Of a stretch of DNA of 56,786 nucleotides, positions 1 to 56,786 are shown in pieces. Origin of the DNA: a virus; IMG/VR virus record IMGVR_UViG_3300025096_003284, positions 1 through 56,786 of that record; one strand, given 5' to 3'. Within the stretch, counting starts at the first letter, position 1. Every line of letters begins with the position of its first letter. The notes under the pieces are model-generated. The model was not told the origin of the DNA. It was given only the letters and a program-made list of their open reading frames with translations, and did not search any database. A program made the translations under genes and the position numbers.

Positions 1-687
1 AATAAAGCAACTCCTTTGCGTCAATTAATAACAAGTAAGCAAAAGGTTTGGGGAATCAAGCCTCGCAACAAAGAGCAGCAATTTCTCATGGACGCGCTTA
101 TGGACCCGAGAATCCAGATTGTGACGGCGATTGGTAAAGCAGGTAGCGGTAAGACGATCTGTGCCATCGCTGCAGGTCTTGAACAAACCATAGACGAGAT
201 GAAACAGGAATACACACGCGTAATCGTCTCCCGGCCCGTACAGCCGCTCGGAAAGGACATCGGCTTCCTTCCGGGAACTATGGAAGAGAAGATGTCACCC
301 TGGTTGATGCCTATTCAGGACAACCTACAGTTTTTAATGGGAAATGATAAAATAACCCTTGACATTTATATGCAAAAGGGTACAATAGAGATAGAAGCAT
401 TGACTTATATTCGTGGACGCTCAATCTCAAATGCCTTTATCATAATAGATGAGGCACAAAACTTGACAACTCACGAATTAAAGACTATAATAACAAGAGT
501 AGGTGAAGGAACGAAAATTGTGTTGACCGGTGACGTAGAACAAATTGATAATGTTTATATCGATGCGACGTCTAATGGATTAACACATGCCGTAGAAAAG
601 TTCAAGAAATTTGAGCTTGCTTCTCACGTTACCTTACATAAGGGCGAGAGATCTAAGGTCGCTACCTTCGCCGCAGAAAATTTGTGA
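1..687 (+). CDS. phoH: PhoH-family ATPase, 5' end outside the window
   Basis: This P-loop ATPase of the PhoH family is common in phages; its role there is unsettled, with RNA metabolism and phosphate stress both proposed. The reading frame is open to base 1, so the gene is cut by the window edge, and the TTG at 16 need not be the true start. The Walker A motif GKAGSGKT lies near bases 133-156 and the Walker B strand FIIIDEAQN near 436-462. A sensor-like LTGDVEQID follows at about 526-550. These are in the usual PhoH order. The missing N-terminus could be short, or could carry a PIN nuclease domain as in PhoH2 proteins; this cannot be decided here. Seven bases separate it from the next gene. 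Confidence 0.93.
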   Translation, partial: NKATPLRQLITSKQKVWGIKPRNKEQQFLMDALMDPRIQIVTAIGKAGSGKTICAIAAGLEQTIDEMKQEYTRVIVSRPVQPLGKDIGFLPGTMEEKMSPWLMPIQDNLQFLMGNDKITLDIYMQKGTIEIEALTYIRGRSISNAFIIIDEAQNLTTHELKTIITRVGEGTKIVLTGDVEQIDNVYIDATSNGLTHAVEKFKKFELASHVTLHKGERSKVATFAAENL

Positions 688-694
688 GAGAAAA

Positions 695-958
695 ATGGAA
701 AATGAAAACCCCGCTTTAGAAGCACCGGTTGGTACCACTACCGGATTACAAGAACTAGTGGTCAATTACATTGGGGCACGGCTAGAAGCAGATGAGATTA
801 TCACTGTTGATATGGCAGTGCAAGTGTTTGCTGCAGAGTTCCCAGAATTCCTGATGGCTGTGGCGGAGGAAAACTTCCTTCGCGGCTATGAACAAGCACT
901 AACAGATGTAGAGCACTCAGAAAAAAAGAGCACTTCAGAAGAAGATTTCTTAGGCTGA
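695..958 (+). CDS. Small acidic protein of unknown function
   Basis: This 87-residue protein is acidic, rich in Glu and Ala, and probably mostly helical. I do not recognise a family. I chose the ATG at 695 because GAGAG lies just upstream (686-690) and the start falls after the phoH stop; an in-frame start at 611 would overlap phoH by 77 bases. The C-terminus runs into a low-complexity stretch of Lys, Ser and Glu. The stop codon overlaps the ATG of the next gene (TGATG), so the two are probably translationally coupled. Confidence 0.7.
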   Translation: MENENPALEAPVGTTTGLQELVVNYIGARLEADEIITVDMAVQVFAAEFPEFLMAVAEENFLRGYEQALTDVEHSEKKSTSEEDFLG

Positions 959-1572
959 TGGAATATTATATCCACAGCGTCCCCGTATTTGTGATGGGGG
1001 ATAAACCGGTATGTAGTATACCACAGTTTTGTGCGGAAGCCGAAGATCTCTTGGCTTCCACATTACTATCTGGAGTCGACGTAGTATACATTGGCGACAT
1101 GCGCGAGTTGGCAGGAAGAAACGCTACATACGCTAACGCAGCCATTTACATGACAAACAAAGAGCCCACCGTAGAAGATATGTTAGAAAATTTTGTTCAC
1201 GAAGTGGCTCACTCCTTGGAGGAGAGTTACGGTCCTTTAATTTACACGCAAGATTTGATTAGTGAATTTAAAGGAAAACGCGAAAGGTTGCGGGTGTTGC
1301 TCGAAGCACAAGGGTTTTACACAAGCCCCCACCTGTACACGTTCACAGAGTATAATGAAATCTTTGATAAATTTCTGGCCGACGAAGTTGGCTATCCGAT
1401 ATTACTGAATTTGACGATTGGTCTTTTTGCGTCCCCGTACGGTGCAACATCGATTCAAGAATATTTTGCTAACGGGTTTGAGAAGTATTTCTTAGAAGAC
1501 CCACGATACGTCTGGAGCGTAAGCCCAGTGTTGTATGAAAAGATTGAAACGGTGATACATGACGAAGCGTGA
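958..1572 (+). CDS. Putative zinc metallopeptidase (HExxH, gluzincin-like)
   Basis: This 204-residue protein has HEVAH at residues 81-85, the classic HExxH zinc-binding motif with the catalytic Glu. About 80 residues later, TSIQEYFANGFEKY offers Glu168 as a third zinc ligand. That layout (HExxH, then E-x-F-A on a helix) resembles the gluzincin/ATLF group related to anthrax lethal-factor-type domains; the family link is inference from motif layout. There is no signal peptide or membrane segment, so it would act in the cytoplasm or be carried in the virion. Possible roles are processing a phage protein or attacking a host one. Its end overlaps the next gene by 14 bases. Confidence 0.65.
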   Translation: MEYYIHSVPVFVMGDKPVCSIPQFCAEAEDLLASTLLSGVDVVYIGDMRELAGRNATYANAAIYMTNKEPTVEDMLENFVHEVAHSLEESYGPLIYTQDLISEFKGKRERLRVLLEAQGFYTSPHLYTFTEYNEIFDKFLADEVGYPILLNLTIGLFASPYGATSIQEYFANGFEKYFLEDPRYVWSVSPVLYEKIETVIHDEA

Positions 1573-2338
1573 ACACATATCTTATTCCGAACTAAAAGAT
1601 TGGGCACAATGCCCCCACTACCATAAGAAAGCCTGGATTGAAAGAGTCACCTCTTTTGAGGGGAACGAATATACGGCTTTTGGCACAGCCATTCACGATG
1701 TCTGCGAAAAGAAGCTCCTCAAAGAGAACGTGGACGAGGCTGAAATATTCCAGATCGGTTTTGATAAAAAACTGCAGCAGCTTTTAGAAAAAAATATTGA
1801 AGTAAATCCAAAGAATGTTGAACAAATGCGCGTTGCCGGCCCAGCGATTTTGTCCGAAGTAGACGATGCGCTCAAAGAGTACTTTGGAGATTATGAAGTG
1901 TTCTCATCAGAGGAAATGTTATATGTCCCCATTGAAAATTTCAACATTAACTTTAAAGGATTTGTTGATGCGGTAGTAAAAGTGGGCAATACCTATCATC
2001 TATTTGATTGGAAGACTTGCTCTTGGGGGTGGGACTCTCGAAGGAAGGCGGAAAAGCTCGTTACATATCAGCTCACACTATACAAGCACTTCTTCTGTCA
2101 GAAGCACAAAATCGATCCAAAAAACGTAGAGACTCACTTTGCCTTACTAAAAAGAACGGCCAAAAAAGACCGGGTAGAAATATTTAGAGTAACAAGCGGC
2201 TCCCAAAAAACTGAGAATGCCCTTAAACTTCTATACCAAGCAATCTATAATATCACTAAAAGATTTACGATCAAGAACCGGCTTAGTTGCCACAAGCCCT
2301 TTCCCTGTAAATTGCTTAATACTGAACACTGTACATAA
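1559..2338 (+). CDS. RecB/Cas4-like PD-(D/E)XK nuclease with probable Fe-S cluster
   Basis: A 259-residue nuclease of the PD-(D/E)XK superfamily. Visible motifs are His46 in GTAIHDV, Asp137 in GFVDAVV and Asp150-x-Lys152 in FDWKT, which together match the RecB/Cas4 metal site. Four cysteines are placed as in the AddB/Cas4 iron-sulfur staple: Cys18 at the N-terminus, then Cys244, Cys250 and Cys258 at the extreme C-terminus. It probably acts as a DNA exonuclease in phage recombination or host DNA degradation. No Cas1, Cas2 or CRISPR repeats are nearby, so a CRISPR adaptation role is not supported. It overlaps the metallopeptidase gene by 14 bases. Confidence 0.88.
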   Translation: MTKREHISYSELKDWAQCPHYHKKAWIERVTSFEGNEYTAFGTAIHDVCEKKLLKENVDEAEIFQIGFDKKLQQLLEKNIEVNPKNVEQMRVAGPAILSEVDDALKEYFGDYEVFSSEEMLYVPIENFNINFKGFVDAVVKVGNTYHLFDWKTCSWGWDSRRKAEKLVTYQLTLYKHFFCQKHKIDPKNVETHFALLKRTAKKDRVEIFRVTSGSQKTENALKLLYQAIYNITKRFTIKNRLSCHKPFPCKLLNTEHCT

Positions 2339-2347
2339 GGAACACAC

Positions 2348-3598
2348 ATGTCTGAAAAAATCAAGATCTTCACGATTGGCGATCACCCTTTATCACCATC
2401 AGGAGTAGGATCCCAATCTAAATATATTATTGAAGGGATGTTAAAAACAGGAAAGTACCAGTTTTTCTCCTTCGGGGGCGCCATAAAGCACCCTGATCAT
2501 AATCCACAACACACAGAAGAATGGGGAGAAGACTGGATTATTTGGCCAGTTGATGGCTACGGTAACGCCGATATGGTTAGGGCCATGCTCCACCAAAATA
2601 AGCCCGATATTATGTGGTTTATGACGGACCCTAGGTTCTATACTTGGTTATGGTCAATAGAAAATGAGATCCGCTCCCACGTTCCTATGATTTACTATCA
2701 CGTGTGGGATAACTACCCATACCCCACTTTTAACAAACCGTGGTATGCCAGTAACGATCATATTGCATGCATTTCCAAGCTCACCCACGACATAGTTCAA
2801 ACAGTGGTTCCGGACGTTGAGAGTAGTTATATCCCACACGCGGTCGACGCAGAGGTCTTTCGCCCGCTGCCACAAGAAAATATAACACAATTCCGACAGA
2901 GCCGCGGCATAGATGATAGGTTTGTGTGTTTTTGGAACAACCGCAACGCTCGCCGAAAGCAATCTGGAACACTGATTTTTTGGTTTAAAGAATTTTTAGA
3001 CAAAGTGGGGCATGACAAGGCCACCCTTATTATGCATACAGATCCAAAAGACATTCACGGACAAGATTTAGAAGCCATTATTCATGAATTGGGGCTCACC
3101 TCGGGACAGGTATTATTCTCACGCGATAAAGTACAGCCTACAGATCTTGCTATGGTATATAATATGGCCGACTTGACGATCAATATTTCGGATGCTGAAG
3201 GATTTGGTCTGGCGACGTTAGAATCACTCTCGTCAGGCACCCCTATTCTCATTAATAAAACCGGAGGCCTCCAAGATCAGATAAGTGATGGGGAAACCTC
3301 TTTTGGAATCGGCCTAGAGCCCAGCTCGAAAGCAATAATCGGCTCACAGGATGTTCCTTACATTTATGAAGACAGGCTCAATAAGGATGACTTCCTCGAA
3401 GCGCTAACAACTCTGTATGAGATGCCGGCCGAAGAAAGGGTAGCCCTAGGACACGCCGGCCGTAAATTTACGGAGACTCAATTTAATTTTGAAACATTCA
3501 CCAAGAGCTGGGATGAACTATTCACTCGTGTTTACGAAGAAATGGGCTCCTGGGAAGACCGCAAGGGCTATAGCCCATATACTGTAAAGGAATATTAA
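2348..3598 (+). CDS. Glycosyltransferase, GT4-like (GT-B fold)
   Basis: A 416-residue retaining glycosyltransferase of GT4 type. The C-terminal half carries the EX7E signature (Glu284 and Glu292 in EGFGLATLE), followed by SGTPILINKTGG, which contacts the donor nucleotide in this fold. The N-terminal half begins with a Rossmann strand and a glycine-rich GVGSQSKYI loop. Length is normal for the family and no membrane segment is visible. AAGGA lies just upstream of the ATG. It opens the sugar cluster and is followed one base later by a second enzyme of the same fold. Donor and acceptor cannot be read from sequence. Confidence 0.9.
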   Translation: MSEKIKIFTIGDHPLSPSGVGSQSKYIIEGMLKTGKYQFFSFGGAIKHPDHNPQHTEEWGEDWIIWPVDGYGNADMVRAMLHQNKPDIMWFMTDPRFYTWLWSIENEIRSHVPMIYYHVWDNYPYPTFNKPWYASNDHIACISKLTHDIVQTVVPDVESSYIPHAVDAEVFRPLPQENITQFRQSRGIDDRFVCFWNNRNARRKQSGTLIFWFKEFLDKVGHDKATLIMHTDPKDIHGQDLEAIIHELGLTSGQVLFSRDKVQPTDLAMVYNMADLTINISDAEGFGLATLESLSSGTPILINKTGGLQDQISDGETSFGIGLEPSSKAIIGSQDVPYIYEDRLNKDDFLEALTTLYEMPAEERVALGHAGRKFTETQFNFETFTKSWDELFTRVYEEMGSWEDRKGYSPYTVKEY

Positions 3599-3599
3599 A

Positions 3600-4853
3600 G
3601 TGCAGAAGAAAATTTTAATTAAAGCTCCGATTTTATCGCGATCGGGTTATGGAGAACAATCTCGATTTGCTCTCCGTGCTCTGCGTAGCCGCCCTGATCT
3701 TTTTGACATTTACATTGTTAATATCCCGTGGGGGCGCACGGGCCAAATCATCGAGCACAACGAAGAAACTGATTTCATTAAGATGTCAATGACAAAGACA
3801 GCAGAATACGTTCAGCGCCAAGCGCCATTCGATATATCTCTGCAGATAACAGTGCCAAATGAATTTGAAAAAATCGCACCTGTGAACATCGGATACACTG
3901 CCGGTATTGAGACTACCAAAGTGGCCCCAGAATGGATAGATAAAAGTAACCAAATGGTCGACCGTCTGATTGTCGTCTCTAACCATGCAAAAAAGGTTTT
4001 CGAAAACACCAAATACACGGTTAAGGACCAAGCTGGAAATGACTATCCTAATTGGGGACTGACAGTCCCGGTAAGCGTGGTTAACTACCCGGTGCACGAA
4101 AGGGAAAGTTCGCCTGTTGATGTTGAGTTTACTACAGAAAATAACTTCCTAGTGGTCTCCCAGTGGGGCCCCCGTAAGAATCTCGATAATACTATTAAGT
4201 GGTTTGTGGAGACGTTTAACGACGACGATTCGGCCGGCCTGGTTCTCAAGACTAATACCGCCAATGATTCAATAGTTGATAAGTATCATACTAGCGCCCG
4301 TTTAGATAACCTATTAAGGGATTATGAAAACAGAAAATGCAAGATTTACTTGATCCACGGCGACCTGACCGCGAACGAGTTAACTTGGCTTTATCGTCAT
4401 CCTACGATGAAGGCTCTTGTCAACATTGGCCATGGCGAGGGATATGGTCTCCCTCTGTTTGAGGCAGCTTATAATGGTTTGCCCCTACTCACGGTTACTT
4501 GGAGCGGCCATATGGATTTCATTTGCAAGCCAAACAAAAAAGGAAAAAACTTCCCTCGTGTTGTTGGCGTCGATTACGATCTTAAGCCAGTTCAGAAAGA
4601 GGCCGTCTGGCCCGGAGTTATTCAGGAAGATTCTATGTGGGCGTTTGCGCGAGAAGCATCTTACAAGAGAGGGCTGAAAGAAGTCCTTGAAAAAGAGAAG
4701 CATAACAAGCAGGTTGCAACAGCGCTTCAAAAGCATATTTTGGAAACCTTCACTGCCGAGAAGATGTATGAACAATTTATTTCAAGCATCTATAATCCTT
4801 CGGACGAAGAGGTTGAGTGGATGAATACCCTAGGGGAGATTGAAATCTTGTAA
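3600..4853 (+). CDS. Glycosyltransferase, GT-B fold, GTG start
   Basis: A 417-residue glycosyltransferase. It carries a second EX7E signature, Glu280 to Glu288 in EGYGLPLFE, followed by GLPLLTVTWSGH, in the donor-binding position of GT4-type enzymes. The N-terminus (ILIKAPILSRSGYGEQ) has the loop typical of GT-B enzymes. The start is GTG at 3600, one base after the preceding stop. The ends of the gene are tightly coupled: its TAA overlaps the next ATG (TAATG). It probably adds a sugar to the same glycan as its neighbours. Confidence 0.87.
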   Translation: MQKKILIKAPILSRSGYGEQSRFALRALRSRPDLFDIYIVNIPWGRTGQIIEHNEETDFIKMSMTKTAEYVQRQAPFDISLQITVPNEFEKIAPVNIGYTAGIETTKVAPEWIDKSNQMVDRLIVVSNHAKKVFENTKYTVKDQAGNDYPNWGLTVPVSVVNYPVHERESSPVDVEFTTENNFLVVSQWGPRKNLDNTIKWFVETFNDDDSAGLVLKTNTANDSIVDKYHTSARLDNLLRDYENRKCKIYLIHGDLTANELTWLYRHPTMKALVNIGHGEGYGLPLFEAAYNGLPLLTVTWSGHMDFICKPNKKGKNFPRVVGVDYDLKPVQKEAVWPGVIQEDSMWAFAREASYKRGLKEVLEKEKHNKQVATALQKHILETFTAEKMYEQFISSIYNPSDEEVEWMNTLGEIEIL

Positions 4854-5695
4854 TGTCCTGTCTCTTTTTATCTGACCTTTATAGTGACCAGATTAATGGA
4901 GGGGCGGAAAACAACGATGCAGTCCTCATTCAGCATCTGCGAGATAAAGGAGTTGAATTGGAGTGTCGTTCTACTAAGGATATCACCCCCGATGAGATAA
5001 GTGCATTTAACTGTATTATTTTATCTAATTTTATACTCCTAAGTGAGCAAGCAAAAGCTCATTTAACTAATAATTGTCGCTACGTGATTTATGAGCATGA
5101 TCACAAATATATTAATACCCGTGACCCTTCCAAGTTTGTAGATTTTAAAGCTCCCCCTGCGCAGCTTATTAATGCCGACCTATATGCTAATGCTGCACAG
5201 GTGGTGGTGCTAAGTAAAATATGTAAGTCGGTGGTGGAGAAAAACCTTGGCATTAACAACGTACACAGTATAGGAACTAGCCTGTGGTCAACCAAGAAGT
5301 TTAAGTTCATTAAGCAATTAATCAAAGGTGCCACAAAGACAAAGGACCTCGCAGTTTTAAATTCACCCAACCCAACCAAAGGGACTATACCTGCGGTTGA
5401 ATTTTGTAAGACAAACGGAATGAGCCCAGACCTCATTAACTCCCCAGACCAGTATGAGTTTCTTCAAATTTTAAGTGAGTATCGCACCCTATTGTTTATC
5501 CCTCAGGTATTAGAGACCTTTTGCCGTTTGGTGGCAGAGGCCAAGATGTTGAATTGTAACATACAGACAAAAAAAAACTTAATTGGGCTTATGAGTGAAC
5601 CTTACTCCGACCAGTCGGGGCTAGAATTGCTGGAGACCCTAGAGAAGAAAGTTGAGGAAGCTCTAGATCATTTTTATGAGTTGGTGACAGAATGA
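4853..5695 (+). CDS. Short glycosyltransferase-like protein (GT4-type)
   Basis: A 280-residue protein with a recognisable GT-B layout but shorter than its two neighbours. An EX7E-type pattern appears at Glu221 and Glu229 (ETFCRLVAE), and NSPNPTKGT near residue 173 resembles the linker before the donor domain. The start of the protein contains NGGAEN, a glycine loop expected in the acceptor domain. The C-terminal donor domain looks reduced, ending soon after the EX7E helix. It may be a compact enzyme or a partner subunit. It overlaps upstream (TAATG) and downstream (ATGA) genes. Confidence 0.7.
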   Translation: MSCLFLSDLYSDQINGGAENNDAVLIQHLRDKGVELECRSTKDITPDEISAFNCIILSNFILLSEQAKAHLTNNCRYVIYEHDHKYINTRDPSKFVDFKAPPAQLINADLYANAAQVVVLSKICKSVVEKNLGINNVHSIGTSLWSTKKFKFIKQLIKGATKTKDLAVLNSPNPTKGTIPAVEFCKTNGMSPDLINSPDQYEFLQILSEYRTLLFIPQVLETFCRLVAEAKMLNCNIQTKKNLIGLMSEPYSDQSGLELLETLEKKVEEALDHFYELVTE

Positions 5696-6552
5696 TAATA
5701 GGATTATCTTCAGATCATAATGGTGTTGAACTCAAAACGAAGATGGCGCAATATCTCCGCGATCAAGGAGATTTTAAGGTTATTGACATAGGTCCGTTTT
5801 CCTCTACTAAAAAAGTCGATTACGTCGATTATGCTAGCCAACTCTCACAGATGGTGAGCAATGGCGATCTAGATCGCGCTATATTAATCTGTGGTACCGG
5901 AGTTGGAATGAGTATCGCAGCCAACCGGTTTGAGAAAGTCCGTGCCGCATTGGTTCACAACGTTATGACGGCACCCAAATGTCGTGAGCACAATAACTCC
6001 AATGTGTTGTGCTTAGGTGCTTGGACCACCTCCGAAGAGGAGAATTTTGAAATCTTAGATTTGTGGCTGCAAACTATCTTTGGAGAAGGTCGACATGTGA
6101 AGCGCGTAGAGAAGCTTTCGTCGCACCGCGCCAACATTGTATTTACAAGTGGTGTATTCGACATTTTACACGCTGGTCATATAGAACTACTACGATTTGC
6201 TAAATCATTGGGGGACCGTCTTATTGTTGGCTTGAACTCTGATGAAAGTGTTAAGAGAATTAAGGGGCCCCATCGCCCCATTACAATGCAGGAAGACCGA
6301 AAAGGCCTTTTGGAAGCACTCCTAGAAGTCGACGAGGTCGTTATCTTCGATGCGGACAGCCCCGCAGACTTAATATCAGATATATCCCCCACCATTCTTG
6401 TAAAAGGTGGCGAGTGGACGGTGGATGAAATTCGATCCCGCGACAGCATCCCGGCCGAAATAGAAATCAAGGTATTTCCTATTGTAGGAAAATATTCTAC
6501 AACAAACATTATCAATCAGATCTCGCAAGTGGATGACGGTGAGAAACAATGA
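5692..6552 (+). CDS. Fusion: RpiB-type sugar-phosphate isomerase + HldE2-like nucleotidyltransferase
   Basis: This 286-residue protein joins two enzymes. Residues 1-140 match ribose-5-phosphate isomerase B, with SSDHNG at the start, Cys67 in CGTGVGMSIAANR (the RpiB catalytic base position) and the conserved C-terminal GRHVKRVEKL. Residues 147-286 are a cytidylyltransferase-fold domain close to heptose-1-phosphate adenylyltransferase (HldE C-terminal half): HAGH at 160-163 is the nucleotide-binding HxGH motif, with GLNSDESVKRIKG and VKGGEW following. Joining an aldose-ketose isomerase to a nucleotidyltransferase suggests the two steps act on one sugar. The next gene supplies the missing kinase. 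RpiB enzymes can also act on C6 sugar phosphates, so the substrate is open. Confidence 0.88.
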   Translation: MIIGLSSDHNGVELKTKMAQYLRDQGDFKVIDIGPFSSTKKVDYVDYASQLSQMVSNGDLDRAILICGTGVGMSIAANRFEKVRAALVHNVMTAPKCREHNNSNVLCLGAWTTSEEENFEILDLWLQTIFGEGRHVKRVEKLSSHRANIVFTSGVFDILHAGHIELLRFAKSLGDRLIVGLNSDESVKRIKGPHRPITMQEDRKGLLEALLEVDEVVIFDADSPADLISDISPTILVKGGEWTVDEIRSRDSIPAEIEIKVFPIVGKYSTTNIINQISQVDDGEKQ

Positions 6553-7463
6553 CATTCCTTAATCAAAACATCTTAGTTATAGGCGACTCAATCCTGGATC
6601 ATAAAGTATTTTGTAAAGCTGTTGGACTCTCGCTGGAGACACCAACTCTCAAGACGCGTCTCAACAAAGAGGAATATTCCTTTGGCGGCGCCGCCAATGT
6701 TGTCAATAACTTGCTACTGTTGGGAGCTAAGGTAACCTTTGTGACGCCCCTTGCAACAGATTCTCACCGACATCATTATCTTGGCTGGAATCAGACAAAC
6801 TTAACTGTTAAGCCACTGCAGTTTGACGGAACAAATGTGGTCAAATCTCGATACTGGATTTCTAAGGGAGACGGTCTCTATAAGTATCTTCAGGTTAATC
6901 AAGGTACTAAATTTAATGATCCTCAGCTTGTCATAAGCACTCTTACAGAGCTTTTGTATACAGATAGATATGATAAAGCCATATTGGTGGATTATCGCGG
7001 CGGCCTCTTTGAACAGAAAGAGGAAGTAAAATTAATTTTGGACATTTTGTATGGGCACCACATAAAAACGTACGCCGCATCACAGATGTCAGATAGAAAA
7101 GGTCAATATGATATTTTCGAAGGGGCCGGCCTTATATGCTTAAATCGCGAGGAAGCTGCAGCTTTGGTGGCGGGGTTCGAACCCACAGATGAAAAATTGA
7201 ACGAATTGTCCGCGCAATTGGGGGCCCGAGTATGTGTAACACTTGGCGCAGACGGAAGCATCCTTAGTAGTCCGTCAGGCGCCGTTAGAGCGGCCGCACA
7301 CCAAGTTGAAACTATTGACACCTGTGGAGCAGGAGACAGCTTCCTGGCAGCGCTGGTGGCGTCTGACGAGGATTTGGCTTTTAGTAATAAATGGGCCGCG
7401 GCATCGACATTGCAAATAGGCACAAATGCACCAAGTTTAGAGGAGGTGTTGTCATGGAGGTGA
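6549..7463 (+). CDS. PfkB/HldE1-like sugar kinase
   Basis: A 304-residue ribokinase-family kinase resembling the N-terminal half of HldE (heptose-7-phosphate 1-kinase). The substrate-side motif SFGGAANVVNN lies near residue 40, and the anion-hole/catalytic motif DTCGAGDSF lies at 257-265 with Asp263 as the expected base. The phosphorylated product would be a substrate for the nucleotidyltransferase domain encoded just upstream; in E. coli both activities sit on one HldE chain. It overlaps the upstream gene (ATGA) and the downstream gene by 10 bases. The exact sugar is inferred only from family resemblance. Confidence 0.87.
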   Translation: MTFLNQNILVIGDSILDHKVFCKAVGLSLETPTLKTRLNKEEYSFGGAANVVNNLLLLGAKVTFVTPLATDSHRHHYLGWNQTNLTVKPLQFDGTNVVKSRYWISKGDGLYKYLQVNQGTKFNDPQLVISTLTELLYTDRYDKAILVDYRGGLFEQKEEVKLILDILYGHHIKTYAASQMSDRKGQYDIFEGAGLICLNREEAAALVAGFEPTDEKLNELSAQLGARVCVTLGADGSILSSPSGAVRAAAHQVETIDTCGAGDSFLAALVASDEDLAFSNKWAAASTLQIGTNAPSLEEVLSWR

Positions 7464-8134
7464 AGCAGCTCGTTCTAGATGCCAATCGCTGGATTGTTGA
7501 GAAGGGGCTAGTTAGTCTTACTTGGGGGAATGTTAGTGCCCTCGATGCCTCGTCTGCGGCGCTTATTATTAAGCCCTCTGGAATATCTCTCAAAGAGGCC
7601 ACAGAAAAGGATATGTCTGTCGTAGCGTGGGATGGCTCGCTATTAGATGGCAAAAAGCCATCTGTTGACACCCCTACTCATCTTGAATTATATGAGCGCT
7701 TCCCTGAAGTTCGATGTGTTATCCACACTCATTCTAAATACGGCACCATCTTTGCCCAAGCTAACCGATCGGTTCCTTGCCTTGGTACTACCCACGCGGA
7801 TTATTTTGCAGGAGACATCCCCTGTGTTCCACACCCTAACGAAAATCAAATAAATACAGATTATGAAATGTTTACGGGGAGAATAATAGGTGAATATTTT
7901 AAGAAAAATAGTTTAAACTATAATCACATTCCTGGATGCATAGTGCAGGGACATGGCGTATTTACGTGGGGAGAAACGATAGACAAGGCACTTGAAACAG
8001 CCTATGTCTTAGAGTTAGTGGCAGAAATGGCGTTTAAAACCCTTGCACTAGATTCTTACAGTTACTTAGCAGATTTTGTAGCTGAAAAACATTTTGCACG
8101 AAAGCACGGACAGACAAGTTATTATGGACAATGA
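7454..8134 (+). CDS. araD: L-ribulose-5-phosphate 4-epimerase (AraD-like, class II aldolase fold)
   Basis: A 226-residue zinc enzyme that in bacteria interconverts L-ribulose-5-phosphate and D-xylulose-5-phosphate. Zinc ligands are visible as His91 and His93 (HTHSKYG) and His167 (GHGVFTW). THADYF contains the AraD-type aspartate, and the protein ends in SYYGQ, the C-terminal signature that carries the epimerase tyrosine in E. coli AraD. These residues favour an epimerase over the related fuculose-phosphate aldolases. I chose the ATG at 7454 because AGGAGG lies at 7441-7446; an upstream in-frame start would overlap the kinase gene heavily. It may feed xylulose-5-phosphate to the cluster or epimerise a related intermediate. 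Confidence 0.86.
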   Translation: MEVKQLVLDANRWIVEKGLVSLTWGNVSALDASSAALIIKPSGISLKEATEKDMSVVAWDGSLLDGKKPSVDTPTHLELYERFPEVRCVIHTHSKYGTIFAQANRSVPCLGTTHADYFAGDIPCVPHPNENQINTDYEMFTGRIIGEYFKKNSLNYNHIPGCIVQGHGVFTWGETIDKALETAYVLELVAEMAFKTLALDSYSYLADFVAEKHFARKHGQTSYYGQ

Positions 8135-8570
8135 AATAAAATACGGCCGACAAGAGCTACCTCCCGTTACAACGGTTGTTAAAGAGGTCGAAAAGTACTG
8201 GGGTGGTATGAAAACCCTATTCGAGAATGACCTGTACTCCGTCAAGAGAATCTTTATGAAAAAAGATACTCAGAGTAGTATGGAGTATCATGTGAAAAAA
8301 GAGGAATCTTATTACATCGAATCTGGAAAGCTTAAAGTAGGTACCCGTATAGGCCGCGCCGTGAATACCTCACTGATACTTAATCAGGGTGATGTATTTC
8401 ATATACCAGTAGGGTTTATGCATATGCGCATAGCTCTAGAAGATACTGTTATTATAGAGTTCTCCACACTAGATGATGATGGTGACTCGCATATAGTAGA
8501 AGATGGGAAAACATATACCCACGTAGACGACCCTTGGGCTCGCCCTCGGCAAACAAAGAAAGAGACTTAA
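8124..8570 (+). CDS. Cupin sugar-phosphate/nucleotide-sugar enzyme, copy 1
   Basis: A 148-residue single-domain cupin. The metal-binding motifs are seen as EYHVKKEESYYIESGKL and, later, GDVFHIPVGFMHM, with His and Glu at the usual positions. This resembles the cupin half of bifunctional mannose-6-phosphate isomerases and small sugar isomerases, but the reaction is not determined. The ATG at 8124 overlaps the araD end by 11 bases. The protein is clearly paralogous to the cupin at 11541: both share YHV, the SGK strand, GD-x-FH, LEDT, EFST and DSH in the same order. Confidence 0.8.
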   Translation: MDNEIKYGRQELPPVTTVVKEVEKYWGGMKTLFENDLYSVKRIFMKKDTQSSMEYHVKKEESYYIESGKLKVGTRIGRAVNTSLILNQGDVFHIPVGFMHMRIALEDTVIIEFSTLDDDGDSHIVEDGKTYTHVDDPWARPRQTKKET

Positions 8571-8571
8571 A

Positions 8572-9240
8572 ATGAAACTGTTTATTGATACAGCAAACCT
8601 AGAAGAAATTGAAAGCGCTTTAGAGCGCGGAGTAGTACAGGGAGTGACGACTAATCCATCCCTCTTATCGAAAGAGCCACAGGCGGACTTTTATTCCCAT
8701 ATTCAAAAGATAGCAAACTTATGTACCGAACTCGCACCTGGTATTCCGCTCTCGGTTGAAGTCTTTGCAGAAGAGGCTGACGAAATGATAGCCCAGGCTC
8801 AGGAGATTATGAAGACTATAGAATATACTAACTTAAATATCAAGGTGCCGATCGGCTATGATGAATTGCGAGTCATTAGTGAGCTGAAAGAATTAGGTAT
8901 CCCGGTTAATTGTACCTGCTGCTTCACAGCGACCCAGTTGCAGTTAGCTGCATTGGCCGGTGCACGCTATGTCTCGCTCTTTTATAATCGAGCACTCGAT
9001 AGCCAGATCGATGCTATTGAGATTTTAGAGCGCACGCGTGCATTTATTGATTTTAATGAACTTGAGTGTGAAATAATTGCTGGCAGTATTCGTAATGCTT
9101 ATGACCTAGAGGACTGTTGGGCCGCCGGCTGCGATATTGTTACCGCAGGACTCCCTGTTATTAAGAAGTCCGTATCCCACCTCAAAACAGATGAATCGGT
9201 TAATGGATTTTTGAAGGATTTCGCAGCATGGATAAAATGA
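8572..9240 (+). CDS. talC: Transaldolase of the TalC/fructose-6-phosphate aldolase family
   Basis: A 222-residue class I aldolase of the short transaldolase family. It starts with MKLFIDTANLEEI and GVTTNPSLL, both family hallmarks. Lys91 in NIKVP is the expected Schiff-base lysine. Glu63 in SVEVF sits where true transaldolases have Glu and fructose-6-phosphate aldolase has Gln, so transaldolase activity is favoured. TalC is a known auxiliary metabolic gene in cyanophages. Here, inside a sugar cluster, it could instead supply sedoheptulose-7-phosphate, the precursor of ADP-heptose. It starts one base after the cupin stop. Confidence 0.9.
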   Translation: MKLFIDTANLEEIESALERGVVQGVTTNPSLLSKEPQADFYSHIQKIANLCTELAPGIPLSVEVFAEEADEMIAQAQEIMKTIEYTNLNIKVPIGYDELRVISELKELGIPVNCTCCFTATQLQLAALAGARYVSLFYNRALDSQIDAIEILERTRAFIDFNELECEIIAGSIRNAYDLEDCWAAGCDIVTAGLPVIKKSVSHLKTDESVNGFLKDFAAWIK

Positions 9241-9557
9241 CCTATGTAATTGATATCGACGACACCATATGCCGAACAAACGAAAGCGACTATGAAAATT
9301 CAGAGCCGATGCAACATCGCATAGATGCTGTTAATAAGCTCTATGATGACGGCCACACGATTTTGTTTTTGACCGCGCGCGGTATGTGCCGCAACAAGAA
9401 CCATCAATTAGACGCTATTGCAGAACTACACAAGTTTACGCATGATCAGCTGGTAAGATGGGGAGTTAAATTTCATAAGCTTTTCTTAGGTAAGCCGGCC
9501 GGAGATATCTATATTGATGACAAGGGCTGCAAGGATATAGATTTTTTTGATGAGTGA
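9228..9557 (+). CDS. Small HAD-superfamily phosphatase
   Basis: A 109-residue HAD protein. Motif I is DIDDT with Asp9 as nucleophile and Asp11 as acid/base; motif II is LTARG; motif IV is YIDDKG near the C-terminus. There is no large cap domain, as in small capsule-biosynthesis phosphatases and GmhB-type enzymes. In this neighbourhood it is a candidate for the heptose-1,7-bisphosphate 7-phosphatase step or another sugar-phosphate dephosphorylation. The ATG at 9228 has GAAGGA about nine bases upstream; the ATG at 9237 (ATGA overlap) is an alternative. It overlaps both neighbours. Confidence 0.82.
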   Translation: MDKMTYVIDIDDTICRTNESDYENSEPMQHRIDAVNKLYDDGHTILFLTARGMCRNKNHQLDAIAELHKFTHDQLVRWGVKFHKLFLGKPAGDIYIDDKGCKDIDFFDE

Positions 9558-10371
9558 TGGGCATCTAATAGCTGGCCCTTGGGTTGGAGAATTCGGATGG
9601 GAGCTATATGCGTGGCAGGGATATGTCCGCGCGCTCTCTCGAAGCTTCTCCAAAACAACAGTTATTTCTAGGCCTAATTCGCAATACTTATATGAAGACT
9701 TTGCTGATAGGTTTATACCACATACTCCCACCGGAGGTCACCCCGATGCTTTTTTGATGCACGGGTTTGATATGAAAACCTCATTGAGAGAAATTGTACA
9801 GGAGAACCAAATACAAACTGGGCCCCATACAACTTTGTTTACACCTCGCCGTCTTGGGAACCCTCCTTATACTCATTACACTACACCGGTCGAGGTAGGG
9901 ACCTTCGCAATAGTTCCAGAATACCATATGTATGGTACAAAAAACGCGACCGCAGAGTTTGACTACTTGTTTCATATTCGCAATCGTGATATGCGCGCTG
10001 AAGACAATTGGGATAAAGAGAAGTGGAGTGTCTTAAGGCACCTGCTCGGCGCCGATAAGAAGATAGGCTGCATCGGCACTACTAGTCAGTCAGGTCTGGT
10101 CGAAGGGACCACAGACCTGAGAGGTATTTCTCTAGAGGAAACATGCAATACCATCAAGGGCTGCAGAGCAGTTTTCGGACCTTCCTCGGGTCCTATGCAC
10201 CTTACAAGTCTGTGCGGGGTACCTCACGTAGTGTGGTCGGTTAAAGACCAGGTCCGATATACAGAAAATTGGAATCCATTTAATACTCCGATTCTTTACT
10301 TGAACGAGCAGGGATGGCGCGCCATACCGCAGTTTATCTATGACAAGTACCAGGCTTGGACAGGAGCCTAA
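9550..10371 (+). CDS. Glycosyltransferase-like protein, GT9-type C-terminal half
   Basis: A 273-residue protein beginning GPWVGEFGWELYAWQGY, a pattern seen in some polysaccharide glycosyltransferases. The C-terminal GPSSGPMHLTSLCGVPHV resembles the donor-binding segment of GT9 heptosyltransferases, where a Ser/Asp-Gly-x-x-H loop binds ADP-heptose. The start at ATG 9550 overlaps the HAD gene by 8 bases. It lies directly before the HldE2-like gene, which fits a heptose-type donor, but that is inference. No membrane segments are seen. Confidence 0.72.
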   Translation: MSDGHLIAGPWVGEFGWELYAWQGYVRALSRSFSKTTVISRPNSQYLYEDFADRFIPHTPTGGHPDAFLMHGFDMKTSLREIVQENQIQTGPHTTLFTPRRLGNPPYTHYTTPVEVGTFAIVPEYHMYGTKNATAEFDYLFHIRNRDMRAEDNWDKEKWSVLRHLLGADKKIGCIGTTSQSGLVEGTTDLRGISLEETCNTIKGCRAVFGPSSGPMHLTSLCGVPHVVWSVKDQVRYTENWNPFNTPILYLNEQGWRAIPQFIYDKYQAWTGA

Positions 10372-10764
10372 GTGTCACAGATAGTTTTTACAAACGGATG
10401 CTTTGATATTCTGCATCGAGGACATTTCGAGCTTTTAAAGTATTGTAAATCCTTGGGAACTGTCATAGTGGGCTTAAACAGCGATGCTAGCGTAGCACGC
10501 CTTAAGGGCCCAACCCGACCTTTTTTCAATACCGCGGACAGACAGTTTGCACTAGAGAGCTGCAGCTATGTGGATAAGGTGGTGGTATTCGACGAGGATA
10601 CACCATACAATCTCATCAAAGAATTGGCGCCCGATATTGTCGTAAAGGGAGGCGATTATAAAGCCGAAGAAGTTGTAGGTTATGATCTAGCCGAGGTGAA
10701 GATTTTTAATTTTGTTGATGGTTATTCAACAAGCAAAGTATTAGAAGAGAAGGAAGATGTTTAA
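10372..10764 (+). CDS. HldE2-like heptose-1-phosphate adenylyltransferase
   Basis: A 130-residue stand-alone nucleotidyltransferase. FTNGCFDILHRGHFELL contains the HxGH motif (His15, His18), and GLNSDASVARLKGP and VKGGDYKAEEVVG match the C-terminal half of HldE closely, including the GGDY and E-E-V-x-G positions. The expected reaction is heptose-1-phosphate + ATP giving ADP-heptose. It starts with GTG at 10372 directly after the upstream stop. The next gene, overlapping by 8 bases, is the matching kinase. This is the second nucleotidyltransferase of the cluster; the first is fused to RpiB at 5692. Confidence 0.9.
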   Translation: MSQIVFTNGCFDILHRGHFELLKYCKSLGTVIVGLNSDASVARLKGPTRPFFNTADRQFALESCSYVDKVVVFDEDTPYNLIKELAPDIVVKGGDYKAEEVVGYDLAEVKIFNFVDGYSTSKVLEEKEDV

Positions 10765-11557
10765 GATATTACTGATTGGCGATGCTTGCGAGGATGTATA
10801 TCATTATGGCTCGATCGATCGATTGTGTCCGGAAGCACCGGTACCTATCGTGAGACACACCCACACCGAAACCCGGGACGGCATGTGTCTGAACGTAAGA
10901 AACAACCTCCAGACGTTTGGTATGTCCGTTGAGGTTTTGTGCAATGCTGAGCTGATTCAAAAACAGCGTTTTGTAGACCTTCGAACAAAGCAGCACTTAC
11001 TTCGAGCCGACTTCGGGGAAAACGAAAGATTAGCTCAATGCGACGCTGCAAAAGTCGAAAACTATGACTTCGCGTCTTTAGATGCGGTGGTGATAGCAGA
11101 TTACAATAAAGGATTTGTCGAAAAAGAAGTCATCGAGATTGTGACGAAGAAGGCTGCGGCAGAAAACATTAACGTCTTTGTTGACTCTAAAAAAAGCGAC
11201 CTGAGCGCGTATAAGAATTGCATCATAAAGATTAACAAATTAGAATTCAATAAGCTGAAAAAACAACCAGAACAGTGTGAGCTGATTATAACAATGGGAG
11301 AAGAGGGGGCCCGATGGAATGGAAACACATACCCCACAGAAGCCTGTGATGTGTTTGATGTGTGCGGTGCCGGCGACACTTTCTTGGCAGCCCTGGTTTA
11401 TGAACAACTCGAAACTAAGTCAATCGAAAAAGGAATTCAGTTTGCTAACCATTGCTCACGCTTGGTGGTGGGCAAATTTGGAACGTACACACTAACTTCC
11501 GAGGATGTTAAAAATATAAGAGACAAGGGAGAAAATCAAAATGAAGTTTGTACCTAA
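10757..11557 (+). CDS. HldE1-like PfkB kinase, shortened
   Basis: A 266-residue ribokinase-family protein. The start, LLIGDACEDVYHYG, and PEAPVPIV match HldE1, and DVCGAGDTFLAAL at 201-213 holds the catalytic Asp207. Two deviations stand out. The chain is shorter than the roughly 310 residues of HldE1, and the usual GGAANVA substrate loop reads RDGMCLNVRNN, losing the glycine pair but keeping Asn. It may have altered substrate choice. The gene forms a split HldE with the upstream adenylyltransferase, with order reversed relative to the fused bacterial enzyme. Confidence 0.85.
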   Translation: MFKILLIGDACEDVYHYGSIDRLCPEAPVPIVRHTHTETRDGMCLNVRNNLQTFGMSVEVLCNAELIQKQRFVDLRTKQHLLRADFGENERLAQCDAAKVENYDFASLDAVVIADYNKGFVEKEVIEIVTKKAAAENINVFVDSKKSDLSAYKNCIIKINKLEFNKLKKQPEQCELIITMGEEGARWNGNTYPTEACDVFDVCGAGDTFLAALVYEQLETKSIEKGIQFANHCSRLVVGKFGTYTLTSEDVKNIRDKGENQNEVCT

Positions 11558-11882
11558 AGGCTGGGGCTTTGAAAAGTGGATTGTTAATAACGAAGAGTAT
11601 TGTGGAAAATTACTTTACTTTGTTAAGGGCAAAAGATGCTCTTGGCATTATCACGTATTAAAAGATGAAGTATTTTATATACAATCAGGGAAAATTCTGG
11701 TAAAATATTCGGAGAGTGATGATCTTGAATCAGCCGAAGAGAAAACTTTAGAGCGCGGAGACAATTTTCACGTATATCGAGGATTGCGTCATCAGATGGT
11801 TGCTCTAGAGGACACCGAGCTGTTTGAGTTCTCAACTCAGCACTTTGACTCGGATAGTCATAGGATTATTAAAGGAGACTAA
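11541..11882 (+). CDS. Cupin, copy 2
   Basis: A 113-residue single-domain cupin. SWHYHVLKDEVFYIQSGK and GDNFHVYRGLRHQM give the two metal-binding motifs. It is a clear paralogue of the 8124 cupin, lacking that protein's longer N- and C-terminal extensions. In both cassettes the cupin follows a kinase and nucleotidyltransferase, so its reaction is probably tied to the same sugar, for example isomerisation or epimerisation. GGGAGA lies upstream, and it overlaps the kinase gene by 17 bases. Confidence 0.8.
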   Translation: MKFVPKGWGFEKWIVNNEEYCGKLLYFVKGKRCSWHYHVLKDEVFYIQSGKILVKYSESDDLESAEEKTLERGDNFHVYRGLRHQMVALEDTELFEFSTQHFDSDSHRIIKGD

Positions 11883-12779
11883 ATGTATAATTTCCGTATG
11901 CCCACGGTTCCGAAGAAAAAAGAGAGGTATGTTTACCCCAACAAGCAGGCCCCATATGAGAAGGTTTGTTTTGGCATTCGAGGCCAGTTCGGCGATATCG
12001 TGATGCAAGAGCCGGGCTTGAGAAAGTTTATTGAAGAAAATCCAGAAACTAAGATAGTTTTTGCTGTTTCTGAGCCCTATAAGGACATTCTTCCCCTTTT
12101 TGAGAACTATCATGAGAACATAGTAGGCTTCAAAGTCTGGGAGGGATACAATGAGTGGCCCACAGAGGCCGACCGTAAATATATGGAAGAAGAAAACTTT
12201 GATGCTCTGTTTCCTCCGGACATCCCTTTGCATGCCCAGCCGGACTGGGCCCACCGCCGCCACATCACCACAGAGACAGCTTTGATGATCGGGGTTACGT
12301 CCGGTGACACGAATATACAGCTTAAAATGCCAGCAGATGTCGAAAAAGAGCCGAAAACGGTCGGATTGCACCTGTTTTCGAGCAAGTGGCCAGGGGGCGC
12401 AAGATCCGTGGATGTGCAGAAACAGACTTCTATTGTCGACCATATAGTTGCCAAAGGCTATAAAGTATACCAGTTGTCCGCCCCGGACCAGCCGCGCATC
12501 CCAAATACAACCTTTTCGGAGGGCTCCTATTTTGATTCGTGTAAACGAATGCTTACTACGGACCTTTTAATCACTTGCGACTCCGGGATGCCCTGGATTG
12601 CGTCAGCGTACGACCACCCTATGGTGGGGCTGTACTCGACGGCCTATAACCCGCTTATAGAAACCACTAAAAACTGGCAACCGGAGAACCCTAATGCCGT
12701 TTTCTTAGAGGGTCCGCTCGCCAATGATATACCACTAGAGGTGGTTTTGGCTGCGATAGATGGAAAGCTAGAGGATTAG
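11883..12779 (+). CDS. GT9 heptosyltransferase-like glycosyltransferase
   Basis: A 298-residue protein with the GT9 layout. GIRGQFGDIVMQEPGLRKF near residue 32 corresponds to the acceptor-side GD-x-x-x-x-P motif of heptosyltransferases. VGLHLFSSKWPGGARS starts the donor domain, and LLITCDSGMPWIASAYDHPMVGLY matches the D-S/T-G-x-x-H-x-A donor-binding loop, with Pro in place of His. GT9 enzymes transfer heptose from ADP-heptose, which fits the two HldE-like sets upstream. It starts directly after the cupin stop. Confidence 0.84.
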   Translation: MYNFRMPTVPKKKERYVYPNKQAPYEKVCFGIRGQFGDIVMQEPGLRKFIEENPETKIVFAVSEPYKDILPLFENYHENIVGFKVWEGYNEWPTEADRKYMEEENFDALFPPDIPLHAQPDWAHRRHITTETALMIGVTSGDTNIQLKMPADVEKEPKTVGLHLFSSKWPGGARSVDVQKQTSIVDHIVAKGYKVYQLSAPDQPRIPNTTFSEGSYFDSCKRMLTTDLLITCDSGMPWIASAYDHPMVGLYSTAYNPLIETTKNWQPENPNAVFLEGPLANDIPLEVVLAAIDGKLED

Positions 12780-12782
12780 ACC

Positions 12783-13664
12783 ATGAGAATCTCCCTTATT
12801 ACACCCCCATCCCATAACATTGAGCCTTGGGTGCCTATTTTTGAGAAGAAGGGCGTCAAAGTCCATCTCAATGGTATCCACCCTGATTGTGATTTCATTA
12901 TAAATACGAGCCAATCCTGGATTCACCTGGTGGTGATGTTTCGAAACACGTTTCCACATATTCCTTTTATCAATTATACTCTGGATTTCTACAAAACTGT
13001 ATGGACTGCCCCGAATCCGCACGGATATAACTGGGCCGCGTACCGAGACATTATAAAAACGGCCACAGAAGTGTGGTGTATCTCCAATGAAGTAAAACAA
13101 CGACTGACAGAAGAGGGAATAAACCCTGATCTCTGTGAGGTCATGAAAATATGGGCCCGATTCTTTGATTATCCGGGCACCATTGAAGATAAGCGCTATA
13201 TTCTTAATCCAATGCGCGCCTATATCGCCGACAAAAACTATGGTTGGCTTGACCGCGCGTGTAGCGAACTAAACATTCCTGTAGTCAAAACACAGAATAG
13301 CCTGACCCTCGACGACTTTCGCAAGACCATTGCGGAATGCAGTTTTATGTGCACAGAATATCATGAAACCTCCACCGGAGGTCTAACCCTGTTGGAAGGA
13401 TATAGGCTTGGCAAACCCTCTGTTGTGAGCGATTCTCCTTATGAGGGTGTCCGCGACTATCTGGGGGATAAGGCCATTTATTTTGATGACAACAGCTATG
13501 AAGATTTCAAGAGAGTCATCAAGGAGACCTGGGAAAATCCGCCGCAACTGGATTTAAAAGAGTGTGAGGCTTATTGCGATACACACCCCACCCTTGAAGA
13601 AACAGTCGATGTTATGATTGCCCGTATGCAAATACTCAAAGAAAGAGAGAACGAAAATGGATAA
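12783..13664 (+). CDS. Glycosyltransferase, GT4-like
   Basis: A 293-residue GT-B-type protein. RISLITPPSHN starts the N-terminal Rossmann fold. ATEVWCISNEVKQRLTEEG near residue 100 is the typical segment before the domain hinge. STGGLTLLEGYRLGKPSVVSDSPYEGVRDYLGD is the donor-binding region, although the EX7E spacing is not exact. A short linker separates it from the upstream GT9 gene and it overlaps the methyltransferase gene by 8 bases. Donor and acceptor are unknown. Confidence 0.82.
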   Translation: MRISLITPPSHNIEPWVPIFEKKGVKVHLNGIHPDCDFIINTSQSWIHLVVMFRNTFPHIPFINYTLDFYKTVWTAPNPHGYNWAAYRDIIKTATEVWCISNEVKQRLTEEGINPDLCEVMKIWARFFDYPGTIEDKRYILNPMRAYIADKNYGWLDRACSELNIPVVKTQNSLTLDDFRKTIAECSFMCTEYHETSTGGLTLLEGYRLGKPSVVSDSPYEGVRDYLGDKAIYFDDNSYEDFKRVIKETWENPPQLDLKECEAYCDTHPTLEETVDVMIARMQILKERENENG

Positions 13665-14406
13665 AGCCACCATCAGATACCAACAGAGATTGGTCGTAGA
13701 TCACGAGATCGTGTTTCATGATCTACTAGAAACCGGAATGAATATGGATAAACATATTATTGCCGGGACGGCGTTCCAGCGCCCAGACCACAACTTTCAG
13801 CCATTGTTGCGCTTGGTTAAGAAGGGGTCTGTAGTTTATGATCTAGGATCGTACATCGGCACCTTTGCCATTCCAATGGCAATCGAAGGGATGGAAGTCC
13901 ATGCATTTGAGGGATTCCCTGACAACTATGAAAGATGCAAGAAAAACACAGAGCCATATAACGTGACAAATTATCAGGTCGCTGTGAGTAATGAAAATTA
14001 TACTGTGGATTCAAAATTTAATAACTGTATGGATAATGAGTATGAAGTGCGCACGATTAAATATGTGCGTCTAGACGAATACGTAAAGAAGAACAAGATA
14101 CCCGCCCCGTCTTTGGTAAAAATGGATATTGAAGGGATGGAAACTTTGGCGTTGCATGGGATGACTAATCTATTGGAAAATGTACGCCCGATATGGAGTA
14201 TGGGATATCACTTTAAGTTCTACTCTACAGTCGAAGGATACCCGGGCTGGATTGATGTAAAGGATGGAGGCTTCGATTTTAAGAGATTTACTGAGCTGGA
14301 ATATATAATCTTTGACGAGCTCGGCCGCCGAGCTCCTCCACATATACTTGACATTCGCGGAGGAGAGTTTACATTTATACCTAGGGAGAAGATTAAAGCA
14401 AAATGA
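13657..14406 (+). CDS. FkbM-family SAM-dependent methyltransferase
   Basis: A 249-residue class I methyltransferase. VYDLGSYIGTFAIPMAIEG is the SAM-binding glycine motif, and VHAFEGFPDNYERCKKN follows at the usual distance with the acidic ribose-binding residue. The later MDIEGMETLALHG is the FkbM signature. These enzymes usually O-methylate sugars or glycan ends. I chose the ATG at 13657 (AGAGA upstream) over an in-frame ATG at 13618 inside the previous gene. The stop overlaps the next start (ATGA). Confidence 0.9.
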   Translation: MDKATIRYQQRLVVDHEIVFHDLLETGMNMDKHIIAGTAFQRPDHNFQPLLRLVKKGSVVYDLGSYIGTFAIPMAIEGMEVHAFEGFPDNYERCKKNTEPYNVTNYQVAVSNENYTVDSKFNNCMDNEYEVRTIKYVRLDEYVKKNKIPAPSLVKMDIEGMETLALHGMTNLLENVRPIWSMGYHFKFYSTVEGYPGWIDVKDGGFDFKRFTELEYIIFDELGRRAPPHILDIRGGEFTFIPREKIKAK

Positions 14407-15011
14407 AAAAGGTCTGTATAGCTGCTTCTAGGGACGTTGGGCTCCGCTGTGCAGCGTGGGCGAAAGACCACACACCACATGGTTTCGAAGTAACTGAGGA
14501 TATGTCAGCTGCAGATATTATTATATGTGTTATGTATGAGAAAATACTGGGCCCCCAATATGTTAATAACAGTACTTGTTTTAACTTTCATCCTGGTATC
14601 TTGCCTGAGTATAAGGGATCTGGAACCTTTAGTTGGGTCATTATTAATGAGGAGCAAAAGGCAGGAGTCACTCTCCATTTAATTGACCGAGGACTAGATA
14701 CAGGAGACGTTATTGAGATAAGAGAATTCTTGATAGGAAAAGAAGATACAGCCTACTCCTTATTTTTAAGAGGCGAAGAAGTTATCTTCAAGATGTTCAA
14801 GAATTGGTACGCTGATCTGCTCCAGGGTCAGTACACTGCGATCCCGCAACGAAGCAAGAAGGGAAACCTTTATTACAAGAAGGACTTGCAGAAAGCCAAA
14901 AATCTAACGAGGTTTGTTAAGGCTTTTTATTTCCCCAACAAGGAGGCTGCTTATTATATTAATGACAAAGCAGAGAAAATTTATTTAAACTTTAAAGAGG
15001 AACAACGATGA
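14403..15011 (+). CDS. Sugar N-formyltransferase (10-formyl-THF dependent)
   Basis: A 202-residue protein of the methionyl-tRNA formyltransferase fold. The catalytic triad is visible as Asn61 and His63 in NFHPGILPEYKG and Asp99 in DRGLDTGD, with the same 36-residue His-to-Asp spacing as E. coli Fmt. It lacks the C-terminal tRNA-binding domain, as sugar N-formyltransferases do. With the DegT-like aminotransferase and NDP-sugar dehydratase-like genes just downstream, an N-formyl-4-amino-deoxysugar is the likely product. It overlaps both neighbours by four bases. Confidence 0.88.
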   Translation: MKKVCIAASRDVGLRCAAWAKDHTPHGFEVTEDMSAADIIICVMYEKILGPQYVNNSTCFNFHPGILPEYKGSGTFSWVIINEEQKAGVTLHLIDRGLDTGDVIEIREFLIGKEDTAYSLFLRGEEVIFKMFKNWYADLLQGQYTAIPQRSKKGNLYYKKDLQKAKNLTRFVKAFYFPNKEAAYYINDKAEKIYLNFKEEQR

Positions 15012-15964
15012 GAAATATTCAAAATTGCAATGTATGCGTAATTGGGGGAGCCGGCTTTCTCGGATCCCAACTAGTTGATCACTTGATTGAGGATCGTAGC
15101 TGTAATGTTATTGTTTTAGATAACCTAATAACGGGCCTTAAAAAACACATTCACCCCGACGCTGTCTTTAAGTGGTTCGACATCCGAGACGACGAAAACG
15201 AACTAGCCAAGATTTTTAATGAAAACAAGATTGACTATGTATTCAACTATGCGGCAGAGCCTTACATCCCGGAGTGCTTCGAGCGCCCGATGCACTTCTT
15301 TGATATTAACGCCACATCGGTACTGCGTGTATTAAATGCGTGCCAGAAAGCCGACATTAAAGGGCTCTTACAAGTTTCGTCCGCTGAGATCTATGGCGAT
15401 ATGAAAGGCAAGATCACGGAATCAGATCCGATCGTTCCGCATTCTACCTACGGGGTTTCTAAAGTGGCCGCCGATGGCCTCGTTCAAGTGCGCTGGCGAG
15501 AGGGGAAGGTTCCAGCGATCGCGATGAGACAATTTAATTGTGTAGGCGAGCGAGAGTCACACCCATATGTGATCCCTGAAATCATTTACCAAATGGACTA
15601 CTCAAACAAAATCAAGCTCGGCAACAACTCCTTCAGAGATTTTCAGTATTCTGGCGATGCAGTGAGAATGGCTGTGGAATTGTTAGAAAAAGGCGAGTTC
15701 GGCGAAGTTTATAACATGGGGAGCGAAGGGGGCATTCAAATTTATGATTTGGCTCATCTTATTGGTAAGCTTATGGGACACGAGACTGTCGAAATTGAAA
15801 CAGATCAGTCCCGTGTGCGCCCGTGGGAAATCTGGCATCTTCAGTCTGACAACACAAAGCTTTATGCTGCCATCGGCCAGAAGACTCCCACATCACTTGA
15901 AGAAGCACTACAGAAAACAATTGATTATTTTTATGCCAACGGAAAATCGTGGGATTGGGAATAG
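15008..15964 (+). CDS. NAD-dependent NDP-sugar epimerase/dehydratase (extended SDR)
   Basis: A 318-residue extended short-chain dehydrogenase. VIGGAGFLGSQLVDHL is the NAD-binding GxxGxxG motif. SSAEIYGD precedes YGVSK, the Tyr-x-x-x-Lys catalytic pair. Glu in SSAEIYG, together with HPYVIPEIIYQ, points toward the NDP-sugar 4,6-dehydratase/LegB-like branch, although 4-epimerases are close. It may make the 4-keto sugar used by the aminotransferase two genes on. GAGGAAC lies just upstream of the ATG, and the start overlaps the formyltransferase stop. Confidence 0.88.
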   Translation: MRNIQNCNVCVIGGAGFLGSQLVDHLIEDRSCNVIVLDNLITGLKKHIHPDAVFKWFDIRDDENELAKIFNENKIDYVFNYAAEPYIPECFERPMHFFDINATSVLRVLNACQKADIKGLLQVSSAEIYGDMKGKITESDPIVPHSTYGVSKVAADGLVQVRWREGKVPAIAMRQFNCVGERESHPYVIPEIIYQMDYSNKIKLGNNSFRDFQYSGDAVRMAVELLEKGEFGEVYNMGSEGGIQIYDLAHLIGKLMGHETVEIETDQSRVRPWEIWHLQSDNTKLYAAIGQKTPTSLEEALQKTIDYFYANGKSWDWE

Positions 15965-15967
15965 TAA

Positions 15968-16555
15968 ATGAGTTTTGAGGTAATCAAAACATTTGAAGAT
16001 GAGTTGGCAAAGTTTTTTGGTTCTCCTTATGCAGTTACAACTGATTGCTGCACACACGCTGTAGAGTTGTGTTTGCGGTATAAAGATATCAAGTCGATTA
16101 GCGTCCCGAAGCACACTTACATATCTATTCCTCTTTTGTCCCGCAAGCTTGGCCTTGACTTAGAGTGGCGAGACGAGGAGTGGCTGGATTACTACACAGT
16201 TGCTGATAATATCATTGATGCCGCAGTTCTGTGGAAGCCGGAGAGTTATATCCCGGGAACCTTTATGTGTGTGAGCTTTCAGTTCAAGAAACACTTGAGC
16301 CTAGGCCGCGGAGGCGTTATCCTCACAGATAATAAAGAGGCCGCGCTAGATTTAAAAAAGATGTCGTATGATGGACGAACACCGGATACCCCATGGGCAA
16401 CACAGAATATTAGCACTATGGGATATCATTACTATATGACACCCGAGACGGCAATCAACGGATTAGAGAAGCTGCCTGGGGCAATTGTCAACCCTCCTAA
16501 GCAGTGGACGATAGAGGACTGGCCAGACTTAACAAAAATGGAGATATTTAAGTGA
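15968..16555 (+). CDS. Miniature DegT/DnrJ/EryC1-type PLP aminotransferase
   Basis: A 195-residue protein with DegT-family landmarks but about half the usual ~370 residues. FEDELAKFFGSPYAVTTDCCTHAVEL matches the N-terminal cofactor loop. NIIDAAVLW gives the Asp that pairs with the pyridine nitrogen. SFQFKKHLSLGRGG is the lysine region, with Lys108 as probable Schiff-base residue. The C-terminal small domain is almost absent, ending shortly after YYMTPETAINGLEKL. No frameshift is evident because the stop overlaps the next start (GTGA). It may be a compact sugar aminotransferase making the amine formylated by the 14403 product. Confidence 0.77.
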   Translation: MSFEVIKTFEDELAKFFGSPYAVTTDCCTHAVELCLRYKDIKSISVPKHTYISIPLLSRKLGLDLEWRDEEWLDYYTVADNIIDAAVLWKPESYIPGTFMCVSFQFKKHLSLGRGGVILTDNKEAALDLKKMSYDGRTPDTPWATQNISTMGYHYYMTPETAINGLEKLPGAIVNPPKQWTIEDWPDLTKMEIFK

Positions 16556-17544
16556 GATTTTTAGTTACAGGCGCCACCGGTTTCGCTGGCCCGCATATGA
16601 TAAACCGGATTTTAGCCGACGGCCACGAAGTTGTTGCTATGGCCAGAAATTTAGAAACTGCTCCGGGCATTGAAAACATTGTTGGGGAAAATATTAATAA
16701 AATTGAATTTGTATATGGAGACCTAGCTGAGTTAGATTCTCTATCTGCAATTTTTGCAAACGACACCTTTGACGGTGTGTTTCATCTGGGCGCTTTTGCA
16801 CACCCACCTTCCTCTTTTGTCACACCGCTTTTGGCTAGCCAAACCAACATCTTAGGAACCGCTCGCATCTGTGATGAGATCCTAGAGCGAATGCCTGACT
16901 GTGTTTTGATGAATTGTTCTACCCCCGAGGTGTATGGAATATGCCCCGGCGATCGAAAGATTAAAGAAGACACACCTCTGGTCCCCAATAACCCCTATGG
17001 TGTTTCAAAAGCCGGCGCCGATATGTATGTTCTTGAGCGCGCTGCCACAACCGGGTTGAAGACCTTCTTAACACGCGCATTCTCACATACTGGACCCCGC
17101 CGCGGCCCAAATTTTTCAATATCTTCGGATGCAATCCAAATCGCGCGCATCCTTAGAGGACAGCAGGAGCCCATCATCAAAATTGGAAACATGGCTGCCC
17201 TACGAATTGTGGCTGATGTCCGCGACATTGTTGACGTTTATTATCAGTTAATGCTTAAGTTTATGGAAGGTGCCATTGAAACCGGCGACATCTTTCATAT
17301 TGCTGGAAACGATTTGCACACAATGCAACACTATTTAGACCTGATGCTGGGGATCTCGGGACTCACAGACAAGGTTACGCTAGAAATAGAACCAAAGTTT
17401 TTACGAAAAGTGGAGATCCCCGTACAAATACCTGACGACTCCAAGGTCAGAGCTTTATTGGGATGGGCGCCTACTATTCCTATTGAAGAAACGCTTGAAG
17501 ATCTGGTAAACTATTGGTTGGGAGAAATAGATCATGGGAATTAA
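16552..17544 (+). CDS. GDP-mannose 4,6-dehydratase/reductase-like extended SDR
   Basis: A 330-residue extended SDR. FLVTGATGFAGPHMI is the nucleotide-binding motif and STPEVYG with NPYGVSK supplies the catalytic residues. RAFSHTGPRRGPNFSISSD closely resembles GDP-mannose 4,6-dehydratase and GDP-4-keto-6-deoxymannose reductase. It starts at GTG 16552, overlapping the aminotransferase stop. Together with the 15008 enzyme it gives the cluster two SDR steps, enough for dehydration plus reduction or epimerisation of one nucleotide sugar. Confidence 0.88.
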   Translation: MRFLVTGATGFAGPHMINRILADGHEVVAMARNLETAPGIENIVGENINKIEFVYGDLAELDSLSAIFANDTFDGVFHLGAFAHPPSSFVTPLLASQTNILGTARICDEILERMPDCVLMNCSTPEVYGICPGDRKIKEDTPLVPNNPYGVSKAGADMYVLERAATTGLKTFLTRAFSHTGPRRGPNFSISSDAIQIARILRGQQEPIIKIGNMAALRIVADVRDIVDVYYQLMLKFMEGAIETGDIFHIAGNDLHTMQHYLDLMLGISGLTDKVTLEIEPKFLRKVEIPVQIPDDSKVRALLGWAPTIPIEETLEDLVNYWLGEIDHGN

Positions 17545-18604
17545 AGACGTAGACGCGCACAAATTAATGTACTACCCTGAAGAGGTAGCAAAATGGCTGA
17601 CAACGGGTGCCACAACTCCGTTGCATGTTGAGATTGGACCAACGAACCGTTGTAATCATCACTGTAGTTTCTGCAGCGTTGATTGGGCAACTCACGGAAA
17701 AGTACTGATTGATACTGAGGTATTGGAGAAGGCTATTCATTCGATGGCTGATGTTGGTGTAAAATCAATATATTTTGCTGGCGAGGGAGAGCCTATGCTT
17801 CACCCTGACATCGGCAAGTTTTTGCAAGCCGGCTGGAATCGTGGCATTAAAACCTCGATGGCTACAAATGGATCGAGATTGACCGAAAAGATGATCCCGG
17901 AAGTACTACCGTATCTATCGTGGGTACGATTTAGTATGGATGCAGCAACTCCGGATACACACAAATCAATTCATAAGAATAAAGACTTCGATCGTATTAT
18001 CAAGCACCTTCGAGCGGCCACTGCATATAAAAAAGAGCACAACTTAGAGGTAGAGCTTGGCGCTCAGTTCATCGTGTTAGAAGAGAATCTGACCGAACTG
18101 GAACAGTTCGCTGATCTTATGAAGGATGTGGGAGTCGACAATATTCAGTTTAAGCCACACCACAACCACCCCAAGAGTGCTTCCAACCCCACTCTTTACA
18201 ACCTGACAGACGAAGATCTAAAACAACGCCTGGTGGCTCGCAGCACAGATGACTTTGTTGTTATGGTTCGAAGCCGAAACATTCAAGAACTACCGGTTAT
18301 TGATGGCCAAAGCCACAATTATTGCTATAAGAAGTGCTATGCATATAATTTCCTGACGCTAATTGATGCATACGGGGAGTGCTATGGTTGCAATGTTTTC
18401 TATAACACACCTGATTATAGCTTTGGGAATATTCACAAGCAGTCCTTCGAAGAAATCCATACAAGCGGACAGGTCCAAGACACAATGGAACGTGTTGCAG
18501 AACTAGACCATGTACAGTGTGGTAACTATAAGTGTCGTCCTCATGTTTTAAATGAATATCTTCATCGAGTTAAAAACCCCGAGAAGAACGACGAATTTAT
18601 TTAG
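17534..18604 (+). CDS. Radical SAM enzyme with C-terminal SPASM-like cysteines
   Basis: A 356-residue radical SAM protein. Cys40, Cys44 and Cys47 in CNHHCSFC form the CxxxCxxC 4Fe-4S motif, and YFAGEGEPMLHP contains the usual GGE-type SAM-binding segment. Near the C-terminus, CYKKC, CYGC and CGNYKC supply cysteines for an auxiliary cluster, as in SPASM/twitch enzymes. The context (sugar dehydratases before, glycosyltransferase after) suggests radical chemistry on a sugar or glycan, such as dehydration or epimerisation, but peptide modification is also possible. GGGAGA lies just upstream, and it overlaps the SDR gene by 11 bases. Confidence 0.88.
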   Translation: MGIKDVDAHKLMYYPEEVAKWLTTGATTPLHVEIGPTNRCNHHCSFCSVDWATHGKVLIDTEVLEKAIHSMADVGVKSIYFAGEGEPMLHPDIGKFLQAGWNRGIKTSMATNGSRLTEKMIPEVLPYLSWVRFSMDAATPDTHKSIHKNKDFDRIIKHLRAATAYKKEHNLEVELGAQFIVLEENLTELEQFADLMKDVGVDNIQFKPHHNHPKSASNPTLYNLTDEDLKQRLVARSTDDFVVMVRSRNIQELPVIDGQSHNYCYKKCYAYNFLTLIDAYGECYGCNVFYNTPDYSFGNIHKQSFEEIHTSGQVQDTMERVAELDHVQCGNYKCRPHVLNEYLHRVKNPEKNDEFI

Positions 18605-18616
18605 CAAGAGGTTTTG

Positions 18617-19486
18617 ATGAAAGTACTTTATATTGGGGTATTTGATAACAATCATAAGTCTACAAATACATCCCAACTGCTTTCTCTTAAGCGCGCCGGC
18701 GCACAAGTTGTTGGATACAACTACAAAGACAAAGCTAAAAAACTAGGTTTCGCCGGCCGAGATGCCGATCTGGTTAATCTAGTGAGAGACCGAGATTTTG
18801 ATTTGGTTTTGTATAGCAAGTGCAACTTACTAAGTTATGATGTATTTGAAAACATCAAGCAGCAAACTACAACAGCAATGTGGTTTATGGACCCTCTTCA
18901 AACATATGATATGGAGATGAAAGAAAGGACCAAATTGGTGGATTATTTTTACTGTGATAAGAGCAACGTTTTGTGTGAAGCACTAAAAATCAATCCAAAT
19001 TCACACAGGGTATGCGAAGGATATGACGAAAGTGTAGACCGGCCAATCGAGAATGTAAATAAATCTTATGACGTTAGTTTCATCGGAGGCTTATATGGCC
19101 ATCGCGTAACACAGATTTCGTCGATGAGACACCCGGTGAAAATTATAACGAACGCATATGGAAAAGAACATGCACATAGTGTGGCGAAGTCTAGGATAAA
19201 CCTAAATCTTTGCACAACTCGCGGCGCGTCAGATCGAGTATATAAGGTTATGGCCGCCGGCGGCTTTTTAATTACTGATGACTGGGACGGCCGCGAAGAT
19301 GATTTTGTTGATGGGAAAGACTTAGTTGTTTTTGAAAATATCGAGGATTTAGATCAGAAGATAGATTACTATTTAAGTAATCCAGTAATTAGTGATAAAA
19401 TAGCAAGAAGTGGGCAGAGAACAGTCCAGAAGTTTACGCGCCTGAATTGGGCGCAAGAGATCTTGAGCTTAACCCTAACCCACTAA
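18617..19486 (+). CDS. CgeB-like glycosyltransferase (Glyco_trans_1_2 type)
   Basis: A 289-residue GT-B protein of the CgeB-like group. AMWFMDPLQTY and DYFYCDKSN mark the N-terminal half. SRINLNLCTTRGASDRVYKVMAAGGFLITDDWDG is the family's donor-domain motif, followed by the C-terminal VVFENIEDLDQKIDYYLSNP. I chose the ATG at 18617, with CAAGAGG six bases before it; a TTG three bases upstream is possible. It is the last gene of the sugar cluster. Substrates are unknown. Confidence 0.83.
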   Translation: MKVLYIGVFDNNHKSTNTSQLLSLKRAGAQVVGYNYKDKAKKLGFAGRDADLVNLVRDRDFDLVLYSKCNLLSYDVFENIKQQTTTAMWFMDPLQTYDMEMKERTKLVDYFYCDKSNVLCEALKINPNSHRVCEGYDESVDRPIENVNKSYDVSFIGGLYGHRVTQISSMRHPVKIITNAYGKEHAHSVAKSRINLNLCTTRGASDRVYKVMAAGGFLITDDWDGREDDFVDGKDLVVFENIEDLDQKIDYYLSNPVISDKIARSGQRTVQKFTRLNWAQEILSLTLTH

Positions 19487-19500
19487 AGAACGGAGATAAA

Positions 19501-19665
19501 ATGAAGAAAAAGAAAGAAGAGGCCGCCCGCGGCCCAACCAGGAGCGAAGTTAAAGAAATTGCGCAAGACATAGTCCAGAGTGCCCTGCATACTCAAGCAC
19601 GCGAATTGGAAGCTCACTTAAGAGATATCCACTCACGAATAGTGGCCCTAGAACGGAAACCATAA
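19501..19665 (+). CDS. Small basic/coiled-coil protein
   Basis: A 54-residue protein with a lysine-rich start (MKKKKEE) and a long amphipathic helix with heptad-like spacing of Ile, Leu and Val, likely a coiled coil. No family is recognised. CGGAGA precedes the ATG at 19501; a longer frame from 19447 would overlap the glycosyltransferase gene. It begins a run of small genes between the sugar cluster and the late sigma factor. Confidence 0.6.
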   Translation: MKKKKEEAARGPTRSEVKEIAQDIVQSALHTQARELEAHLRDIHSRIVALERKP

Positions 19666-19667
19666 TA

Positions 19668-19877
19668 ATGACATTATCTAATCAAGCCATAGGAGCCCTA
19701 ATGATGGCTCTTCAAAAATCTTTAATGGAACAAAGCGACATAGTCCCTGTCCTATTAGGAATGGACTTTGTTACAACGGAGGAGGGAACCCTTCAGGTTA
19801 CAAACCCGCCCGTTGTTTCTTTAGAGGGCGTAACCCCTCCTTTCACAGATGAGGAAGAAACTACCTTTGAGGACTAG
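19668..19877 (+). CDS. Small hypothetical protein
   Basis: A 69-residue acidic protein. The N-terminal half looks like an amphipathic helix (NQAIGALMMALQKSL) and the C-terminal half is rich in Val, Pro, Thr and Glu. No motif is recognised. It begins two bases after the upstream stop and is followed closely by the zinc-ribbon gene, which supports real translation in an operon. Confidence 0.55.
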   Translation: MTLSNQAIGALMMALQKSLMEQSDIVPVLLGMDFVTTEEGTLQVTNPPVVSLEGVTPPFTDEEETTFED

Positions 19878-19882
19878 CATAG

Positions 19883-20131
19883 ATGCCACGATATAATTAT
19901 CAGTGCAAACTATGCAAAAAAACCTCAACGATAAATCATCATAGTGATGATTTGCCGGGTTGTTGTCCTTTGTGCAAAGAGGAGGGGGGATTGGTTAAAA
20001 CACTAACCACCTTTAGTACTCAACATAAAACATCTAGCGTATTGCGCACAGGGCAAGTTACAGAAGAATTTATAAAAGACTCACGAGAAGAATTAAAACA
20101 GCAACGGAAACAGTTGCACGAGGAACGATGA
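19883..20131 (+). CDS. FmdB-like zinc-ribbon protein
   Basis: An 82-residue protein whose N-terminus, MPRYNYQCKLCKK, and a later CCPLC form a four-cysteine zinc ribbon of the FmdB regulatory type. The rest is a charged helix (EELKQQRKQLHEER). Such proteins occur in phage late regions, where they are thought to bind nucleic acid or support assembly. GAGGA lies eight bases before the ATG. The stop overlaps the next start (ATGA). Confidence 0.75.
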   Translation: MPRYNYQCKLCKKTSTINHHSDDLPGCCPLCKEEGGLVKTLTTFSTQHKTSSVLRTGQVTEEFIKDSREELKQQRKQLHEER

Positions 20132-20454
20132 CAGAACTACACTTATTTTTAATAATATCAGTTCTCCTTAACGGAGGCCTTATATGGTATGTAACAAGAA
20201 TTTTAAGAAAATTTGTGTTCATATCAGAGAATTTGTCTGATCTATTTTTAACCACAAAGGCATTTCAAGTCTTTGTGAATTCATTATATGGGATGGATAA
20301 TTATCATGGCGAACCTATGATACAAGAACTGGTATTTAAAATTAGTCAAGTTACTGAGGAAATAGAAATGTTTCGCGACATATTTGAATATACACTAGAT
20401 GAAGAACTAGAGGAAGAACTAAATGCCGCCGCGGAAGAAAAGATCGAAGAATAA
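20128..20454 (+). CDS. Small membrane-anchored acidic protein
   Basis: A 108-residue protein with one probable N-terminal transmembrane segment at residues 4-22 (LHLFLIISVLLNGGLIWYV). A basic patch (RILRKF) follows it, predicting an N-out, C-in anchor. The cytoplasmic part ends in a strongly acidic helix (DEELEEELNAAAEEKIEE). No family is recognised. Its last 32 bases overlap the sigma-factor gene. GAGGAACG precedes the ATG. Confidence 0.65.
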   Translation: MTELHLFLIISVLLNGGLIWYVTRILRKFVFISENLSDLFLTTKAFQVFVNSLYGMDNYHGEPMIQELVFKISQVTEEIEMFRDIFEYTLDEELEEELNAAAEEKIEE

Positions 20455-21118
20455 AAACCATTATTTTACAAAAGTCCATGAAGACGCAATTGTAAAATAC
20501 GCCAACACTGAAGACAGGGAACTGAGGTCAAAGCTGTATGTAGAATACATTCAGCCTGCTTTTGACCAGATGGTCGATAAAATTATTTATACTTATCGTT
20601 TTACCACCCTGCCCAATATTGATTACTTAAAAGCCGACTGTAAGGTCTGGCTCACAACTATTTTAAATAAGTATGATCCGAGCAAAGGATCAAAAGCCTT
20701 TTCCTATTTTTCTGTTGTAACTAAAAACTGGTTTATCCACAAAGTTAAGCGCACCCAGAAGCGAAACAGGACCGAAGTCTTCATGGAAGATATCCTGAAT
20801 GAGCTGGATGAAAATTTAGTATCCACCGAACCCACTTATCTACAAAAGCGCCAAGATATAGAATTTTGGTCTTCTCTCCATGGAGAAATTGATACTTGGG
20901 ATGGCTTTATGCTGAAGGAAAACGAAAAAAAGGTTTTAATGGCTGTTCGTATTTTATTGGACTCTGCTGATACAATTGAAATTTTTAATAAAAAAGCTAT
21001 TTACTTATACTTGCGAGAGATTACTGGCCTCAACACCAAACAGGTTGTTAATAATCTCAATAAACTGAGGAAGCGTTACAAAACGTTTAAAAGTAAATGG
21101 CAAAACGGCGAGATCTAA
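20423..21118 (+). CDS. T4 gp55-like late-transcription sigma factor
   Basis: A 231-residue sigma-like protein that would direct host RNA polymerase to late promoters. TTILNKYDPSKGSKAFSYFSVVTKNWFIHKVKR resembles the sigma region 2 core of T4 gp55 and its relatives, with the aromatic cluster expected to contact the -10 element. The N-terminus is very basic (PPRKKRSKNKN). The C-terminal helix-rich segment lacks a convincing region 4, as in gp55. AGAGGAAG precedes the ATG. It sits directly upstream of the tail genes it would be expected to control. Confidence 0.82.
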   Translation: MPPRKKRSKNKNHYFTKVHEDAIVKYANTEDRELRSKLYVEYIQPAFDQMVDKIIYTYRFTTLPNIDYLKADCKVWLTTILNKYDPSKGSKAFSYFSVVTKNWFIHKVKRTQKRNRTEVFMEDILNELDENLVSTEPTYLQKRQDIEFWSSLHGEIDTWDGFMLKENEKKVLMAVRILLDSADTIEIFNKKAIYLYLREITGLNTKQVVNNLNKLRKRYKTFKSKWQNGEI

Positions 21119-21405
21119 ACCTAGATGAATATCTAGAAGAAACTACAAAAAACATCCGCGAGGATCGGGCGATGGCTAAGACATTGCTTATAGATGTCAT
21201 GGCGGATATGAAAGCCTCTTCTGCGGAGCGCAGAGAAATGGGCCCCATCGCGGCCAAGTTTGTAGAAAACCTTCAACGCTCTAACGAACAGATGGTAAAG
21301 CTAGCATCCATCCTCCAGAGACAAAAAACTAGTAGTGTTGGTCTCACTGCGTCCGATAAAGAGGATCTGTTCGACCTTCTTAACGAGAACCAGGAGGACA
21401 AATAG
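21097..21405 (+). CDS. Small helical protein; possible late-transcription partner
   Basis: A 102-residue, mostly helical protein with alternating basic and acidic stretches. Its start overlaps the sigma-factor gene by 22 bases, implying coupled synthesis. The C-terminal KEDLFDLLNE is a short hydrophobic/acidic motif of the kind that docks onto sliding clamps, so a gp33-like co-activator role is conceivable; a small assembly factor is equally possible. I do not recognise the family with confidence. Confidence 0.55.
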   Translation: MAKRRDLNLDEYLEETTKNIREDRAMAKTLLIDVMADMKASSAERREMGPIAAKFVENLQRSNEQMVKLASILQRQKTSSVGLTASDKEDLFDLLNENQEDK

Positions 21406-21407
21406 CC

Positions 21408-23423
21408 ATGGCCGAGGAAACCGAGAGCAGCGAGAGCAGCCTTACTCTAAAGGGTTTAAAATACGGATTCCTTAATGATGTTTCCGACACTGGTATGGAA
21501 GGATCCACAGATCGAAGGCGATCGCAAGGAGTCGATTATTTACGGTCAGCAATAAATTCCAATTATCAGCGCCGCGCGCTTGAGAAAATAGCTGTTTTTA
21601 CGGGGATAGTAGTGGCTGTAGGTGAGAAAATATCTATCGCCGCCCGCAATCCGGACGTTATTTTGAAACAAAACGCAGTTAACAAAAACTGGTTTTCAAA
21701 CGACGACGGGGATGACGTAAAAGTTTATAAAGTATATATCCCAGAGATAGAGTGCCGCCCAGCTCCTGCAAGTTATCGCGATCCCATTATTGCTACGTAC
21801 TATGATGTATATAGCAGTTTAGGTACCGGATTCTTTGACAAAGAGCCGACAGTAGGCTCGGTGGTCTCAGTGAGGTTTGATAACCTTAATAATTTCTCTG
21901 GGCCCCGTATAATAGCTTTCGGCGAAACAATCGCCTTTCTTGACGATGTTGATGGAAATTTGCAGGCTCTTTTTGGCGGCGGTGGCTACGGTGGCGGCGG
22001 TGGCCAGTGGATGGGGGCCACGATGAAGAACCGGGGCAAAGGCCTAGGAGAATTTCAAAAGGCCTTCAACCGGAAGCCACGCATAAAGTGCGATACAGAG
22101 CCCTCTGAGGCTCAAAAACAAGTAGCTGCTGCTCTCAATATCGACGTTGAGGTTATTATGGCCATCGGCGCCGTCGAGTCAGGAGGCCGTTCGGGCCCCA
22201 CATTGCGCTTCGAACCACATCTATTTCACAGGGATGCATCATCTGCCGAGGCAGCCAAAGTACCATTTACTGCGCATAGCCCTCCTCCTACTTATAGTAG
22301 GGTAGGAAAGGAAACCAAGAAGCCCGCGTTCGATCACGCGTACACTGTAAATAAGAAAGCAGCCATAAGATCAACCAGTTGGGGCATGTATCAGGTCTTG
22401 GGGGGACATTTGCTGAAAAAGTACGGGCCCGACCCAGACAGGGCCCTCGCAGCATTCTATAATGACCCGGATGCCGTATCTTATGTCTTGCTTCAATCTT
22501 GGATGGAGGGGTCCCCCAAGGCACGCAAAGCAGCGCAGGAGAAGGATTTTGTATCTTTTGCCGGCTACTATAATGGCGGCGGCCCCGGTGGTGGGCAATC
22601 GTGGATGTACGGCGGATCGATCGCGCGCGAGTATAACTCTATTACGTGTGGCAGAAATGTTCAAGTCGCTCCCAATCCTGAAGACCCACAAGAACCAACG
22701 CCTGGCTCAGTACTCTATCTTGCAGATAGCCAGCATGCTGCCCCATATTCTTTTGGCGGCCTTTTGCGAAAGGACCTCACCAAGGCCGGCGTGCCTTATA
22801 TAATTAATATGGCGAAAACTGGCCGCGGCATTAGTGCCGGCGGAGCTGGGGTTATAAGCAATAGCACCTTAAAAAACGAATTTGTAGCGCGCGTAACGAA
22901 GGTAAAACCAAAGTATGCAATCGTTGGCTTGGGCGGAAACGATGCTGGTTTTTCTGGAGACGGATCCGAGTCTACCTATAAAACTAAATTTTTAAAACCA
23001 CTTGTAGAAGCTCTTAAGGGTGCCGGCATAGAGAAGATCATATGGCTCGGAGCCACCAAGCCCTCCGTGCCAGATAAAGAGCCCACCGGAGAACAAAAGT
23101 ATTATAAGAAACCCGAGGAACTCGCTCGCCGCGCTAATATTCGCCGATGGCAGGCTGGATATTTACCGTCCTTGGGGGTAACCTATATAAATATGGAACC
23201 TTTAACCCAGACACGACAAACAGCCGATGGCGTACACTATACATCAGGGGGATATTCTGGATGGTACAGCGCCGCTAAAAATGGTGTCCTCAAGGGCCCT
23301 ATAGATCAGTTGGTTGCCGGCGTCAAATCCGATATGGCCGCTGCAGAAGTGGCTGCCGCTGAAGAGAATACGGTTCAAGAAGAAGAAAATGCTGCTCCCG
23401 AGGAGAACACCGCTCCGGCGTAG
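21408..23423 (+). CDS. Baseplate hub: OB-like + N-acetylmuramidase + SGNH hydrolase
   Basis: A 671-residue modular protein in the position of T4 gp5. Residues ~100-180 (TVGSVVSVRFDNLN) look like the OB-type domain of hub proteins. A glycine-rich linker (~190-200) leads to an N-acetylmuramidase-like domain at ~228-412, with Glu257 in AVESGG as catalytic acid, RFEPHLFHR, STSWGMYQVLGGH and FAGYYNGG. Residues ~433-640 are an SGNH/GDSL-type hydrolase: Ser441 in ADSQ, GGND at 509-512, and Asp607 and His610 in DGVHY. The tail is Ala/Glu-rich. It probably cuts peptidoglycan during injection and removes acyl groups from peptidoglycan or surface glycan. AGGAGG precedes the start. Confidence 0.85.
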   Translation: MAEETESSESSLTLKGLKYGFLNDVSDTGMEGSTDRRRSQGVDYLRSAINSNYQRRALEKIAVFTGIVVAVGEKISIAARNPDVILKQNAVNKNWFSNDDGDDVKVYKVYIPEIECRPAPASYRDPIIATYYDVYSSLGTGFFDKEPTVGSVVSVRFDNLNNFSGPRIIAFGETIAFLDDVDGNLQALFGGGGYGGGGGQWMGATMKNRGKGLGEFQKAFNRKPRIKCDTEPSEAQKQVAAALNIDVEVIMAIGAVESGGRSGPTLRFEPHLFHRDASSAEAAKVPFTAHSPPPTYSRVGKETKKPAFDHAYTVNKKAAIRSTSWGMYQVLGGHLLKKYGPDPDRALAAFYNDPDAVSYVLLQSWMEGSPKARKAAQEKDFVSFAGYYNGGGPGGGQSWMYGGSIAREYNSITCGRNVQVAPNPEDPQEPTPGSVLYLADSQHAAPYSFGGLLRKDLTKAGVPYIINMAKTGRGISAGGAGVISNSTLKNEFVARVTKVKPKYAIVGLGGNDAGFSGDGSESTYKTKFLKPLVEALKGAGIEKIIWLGATKPSVPDKEPTGEQKYYKKPEELARRANIRRWQAGYLPSLGVTYINMEPLTQTRQTADGVHYTSGGYSGWYSAAKNGVLKGPIDQLVAGVKSDMAAAEVAAAEENTVQEEENAAPEENTAPA

Positions 23424-23437
23424 AGGAATAAAGTTTT

Positions 23438-24445
23438 ATGTCAAAAACAAAAATAAACCCAACTGTGAAAAAGATTAGTAAGGCGATAGACTTAGATTTG
23501 TTGTCCGATCGTCAGCGCGCTGCCTTTGATCGTAGATCCCCTAGTCAAAAAGCCCAATGGCTTGGCTTCAGCCAGGGCGGCCGCGAGAATTTCGATACGC
23601 CCTCCTATATCAAGAGCGACGCCGAGAAAGTACTAGACCAGGGGAATGCATTTATAGTTCTTGGTCTAGACAGGCCCAGTAACCTTTTCTCTGGTTTTGG
23701 GGGAAGCAAGAATACTCAATGCGCTGCGATCGACCTCGTCGCGGGGAGAATGGGCTACCGGGCTAAATCATCCACAAAAAACGGTGCTACTGTGCACACT
23801 GATCCCAACTTTCGCCACGACGCGGCGCGGATTTATATATCGCAGAAGTCCGACCCGGATGGGTATTTTGGATTAGCGGCAGGTTCAGTTGGAAACACAT
23901 CTAATAAGAGCCCCAGGAGTACGGTGGTACTAAAAGCAGACACGGTTCGTATGGTAGCAAGAGAAAACATTAAATTAGTGACACGCACAGACACACAAAA
24001 TTCTCAGGGAGCCACTCTAGGTAACGCATTTGTAGGGGGCTATGGAATTGATTTAATTGCGATGAATGACGACAAGGCCCTACAGCCTATGGTAAAAGGG
24101 GAAAACTTGAAAGAATGTTTGAAAGCTATCATCGAGACTATTCATGATATTAGAGATTTGTTTGATAATTTTATTGAAGAGGATCGAAAACTTACACAAT
24201 CACTTTTGAAACATACACATAACTCTCCTTTCTTTGGGTCCCCGACGTCTCCGGCCTTCGAGTTTTTGCCTGCTGGGATTGAGTCACTGATCAATAAAAT
24301 TACTAATGTGCAGCTCCAGTTGAATACCTCAATGCAAAAACTAAACTCAGTTCAAACGAATTATTTGGAAGTTCCTGCTGGAGCCTGCGCCACTAAAGAT
24401 GGAAAAAGCCAATATATATTGAGTAGATACAATAACGCGAACTAA
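23438..24445 (+). CDS. Central spike / membrane-puncturing tail protein
   Basis: A 335-residue structural protein. The middle portion (VLKADTVRMVARENIKLVT, then GIDLIAMNDDKALQPMVKGENL) has short alternating repeats typical of the triple-stranded beta-helix of gp5/gpV-type spikes. A helical segment follows (ECLKAIIETIHDIRDLFDNF), then LLKHTHNSPFFG, whose paired histidines could bind a metal ion near the tip. With the hub gene just upstream, it looks like gp5 split into hub and needle. GAGGAATAAAG precedes the ATG. Confidence 0.75.
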   Translation: MSKTKINPTVKKISKAIDLDLLSDRQRAAFDRRSPSQKAQWLGFSQGGRENFDTPSYIKSDAEKVLDQGNAFIVLGLDRPSNLFSGFGGSKNTQCAAIDLVAGRMGYRAKSSTKNGATVHTDPNFRHDAARIYISQKSDPDGYFGLAAGSVGNTSNKSPRSTVVLKADTVRMVARENIKLVTRTDTQNSQGATLGNAFVGGYGIDLIAMNDDKALQPMVKGENLKECLKAIIETIHDIRDLFDNFIEEDRKLTQSLLKHTHNSPFFGSPTSPAFEFLPAGIESLINKITNVQLQLNTSMQKLNSVQTNYLEVPAGACATKDGKSQYILSRYNNAN

Positions 24446-24450
24446 TCATA

Positions 24451-27400
24451 ATGCCAGCCAAATTAAATTTTTATAAAGAGTTCCCCGGGAAGCCTCTCAA
24501 CATACCGTTTGAAGAGAAGGGCATTCCTTACCTTAAGTTTAAATTACGTAAAAAAATCAAAGACCAGGATACAATTTATAATAAAGCGATTGATCATTAT
24601 GTAACTCATTACTTTCCTGAATTTTATCGCAACATGAAGGATCCTGAGTTTGATGGCGACGATACATATTATGATGAATTAAGACAAACCCTCCGGTCAG
24701 CAATCCGGACCGAAAACCCTGGATATGCTACAGCGCCCCCTACTGCCAATCATATTATTATAACGCGTTTGGAGATGGACCAAACGATAGCCGAGCTAAG
24801 AAACTCAATGGCACGCCAAGATCAGCTCCCAGAATTTCGGCCTAGCCTAGAGTTCTTTAATAAAAAGAACAACATCAGCACTGAGATAGCCTCTCAAACG
24901 GAAATTCAATTAGAACATATTCTCACCGACATGGATTTGTTCGGAGCTGTAATGAAGGATTTCGGGAAACAAAAAGATAACTATAGCGGCGCCGTACCCC
25001 TAGGGGGAATTAATTTTAATTTTCTAGGTGGTGATATTTCTAAGGTTATAACTGTAATCCTGCGCGAGGTTCTTAAGGACGTTGAGGCCACTATGGGCGA
25101 AACCTACCGCGCGGAAGAGGGAGACGTGCTTACAATATATTTCTCTGAACGCACCGGGCCACCCGAAGGAGAATTGGAGTCGTCTGCACCACCACCGGAT
25201 CCGCTCAATATTTTTAATGTTCCAAAAATAGCGATCGCCGGAATTACTTATTCCGCCGCCGCGGCCACTGGCACTGAGTTCCTTAAGGTAGGATATCTAT
25301 CTCTCATTAAGTATAAGAAGCGATTCCGAGATCCCTTAACTCTTAAGACGTTACAAAAATATAATGATGTTCTGCTCAAAGCCGGCGAGAGCAACGCCGC
25401 CGGACAGCCATTTCCGATGTTTGAGTTTTTGTCCGAAACACTACCAGATCAAATACAGACAGATCAGAACAACGGTGATCTTTTTAGTTTCCCTACCCCC
25501 AATGATCAAAACAATAATGACAACAACGCGCTTCTTCAAGAGGCTATTCGTCTTGGTCTCATCGATGTTACTGATACCAAAGAATTGGAAGACGGCATAA
25601 AAGCCTTAACTACTGATGAGCTAACACAGCTTAGGGCCGCAGTCGAAAGCAATCCGGAGCTGGCAGAAAAAGTATATCAGGCAGAGCGCAAAAAGAATCT
25701 TGAGACTGGCATCAACATTGCTAATAATATTGAGAGGGCTTTTGAAATAGGCCCCCTTGCCATGTTCGAGCACTGCAGCGCGTTGGATAAAATATTAGAA
25801 AAAATAGGACTCAAGGCATTAGCCAAGGAGGCTTTGATCTGTTTAACCTTCGGAATAAATTTTGAAATTAGTCGCATCGCGGCCGCCGTGGGTAACGTAA
25901 TGGAGGAGGAACTTCTATCCCGACCATCCATAGATCCTCAAACGTTTGATATATTTAAAATCAAAGGAGATCTCTGGAAAACCATCTTAGATATGATTTT
26001 GAACTCCTTGCAACAAGCCCTCCTTGCGCTTGTTAAAAGCCTAACCGAGATGCTCAAGGAGGCGTGCAATCTCAATAACCCCCGCGCCAGTGACTACGGA
26101 AATACCGATCTTGCAGGCCTGATTGCCGACAACTTTCTGGATCCCCTCGCCGGCGTAAATCCATTTGGCTACGGCAATGATGGCAACAGCCCACTCGGAG
26201 ATTTGATAAATCTTTTAGGCATGCCACAAGAAGATATCTACAAGTACGTCAGCGACCTGTCATCTATTCTAAGTTCTCTGGACATTTGCATTCTTCTCAT
26301 GGACATACAATCAGCGTCCGACGAACTAATCGATCGAATTATTGAGTTTAATTTAGGATATGGAGATTCTAATATTTCAACCAAACTCATAGATGTTTCG
26401 TCGGTTATTGAATTCTTTACGCTCCTGGGGAATGTAACAGATGTAACTGATCTGTGCAATGAGATTATTAATGATCTGTCATTGTTGAACCAAGATAATA
26501 TTTGTTTAGACATCGGTCAACTTGATGCCCAAGAGATGCAGAATATTGAGGATTTGCTAGACATTATTGAAAACGGATTCACAGATGAACCCCCCGTATA
26601 TAACTTTGATTGCCCTGAGGCCGAAAACTATATTAGTGACCCGACCATAACCAGACTTATACCGGAAACTTTGAGCACGCTGGTAGAACTTGTTGAGATG
26701 CAGTTCGTTTATTCAGTCGACTCGATAAAAAATGTTCTCTTAGAGCCTTCCATCGCCCGGGCCGGTGGCTCTGGAGCTAAGGGGGAGACAGCCTATGGAA
26801 CCGCACTTAAGAGTGTTCCTGACGCCGAGGACTGGCCCGAATTACCTAAAGCCGGCGTGTCGGCCCTGCTCTCGATAATGAAAGCACTCAAAGAGGTGTC
26901 CTCTGGCTCTTCCGACCTCCGCGATGCGCTCGAAGCGTGTTTGATTGATGTTCCGGGCCTTCTAAATCCAGACCTTCGGAACATTGGCGAGGCCATTGAT
27001 ATTTTAATGGACGTTCTGATGTCACCAGAAATTTCTGATGCACTAGAAAACATTTCAGACAAAGCAGATCAACTCAATCAGGGGACTGGCCCAGCAGTTA
27101 TGACCTATCGCTTCAACCAAGAGTTTTATAATAAGTTTGTGGACTACATTAATATTGATGAGGCCGACTGGAAAAGGTTATCGACAACACCCTCACGGAC
27201 CCAGTATTATATTAAAGATCGTTTTAAGTATATCACCTCCGAAGAAACAAATACCAACCGAGTTATGTTTTCGTTTCCCGATATAGCGTCGACTCCTACC
27301 CTTGCGGGCCTCCGGGATGGTACAGTAACGGCGACTACGGGAGAGAGACTCGATTGTAAGGACCAACAACAAATTAATCAAATATTAGATTTCGGAGGCA

Positions 27401-29790
27401 CCGTACCGTGGGGAACTGGCTGCCCGGGCACCACTCACGGTCCTGAGACCGCGATCGCTGTAGGCGACCAACGTATTGAGCTAAAATATCCACTGTACGG
27501 TACCTCGGAAGATTCCCAGCCTTCTGTGTTTAAGCTGGATGACCTATTCACAACCGAGACAAGGGAAAAGTTTCAAACAGATATGTTTCTGTCTACATCC
27601 CTAGAACCCGTAAACTATAATTTGGATCCGTTCGTTGATGCAGTAGCTGCGCAGGGCGTATCGAACGCCACAGCTGAACAGCGCTATTTCCCCCTTGCCT
27701 ATGGATTACTGGCAGACCAGGTCTTTGATTATTATACTGTTAATGGCATCTTCGACGCCGCAACACTTCAATCACTAAACTTTTTCCACGACAATGCTAA
27801 CTGTGCTGCCGACGATATATCTGATCTTTTGGATGTATCGGGGGTATTCACCCAAATGCAAAAGGAATATTTAGAAGAGGCCTGTAATAACAATCCCGAG
27901 TCTTCCCGCGAACGCATGCGCGAAGTAATAAAATTTGGTATGTTTCTGCTGTTGATTCAGGTACACGTAGCTGAGTTTATTCTTAAAAACATTTTTGTCT
28001 TCGGCGCTGTGGAAATGGATGAGCTTTTTGCTAAGCCGTTTATTGTTTCATATATGCGCGATCAGGTAAGCCTATCGATGAAAAGCTATTTTTCAAGACT
28101 TGTTGAAGCAGGGGAAGAAGAAAAAGTTAACGGGGTTAAAGATGCTCTAGTCGACATATTCAACAGAATGATGCAACGCCCGAGTACTGTGGCGAATGGC
28201 GGCCTTTTAGATCTCAACAATAATGTTGTGTTTCCGTTTGGAACGGTGTTTCTAAAACCAGCTGGCAAGACCACCTACGGCCCGGATACCCCTACTGCAA
28301 CCTTTAATGATATTATCGATTATCTTACAATTTATCGTATTCAAAGCGCAATGGGTACCGCCGGCAACCCTGGTCCGACATCAAACTCTGTCAAGAATGC
28401 GTTGCCCATATCGCGCCAGAAACCAATGGATGAAATCTTCCTGAACTCGATGCCTGTGGTAGACGCCGTAAACACGACCTCAGCCGGTACCGGCGCCGAC
28501 CTAGGAGCTGAGTTTTTTGCGAACAAATTAAAGCAAAAGTCTGGTATTGTAATAACGAAGTCTTGGTTCAAAGCCGTGACCCTCGAACGCGCTCCCTGCC
28601 TAGATCAACAACAGATAAATCAATACTTAGGATTCGGCGCCACCATACCCATCGGCCACGGCTGTGAAGGGACAACCCATGGTCCACCAGATGAAGATCA
28701 CAGACCTCTCACTCAGAGCGAGGAAGAAGCCGCTACACTCGCCGCAAGTCTTAATCTTGGCCCCAATGACTCGATCCGCTACCAGTGTTATATGTATGTT
28801 GATAGTATGACGGAGTTTGATTTGCCGTGGATCCCTTCACCCGGCTCAAAGAGTGGCCCAGCTCCGGCCCCGACGCCAACAAAAAAAGCAATTAAGCTTT
28901 TCGAAATCGAGCTGGATAAAGTATCGGATCTAGAAAACTACAGCCTCAGAGAGGTTAAAAAGAGAGACCGTCTAAGCCCCGCAGAAGTGAGGTTTCTCCT
29001 CGATAATGAAACTTACCAAGATTACTTTACCAATGTTTTCAGCGCTGAGACAATTGGGATACTCCCAATTATACAGAACTTCTATCTTACCACAAAGTAT
29101 TTTAAGGATATCCGTAAAGCTATGCGATCTACGAAGAATCAAGTGCTCGATATATTGAATAGTACAATGGCAAACGCAGATAGTTATAGCGCAACGCCAG
29201 ACCTTCGCCGCCCAGGCGCGCGCAAGGCCATGGCCATCGACGGTCCAGATGCAGAAGCCATGGCGCGCGACTTTATTCTTAAAATGTTAATCAAGACACC
29301 AATTGATATTATTAAGGGTCTTATGCAACTCATCGACCCACACGTGATCATCACCAAGCTTATTAAAGGCGGGACAGCAGACGTATTCAACATGATTCAG
29401 TCTCAGTTGCGACAGGTTGACTTGCCGAGCCCCGGAGACGATCCCCCGCCAGCAATCGCCCCGTTTGCCGACGGCGCCGACGGGGGAGATGCTTTTGTTG
29501 CTATTTTATGTTTGTTGCAGTATCTTATGGAAAATCCGCCGAACTTCCCCGACCCGCCACCACCCGGCGTGAAACCAGAAAACTTCTTCCCGCGAATTTC
29601 TGAGGATGGAGTTGATTTCTTGGGTACGGGAATGGGCATGTTAATGATGCCGCCCACACCTTTTGGGCTCATTTATCTATTGTTATCACTAATTAACTTT
29701 GACACTGAGCAGCCCAATATTGACGTCCAGGTTGATTTTGGTCCAGACCAAACAAACGCTGGAGACTCGGGCGGCCCAAGTGAGTGTTAA
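24451..29790 (+). CDS. Very large baseplate-associated structural protein with internal repeat
   Basis: A 1779-residue protein with no recognised family. Its place between the spike and gp25-like genes suggests a baseplate component. It is mixed helical and loop, with a Pro/Asp-rich C-terminus. Two segments, residues 965-998 and 1379-1412, are clearly duplicated: 24 of 34 residues match, including DQQQINQ, a Cys pair 22 residues apart and GTTHGP. The Cys-Cys-His set could bind a metal or form a disulfide. Several hydrophobic helices (for example LLLIQVHVAEFILKNIFVF) might contact membrane or pack internally. A tape-measure role is possible but not supported by long coiled coils. Confidence 0.75.
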   Translation: MPAKLNFYKEFPGKPLNIPFEEKGIPYLKFKLRKKIKDQDTIYNKAIDHYVTHYFPEFYRNMKDPEFDGDDTYYDELRQTLRSAIRTENPGYATAPPTANHIIITRLEMDQTIAELRNSMARQDQLPEFRPSLEFFNKKNNISTEIASQTEIQLEHILTDMDLFGAVMKDFGKQKDNYSGAVPLGGINFNFLGGDISKVITVILREVLKDVEATMGETYRAEEGDVLTIYFSERTGPPEGELESSAPPPDPLNIFNVPKIAIAGITYSAAAATGTEFLKVGYLSLIKYKKRFRDPLTLKTLQKYNDVLLKAGESNAAGQPFPMFEFLSETLPDQIQTDQNNGDLFSFPTPNDQNNNDNNALLQEAIRLGLIDVTDTKELEDGIKALTTDELTQLRAAVESNPELAEKVYQAERKKNLETGINIANNIERAFEIGPLAMFEHCSALDKILEKIGLKALAKEALICLTFGINFEISRIAAAVGNVMEEELLSRPSIDPQTFDIFKIKGDLWKTILDMILNSLQQALLALVKSLTEMLKEACNLNNPRASDYGNTDLAGLIADNFLDPLAGVNPFGYGNDGNSPLGDLINLLGMPQEDIYKYVSDLSSILSSLDICILLMDIQSASDELIDRIIEFNLGYGDSNISTKLIDVSSVIEFFTLLGNVTDVTDLCNEIINDLSLLNQDNICLDIGQLDAQEMQNIEDLLDIIENGFTDEPPVYNFDCPEAENYISDPTITRLIPETLSTLVELVEMQFVYSVDSIKNVLLEPSIARAGGSGAKGETAYGTALKSVPDAEDWPELPKAGVSALLSIMKALKEVSSGSSDLRDALEACLIDVPGLLNPDLRNIGEAIDILMDVLMSPEISDALENISDKADQLNQGTGPAVMTYRFNQEFYNKFVDYINIDEADWKRLSTTPSRTQYYIKDRFKYITSEETNTNRVMFSFPDIASTPTLAGLRDGTVTATTGERLDCKDQQQINQILDFGGTVPWGTGCPGTTHGPETAIAVGDQRIELKYPLYGTSEDSQPSVFKLDDLFTTETREKFQTDMFLSTSLEPVNYNLDPFVDAVAAQGVSNATAEQRYFPLAYGLLADQVFDYYTVNGIFDAATLQSLNFFHDNANCAADDISDLLDVSGVFTQMQKEYLEEACNNNPESSRERMREVIKFGMFLLLIQVHVAEFILKNIFVFGAVEMDELFAKPFIVSYMRDQVSLSMKSYFSRLVEAGEEEKVNGVKDALVDIFNRMMQRPSTVANGGLLDLNNNVVFPFGTVFLKPAGKTTYGPDTPTATFNDIIDYLTIYRIQSAMGTAGNPGPTSNSVKNALPISRQKPMDEIFLNSMPVVDAVNTTSAGTGADLGAEFFANKLKQKSGIVITKSWFKAVTLERAPCLDQQQINQYLGFGATIPIGHGCEGTTHGPPDEDHRPLTQSEEEAATLAASLNLGPNDSIRYQCYMYVDSMTEFDLPWIPSPGSKSGPAPAPTPTKKAIKLFEIELDKVSDLENYSLREVKKRDRLSPAEVRFLLDNETYQDYFTNVFSAETIGILPIIQNFYLTTKYFKDIRKAMRSTKNQVLDILNSTMANADSYSATPDLRRPGARKAMAIDGPDAEAMARDFILKMLIKTPIDIIKGLMQLIDPHVIITKLIKGGTADVFNMIQSQLRQVDLPSPGDDPPPAIAPFADGADGGDAFVAILCLLQYLMENPPNFPDPPPPGVKPENFFPRISEDGVDFLGTGMGMLMMPPTPFGLIYLLLSLINFDTEQPNIDVQVDFGPDQTNAGDSGGPSEC
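27343..27444 (+). repeat. Internal protein repeat, copy A
   Basis: This stretch codes for residues 965-998 of the 1779-residue protein: ERLDCKDQQQINQ, then a Phe-Gly strand and GCPGTTHGP. The bases differ from copy B at many synonymous sites, so the duplication is old. Confidence 0.8.
28585..28686 (+). repeat. Internal protein repeat, copy B
   Basis: This stretch codes for residues 1379-1412: ERAPCLDQQQINQ, then FGATIPIGHGCEGTTHGP. It matches copy A at 24 of 34 residues with no gap and conserves both cysteines and the histidine. Confidence 0.8.
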
Positions 29791-29798
29791 GGAGGAGA
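29788..29798 (+). promoter_or_regulatory. Strong Shine-Dalgarno for the gp25-like gene
   Basis: The TAAGGAGGAGA run at the end of the 1779-residue gene is the best ribosome-binding match I found in the window. It lies about nine bases before ATG 29806 and suggests high expression of this small wedge subunit. Confidence 0.75.
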
Positions 29799-29805
29799 TA
29801 AGAAG

Positions 29806-30195
29806 ATGTCCGGACTTTCGGTAGCACTACCATTAGAATTCAGTGAGGTTTTCGGACCTTATGTTCGCAACATGACCTTTAATGCCCTGGCCAAGCAAAA
29901 CTTAAAAATGTTGCTCCTCACCATCCCAGGAGAGCGAATTATGGATATTAATTTTGGCGTCGGTATTCCTAGATATTTGTTTGAGAATAATGGACCAGAT
30001 ACTTATAGTGCAATTGCCGGCAAGATCCGGGAACAGGTAGACATATACTTGCCATATATTGCAATTGATGATGTCGTCTTTAATTATGTGGAGGACAACC
30101 CGGACCTGTTCCCTAATTCGCTGAATTTGAGTGTTTATTTTACTATCATCCCGTTACAACAGTCAGATTCTTTAGAAATTGATATACACAACTAA
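29806..30195 (+). CDS. Baseplate wedge subunit, gp25-like
   Basis: A 129-residue protein close in length to T4 gp25 (132 residues). LKMLLLTIPGERIMDINFGVGIPRYLFEN is the gp25/lysozyme-like signature, and the rest follows the small alpha/beta fold that caps the tail sheath at the baseplate. Despite the family's historical name it is structural, not a lysozyme. It is followed 16 bases later by the gp6-like gene, the conserved gp25-gp6 order of contractile tails. Confidence 0.93.
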   Translation: MSGLSVALPLEFSEVFGPYVRNMTFNALAKQNLKMLLLTIPGERIMDINFGVGIPRYLFENNGPDTYSAIAGKIREQVDIYLPYIAIDDVVFNYVEDNPDLFPNSLNLSVYFTIIPLQQSDSLEIDIHN

Positions 30196-30211
30196 TTAAA
30201 GAGACTTTATT

Positions 30212-32011
30212 ATGCCCAAGAAACTACAACCTATTGATTATACGAGCCGGGACTTTGATTCAATCCGAAAAGACCTGGAGAACTACGCCAAGCGCTATTA
30301 TCCTGATACATATAAGGATTTTAACAAAGCCTCCTTCGGATCATTAATGCTGGATACAGTTTCGTATGTCGGAGATGTGCTATCATTTTATCTAGATTAC
30401 CAGGCCAACGAAAGTTTCCTTGAAACGGCTGTTGAATATAATAATGTTCTTCGATTGGCCCGCCAGATGGGCTTCAAACTCAATCAAAGTCCCTCCTCGT
30501 ATGGGGTGCTTACGTTTTACATTCAAGTGCCGGCTGACCAATCGAGCCTAGGCCCCGACTTAGCATATGCCCCGGTTCTAAAGCAGGGGTCTACCTTTTC
30601 TTCTTTGGGAGGAGGGATGTATACTTTGCTTGCAGACGTCGACTTTAGTGTATTAACCAACCAAGTGGTTCCGAAAGATATTGATAATACCACCAATAAT
30701 GTGCTGAACTATGTTGTGAGAGCTCAGGGCCGAGCTGTCTCTGGTCGAATGGCGTATAAGGAAGTAACGGTTGGGAATTTTGAAAGATTTTTAAAGGTTG
30801 ATTTGGGAGTAAGCAGTGTAACAGATGTTTTAAGTGTGCATGATACTGAGGGACATGAATATGTCCAGGTCGATAACCTATCCCAGAACGTTATTTATAA
30901 AGCAATTAGAAATACAAACAGCACCACCAATGGAGCCGTGAGCAGTATTCTTAAGGCAGTCCCGGTAGCACGACGATTTACAGTTGAGAATGTCGCCGAC
31001 CGCACATATCTCCAGTTTGGATACGGCTCGGATTCTGAATTACTGTCAGATTCTGTGGTTGACCCCACTAATCTAGTTTTAGATTTAAATGGCCGCACCT
31101 ATGTAACTGATGTTGATTTCGATCCTACCAACTTAATTAATACTGATAAATTTGGAATCGCCCCCTCTAACACAACCTTGCGTATTGCATATCGGGTGAA
31201 CACAATAGATGATGTTAACGCCGGCGCCGGAACCATTACAAACGTAGAAAGCCCAAAATTTAGGTTCAAATCCCAAGGCGCGCTGTCATCTACATCTCGA
31301 TCAACAACGCAGTCATCATTAGAGGCCACTAACGACGAGCCATTCACAGGAGACATCACGTTGCCATCTTCTGAAGAAGTAAAGCAGAGAGTCTTTGGCT
31401 ATTATGCAGCACAAAACAGGGCAGTCACGGTTCAGGATTATCAGGCCATCTGTTATGGCATGCCAGGAAAGTTTGGGTCGGTTAAAAGAGCTGCAGTTGT
31501 GCGCGACTTTGATGAGTTACGACGAAACATTAATATATATGTGATCTCACAAGACACTAGTGGCAAGCTAATAGCAGCCAACCAATCTTTAAAGAATAAT
31601 TTAAAAACGTGGCTCTTACAATATAAAATTATTAATGATACAATTGATATATTAGATGCTGTCGTAGCAAACTTTGGAGTTAATTACGTGATCGCAATTG
31701 ATACCAATGCAGATAGATTTACAGTATTAAATCGCGCCAACATTGCTATAGCAAAGCATCTTAATAATAGCCAATATGATATCGGCGAAACTATTATGAT
31801 CACGGACTTCTATAAGATATTACAGAAGGTCCCGGGCATTATCGATGTAATCGATTTAGAAATCGTAGGTAAGACCGGCGGGATTTATTCAGATTTGAGT
31901 TATGATTTCGTTGATAAACTGTCAGCCGACGGCCGCCGCATCATGTCTGAAAAGAATACGATTTTCGAACTTAAGTTCCCCAACATAGACATTAAGGGAT
32001 CGATTACCTAA
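30212..32011 (+). CDS. Baseplate wedge protein, gp6/baseplate-J-like
   Basis: A 599-residue protein, near the 660 residues of T4 gp6. The N-terminus IDYTSRDFDSIRKDLENYAKRY, then DKFGIAPSNTTLRI and QDYQAICYGMPGKFGSVKRA in the second half, are the wedge hallmarks. Six gp6 dimers form the inner baseplate ring around the hub. Its stop overlaps the next ATG (TAATG), coupling it to the following structural gene. Confidence 0.92.
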   Translation: MPKKLQPIDYTSRDFDSIRKDLENYAKRYYPDTYKDFNKASFGSLMLDTVSYVGDVLSFYLDYQANESFLETAVEYNNVLRLARQMGFKLNQSPSSYGVLTFYIQVPADQSSLGPDLAYAPVLKQGSTFSSLGGGMYTLLADVDFSVLTNQVVPKDIDNTTNNVLNYVVRAQGRAVSGRMAYKEVTVGNFERFLKVDLGVSSVTDVLSVHDTEGHEYVQVDNLSQNVIYKAIRNTNSTTNGAVSSILKAVPVARRFTVENVADRTYLQFGYGSDSELLSDSVVDPTNLVLDLNGRTYVTDVDFDPTNLINTDKFGIAPSNTTLRIAYRVNTIDDVNAGAGTITNVESPKFRFKSQGALSSTSRSTTQSSLEATNDEPFTGDITLPSSEEVKQRVFGYYAAQNRAVTVQDYQAICYGMPGKFGSVKRAAVVRDFDELRRNINIYVISQDTSGKLIAANQSLKNNLKTWLLQYKIINDTIDILDAVVANFGVNYVIAIDTNADRFTVLNRANIAIAKHLNNSQYDIGETIMITDFYKILQKVPGIIDVIDLEIVGKTGGIYSDLSYDFVDKLSADGRRIMSEKNTIFELKFPNIDIKGSIT

Positions 32012-33588
32012 TGGCTATTTTAAGATTTACAGCTAGCGCAGACACAACTATTACAAATGCTTTTGAGTCGAATTTGCGCCTTCGTGGCACGGGATCTAAT
32101 ATGGGGTATGCCGACTCCCTAGAGATTTTCTCGATTTATGGCCAAGAGTCCGGATCAAACGGACAATCTCAGGAGCTTTCGCGAACTCTTATAGAGTTTC
32201 CTATTTCTCAGATTTCAGCCAGCCGTGCCGCAGGGAACCTTCCCACCTCCGGGAGCGTTTCCTTTCATTTAAGAATGTTCAATGCGCGCCATCCATTCAC
32301 ACTACCTCAAGGATTTACTCTAGTTTTAGAACCAGTGTCGGGCTCTTGGACCGAGGGTACCGGCCTTGATATGGATGAATATAAAGACCTGGGACAAGCT
32401 AACTGGGGCCTGCGCACAAGCGCCGACACTTGGACTCGCAAAGGTGGCGATTATTACACATCATCGGCGCTCATTACCAATGTTTCGTTTCCTCTGGGAC
32501 TTGAGGACATAAATCAAGATATCTCACACTTAGTTGAAGAGTGGGTCAAATATTCGAATGCTAACGCTTCACTTACGGGAGTAACAAAAAACTACGGGCT
32601 TGGGGTCCATCTAACGGCCAGCGACGAAGCCTACTTTTCCAGTTCTGCCGGAGCAGGAAAACTCCCCCTCGATCCCGGCGCAGACTCTGGCTCTGTGTTA
32701 CAGAACCCCGGCGGAGCAAACCAATCTTACTATACTAAGAAGTTCTTCTCTAGGAGTACCGAGTTTTTCTTCAAACGTCCAGTTATCGAAGCGCGCTGGA
32801 ACTCAGCAACTAAAGATGATAGGGAAAATTTCTATTATTCTAGCTCTGTTGCGCCAGCTGCCGACAACTTAAACAAATTATATCTTTATAATTATGTGCG
32901 AGGGCGCCTTGTTAATGTTCCGAAGGTCGGAACCAACGAGATGCTGGTCTCATTCTATTCAAGCAGCGCCGGCCTGCCCACGGGATCTAAGCTTCGGCTT
33001 CCAGTAGGCGGTGGGGTCGCCGCAGCGCTCGATCTAAACGCTACAGCTAGTTATTTGAGCACAGGCCTGTATACAGTCCAACTAGCTCTTACAGCGGCTT
33101 CTACGGCCGTCCCTGCGATTCATGATGTATGGCACTCTGGCGGTGTTGAATTTTACACTGGTTCGTTCTATCCTGAACTGATGCCGACCTATGATAGTGC
33201 GCCTACCTTCAATCGTATTACGAGTTGCACCAATCTTAAAAAGAAATACTCCACCACAGATAAGGCACGCTTTCGCTTTTTTGTAAGAGATAGGAATTGG
33301 AACCCCACAATTTATACCGTGGCGAAAGCTAACAATCCTACAGACATTATTGAAAGCGCTTCTTACGCGATCTACCGCACCACGGATAACTATGCGGCTA
33401 TAGCATATGGCACTGGCTCGTCTTTGAGTACAATGATGTCGTACGACAAAGGAGGCAACTATTTTGATCTTGATCTATCGCTTCTAGAGTCAGACTATAT
33501 GTATGAAATAAGATTATCCTATTATAATGATAGTATAGGAGACTGGCAGGAGCAACCTCAAACGTTCAAATTTAGAGTTGAAGAATAA
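32011..33588 (+). CDS. Tail structural protein with DNRLRE-like N-terminal domain
   Basis: A 525-residue protein. Residues 1-230 (ASADTTITNAF, NMGYADSLEIFSIYG, SRTLIEFPISQI, DISHLVEEWV) follow the pattern of DNRLRE-type beta-sandwich domains found in surface proteins. The C-terminal ~150 residues look like an Ig-like domain (ARFRFFVRDRNWNP, SDYMYEIRLSYY). It contains many Ser-rich loops (YSSSVAP, YSSSAGLP). Placed after gp6, it is a candidate wedge- or fibre-associated protein. No direct T4 counterpart is recognised. Confidence 0.68.
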   Translation: MAILRFTASADTTITNAFESNLRLRGTGSNMGYADSLEIFSIYGQESGSNGQSQELSRTLIEFPISQISASRAAGNLPTSGSVSFHLRMFNARHPFTLPQGFTLVLEPVSGSWTEGTGLDMDEYKDLGQANWGLRTSADTWTRKGGDYYTSSALITNVSFPLGLEDINQDISHLVEEWVKYSNANASLTGVTKNYGLGVHLTASDEAYFSSSAGAGKLPLDPGADSGSVLQNPGGANQSYYTKKFFSRSTEFFFKRPVIEARWNSATKDDRENFYYSSSVAPAADNLNKLYLYNYVRGRLVNVPKVGTNEMLVSFYSSSAGLPTGSKLRLPVGGGVAAALDLNATASYLSTGLYTVQLALTAASTAVPAIHDVWHSGGVEFYTGSFYPELMPTYDSAPTFNRITSCTNLKKKYSTTDKARFRFFVRDRNWNPTIYTVAKANNPTDIIESASYAIYRTTDNYAAIAYGTGSSLSTMMSYDKGGNYFDLDLSLLESDYMYEIRLSYYNDSIGDWQEQPQTFKFRVEE

Positions 33589-33597
33589 TTATAGAGT

Positions 33598-36500
33598 ATG
33601 AGCATTAAGAAATACTTTGAAGTTGCCGAAAACATTCAGTCACTGGCAAACAAAACCTCTAACGATATTTCGGGAGAAGTAGAATCCTCGGGATATCATG
33701 CGCAGGATATCATCAAAGAAGAGAGGTATATTCCTTATGCTGATTTTAAAAAGCCTGAAAACTTTGCCCGGTGGGGTTCTGCTGAAGAATATTATGAATC
33801 TGCCATTAAGAGAATTTATGGTACTTATCCATACGACGGCTCTCTTAAAGAGAGGCTAGAGTGGGAAAATGAGTCCACATATCTAGATCTTTATCTTCTT
33901 GAAGAGCGCTACCCTCGCACAAACGGCTATATTATTCTGTCGGCCGACAGTACCGCGGTCAGCCAGGTTAATGATGGATATGGACGCCCCTCAACCCCGG
34001 AATACATCTTCTTCAGAGGCGGCCCTAACCCCACTACGGGTCAAAGTGACACCCTAGCCGGCCAATTTACTGGTTCTAACTACTATGAGCCGTCGATGAA
34101 CCGGGCCTCTAACTTACAGTATGATCTCGCTTCGCGCGGCACATCGCTAGAATTCTGGCTCAAGAAGGATAACTTCTCTGACCCTAGTGTTACTTCTCGC
34201 GAAGTAATCTTTGATATGTGGAACGGCCAGAATTCCTCATCCGCTGATTATGGGCGCCTGCGCCTGGAGCTTTCCGCCAGTGGTGATAGTGTCCTGGGCG
34301 CAAACCCGTTATTGCTTACAGCATTATCGGGAACGACTGGATTTTATCGGCAGCCTATTGCAGCAAGTACTTTTACTACTTCCTCACTAGCAGATGGAAA
34401 CTGGCACCACTATGCAGTGACAATGAAGTCTGCATCTGCCGGAGTAACTACTAAATTCTATGTGGATGGCCAACTTAATAATACTACTACTTTGGGAACC
34501 GCGGGGATTAATGATATTTCAACACCAGGATTACGGGCTCACATCGGCGCCTTGGTTGACCAAGTCTCAGGTTCCTGGACTACTCCGAGCCCCACACTAG
34601 CCGGCGACGGCAAGCTCGACGCCTCTCTAGACGAATTCCGCTACTGGAAAACACAGCGAACTTCTAAAGACATTGGTCGCTATTGGTTTACACAGGTAGG
34701 AGGCGGTGTTAATACCGACCCGAAGCCATATATTACAACTCAAGAACTAGCAAACACAAATCTGGGCGTTTATTTTAAGTTTAATGAGGGCATTACCGGC
34801 ATAACTAGCACCGACAGCACCGTATTAGATTACTCTGGCCGTTATTCAAATGGTACGTGGACAGGCTATAACGCGAACTCTAGAAACACTGGCTCTGCTA
34901 TTGTTTCGTCTAGTGCTGCAACTCATGAGTTCCTGGACCCTATTATCTATGTTTCACACCCCAAGGTGCAGGCGCTAAAAACAGAACTTCAATTGTCTGG
35001 CTCCACCTATGACGTCGACAATAATGCTGCCATTTACAACAGCATCCCGTCATGGATTAGCGAAGAGGACAGTGAAGGCACCAAGAATGTTAAGTATTTA
35101 ACCCAAATTCTCGGAAGCTATTTTGACACTCTTCATCTTCAGATCGATAATTTAAACACTCTTGGTGAGAAACGCTATGTGAGTGGCAGCTTTGAGAAGC
35201 CAATCCCCTTCGCGGAGAAGCTAGTATCCTCAACAGGTATCGTCGCTCCGAACTTGTTCCTAGATGCGGATGTTTTAGAAAAGCTAGCCGACCGAAGCGA
35301 AGACCGCGTGTATGCGATGTCTTTGCACGATATTAAGAATACGATCTACCAAAACATCTACAATAATATATCTTACATCTATAAGTCAAAGGGGACCGAG
35401 AAAGCCTTCCGTAACCTTATCAGGTGCTTCGGAATTGATGATGAACTTGTTAAATCCAATATGTATGCCAGCAACGTGGAATATGAATTGCGAAACAACA
35501 GGCGCAACACTGTTGTGGCTGACAAATTTATTGATTTTAATACAGAAGACAATCAAGTAGCTACAGTCTTCAACTATCCCAATTCTGCCAACGCCAACTC
35601 AGTTGGTTATATTACTTCGAGTACAAATCTTACAGGAGGATTCTCTACAACCCTAGAAGCAGAGATTATGTTTCCTCTCAAGCCCTCCCAGGAACAGGCG
35701 CAGGGATTTTTTAACACGAACGTGATTAGTTCATCTCTGTTTGGAATGCATGGCGCGATGCCTCACGATGCAAACGACACGACTTGGCTGACAAACCTTG
35801 AAGCTGTCAACTTTCAGGTTTATGCTGTTCGTGACGAATTGTTGTCCGATAATGCTACCTTTGTGCTCACAAGTTCTGGGGATGGTCATATACCGGTCAT
35901 CTCTTCCTCGCTCTACCAAGATGTATATAACAACCAGAGATGGAATCTGTCGGTTCGAATCCGTCCCGAACAGTATCCAGTAAAGGGCCTAGTAGACGGA
36001 GCTAGCTCCAATTACGTAGTTGAACTTCATGGCGTCCAGGCACAAGCCGGGGAAATCATGGAACAGTTTACTGTTTCGGGGAGCATTTCAAGTGCAGGCC
36101 TACCAGCTGCATTTATGACCGGCTCGCGTCGTGCCTACATTGGTGCCCACAGAACCAATATGACAGGCAACGTTTTACAGACTTCCGATGTGAAGGTTAA
36201 TGCTTGTCGGTATTGGCTGGACTATGTCGACGATGAAGCTTTAGCCGGCCATATTCTAGATACGGAGAATCACGGTGCTATGCAGCCGCACCTCTATGCT
36301 TTCCCGTTCCAAACATCAGCGTCTTTCGGCGATGTTAAAAAGATAGACACTTTGATATTCAATTGGGAGTTCCTTACTAACACGGGATCTAGTGCTAGTG
36401 GATATCTTACGGTTGCAGATATTAGTTCTGGATCAGCGCCAAAGACTGGATTGGACACTGGGTTTTCAATTGATAACCTCCTAAACCAGCAGCACACAGC

Positions 36501-39500
36501 ACAAGGACGATTCTTCAAGACCTCATCAACTTCAGCTATCGATAAGGACTTCGTCGTCGCCGCGCGCCTGAATCTCCCCGAGAATGTACAGTCCGAAGAT
36601 ATGGTGAAGGTCCTCAATGCCCAAGAGCAGGATGTGTTTACTTCTGACTCGCGGCCAACCAGCTATTTCTTCGCGTTCGAGAAGAGTATGTATCAGGTTA
36701 TCTCGGAAGAGATGGTTAATTATTTCGCTAACCTTAAGGATTTCAACAACTTAATTGGTGATCAGGTGGAACGATATCGACCTGATTATAAGCAGTTGTC
36801 TTTCATGCGGCAGAAGTTCTTTGAGCAAGTTGGCAACGATAGTCTTGACTTTGATAAGTTCTATGAATTCTATAAGTGGTTCGATAGTTCCCTTTCGTTA
36901 ATGCTCGGACAACTTGTCCCGGCCTCGGCAGACTTTAGTGATAATGTTCGTACCATAATCGAGAATCACGTTCTTGAAAGGCCAAAGTACCAGCAGAAAT
37001 TTCCGTTCCTGCAGCGCAAGGGTGGCGGCGATATTACGAGTTCAGCTGACGGCAATATGGCTGCAGATAGCTCGATGATGTCTTCGCCAGAGGAATTCGC
37101 ACAAGGTACTGCTTTCTTCACAAACACCGCGATGACAAAACGTCAGATTGGCTCTTCGAATACGTCGCAGAACAGGCCGTGGAAGCATTTCCACGCTCCC
37201 CTCGCTCGGAGCGCTCCTTCTGCCAAGTCCATGCTTTTCGATGGCGACAACCCCAGCGAGATTGATATTGGTGCCGATTCTGTTTGGAATCCTCTAGTAG
37301 GACTCGCCGGCGCTGACGCAAAAGCTTTTACTATCTCTGCCTGGATTAAAGCAGATGGAACAACAGGACAAGGAATCGGCTACGGAGTGATATTGGATTT
37401 TGCTGCCTGGGACCGTACCTTCATGATAGATTATTCTTCGTTGCCTTATAGCACTTATAATCTTAAGTATTATATGCGCGGTAGCACCCCCGGCGAGGCT
37501 ACCACCGCCGCCGGCGGCTTGAACAAAGACGTCTGGTATCACGTTGCTGTCACCTATACCGGCGGCACAGCCGGCACAATAACTCTATATGTGGACGGTG
37601 CAGCCGCCACCGACTCGGTCACGACACCCTCTGTTCCCGACGCCATCGGTAGCGGTCATGGTTGCAACATCGGAGTAGATTATGGAGGCAGCGTGGAAGC
37701 CTTCGGCGGCAACATGTGTGATGTCGCCATTTGGGACAAAGCCCTCTCAGCAGCCGAAGTAGTCGAAATTGCCGGCGCAGGCAGACGAGTTAATTTAAGG
37801 GAAGTGAGTGCCGTATCTAATCTTCTGACGTGGTGGATGATGGGTTCGGACCCTCTGGATACTTACAATGGTACAATTTATGATCAGATAGGCGGACGCA
37901 ACGGCGCGGCGGCAGGCTTTAACTCGGCCGCCGATATAGAATTTGACTCTCCAGTAATGAAAAGCCCCTACTATGGTGCTGGACCTGCCAACAAGAACAT
38001 GTACTGGCACCGCTATCTTGAAGAGCGCTCCGGTAGCGCGATGCCATCAGGTGATGCCGCGCGCCAAAGCCTTCTCGGCTCAATTAGAAATACCTTCGAC
38101 CGTCGAGTAAACTCTCCGGTCAAGCTCGCAGTAGAGGGTTACACAGCAATTGGTGGCGTTGGACGGCATCATAACTTCGTAGCCAATTATGTTTTTGAAG
38201 CCGCTGCAGCATGGGGCCGTACGGTTGGTACCAATGCGCCTGTCAATATCCTCCTAGCCCATTCGGGTGGTATAGAAAAACTTCTCGGTACTACCGATGA
38301 ATACTACCCCACCTTTAAGCAGCGCCTAGGATTTAAACTAAACCCAGGAGCAAACAGTGGCAAGGATAATGCCTTTGACGGCAATATGTATGCGCCATTT
38401 AGTCTCTATAGCTCATCGGTGACAACTGGGTATAACGCAGAAGTGGTAACTAACTGGACTGGTAATGTTGAAATTACAAACCTTCACCACGATTTTGTAG
38501 CCGGGACTGATATTCCAATGCAGGGTCCATTCACCGAGAAGTACGTTGGAGGGCGCCAGTATCGCCATACAGCGCTCAACAAGGGCCCGACGCTAGATAC
38601 TGTGGAAACCCGCGCCGAAGGCTTTAGAATCCAGTTTAACGACGTTACAGCCTCTGGTGGTGGAACGTTTAAGAACTCTCTGGCGATTATTCCGCCCAAC
38701 TCGTTAGGCGGCGCCGCTGATTGGTGGAGCCCGCCGACTGCCTATCGCATGCGCACTGCGACCGCAAAGCGCCCGGTTAACATCCGCAACATCAAGATGA
38801 CGACTGGTTCAACGATCATTGGCAACTACGAGAAGAACTATCAGGTAATTAATACGGGAGGACGTACTCTGAACGACCCGTACTTTAAAGATCAATCTTT
38901 CAATTTTGCTTTGTATCCTGAGACGCTGGCAACAAGGGGAAGATTTCCGCTTTATGAGCCCGAGCCTGTTGAGGCCAAATCGATATTGTTTGACGCTAGT
39001 TTGGGGACTGTCGTCTACGACACGGACGACTCCGCCTGGGAGAGTGCGCTAAGTAATGTTTCCACCGACGGCCTTACCATTTCCTTCTGGTTCAATTATA
39101 CGGGTTCCCCTTTAACTACCCCGCGACTGGTTAATCTGGGAACCATCCAATCTGGAATCTTCAAGTTCGATGGATTCAGCATGCGGTTATACTTCGCTGA
39201 CCCTAATTGGGTTCTTTATGCCAACCTCCGTGACCCCACCGCCGCGGCATCCTACGCACAAGGCACCACAGGTCTTGCGGCGGACACCTGGTATCATGCT
39301 ATTATAGAGTTCCCCGCCGGGGCCCTCGACGGGACCGATTCTGAGGTACCGGCGATCTATCTTAATAACTCACTCGAAGTTTTAGCTGGTTCGGATGGCG
39401 CCGCCGACTGGAGTACTCTCGAGGCGCTCGACACTGGCATCAGCCTCGGTGATCACGGCGTGCTCAGCGACCCTTATAATGGCTATTTATGCGACGTGGC

Positions 39501-42500
39501 TATTATTAACAAAAGCATAAATTCGGCCGAGCGCGCTTTGCTTTATAATGATGGAAAGAGAACAAATATTGCTCTAGACGGCCTCGGCGCCAATCTGGTG
39601 GCATACTATCGCCTAGGTAACAAGAGCGTACAGGGGAATGCTGATTCAACCACGGGGGATATCTATAATTCAGTAATCACCAACGACATTCCCAACGCAA
39701 TGCCGAGATACTTTACGAACACCGCTACCAACGGAATCAAGGGACAATCTCCCAGCGCGCTATCGCCGGCGAGCGATTGGCCCGTACTCTTCCGTATACT
39801 CAATAAGCCAACCGCCAACCCTGGCGGCAATCTCAACTTCCTGGTGCCGATGCGAACAGGCTCAGCATCTCAAAAGACTGTTATAGTTAACCGGTTCGCC
39901 GGCAGTGGCTATGAGGTGATGTCTTTAGGATATATGGATCCCGCTCACGAAGAGTTGTCAGTGTACAATGCGCTGCCTTATCACAACCTTGCAATAATTG
40001 ATTACGGTCTCTCAGGCTCGGCATCCGTAGATCCTCTCGCGCCACGGACAATTACAGTTGTCGATCAGCTTGATAAAAACCGAGGCCTCAACCAGCGCGC
40101 CACACTGCATGCAGGAATGTATGGTGTCGACTCCGCGTATGGAGCCATCAATGTTGGCAACACGCGCGTAGACGGCGGCCTGGGCTATCCTGTGACACCT
40201 TCTTGGCACAAGACAAACAGGAACAGGGTCCGTCGCATGGATAACCTCGCAACTGATGACACTCCTGCTGATTATCCGGTAGCAAACAACTTTACTGCGT
40301 CTGTTTATGACAATCTCTACGTCCAGCACGCAATCCCTCGCTCAGAGGCACAATACGCGTGGATTACAGGCTCGATGATCGCTGGTACAACGATCTTTGG
40401 TTTGGATCGGCCTTCTTGTTTCAGTGCGAGCACGTTGAGTCAGCTTGTGACAGCGAGTGATGGACAGGTTGCATTTCAGGCTGCGGGCGCCTGGTCTTTC
40501 GGCGGCCAAGAATCAGGCTTTACTGATGGCCGCGGCATCGTCCCGGTAGATTTTGCTGGATTAAATACTATTATCCTTGAGCCAGTATCGGCGTCATCTC
40601 ACATCCTGGGATATCCTAGAATGCAAAGTACGCCGTTGCTTGATGTACAAGGCAGCAATAATTATCTTAACCAGAGCGACGGATATAATCCTCTTGGCAC
40701 CCAAGGATTCCTCCAGACCGGCCCAATGGTGTCACTTCCGACCCTCGGCTACGCGGGAAGTGCTGGTGTGTTTAATGCCCTCCTTCTTAATCGCAACGGA
40801 CCTTACGGGTGGCCAACATGGAAACAGATTCGCGCCGGCGAAAGCAAGGTTGCCCGCAATCTGCGAAAGAACAGCCTCATCGGCACAGTTGTTCCTCCTC
40901 CCAAGATTGCCAACACAATCGGCGGAAAGCAGGTTAGTTTCATTCAGCCCACTCAGCCAAACAGCTTTGTGGACTTTTATGAAGCACCAATCGAGTCAAG
41001 CAATAACCCCATCTATTTCTACTTTGAGGACAACACTGAAAACTCAGATTCAGACAACAACGTCATTTTGACGGTTCCATATGGCAACCGGCTTGAATAC
41101 TTCTCGAACACGGGCCTCAACAACTATCTTGGGTTGCAGATTGATATGAACAAAGAAACTGCGTATGATGCGGTGGTTGACATTGCAATTTCCAGCTCTC
41201 TCAGCCTAAAGGTTGAATATAGCCAGCGCGTCTATCCTTCGATGGTGAATGCTTATAATGATATAGTCCGCGCGAGGACAACATTTACTATTGCGAATAT
41301 TTGGAGCTCTTTTCGCGACGTTCGAAGTGGCGGCGGCAGAGGAAGATCGATCGGATCGGGCCCAATAAGCGCTTTTCGATTTTCGGGATCGCAGGGGCAG
41401 TTAGTTGCAAGTTCGAGCATTTGGCCCCTTGATGGCCCCAGGCCGAATGTAGGCGGAGGCCCAACCCTCTTAACGTCTTCCATTACTGCTAGCGACGGCG
41501 CCGGCGAACTGATGAACTTCTACAGTAGATGGGCCCATCGCAACACGGGCTCCTACCGCGGAAATCAGAATGAGAATCCATTTATAAATCTCTTAACACA
41601 AAGTTGGGCCGCCCCAACTTATGCATCCCGAGTCCCGGCAGGCTGCGCCGGCAACGACACGCTCGTCAATAGTATGGTCCTCGCTGGGGCTCCTCCGTGG
41701 ATCGCACCTTCTCAGGCTAACAAAGATCCGTATGAAAACTACACGGATTACGCTGACCAGATACGCGCCGCAGCAAAAGATTATTCTATTGTTCCCGAAT
41801 ATAGAGTGAGCCCGCTAATGGACTTGTATGTGAATCGATCCGCCGGCGACTTTTTGTCTACGGCAGCTGACTTCAATCTTACGGGTGCAGCTTATGTCGA
41901 CAGTTCTGTCGATAAATTCTACAGAACATATTCAAACTCAGATTTCCTGAAGTACTTCAAGTATGTAGATGAAGATTTAAACAATCAAAGATCCGGAGAT
42001 CTGAAGATTAAAAGAGATAAGATTTCTCTCAGCTGTGAAGCATTTATAAAGTTTCTCCCCTATAAGGGTTTTTACCCTGCTGAAAGAACTCTGGAGTTGG
42101 CTACTATTTTGTCGAAGTCCTTCGGGCCCCAGCTGGTCTATACACCAAGCCTAAACGGCCAAGGTTACACAGATTTCAGATTTTTCTTTAATCCGCGGTC
42201 TGCCTATAGGATTTTCTTAGAGCCCTTAATGGCCCCGGGGATTTTGTTTAATACGATTAAATCTGGCCTTGCCTGCAGTAATTTTGTATTAACGGAAGGC
42301 AGCGAGCGCTGGAACTGGCTCAAAACCGAGTCAAACTTGCTCCCCACCGCTTCGCAAACGTCTCCGGAGACGAGTTATCCTGAAACTGACCCAAGTGTCG
42401 GCTTGTATTACGGCCTTAATCCCAATGTAGTTACAATGCCGAACCCGGGGGCCAGGGCATCAGGCAGTTCTGCTCGAATTCTGTCTTTGGGATCTTCGTC

Positions 42501-44568
42501 ATCCGGGAGCTATGATTCTGGCCAGAATGATTCGCATAACTTTATGTTGAGAAAGATGCCCTTTGAGGCCATTTATCGTCCCACACAATATTTCAACGCT
42601 AACTTCATCGGGGGCGACAGCCGAGATGCACCTGTCTCCATATATGACACAGCTGCCTCAGGCACTTCAGCATGGATCCCAACGTGGCTTAGTTATGGTG
42701 GATACAACATTGGTATCCCGTGGCAGTCTTCTGTCCTAATGGGGATTCCAACCGTCTATCGAACCTCAGGCCTTGTTGACGTCTCACCAGAACTGGGTGG
42801 TGGTGAGGATTACACCCTGGCAATTGACAATTTTCTGTGTGAGAGTATGAATATGTTTGTCGACGGTGGGGCAAGCTTGGTGTCAGCGCGGCAAGAGAAC
42901 TTTCAAGATCAAGTTGAGGGGCGCATATATACGGGCGTGGTGAAATTGTTCAGGACGCTGACCGGCTCACAAGGAACCAGTGAACCGTTTGAAATGTATA
43001 GTCGTGCAAGCGCTTTTGGGGCCCCGTTGGACGCAAACACACGTAAAACGGCCGAACCCGGCACCGGCGACCACGAGACCGGAACGAAAGGAATATCGTT
43101 CTCTCATGTGACACCCCCTTATTTTGCTGGAGAGAGCTACGTCACATTAACTTATACGGCATCTTATAGTGGACGCCCCGATTTGGATGATATTTTTGCA
43201 CAAATGACGTCTTCCTATTATCGAGATGAATATGTGGAGAATCTCAACGCCGCTAGCGCAGTTGAAAGGGGCACCAACGAAGACATAAGAATGCAGATTA
43301 AAGATAGTGTGAACCTCTTTACCAAGATTCAAGAGGTGCCAGAGGGAACCAACGATCAAAAGTCGCGATGGCTCATTCAACCTAAGTTTGAAACGCCCAT
43401 TTTGAACTTTGCGGGAGTATCGACCGGGTCAGCAATGGTTCCCTCTCACACCAGAACACCAGCCCCTGGATACCCACAGACGGCGAGCGCTAATCAAATT
43501 ACCACCCGCGGCATGTGGCATCAATATGGATCTGTAATTTCATCTTCCAACGCCGGCGTCTTTCTCTCATGCCAAGACAAGCTTTATGACCAACCAACGA
43601 CCGACGGCATAAACTTCAGTCTTAGGCGCCACTCTCTATGGGATCTAGTAGGCATGCCCTCTGGTAAAAACCAGCGCATTGGCAACCCTAAGAATGAGTT
43701 CCTCTTAGAAGAAGCAGTTGTGGCTGTGCCATTTAAGACAGTATCCGGAGCACGACAGTTTATTGGTTTCCCAACTCGATCCCCCACATATAATTATAAA
43801 ACCACACGTACGTGGCACGCGCTGAATGGGGCGATGAACAAATATGTGTTCCCGCCAATTTTTGACTTTATCCGGTTTGAAACAGTAGACCCGGTGCTAA
43901 TGTATGTGTTTGAATTCTCCGCGAAACTCAATCAGAAAGACATCACGGACATCTGGCAGAACTTGCCACCCGATGTGGCTGAACGCTTTGAAGTACAAAA
44001 CGCAGTGGTTGAAGAGAAAGAACTCATTGACTCAATCGTATCCAAGAACCATGACATTGAGTGGATGGTATTCAAGGTTAAGAAGCGCGCAAAGAAGGAC
44101 TTCGAAAAGTTCCGTCGTTCGCTGGTTTCCGAGGCTGATCTGTCAGCATTTCCAGATACCATTAGATCTCCGATGACTTATAACTGGCCCTATGATTACT
44201 GCTCTTTAGTTGAGTTGGCAAAGATTGAAGAGACAGCGACATACGTTTCGACAGATCTCAAGAAAAATGCGCAACTTACTCCGCTGGAGGAGTTGAATAT
44301 AGAGCGAATAACATTCGTTGATGAGGTGGCCATTCCTACGACAATAAGACGACCAACTCGACAGCCACGCCGCCGCAGAAAGCGACGACCGGCACCAAGG
44401 AACCGCCGCACCCGCGGCCGCATAACCCCGACTAGAACTCGACGTCGTAGGCCCCCCACACGTCGACGCAGAGCCACACTGCCCTCCGCGACCTTACCTC
44501 GCCGACGGCGCAGCTCTCGTCGTCGACCCACCCGTTCTCGACGTAGGACCAGAGGAGGCTCCCGATAA
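33598..44568 (+). CDS. Giant baseplate/fibre protein: tail-I-like region, three LamG domains, Arg-rich tail
   Basis: A 3656-residue protein, the largest in the window, in the place held by gp7 in T4. LamG/concanavalin-like domains lie at ~160-365 (SLEFWLKKDN, GNWHHYAVTM), ~1212-1420 (MLFDGDN, FTISAWIKADG, WYHVAVTY) and ~1795-2010 (ILFDASLG, ISFWFNY, WYHAIIEF). Residues ~580-615 (YNNISYIYKSKGTEKAFRNLI) resemble tail protein I/gp7-like wedge segments. LamG domains usually bind glycans, so receptor or host-surface contact is likely. Residues 3582-3656 are extremely arginine-rich. No frameshift is visible across almost 11 kb. Confidence 0.82.
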   Translation: MSIKKYFEVAENIQSLANKTSNDISGEVESSGYHAQDIIKEERYIPYADFKKPENFARWGSAEEYYESAIKRIYGTYPYDGSLKERLEWENESTYLDLYLLEERYPRTNGYIILSADSTAVSQVNDGYGRPSTPEYIFFRGGPNPTTGQSDTLAGQFTGSNYYEPSMNRASNLQYDLASRGTSLEFWLKKDNFSDPSVTSREVIFDMWNGQNSSSADYGRLRLELSASGDSVLGANPLLLTALSGTTGFYRQPIAASTFTTSSLADGNWHHYAVTMKSASAGVTTKFYVDGQLNNTTTLGTAGINDISTPGLRAHIGALVDQVSGSWTTPSPTLAGDGKLDASLDEFRYWKTQRTSKDIGRYWFTQVGGGVNTDPKPYITTQELANTNLGVYFKFNEGITGITSTDSTVLDYSGRYSNGTWTGYNANSRNTGSAIVSSSAATHEFLDPIIYVSHPKVQALKTELQLSGSTYDVDNNAAIYNSIPSWISEEDSEGTKNVKYLTQILGSYFDTLHLQIDNLNTLGEKRYVSGSFEKPIPFAEKLVSSTGIVAPNLFLDADVLEKLADRSEDRVYAMSLHDIKNTIYQNIYNNISYIYKSKGTEKAFRNLIRCFGIDDELVKSNMYASNVEYELRNNRRNTVVADKFIDFNTEDNQVATVFNYPNSANANSVGYITSSTNLTGGFSTTLEAEIMFPLKPSQEQAQGFFNTNVISSSLFGMHGAMPHDANDTTWLTNLEAVNFQVYAVRDELLSDNATFVLTSSGDGHIPVISSSLYQDVYNNQRWNLSVRIRPEQYPVKGLVDGASSNYVVELHGVQAQAGEIMEQFTVSGSISSAGLPAAFMTGSRRAYIGAHRTNMTGNVLQTSDVKVNACRYWLDYVDDEALAGHILDTENHGAMQPHLYAFPFQTSASFGDVKKIDTLIFNWEFLTNTGSSASGYLTVADISSGSAPKTGLDTGFSIDNLLNQQHTAQGRFFKTSSTSAIDKDFVVAARLNLPENVQSEDMVKVLNAQEQDVFTSDSRPTSYFFAFEKSMYQVISEEMVNYFANLKDFNNLIGDQVERYRPDYKQLSFMRQKFFEQVGNDSLDFDKFYEFYKWFDSSLSLMLGQLVPASADFSDNVRTIIENHVLERPKYQQKFPFLQRKGGGDITSSADGNMAADSSMMSSPEEFAQGTAFFTNTAMTKRQIGSSNTSQNRPWKHFHAPLARSAPSAKSMLFDGDNPSEIDIGADSVWNPLVGLAGADAKAFTISAWIKADGTTGQGIGYGVILDFAAWDRTFMIDYSSLPYSTYNLKYYMRGSTPGEATTAAGGLNKDVWYHVAVTYTGGTAGTITLYVDGAAATDSVTTPSVPDAIGSGHGCNIGVDYGGSVEAFGGNMCDVAIWDKALSAAEVVEIAGAGRRVNLREVSAVSNLLTWWMMGSDPLDTYNGTIYDQIGGRNGAAAGFNSAADIEFDSPVMKSPYYGAGPANKNMYWHRYLEERSGSAMPSGDAARQSLLGSIRNTFDRRVNSPVKLAVEGYTAIGGVGRHHNFVANYVFEAAAAWGRTVGTNAPVNILLAHSGGIEKLLGTTDEYYPTFKQRLGFKLNPGANSGKDNAFDGNMYAPFSLYSSSVTTGYNAEVVTNWTGNVEITNLHHDFVAGTDIPMQGPFTEKYVGGRQYRHTALNKGPTLDTVETRAEGFRIQFNDVTASGGGTFKNSLAIIPPNSLGGAADWWSPPTAYRMRTATAKRPVNIRNIKMTTGSTIIGNYEKNYQVINTGGRTLNDPYFKDQSFNFALYPETLATRGRFPLYEPEPVEAKSILFDASLGTVVYDTDDSAWESALSNVSTDGLTISFWFNYTGSPLTTPRLVNLGTIQSGIFKFDGFSMRLYFADPNWVLYANLRDPTAAASYAQGTTGLAADTWYHAIIEFPAGALDGTDSEVPAIYLNNSLEVLAGSDGAADWSTLEALDTGISLGDHGVLSDPYNGYLCDVAIINKSINSAERALLYNDGKRTNIALDGLGANLVAYYRLGNKSVQGNADSTTGDIYNSVITNDIPNAMPRYFTNTATNGIKGQSPSALSPASDWPVLFRILNKPTANPGGNLNFLVPMRTGSASQKTVIVNRFAGSGYEVMSLGYMDPAHEELSVYNALPYHNLAIIDYGLSGSASVDPLAPRTITVVDQLDKNRGLNQRATLHAGMYGVDSAYGAINVGNTRVDGGLGYPVTPSWHKTNRNRVRRMDNLATDDTPADYPVANNFTASVYDNLYVQHAIPRSEAQYAWITGSMIAGTTIFGLDRPSCFSASTLSQLVTASDGQVAFQAAGAWSFGGQESGFTDGRGIVPVDFAGLNTIILEPVSASSHILGYPRMQSTPLLDVQGSNNYLNQSDGYNPLGTQGFLQTGPMVSLPTLGYAGSAGVFNALLLNRNGPYGWPTWKQIRAGESKVARNLRKNSLIGTVVPPPKIANTIGGKQVSFIQPTQPNSFVDFYEAPIESSNNPIYFYFEDNTENSDSDNNVILTVPYGNRLEYFSNTGLNNYLGLQIDMNKETAYDAVVDIAISSSLSLKVEYSQRVYPSMVNAYNDIVRARTTFTIANIWSSFRDVRSGGGRGRSIGSGPISAFRFSGSQGQLVASSSIWPLDGPRPNVGGGPTLLTSSITASDGAGELMNFYSRWAHRNTGSYRGNQNENPFINLLTQSWAAPTYASRVPAGCAGNDTLVNSMVLAGAPPWIAPSQANKDPYENYTDYADQIRAAAKDYSIVPEYRVSPLMDLYVNRSAGDFLSTAADFNLTGAAYVDSSVDKFYRTYSNSDFLKYFKYVDEDLNNQRSGDLKIKRDKISLSCEAFIKFLPYKGFYPAERTLELATILSKSFGPQLVYTPSLNGQGYTDFRFFFNPRSAYRIFLEPLMAPGILFNTIKSGLACSNFVLTEGSERWNWLKTESNLLPTASQTSPETSYPETDPSVGLYYGLNPNVVTMPNPGARASGSSARILSLGSSSSGSYDSGQNDSHNFMLRKMPFEAIYRPTQYFNANFIGGDSRDAPVSIYDTAASGTSAWIPTWLSYGGYNIGIPWQSSVLMGIPTVYRTSGLVDVSPELGGGEDYTLAIDNFLCESMNMFVDGGASLVSARQENFQDQVEGRIYTGVVKLFRTLTGSQGTSEPFEMYSRASAFGAPLDANTRKTAEPGTGDHETGTKGISFSHVTPPYFAGESYVTLTYTASYSGRPDLDDIFAQMTSSYYRDEYVENLNAASAVERGTNEDIRMQIKDSVNLFTKIQEVPEGTNDQKSRWLIQPKFETPILNFAGVSTGSAMVPSHTRTPAPGYPQTASANQITTRGMWHQYGSVISSSNAGVFLSCQDKLYDQPTTDGINFSLRRHSLWDLVGMPSGKNQRIGNPKNEFLLEEAVVAVPFKTVSGARQFIGFPTRSPTYNYKTTRTWHALNGAMNKYVFPPIFDFIRFETVDPVLMYVFEFSAKLNQKDITDIWQNLPPDVAERFEVQNAVVEEKELIDSIVSKNHDIEWMVFKVKKRAKKDFEKFRRSLVSEADLSAFPDTIRSPMTYNWPYDYCSLVELAKIEETATYVSTDLKKNAQLTPLEELNIERITFVDEVAIPTTIRRPTRQPRRRRKRRPAPRNRRTRGRITPTRTRRRRPPTRRRRATLPSATLPRRRRSSRRRPTRSRRRTRGGSR
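44341..44565 (+). other. Arg-rich C-terminal tail of the giant structural protein
   Basis: This stretch codes for the last 75 residues of the giant protein, of which 36 are Arg and none are Asp or Glu. Six different Arg codons are mixed, so it is not a simple DNA repeat. Blocks of three to four Arg are separated by Pro, Thr or Ser. The antisense frame is open only because Arg codons complement to sense codons. Confidence 0.95.
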
Positions 44569-45482
44569 TGGAATTCTTTAATAAAAAAGAAGACGTCCTT
44601 GACGTTCAGTTGACCGAATATGGTAAAAGCTTGCTGGCAAAAGGAAAGCTGAAGCCGGTCTATTATGCTTTCTTCGACGATGACATAATGTATGATGTTG
44701 CTGGTTCGGGAATGGTTGAATCGCAGAACTCCTCCGAGCCCCGTATTCAAGATAATACTCCGTCTTTGAAACTCATTCGTACGCGGACAAGCGCCGAAAC
44801 CCGGGTCAATGAGTTTCTTAATAACCTAGAGACCGCGGTCGGTAGCTCTAACTCAGACCCGGCCAGCAACACAGCAGTTTTTAAGCAACAACAATCTTTC
44901 AAAGAGAAGGGGAAGATTGCAGCTTACCCGCTCGGTCGCTCCTCACTTAATTCTAAATATAATCCCGCATGGAAGGTAGAAGTCCTCTCGGAACCTGATA
45001 TTACAAGTGCGGAGAGATATTTTAATGATAATGATTATATCGATAATACACCGCAAATCAATATTACGGTTGATTATGAAACCTTTTTCAAGCAGGGCCC
45101 AATGTCACTCGATTCTATAAGCGATTATTTAGGCCCGACTGAAGCGATCTTTCTTGCGATGAACGAAAATTATTTGATGCTAGAGATTATAGAGCAGAAC
45201 ACAGACTTTGAGAAAGAGAACTTTGAGATTGAAGTCTATCTTTCACAATCCGTAACCGGATACACACAGAAAGCATATCTTCAAAACAACCCGCTACAGT
45301 TCGTTCCGCCTACAACAGATAATATTGAATACTATATGAATATTTTAGTTGACAATGAAATACCACGAGAAGTTCTAACAGAACTAAATATATCAGATAG
45401 AGCAGTGGCCACAAACGCTTCGCGACTCAAGCTGAATCGTGATTTGTATAGTGATGCCGAAAACGAGGAGCCATGTGATTAA
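44568..45482 (+). CDS. Structural protein, paralogue A1 (shares N-terminus with 51018 product)
   Basis: A 304-residue protein of unknown fold. The N-terminus reads KEDVLDVQLTEYGKSLLAKG, then YYAFFDDDIMYD. The same pattern (D-x-x-L-D, L-T-x-x-G, L-A-x-G, AF-x-DD-x-I-x-Y) opens the protein starting at 51018, so the two are paralogous at least over the first 60 residues. It is acidic and likely part of the tail or baseplate. It is coupled to both neighbours by TAATG overlaps. Confidence 0.72.
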   Translation: MEFFNKKEDVLDVQLTEYGKSLLAKGKLKPVYYAFFDDDIMYDVAGSGMVESQNSSEPRIQDNTPSLKLIRTRTSAETRVNEFLNNLETAVGSSNSDPASNTAVFKQQQSFKEKGKIAAYPLGRSSLNSKYNPAWKVEVLSEPDITSAERYFNDNDYIDNTPQINITVDYETFFKQGPMSLDSISDYLGPTEAIFLAMNENYLMLEIIEQNTDFEKENFEIEVYLSQSVTGYTQKAYLQNNPLQFVPPTTDNIEYYMNILVDNEIPREVLTELNISDRAVATNASRLKLNRDLYSDAENEEPCD

Positions 45483-48247
45483 TGTCAATTGCAGCCGGAC
45501 CATACAAAAAATTAATACCGTTTATTAATACTGAAGAAGTTTTATTATACCCCTCTCGCGACGACGAGAGTCTGAGCGTGACCATTCGTTTATCAAATGA
45601 GGTTGGTCGACTATCAAAGAAAGTAATCCAATTTGGAAATTTTGCTTATCTGACACATGATCGATCCGAGGCAATGGAATTGTGCACCGATGCAGAGATG
45701 CTCATCCAGGCCATAGCTTCCCTTAAAGATACAAACGTTAGTATGCTTGGTCTTACGGCCAAAGATTTTAGAAAAAAAGCTCTCTCTACAGGGCCCGAAG
45801 GCTCCCGACAGCGCGTATACAGCTATCAGAACACTATGCAACTAAACGTAGACAACAAGAAAGAACTCTATTTGGTTATAGCATCTTTCCGTGATTATAA
45901 AAACAGGATAAGTATTGGGAACGTAACTCGCGAGACACTGCTGACCAAGGGAACCACGCCAGCCACCTCGACCATCTATCGCTTAGAAGAGTCGGTTGTG
46001 GGATATGGAAAAGAGGGTACCATCTGGCCCGGAGCCGTCCATCGTAGGGGTAAAGATATAATGGCCGGCAATGTTCATGTCCGCGCTAAACACCCCACTC
46101 TTCGGCCGCAAAAAGTCCCGAACATCAAAATAAAAGATATGAGGATCCTCAACCTCGCCTGGACGCGACTGCCTCAGTATAAGACTGTCGCGACAGCGGT
46201 TCCATTTATTTCTCCACTAGAGGTATCGCGAAATGCTGTGGGAATTATTAATGGTATGTTTTCTTTTGATTTGTTGAGATACATTGGGGTTAACTCTGCG
46301 CTGAGTGGTATTATGACCAATAATGCAAGCCTCATTAATTCTATAGAATTGAAGGATATTACAATTTGGAAGAAAAAGTCCGGACGAAACTTTAAAGGTA
46401 ATTCGCTCACCCCGGTTGCAAAAGTGTCTTGTGGAATAAGCGATATCTCCGGGTTTAAAAAGGTAGCATCGCTGAGCGACGGCTGTGAGGTTCTTGACAC
46501 TGATAACAATGGGAACGAAATTATAGATGTAGCATACGTTGATGACACGAGTAAGGGGGCTTCTGCCGGCTTTATGGAATATAGAATGGAAATATTAATG
46601 GCCGACCGCTCGGCCGATACGATTGCTGCTATGTCATCTCAGCTGAGATTTTATACATCTAAGATCCAGGATGGTTTTTCCATTCCACAACCCGGGCCCA
46701 AGTACTATAACTTACCCGAAATGATGATTAACCTATATCTGGATGCATTAGAATATTTATTTGGAGCGCAAACGTTTGAGCCCTATACTCGGTCCTATTG
46801 GTACAACAGCCTCATGGCCTTATCTTACAATCTTCAAAATGATATAAAACAGAAAGAGGTGGTACTTCGCCTAGTAAAAGGATTTGTGAAGAGCTTGAAT
46901 ACTTTAGTACAAAAGACTGGCGTGTCAAGTCCAGGCCCAGTCAATCATAGATCTGCGATAGGAATGTCAAAAAAGGAAACACTTTTAGCTTTCCGCCACA
47001 CTTTTGATAATAAACTAGAGATTCAAGGAGATGCAAATTTTGGGCTTGGTTATGTTGACGATGTTATAGAGGATCTTGACACAGTAGCACCCCGTATATC
47101 CTTTGATAAATATGACTCAAGGGCCACAGAGGAGACAACTAAATATAACATTGCGGATCCGCAAGCACGAAATGTTAATAAATATGGTTTTTTGTCTCCT
47201 GCTTTTATGGGCCTAGGCCCCAAGAAGACAATTGAAACGGGAGCTTTACAGATGAGTATGGATGGTTTCTTGCCGCTCGCACGCAGCAGGATGTCGCAGA
47301 CCCCGGTCCAGGACAACAAGCCTAAAAACGATGATGCCCTTAACAAACTAGAAATTCTTCAATCTCAAGGAGTATCTATAGTCCCTCTCAAAGTATCTCT
47401 GAAAAAAGAAGTCATCGCACCACAAATTGTTAACGCGCCGGCGGTTCCCGCCGGCAATCTACTCGGCAGATCTTCTAAATTTTATATTGATAATCTTAAA
47501 GCGAATTCGGTTTCGGGGAGTCAGCGATCGATTATTCGTCGGACTGCTCGAAAGGGCTTAACAAAGTCGCCATTGATTGCTAAAATGGTTAATAAGTCGA
47601 TAACGAACTTTAAGCCACAGAAAGAAGTAAAAAATGCTGGACTTTTGTCCGGCTCAATCGCCTTGACTAAAACACAGGAAGACCCGAAAATAGTTGATGA
47701 GTCAGATTCGATGACAGCCGTGACAAATTATGGCTCCCTAGTACAAGTCCAATACTTGGCTCCCTATAAAGAGAGCGAAGGAGTTAAAAAACAGAACTGG
47801 AAATTACTAGATAAGAATACCTTTGACAACGCTAAGCGTGATAACAAGGCTCTGACATGCCGCACTGTAAAAGTCAGCAACACAGTAGATGGAGGCTCGT
47901 CAGTCGAGATGAATCCTTTATCCTCGTTGTTTACCTTGGGCGAGACTAATATTAAAAACGTGCGCGCCATACCAAACCCTCAAATACCTCGGCGCCCCAT
48001 CCCGAGAGAAACCATGGCATTTCTTATTAAAGAACTGGGGGAAGAGATGTTATATTCTAAGAACGTTTCGTTGCCGGCCCCGCCGCGTCGCCGCAAGCGG
48101 CCAAAGAATAGGAAAGGCGCCGATCCCGATATGGTAGAGGATATTGAAATGAAAAACAAATATGATGAGTCCTCCACTAAGATGAGCAAAAAAGAAAAAT
48201 CTCGTTCCCATCGCCGCAACCGTTCGAAAGGAAACTTAGGATACTAG
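45482..48247 (+). CDS. Large structural protein with basic C-terminus
   Basis: A 921-residue protein, not recognised. The N-terminal half seems beta-rich, and the centre includes a helical PEMMINLYLDALEYLFGAQ segment. The last ~60 residues are strongly basic and disordered (PPRRRKRPKNRKG, then KKEKSRSHRRNRSKGN), echoing the Arg-rich tail of the giant protein two genes upstream. Its position between structural genes and its TAATG-coupled start support a virion role. Confidence 0.68.
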   Translation: MSIAAGPYKKLIPFINTEEVLLYPSRDDESLSVTIRLSNEVGRLSKKVIQFGNFAYLTHDRSEAMELCTDAEMLIQAIASLKDTNVSMLGLTAKDFRKKALSTGPEGSRQRVYSYQNTMQLNVDNKKELYLVIASFRDYKNRISIGNVTRETLLTKGTTPATSTIYRLEESVVGYGKEGTIWPGAVHRRGKDIMAGNVHVRAKHPTLRPQKVPNIKIKDMRILNLAWTRLPQYKTVATAVPFISPLEVSRNAVGIINGMFSFDLLRYIGVNSALSGIMTNNASLINSIELKDITIWKKKSGRNFKGNSLTPVAKVSCGISDISGFKKVASLSDGCEVLDTDNNGNEIIDVAYVDDTSKGASAGFMEYRMEILMADRSADTIAAMSSQLRFYTSKIQDGFSIPQPGPKYYNLPEMMINLYLDALEYLFGAQTFEPYTRSYWYNSLMALSYNLQNDIKQKEVVLRLVKGFVKSLNTLVQKTGVSSPGPVNHRSAIGMSKKETLLAFRHTFDNKLEIQGDANFGLGYVDDVIEDLDTVAPRISFDKYDSRATEETTKYNIADPQARNVNKYGFLSPAFMGLGPKKTIETGALQMSMDGFLPLARSRMSQTPVQDNKPKNDDALNKLEILQSQGVSIVPLKVSLKKEVIAPQIVNAPAVPAGNLLGRSSKFYIDNLKANSVSGSQRSIIRRTARKGLTKSPLIAKMVNKSITNFKPQKEVKNAGLLSGSIALTKTQEDPKIVDESDSMTAVTNYGSLVQVQYLAPYKESEGVKKQNWKLLDKNTFDNAKRDNKALTCRTVKVSNTVDGGSSVEMNPLSSLFTLGETNIKNVRAIPNPQIPRRPIPRETMAFLIKELGEEMLYSKNVSLPAPPRRRKRPKNRKGADPDMVEDIEMKNKYDESSTKMSKKEKSRSHRRNRSKGNLGY

Positions 48248-48251
48248 TATA

Positions 48252-50978
48252 ATGCCGACGAGTAACCGAGCTTTCCGAGATGTTTTTTACTTAACAGAAA
48301 CTTCTCAACTAGGTGATAAAGAACGTATTAAAAATACTTCTAATTTTCATCCCATGGTGCGCAGCGAGTGGGGCACACAAGATAAAATTCGAGGAGTTTT
48401 GGGCGCATATAGGGTAACATATTATGGATCGAAGGGTGTTCAAATCTATAATTACGCCGGCGCCCTGGCTGCACTACGCGAAGGCCGGCAAGTAGGGGCA
48501 TCCGATCGTGGAAAAGGCGGCCTCGGAAAACTCCGCAAGCAGCTCAAGGGCCCCAACGACGGTACAAACATAGTTTTTGATTATGGTGTTGTGGAAGGAG
48601 GGGTACCCGTGGGAGCTATGAAACATTCTGCACCACAAGAATATCTCGTATTAAGACATGGCCCGCAGGAGTCCTCTGCGTGGAATGGATATGGCACAAG
48701 GACTTCGCCAGCTTCAACAAACTTTCTTACAAATACTTCCAATATGACCTCGTTTCTTTCGGGAACTTATAATATTGGCAATACGCCCTACGGAGGACTC
48801 TTGAATGAGATACTGGAAGTACCGCTTACAGACCACAGTCATGTTTTACTTGCGGTCCCTAAGAATATAGCCGTACGAGCTGAGGCCGGCTATAATTTAC
48901 ACGTAGACCCGGTTTATAATTATTATACTTCGACCACCCCTCCTTATGAAGTTGTTATTGGACTCCCGGCCACCGGCCGCTCTGCAGCAACGTCGGCTAA
49001 GATTAAAGAATATCACTTGCCAAATGTTTATTATTTACAGAGCGAGCTTAATAATACTAGTAGTGTCCTGTTGGCTCAATATCACCTTCCATCTCTTACT
49101 CTAAATCAGAATATTGCGTGGTTCAATGTAGGGAGCCAGCAAAATGTTACAGAGGCAAATGTTGATAGATACTATGATTTATACGCAGAAGGAATCTCAG
49201 CGTTATTAAGTGATCAGTCGGAGTATGAATCCGTTGATCCGGTACTAAGCTATAATAATAAAAACTTTGTAGTATTACACTCGGACTTAGATGCAATTAA
49301 AGAGGATAGGATAAATACGACCACCATTCCATTCTACAATAAATTAACTCTAGGTTATGATGCTGATGCCCGCACTGGCTATGCTGTCAATGTTAATATT
49401 TTACGAAATCTTTACAATAATCCTGAAACAAGGGATTTTATTAACATTCTTCAAATGCAAACTGTACTTCGTTTGACAACAGAAAAAAATCTTAGTAACA
49501 CCCTTCCAATGATGATGACACACAGGAGCGTACTTTCTAACGAAGACGCGTCCGATTATGCTAATCAAACAGGCGTCAATAATGTAGAAGTTTTATATGA
49601 TCTGGAAGATTTATTCGAGAATTATCTGACAACCAATCGCGAGATTGAAATTGCATCGATGATTAACAACTTTGCTTCATTTGACCCAGATGTTCAATAT
49701 ATTGGAACAGATTTAGAACAACTACCGTTTAGGCTGATTAGAGATTATCTGCTTACAGATGACCAGCTCGATGCAGACCCAATGCATGTAGAAAACGCTT
49801 ATGTAGAAATGTATGAGGATAAAAATTCTTTATCAAGTGTCGATCGAGTAACAAGGTCTTACGAGGAGATGTTACGCGGCCACTACTCGCACACAGAAAC
49901 ATTGATGTATGTGGTAAATAAAAAGAGAAGTCCTACGGGGCCGCCAGTACAGACTTTTTATATATCGGCAGAATTTGCAAACGATGCTCCCTCCGTATAT
50001 TTTGACACTCAAGTAAAATATGAAACAAATTATTATTATGATATATCAAGAGTGGTTTTGGTTTTTGGTAATGATTATGAATATGTTGGAGATCCTCAAG
50101 TTCATAAGACCGCAAAAGCAGTCATAAGTAAGATTAAAATCGATAATAGGCCAAGTGTTAAAGCGCTTCTGGTTCCATATATTGGTAGTCAAGGGAACTT
50201 AGCAGCAAAGATAATGGACAAACCCCCTGTCCCTCCAGAAATAACATTCTATCCTTTTAAGGGAATTAATAATAAATTAAAAATTCTTCTTAACTCTAGC
50301 ACCGGGAAATTAGATACGGCCCCCGTTTCCATTGAAGAGTCCGACGAAGAATACTTCTTAGGGGAGTACCAGTCCCAAACAGGCGACTGGGATATGACAT
50401 ATGGGGAGATGGTTGCCTCGGGCGCCAAGATTTCTTTTAGGTCTGATGATCCCGTCGACGCGTATGAAATATTCAGGCTTCAAACAAAACCAGAGTCGTA
50501 CCAGTCTTTCGCGGGAAATTCTGTTTTTCTTAATCCATCACGGGGAGTGCCCGGGTCTATTTTAGATTCGGTAGTTCCCAACACTAAATACTATTATTGT
50601 GCGCGCGCAATTGATGTCCACGGCAATCGTTCTAACCCAACTCATATTTATGAGCTGGAAATAGTTGATAATAATGGGCAGATATTTTTAAAGCAAGATG
50701 TACTTAGGTATGAAGCTTTAAAGCCTGACTTTACGAAACCAGCCCGGAGATTCGTATATATTGAGCCAGCCTTTAGGCAAATAATTTTCCCTGACGGCAC
50801 CGACACAGGTCCACCGGCAGTTGACACACCACCGCTATCTAGCATTCTGGGCGACACAGATATCGATAAGGTGTGGGGAAAGTCATTCAAGGTGAGAATA
50901 AAAAGCAAGCAGACAGGCAGAAAAGTCGATTTAAATCTTACATTTAAAAACACAGGCATTGTAAATGCGAGCGAATAA
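48252..50978 (+). CDS. Large structural protein with C-terminal FN3-like domain
   Basis: A 908-residue protein, not recognised over most of its length. Residues ~730-815 (VDAYEIFRLQTKP, then TKYYYCARAIDVHGNRSNPT) match a fibronectin type III-like domain; these are common in phage tail proteins and may bind carbohydrate or act as spacers. The N-terminus begins NRAFRDVFYLTETS and is otherwise without motifs. It begins five bases after the preceding gene. Confidence 0.7.
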   Translation: MPTSNRAFRDVFYLTETSQLGDKERIKNTSNFHPMVRSEWGTQDKIRGVLGAYRVTYYGSKGVQIYNYAGALAALREGRQVGASDRGKGGLGKLRKQLKGPNDGTNIVFDYGVVEGGVPVGAMKHSAPQEYLVLRHGPQESSAWNGYGTRTSPASTNFLTNTSNMTSFLSGTYNIGNTPYGGLLNEILEVPLTDHSHVLLAVPKNIAVRAEAGYNLHVDPVYNYYTSTTPPYEVVIGLPATGRSAATSAKIKEYHLPNVYYLQSELNNTSSVLLAQYHLPSLTLNQNIAWFNVGSQQNVTEANVDRYYDLYAEGISALLSDQSEYESVDPVLSYNNKNFVVLHSDLDAIKEDRINTTTIPFYNKLTLGYDADARTGYAVNVNILRNLYNNPETRDFINILQMQTVLRLTTEKNLSNTLPMMMTHRSVLSNEDASDYANQTGVNNVEVLYDLEDLFENYLTTNREIEIASMINNFASFDPDVQYIGTDLEQLPFRLIRDYLLTDDQLDADPMHVENAYVEMYEDKNSLSSVDRVTRSYEEMLRGHYSHTETLMYVVNKKRSPTGPPVQTFYISAEFANDAPSVYFDTQVKYETNYYYDISRVVLVFGNDYEYVGDPQVHKTAKAVISKIKIDNRPSVKALLVPYIGSQGNLAAKIMDKPPVPPEITFYPFKGINNKLKILLNSSTGKLDTAPVSIEESDEEYFLGEYQSQTGDWDMTYGEMVASGAKISFRSDDPVDAYEIFRLQTKPESYQSFAGNSVFLNPSRGVPGSILDSVVPNTKYYYCARAIDVHGNRSNPTHIYELEIVDNNGQIFLKQDVLRYEALKPDFTKPARRFVYIEPAFRQIIFPDGTDTGPPAVDTPPLSSILGDTDIDKVWGKSFKVRIKSKQTGRKVDLNLTFKNTGIVNASE

Positions 50979-51017
50979 AAGTTTTGAACACTATTTATAG
51001 GAGAAGAGGGTAACAAC

Positions 51018-51962
51018 ATGGGTTTCTTAGATAATTCAGGCGACATTATTTTGGACGCTGTTTTGACTGATCTCGGCCGCAAAAGGCTGGCTGAAGGAAA
51101 TGGAAGGTTCCGCATCGATAAGTTTGCTTTTGGCGACGATGAGATCGATTATGGACTGTACGACAAAAATAACACAAGCGGCTCTGCTTATTACGATTTA
51201 AGTATTCTGCAGACGCCAGTAATGGAAGCATTTACTAATAATATGTCGAGCATGAAGTCTCGGCTTATTTCGTATACGAGTAATGATTTGTTATTTTTAC
51301 CCATCGTTGCCCTCAAGAATTCGGGCGACTCTGCAATCTATGGCGGCACCCCGCCGATCAACTCTCATTTAATACTCGTCGACGAGCAGACGGTTAATGC
51401 GCTAACAAACAACTCTAATGCTCTAGACGCTGGCATTCTCAATGGATATCAGCCAACAAAGGGTATTAATGTTGTAGCAACAGACCAGGGCCTCAATACC
51501 AGCGAGCTGTCTCCTGACGAGGTTATAGATCCAACACTTTTGGAAACACAATATTTTATACAGATTGATAATAGGCTTGGTTCCATTCGCCCGTCACTTG
51601 GCGAGTCTGACTCAGAAGCGTTCACCCCCACTTCCATTGACGACGACAACATCGCCACATATATTTTCACGGCCGATGATGAATCGGGAGTGGTTACTGA
51701 GATTGCTCCTTCGGCTGCTTCTGCAATCATTGGACCACGCGGAACCCGGGTATCGTTTAAGCTTGCCTCGTCGCTCGATCTCAAAACCAACACTTTCCTC
51801 TTCAACCAGATAGGGAGCGTAGGCACAGTAGCAATTGCTAGCGGGACAAAAACACTCGCAGCCGCAAACCATAAATTTATTGATTCCACGGTTCGGGTCA
51901 CAGGAGTTTCTACTGGATACTCTTTGGACGTCCCGATTCGGTTTATCAAGGATATAAGTTAA
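51018..51962 (+). CDS. Structural protein, paralogue A2
   Basis: A 314-residue protein whose first ~60 residues (GDIILDAVLTDLGRKRLAEG, FAFGDDEIDYGLYD) parallel the 44568 product. The remainder is beta-rich with many Ser, Asp and Thr. A Shine-Dalgarno (GGAGAAGAGGG) lies upstream of ATG 51018. The two paralogues may occupy related but different positions in the baseplate or tail. Confidence 0.7.
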   Translation: MGFLDNSGDIILDAVLTDLGRKRLAEGNGRFRIDKFAFGDDEIDYGLYDKNNTSGSAYYDLSILQTPVMEAFTNNMSSMKSRLISYTSNDLLFLPIVALKNSGDSAIYGGTPPINSHLILVDEQTVNALTNNSNALDAGILNGYQPTKGINVVATDQGLNTSELSPDEVIDPTLLETQYFIQIDNRLGSIRPSLGESDSEAFTPTSIDDDNIATYIFTADDESGVVTEIAPSAASAIIGPRGTRVSFKLASSLDLKTNTFLFNQIGSVGTVAIASGTKTLAAANHKFIDSTVRVTGVSTGYSLDVPIRFIKDIS

Positions 51963-51977
51963 CAGAAGGATATTATA

Positions 51978-53132
51978 ATGGCCACATCATTTAAAACATT
52001 TGACCCCGGCAAGGACTCGGTAGTAACAAGAAACCTGCTTCACGAAGCAATCCCGGTCACGGGTACGATTATCTCAGGAACGTATGGTTCGCCCTCACCT
52101 TCCACAAATGTTAAAAACTACAGTCACGGGATGTTCCAGTCGGTCTATGACTACCCTTATCTAAGCTCATCGGCTAATCACATTTTTGATATCACCATGG
52201 GTTTTTCTGCCACATCTCATCTTTCTGGTACTACGGACGGCGGCGCCGCACCCGTACAACGTGCTAAGAAGATCAACATCTATAATGAAATGGCTCAGGT
52301 TCTCGCAGGGTTTGACGAGAACAGCGCCGTCCGCCTCTTCGACGAAGACGGAGATCTTACCGGCGGCACCAAGATTGATGAAGCTTATTTCATTAACTTT
52401 ACTCGGCTTCTTGCTAAAGATGAGATCAAGAAGGGTAGTTTCTCGCTGACTTTGGGTGTTAACAACGGGCGCGCGTATACGGGCTACGAAGATGTTTTCA
52501 CACAGACCATCACAATCACAGACAAGAGCGGATCCACGGGATATAAAGTAAATTCCCCAGCCGGCGAATACGGCATTCTGTTCGCCACAGGTTCGAAAAC
52601 AGGTGAGCAAGATGTGGTGGATGAAACGGGATTAGTTACTGTCGATCGCGGCTATGCCAAGGTAGGATTGATTTACTATCAAGCAGGAATTGCTGTGATA
52701 TCATCGTCTGTGTTTGGAAGCTTGCTTTCTTCCTCGGTAAGCATGAGCGCCGTTGATGCCACGGTACCCAACAAGCCTTATCTCAGCGCCAGTGTTAATG
52801 GCAACTTCATTAGTTCCTCGATCTCGGGTAATTGTAATAACTTACGCCACCGCATCCAGAACATTTCTTTCAACAACACCACAGAGTTAAACTCCACTGT
52901 TTACTTCTGCCGTGCTGACAACACTGACTTCAACTATTCTTCTAACCCAACCTATCTTAGCTCTAGCAAGATGGTGGTGAAGAATAACTCTCAGGACGTT
53001 CCTATCTCGTATGTAACTTCGGTAGGAATGTACTCAGCAGACAACGAATTACTGGCTGTTGCGAAGCTTTCAGAGCCGCTTAAGAAAGACCCAACAACGG
53101 AGTTCACAGTTAGAGTTCGTTTAGACTACTAA
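51978..53132 (+). CDS. Structural protein, paralogue B1 (Ser-rich, fibre-like)
   Basis: A 384-residue beta-rich protein with serine clusters (SSSVFGSLLSSSVS). Its C-terminus, YVTSVGMYSADNELLAVAKL then PLKK and FTVRVRLDY, aligns with that of the following gene (YISKIGIFDDDRNLIGIAKV, PVKK, FTFKIKLD). It is likely a tail-fibre or baseplate subunit. GAAGGA lies about ten bases before the ATG. Confidence 0.7.
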   Translation: MATSFKTFDPGKDSVVTRNLLHEAIPVTGTIISGTYGSPSPSTNVKNYSHGMFQSVYDYPYLSSSANHIFDITMGFSATSHLSGTTDGGAAPVQRAKKINIYNEMAQVLAGFDENSAVRLFDEDGDLTGGTKIDEAYFINFTRLLAKDEIKKGSFSLTLGVNNGRAYTGYEDVFTQTITITDKSGSTGYKVNSPAGEYGILFATGSKTGEQDVVDETGLVTVDRGYAKVGLIYYQAGIAVISSSVFGSLLSSSVSMSAVDATVPNKPYLSASVNGNFISSSISGNCNNLRHRIQNISFNNTTELNSTVYFCRADNTDFNYSSNPTYLSSSKMVVKNNSQDVPISYVTSVGMYSADNELLAVAKLSEPLKKDPTTEFTVRVRLDY

Positions 53133-53152
53133 AGTGATGCAATGGTTATGTT

Positions 53153-54388
53153 ATGGCTTATTACAAGTTTAACAGGAATGACGTATACCACAATACGTTA
53201 AAGACCTATCCGAGCACCAAGTTTGTAATTTATAATGGATCGGCATTTTACAATAATGCTCCCAATGTAGCCGGCGAGTTCGCGGACCCTATCCGCCTTA
53301 CAGATGCTGGTCATGTTTCTTTATATGAACTAAATGTCGACCGCGTCAGCGCTTCCACCAATAGATGGATCGGTCCGCGGAGTGTCTCAGAGGACCAGGA
53401 AGTTATCGACAATGGCTTGATTTATTCTTTTGTTGTAAAGAATGGATCGCGAATCGATTTTAGAACCTCGACCGAGGCCTCCTTTAATAACTCTAGTTAT
53501 GGCGATATCATTACTAGTTCTTATCCCTATGTCTCCAGCATTGCTAAAGAATTTTATGAAACATCTACAGCCCGCAGCGGGTCTTCTTATGTTTCTCATC
53601 TGTTGGCGCTAAAGAACACAATTAATCACTATCGGTACATTAGTCCGGAGTTCCAATATTCTTCCTCACTCAGAAATCTAAATTCTGTTGAGGTTGGCTT
53701 GGTGAATATCCCTACAATTTTTTATGGTTCTCAAATTAAAAAAGGTACCATTAACCTACGTTATTATTTTACGGGCACGCTGATTGGCCAAGCTCGCGAT
53801 GAAAACCAAAATGGGGTTTTATATTCTACATATGGCACCGACTCTGGAAGCGTTGTGGGTATAGCTCTCTATAATGAAGGATTCTTAATTTTAACTGGTA
53901 CGACGGCCCTGTCTCCTGCTGGCACAGATGCTTATACAAGTTCTCTTACTCCATATGTGGGGTTTGGAGATTCGCCAAGATGGACTTACTTTGGGCAGTC
54001 TATTTCGGGCACCATCACCGCGCCCAGCTCATCTTTCATCATGGAGATGAGTGGCACTTCCTATAACAACACTCTTACTCTCTTTGCGACAGCGCCGAAA
54101 GGACAGCTCAATCAATCAAACAATCCTACGTTTACCAAGTACTCTACGGCCAACTTTGCCCAAACAGGCTCGAAGGCGTACTTTGAAAATGACCAGCGTT
54201 TGATTAAAAATGTGGTTAGCTCAGCCTATGCTGACCCTACTGGGTCATTTGAAAAGACAACATATATTTCTAAGATTGGCATTTTCGATGACGATCGTAA
54301 TCTAATTGGAATAGCAAAAGTCGCGATGCCAGTCAAAAAGACTGCAGCGCGAGACTTTACATTTAAGATCAAGTTAGATATTTGTTAA
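53153..54388 (+). CDS. Structural protein, paralogue B2
   Basis: A 411-residue beta-rich protein homologous to the preceding product over at least the last third, including the NNT-x-L-x-x-T, N-x-SNNPT and C-terminal KIGIF/AKV/KK segments. It ends the structural block. The gap to the resolvase gene is only nine bases. Function beyond a virion role is not evident. Confidence 0.7.
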   Translation: MAYYKFNRNDVYHNTLKTYPSTKFVIYNGSAFYNNAPNVAGEFADPIRLTDAGHVSLYELNVDRVSASTNRWIGPRSVSEDQEVIDNGLIYSFVVKNGSRIDFRTSTEASFNNSSYGDIITSSYPYVSSIAKEFYETSTARSGSSYVSHLLALKNTINHYRYISPEFQYSSSLRNLNSVEVGLVNIPTIFYGSQIKKGTINLRYYFTGTLIGQARDENQNGVLYSTYGTDSGSVVGIALYNEGFLILTGTTALSPAGTDAYTSSLTPYVGFGDSPRWTYFGQSISGTITAPSSSFIMEMSGTSYNNTLTLFATAPKGQLNQSNNPTFTKYSTANFAQTGSKAYFENDQRLIKNVVSSAYADPTGSFEKTTYISKIGIFDDDRNLIGIAKVAMPVKKTAARDFTFKIKLDIC

Positions 54389-54397
54389 AATGAGTCT

Positions 54398-54931
54398 ATG
54401 ATCTTAGGCTTAGACATCTCAACCAGCATAACTGGTTATACAGTACTGGATTACGAAGGCAACATTCTTGCTTGCGACCACATTGACTTGCGAAAAGAAA
54501 AGAACTTCTTTAAGAAAATACAAATTGTGAGAAAGTGCCTGGAGGACTTAGAGGGCGAATATCCTATAGAGCAGGTGTATGTCGAACAGTCACTCCAGTC
54601 TTTCCGCTCCGGGTTCTCATCAGCACAAACCTTATCACTTTTATCAAAAATAAACGGCATTGTTTCGTGGTTATGTTATAATATGTTTTACGGCGAACCC
54701 AAGTATCTTGCTGCTACATCCGCTCGCAAGTTGTGCGGTATTAAGATTCCCAAGGGACAGAAAGCAAAAAAGGTTTCTTTGCAGTTTGTCATTGACAACG
54801 TGCCTGGTTTTGATGTAGAATACACTAGACATGGAAATCCTAAGGCTGGTTATGCTGACCGGTCCGATAGCTATGTGATCGCAAAGGCAGGCTGGATCCG
54901 TGAAAGAGAAGAAGCTAAAGATACTGACTAA
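54398..54931 (+). CDS. RuvC-like Holliday-junction resolvase
   Basis: A 177-residue RNase-H-fold nuclease. Acidic catalytic residues are Asp6 (GLDIS), Glu63 (YVEQSL) and Asp154 with Asp157 near the C-terminus (YADRSDSYVIAKAG), in the RuvC order. RuvC itself is 173 residues. T4 uses an unrelated endonuclease VII for this step, so this phage has substituted a RuvC type. It would resolve branched DNA before packaging. Its end overlaps the primase frame. Confidence 0.9.
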   Translation: MILGLDISTSITGYTVLDYEGNILACDHIDLRKEKNFFKKIQIVRKCLEDLEGEYPIEQVYVEQSLQSFRSGFSSAQTLSLLSKINGIVSWLCYNMFYGEPKYLAATSARKLCGIKIPKGQKAKKVSLQFVIDNVPGFDVEYTRHGNPKAGYADRSDSYVIAKAGWIREREEAKDTD

Positions 54932-55835
54932 TGTGTTGGGGACCGGCTACCGGACCAACAATGAATATCTTTTTAAATGCCCCTACTGTGAACATCACAA
55001 GCGCAAGTTCTCTGTAAATTTAGATAAAGGCTACTATAAATGCTGGGTGTGTGACACCCGCGGCAAGAATATCTATCGTGTCGTTCGCCGTTTTGGCACG
55101 AACCACGACAAGTCGCAGTGGCGAGACTTCACTTCCGAGATTGATTTTGATCAACTCGAAGATTTATTCGCCGAGAAAATAGAAGAAAAACAGATACTTG
55201 AGATGCCCGAAGGGTTTATCTCACTGGCAAACAGAGAGATGCCACCTACCGGCTTCGCCGCAATGAACTATCTACGACAGCGTGGTATCACTAAGCAAGA
55301 CATTGTTTGGTGGAAGATGGGCTATTGCAGCAAGGGAGAGTACGAAGGCAGAATCATAATTCCATCGTTTGATGACGAAGGAGACTTGAGCTATTTTGTA
55401 TCCCGATCTTATGATAGATCCTATTATCCTAAGTATAAGAACCCTCCGGCAAGTCGTAATATTATATTCAACGATTTGTTTGTGGATTGGAGTTCGGACA
55501 TTATCTTGGTCGAAGGGATTTTTGATGCGATCAATGCAGGTCGCAATGCGGTTCCTATTCTCGGTTCCACACTAAATCAGAATTCCGTCCTGCTTCGCAA
55601 GATCGTAAAAGAGGATGCGGGAGTGTATGTGGCCCTCGACCCGGACGCAACGAAGAAAGAGCTTGAGATTATAAAGACTTTGTTGGATTTTGACATTGAA
55701 GTCTGGAAGGTAAATATCGGGGATAATGAAGATGTGGGCTCCATGAACAAGGAACAATTCCAGAAATGCTTGGAAAATGCGACCCTTATCACTCCAGACA
55801 ACTATTTATTGTTGACGCTTGCCATGTCCGTCTAG
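54900..55835 (+). CDS. DnaG/gp61-like DNA primase
   Basis: A 311-residue primase, close to the 342 residues of T4 gp61. Cys27, Cys30, Cys48 and Cys51 (CPYC and CWVC) form the zinc ribbon. The TOPRIM core is seen as LVEGIFDAINAG and ALDPDATKKE, with the conserved Glu and the DxD pair that bind metal. The start is uncertain: GTG at 54900 keeps the whole zinc domain but overlaps the resolvase by 32 bases; GTG or TTG at 54933-54938 would also retain it. It would make primers for lagging-strand synthesis. Confidence 0.87.
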   Translation: MKEKKLKILTNVLGTGYRTNNEYLFKCPYCEHHKRKFSVNLDKGYYKCWVCDTRGKNIYRVVRRFGTNHDKSQWRDFTSEIDFDQLEDLFAEKIEEKQILEMPEGFISLANREMPPTGFAAMNYLRQRGITKQDIVWWKMGYCSKGEYEGRIIIPSFDDEGDLSYFVSRSYDRSYYPKYKNPPASRNIIFNDLFVDWSSDIILVEGIFDAINAGRNAVPILGSTLNQNSVLLRKIVKEDAGVYVALDPDATKKELEIIKTLLDFDIEVWKVNIGDNEDVGSMNKEQFQKCLENATLITPDNYLLLTLAMSV

Positions 55836-55843
55836 GAGCCCTT

Positions 55844-56236
55844 ATGAAATTGATAATGGAAAACTGGAAGAAGTTTATAAATGAAGAGGAAGGTTCCTCT
55901 GACATTCAGTGGTCATCATCCAATCAAGCCCCAATGGGTATGCGCGACGATGTCTACAGTGTTGAAGACGAACAACTTATTCAGCAAGCGCTCGGCCCGG
56001 ACTATTATGTGGTAGAGTTTCAATATGATGCCGCCGGAGAAGCCGGTATGGAAGCTCAAGACCGCTCGCGACAATACTTCGATAAGTATGTCAGCCGGCC
56101 AACAGCAGGCCCGAACGGCGAAATCGTTGTAATGCCGCAAAAGACACTTGAACAAGGGGGGCGCCGGGTAAACTATTTTAAGATGGCGCATGATCGAGAT
56201 GAAGACGGCAACATGTATGCGATGCTGGTGACCTAA
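55844..56236 (+). CDS. Small protein with capsid-targeting-like N-terminus, 1
   Basis: A 130-residue protein. The N-terminus MENWKKFINEEEG fits the same 15-residue pattern as the next two genes, with I12-N13-E14, a match to the (I/L)-x-E site cut by T4-type prohead protease. The body contains a QQALGPDYYVVEFQYD segment and is not recognised. I chose the ATG at 55844 because AGGA lies a few bases upstream and it falls after the primase stop. It may be an internal head protein; see the finding on this trio. Confidence 0.7.
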   Translation: MKLIMENWKKFINEEEGSSDIQWSSSNQAPMGMRDDVYSVEDEQLIQQALGPDYYVVEFQYDAAGEAGMEAQDRSRQYFDKYVSRPTAGPNGEIVVMPQKTLEQGGRRVNYFKMAHDRDEDGNMYAMLVT

Positions 56237-56452
56237 ATGAAAATTTCAACATCCCGTTTAAAACGAATCATCCACGAGGAACTCTTTTATCGAGAGTTTC
56301 GTCGTGAAGGCCTCGAATTAGAAGAAGCCAAGAAAGCCAAGGACGAAAGGATCTCACGAAAGATCGCATATCTGATGGATAAAGAGGGAAAGCCGAGAGA
56401 TCAGGCTGTAGCAATTGCTCACTCGATGGAAGAGCGTGGAGAATTAGAATGA
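56237..56452 (+). CDS. Small protein with capsid-targeting-like N-terminus, 2
   Basis: A 71-residue protein starting directly after the upstream stop. The N-terminal ISTSRLKRIIHEEL has I12-H13-E14 in the shared position. The C-terminal half (KIAYLMDKEGKPRDQAVAIAHSM) resembles a small helical motif seen in some phage and bacterial short proteins, with GKP-x-x-QAVAIA. It is rich in Lys, Arg and Glu. Its end overlaps the next start (ATGA). Confidence 0.7.
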   Translation: MKISTSRLKRIIHEELFYREFRREGLELEEAKKAKDERISRKIAYLMDKEGKPRDQAVAIAHSMEERGELE

Positions 56453-56786
56453 AAATCACCAAACAAAGACTTAAAGAGATTATCAAGGAAGAGCTTAATG
56501 AAGCCGCCAACCCAGAGTGGGAGTCGGCTGACAAGATTCTTAGAGATCTAGTGTATCTTGCGCAGGACTTAGAGGACAGTACCAGCGCCGAACCCGCGGC
56601 TCTCGCATCGGCAATCGTCGGCAAACTCCGCGAAGCCGTGGATGCTATGGAGCGACGCCTAAACGAGAAATTTGCAGAGGTAGAAGACGAGGTTTCGGAC
56701 GAAGAAGCACTAGAACTGAAGGGTAACCCCTCGCAGCGGGAAATTGATAGACTACGCCGTAAGTTAAAATATGGTTTTGAGGACTG
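56449..56786 (+). CDS. Protein with capsid-targeting-like N-terminus, 3; 3' end outside the window
   Basis: The first 112 residues are visible; the frame runs off the window end. The N-terminus ITKQRLKEIIKEELNEAA repeats the pattern with I12-K13-E14, and LNE-A a little later is a second possible protease site. The rest is acidic and helical (LREAVDAMERRLNEKFAEVEDEV), probably a coiled coil. Its ATG overlaps the previous stop. Confidence 0.75.
   Translation, partial: MKITKQRLKEIIKEELNEAANPEWESADKILRDLVYLAQDLEDSTSAEPAALASAIVGKLREAVDAMERRLNEKFAEVEDEVSDEEALELKGNPSQREIDRLRRKLKYGFED

Follow-up and report, generated by a model that had tools for sequence, protein, structure and literature searches.

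Two classes of N-terminal leader on unrelated small proteins of uncultured T4-like phages are probable capsid targeting sequences

Introduction

Because they have no common fold, proteins injected with phage DNA, which are the first counter-defences to act, are hard to recognise outside the T-even phages. In T-even phages, a leader is all that the internal proteins have in common, and it is via this leader that they have been found (PMC12373910, PMC9391042); Ip1-3 of T4 are injected inhibitors of type IV restriction enzymes (PMC12373910). For IPIII of T4, which starts with MKTYQEFIAE, it has been reported that residues 4 and 7 govern targeting and residues 8 and 10 processing (PMC9026906).

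The question treated here is raised by three consecutive open reading frames (ORFs) of a viral contig, whose products begin alike and continue differently: what is the shared N-terminus for? The whole stretch of DNA analysed, called the window below, has 56,786 b and is a complete IMG/VR contig, itself a genome fragment of a phage that is regarded as T4-like because of the T4-type baseplate wedge subunit at 29806..30195. A preliminary description of the window had compared the N-terminus with the T4 signal, and in the sequence comparisons reported here one of two such tags is present on hundreds of otherwise unrelated small proteins, very probably for head loading and delivery into the bacterium with the DNA.

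Sequences and searches

The primase at 54900..55835 was used as the query for fetching relatives, and viral contigs were scanned for the class A leader described below by means of a degenerate DNA pattern, with at least 120 matches. The pattern matches listed (at least 120) and the primase-fetched relatives gave 335 distinct leaders, which are the basis of the leader matrix. The T4 sequence was taken from X04567. The features of the window are as follows, with a slash marking a proposed cleavage position.

20423..21118, + strand: late sigma factor-like protein (phrog_234, E 9.8e-6), T4-like context
29806..30195, + strand: T4-type baseplate wedge subunit (phrog_261, E 1.5e-18)
54398..54931, + strand: RuvC-like Holliday junction resolvase (phrog_827, E 1.2e-6), context
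54900..55835, + strand: DnaG-like primase (phrog_47, E 2.5e-47), conserved gene directly upstream of the leader ORFs
55835..55838, + strand: GGAG, from sequence the likely ribosome binding site for the gene at 55844, the first with a leader
55844..56236, + strand: ORF of 130 aa with class B leader, from sequence; class A-led homologs in L161, L388, and L129
55844..55885, + strand: class B leader MKLIMENWKKFINE, residues 1-14, score 46.9; proposed cleavage after I12-N-E14
56237..56452, + strand: 71-aa ORF with class A leader; phrog_2423 short module at the C-terminus
56237..56278, + strand: class A leader MKISTSRLKRIIHE, residues 1-14, score 36.9
56449..56786, + strand: ORF of at least 112 aa with class A leader, cut by the contig end; homologs in L121 and L163
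56449..56502, + strand: class A leader MKITKQRLKEIIKEELNE, residues 1-18, score 52.0; candidate gp21-type sites I12-K-E14 and L16-N-E18/A

The tail/structural gene region of the window also contains a single ORF of 3,656 aa at 33598-44568.

Three ORFs behind the primase

The ORFs at 55844, 56237, and 56449 are closely spaced or overlapping, lie right behind the primase at the right contig end, and all start with ATG, with GGAG sites or stop/start overlap (TAAATG, ATGA). The first 15 residues of their products align without gaps, with M1, K2, (L/I)3, K9, (F/I)11, I12, E14, and E15 in common, and the bodies behind the leaders are unrelated, both as the preliminary description had it. Its view that one leader is common to the three ORFs is right as to these shared positions, but 55844 belongs to the other of two leader classes. 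No function match was obtained for the three window bodies, and structure prediction of 55844 from four sequences was of too low quality (mean pLDDT 40) to yield more than a low-confidence helix at residues 3-13.

Two leader classes

The leader occupies 14-16 residues at the ORF start, on otherwise unrelated bodies. Class A, found at 56237 and 56449, is MKITKxxLKxIIKEEL; class B is MKLIMENWKKFINEE at 55844, with the general form MK-L-(I/L)-MENW-(K/R)-x-(F/Y)-(L/I)-x-E, and is likewise found on many unrelated proteins. Among the 1,439 starts of the window, those at 56449 and 56237 score 52.0 and 36.9 with the class A matrix and the next unrelated start scores -21, while with the class B matrix 55844 scores 46.9 and the next best start -5.4. 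Of reversed-residue starts from six large related records, none exceeded 0 with the A matrix and none exceeded 8 with the B matrix. The A matrix, whose training set included relatives in part, set leader ORFs apart from all else in six relatives of 117-194 kb, at 6-12 per record.

Across the 335 leaders, nearly every column from position 1 to 16 holds 2-5 bits of information, compared with about 0.4 at positions 17-22 and below 0.1 after position 24. Since the DNA scan fixed several leader positions, conservation there is partly a result of selection, yet positions 4 (T/S), 5 (K), 7, and 13, which were not fixed by the scan, are conserved too. In an unbiased check, where loci were chosen by the primase alone, a leader ORF lay within 230 b of the primase stop at 39 of 40 loci, and the 40th locus has ..QWKKFLTEA. 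The leader pattern of the three ORFs is more than chance.

The group bearing these leaders consists of uncultured, mostly marine T4-like viruses. In tblastn against cultured phages, the bare class A leader gave no match, for which low-complexity filtering is perhaps responsible, and the bare class B leader gave chance matches only. In 84,980 bacterial/archaeal genomes, the class A pattern matched two contigs, both MAG contigs, of which L386 also bears a class B leader, and at least one of the two matches is on phage DNA. The contigs L385 and L386, assigned to Pelagibacter and Opitutia genomes, carry phage leaders and probably entered these bins as phage DNA by mistake. No paper containing the leader strings was found in a literature search.

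Size of the repertoire

The expectation that the pattern would recur at other N-termini has been borne out, and at least 710 leader proteins of both classes with unrelated bodies have been collected, which form 436 body clusters including 361 singletons. Each of six large relatives has 7-25 leader proteins when both classes are counted. In the window and its relatives taken together, 125 leader ORFs with 48 body clusters follow the primase. A cluster of about 100 bodies was rejected as a single family, the chain being linked via short shared modules.

Codon likeness among leaders (e.g., in G004, G001, and L127) is 0.59 within and 0.53 between records, compared with 0.44 predicted from body codon usage, and this excess suggests that leader DNA is copied between genes. 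In two ORFs, a second leader lies in frame: in L432:1351-3315 (G012:146356-148323) SAM lyase with a class B leader is followed by a class A leader, and in G013:141777-142631 both leaders are of class A. Either ORF looks like a fusion of two cargo genes.

Exchange of leaders and bodies

The body of 55844 is found behind a class A leader in L161:11537-11941, where BLAST identity is 77% overall and 88% over the body, and also in L388:1474-1884 and L129. The four leaders differ, but all keep M1, K2, I12, E14, and E15, and in each case the shared body follows directly on (I/L/V)-x-E, the four joints being FINE/EEGSSDIQWS, TLSE/SLEVQWS, VVTE/DLGSGIQWS, and VLSE/NSGIRWS. A second body family has class B leaders in L142 and L156 and class A leaders in L148, L153, and L136, and a third, represented by L055 and L234, starts at L-x-E in both classes. 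Because one body is thus met behind either class, the sequences indicate that the two leader classes are interchangeable. Conversely, the closest relative, L121, with a primase 98% identical to that of the window, has a class B leader with an unrelated body at the same locus; in BLAST against 55844, residues 1-14 align and nothing else. An HHMT motif was noticed in the leader proteins L055:2115-2609, L234:2596-3039, and L303:4662-5114, which are possibly 2H phosphoesterase-like; the two that were scanned have no Pfam match.

Ordinary recent duplication, with bodies diverged and first residues kept, would agree with the tandem arrangement and with the similarity of leader DNA within a lineage, but close relatives have one body with two leaders and one leader with unrelated bodies, and 361 of the 436 clusters are singletons, which leaves this explanation a negligible probability.

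Relation to the T4 head

IpII and IpIII of T4 both carry MKTYQEFIAE, where the spacing Y4-x-x-F7-I8-x-E10 corresponds to W8/F11/I12/E14 in class B and to L8/I11/I12/E14 in class A. The fixed leader positions therefore stand at the same intervals as the residues that experiments have shown to be critical in the T4 capsid targeting sequence (CTS), and the likeness to T4 proposed earlier is upheld in this respect. Relative to MKTYQEFIAE, the spacing is the same and the residues are different, in a leader whose length is too short for a homology test.

Peptidase_S77, the family of the T4 gp21 protease, was found in 36 of the 47 leader-bearing records collected, and in 13 of the 14 with at least 150 kb. 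The 14th of these and two shorter records have the T4 portal protein at a contig edge, a position from which the protease would fall outside the record. The Gp23 capsid protein was found in 15 of 19 leader-bearing records. In the near relative G004, which is the contig of L121 and has both protease and Gp23, the protease follows the leader cluster at a distance of about 15 kb. The gp21-like protease that the targeting proposal calls for is present in leader-bearing relatives, but in the window contig, which is a fragment, neither the protease nor the capsid gene was found. The search for the tail tube family gave no match in any record and is uninformative.

A conserved ORF with a class-A-like N-terminus, MKKSELKKILKPLIKECIKEVIFEEG, lies just downstream of the protease in 31 of 35 neighbourhoods, and in 19 of 35 there are leader ORFs no more than 3 kb from the protease. 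Both observations would suit an alternative in which the leader docks onto the prohead core, but most proteins bearing it serve in assembly or in the core, remaining in the head or leaving it, and are not injected cargo. We regard this as unlikely, since bodies turn over rapidly at the same site among close relatives and since the SAM lyase, NUDIX, zeta-toxin-like kinase, DNA methylase, and L,D-transpeptidase bodies are unlike scaffold proteins. Leader gene density near the protease is 0.138 per kb and elsewhere 0.082 per kb, a modest excess that counts against the CTS reading. The MKKSELKKILKPLIKECIKEVIFEEG ORF is possibly a core protein, and class A may mimic it or derive from it. In L349-L384, this ORF has about 140 aa and follows shortly after Peptidase_S77, and a small basic bS21-like ORF (..ERLIRRFIKKxKKEKIIE..) belongs to the head module of most relatives, at many loci some 0.8-1.5 kb beyond the protease motif on its downstream side. 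The conserved post-protease ORF and a scaffold-like ORF had no match in cultured phages.

A tag of the phage unrelated to the capsid, such as one for stability, localisation, or complex assembly, could be imagined because class A alone looks, from its sequence, like a generic amphipathic helix. We consider it highly improbable, since class A is exchanged with a class B leader whose spacing matches the T4 signal, since the leaders co-occur with gp21 and gp23, and since the joints come directly after (I/L/V)xE.

Predicted cleavage site

Class B ends in its own (L/I)-x-E, as the T4 leader does, and each of the window's three proteins has I12xE14. Class A leaders are often followed by a second (L/I/V/M)-x-E, with about tenfold enrichment at particular offsets, starting at residue 19 or 20 in 156 of 284 class A representatives and at residue 16 in 42 of them. 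In many class A leaders, this second LxE at residues 18-22 would be an equally good or better candidate site, and one cut at residue 14 for all leaders is therefore too simple. Removal after residue 14, as first proposed, is likely for 55844, but many class A proteins offer two options, of which this is only one. Class A also conserves E15, the residue next after the proposed site; cleavage alone needs no such residue, and this counts against the CTS reading.

Bodies as candidate cargo

Most leader bodies have no match, and those with a match include NUDIX, zeta-toxin-like kinase, cytosine DNA methylase, L,D-transpeptidase, and M23 peptidase. A SAM lyase (PF23780) is found behind a class-B-type leader in four phages, where the third was assigned because it resembles the other three and the leader of the fourth is degenerate, and each body comes directly after the E of the leader (YLTE/TSLTRI, VINE/SSLSRL, FINE/SGFSRV, FLNE/SSLSRV). 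Phage T3 has a SAM lyase that is known to act against restriction. The suggestion that the bodies may act against host defences is favoured by the SAM lyase of four relatives, but the window bodies themselves are without function match.

Discussion

The reading of the leader proteins as capsid cargo is well supported because the leader is found on many unrelated N-termini, protease and capsid genes are present in relatives, the spacing is that of the CTS, leaders and bodies are exchanged, and anti-restriction bodies occur. In all likelihood, the shared N-terminus is a capsid targeting sequence, to judge from the sequences compared. The leader, predicted to be a short amphipathic helix, would dock an unrelated protein onto the assembling prohead core, and a gp21-type protease would then cut after (I/L/V)-x-E, at E14 in class B and at E14 or E18-E22 in class A. 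This cut would set the mature protein free inside the head, and the cargo would be ejected with the DNA at infection and act at once on the host, probably often against its defences. The sequences show the leaders, their position, modularity, and exchange, the protease and capsid genes of relatives, and the enzyme bodies; docking, cleavage, packaging, and ejection are inferred from them, as is the purpose of the window's own three proteins. With somewhat less assurance, we also think it fairly likely that the two interchangeable tags act as head addresses by which a widespread uncultured T4-like group fills each virion with some 10-25 different proteins, among them enzymes such as SAM lyase, to be injected as a fast-changing anti-defence arsenal, and that the tag is a DNA module passed from gene to gene.

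The arrangement resembles that of IPI, IPII, and IPIII of T-even phages in its short common N-terminal leader on unrelated small proteins in tandem, in the form hydrophobic-x-x-hydrophobic-(I/L)-x-E, in the gp21-type protease of leader-bearing relatives, in belonging to a T4-like phage, and in fast-varying bodies. It differs from T4 in that the leaders are not MKTYQEFIAE, form two interchangeable classes, often have a second LxE, and occur in uncultured phages, with 7-25 leader proteins per large relative compared with three in T4. The principle is already known in T-even phages; what is new is that there are two other leader classes, that these are interchangeable, and that the repertoire is so large and belongs to uncultured phages. 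In phiKZ and SPN3US, N-terminal propeptides of head proteins are likewise cut off by the prohead protease, also after Glu. The motif of SPN3US is A-x-E, and propeptides of giant phages are mostly long (PMC5694885), whereas the motif here is (I/L/V)-x-E and not A-x-E.

The cultured Flavobacterium phage vB_FspM_immuto (NC_055915) has the same module order of primase, terminase, portal, Peptidase_S77, and Gp23, and it has its own leader sets, MKKSQLRxIIKEAL and MENFDLKKFLVEN, which are only distantly like classes A and B, on proteins mostly annotated as hypothetical. A third shared N-terminus, MKKQILSEQF(K/R)RMQxLAGIITE, was noticed in this phage (L344-L346; e.g., at 25061 and 111675). As a cultured relative with this head module and leader sets of its own, immuto is the natural test system.

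The leaders would serve as natural packaging tags, and a leader that can be read from sequence yields a candidate list of at least 710 proteins in 436 body clusters, mostly without known function. Since Ip1-3 of T4 can be specific inhibitors of restriction enzymes (PMC12373910), this list is a direct source of candidate anti-defence proteins.
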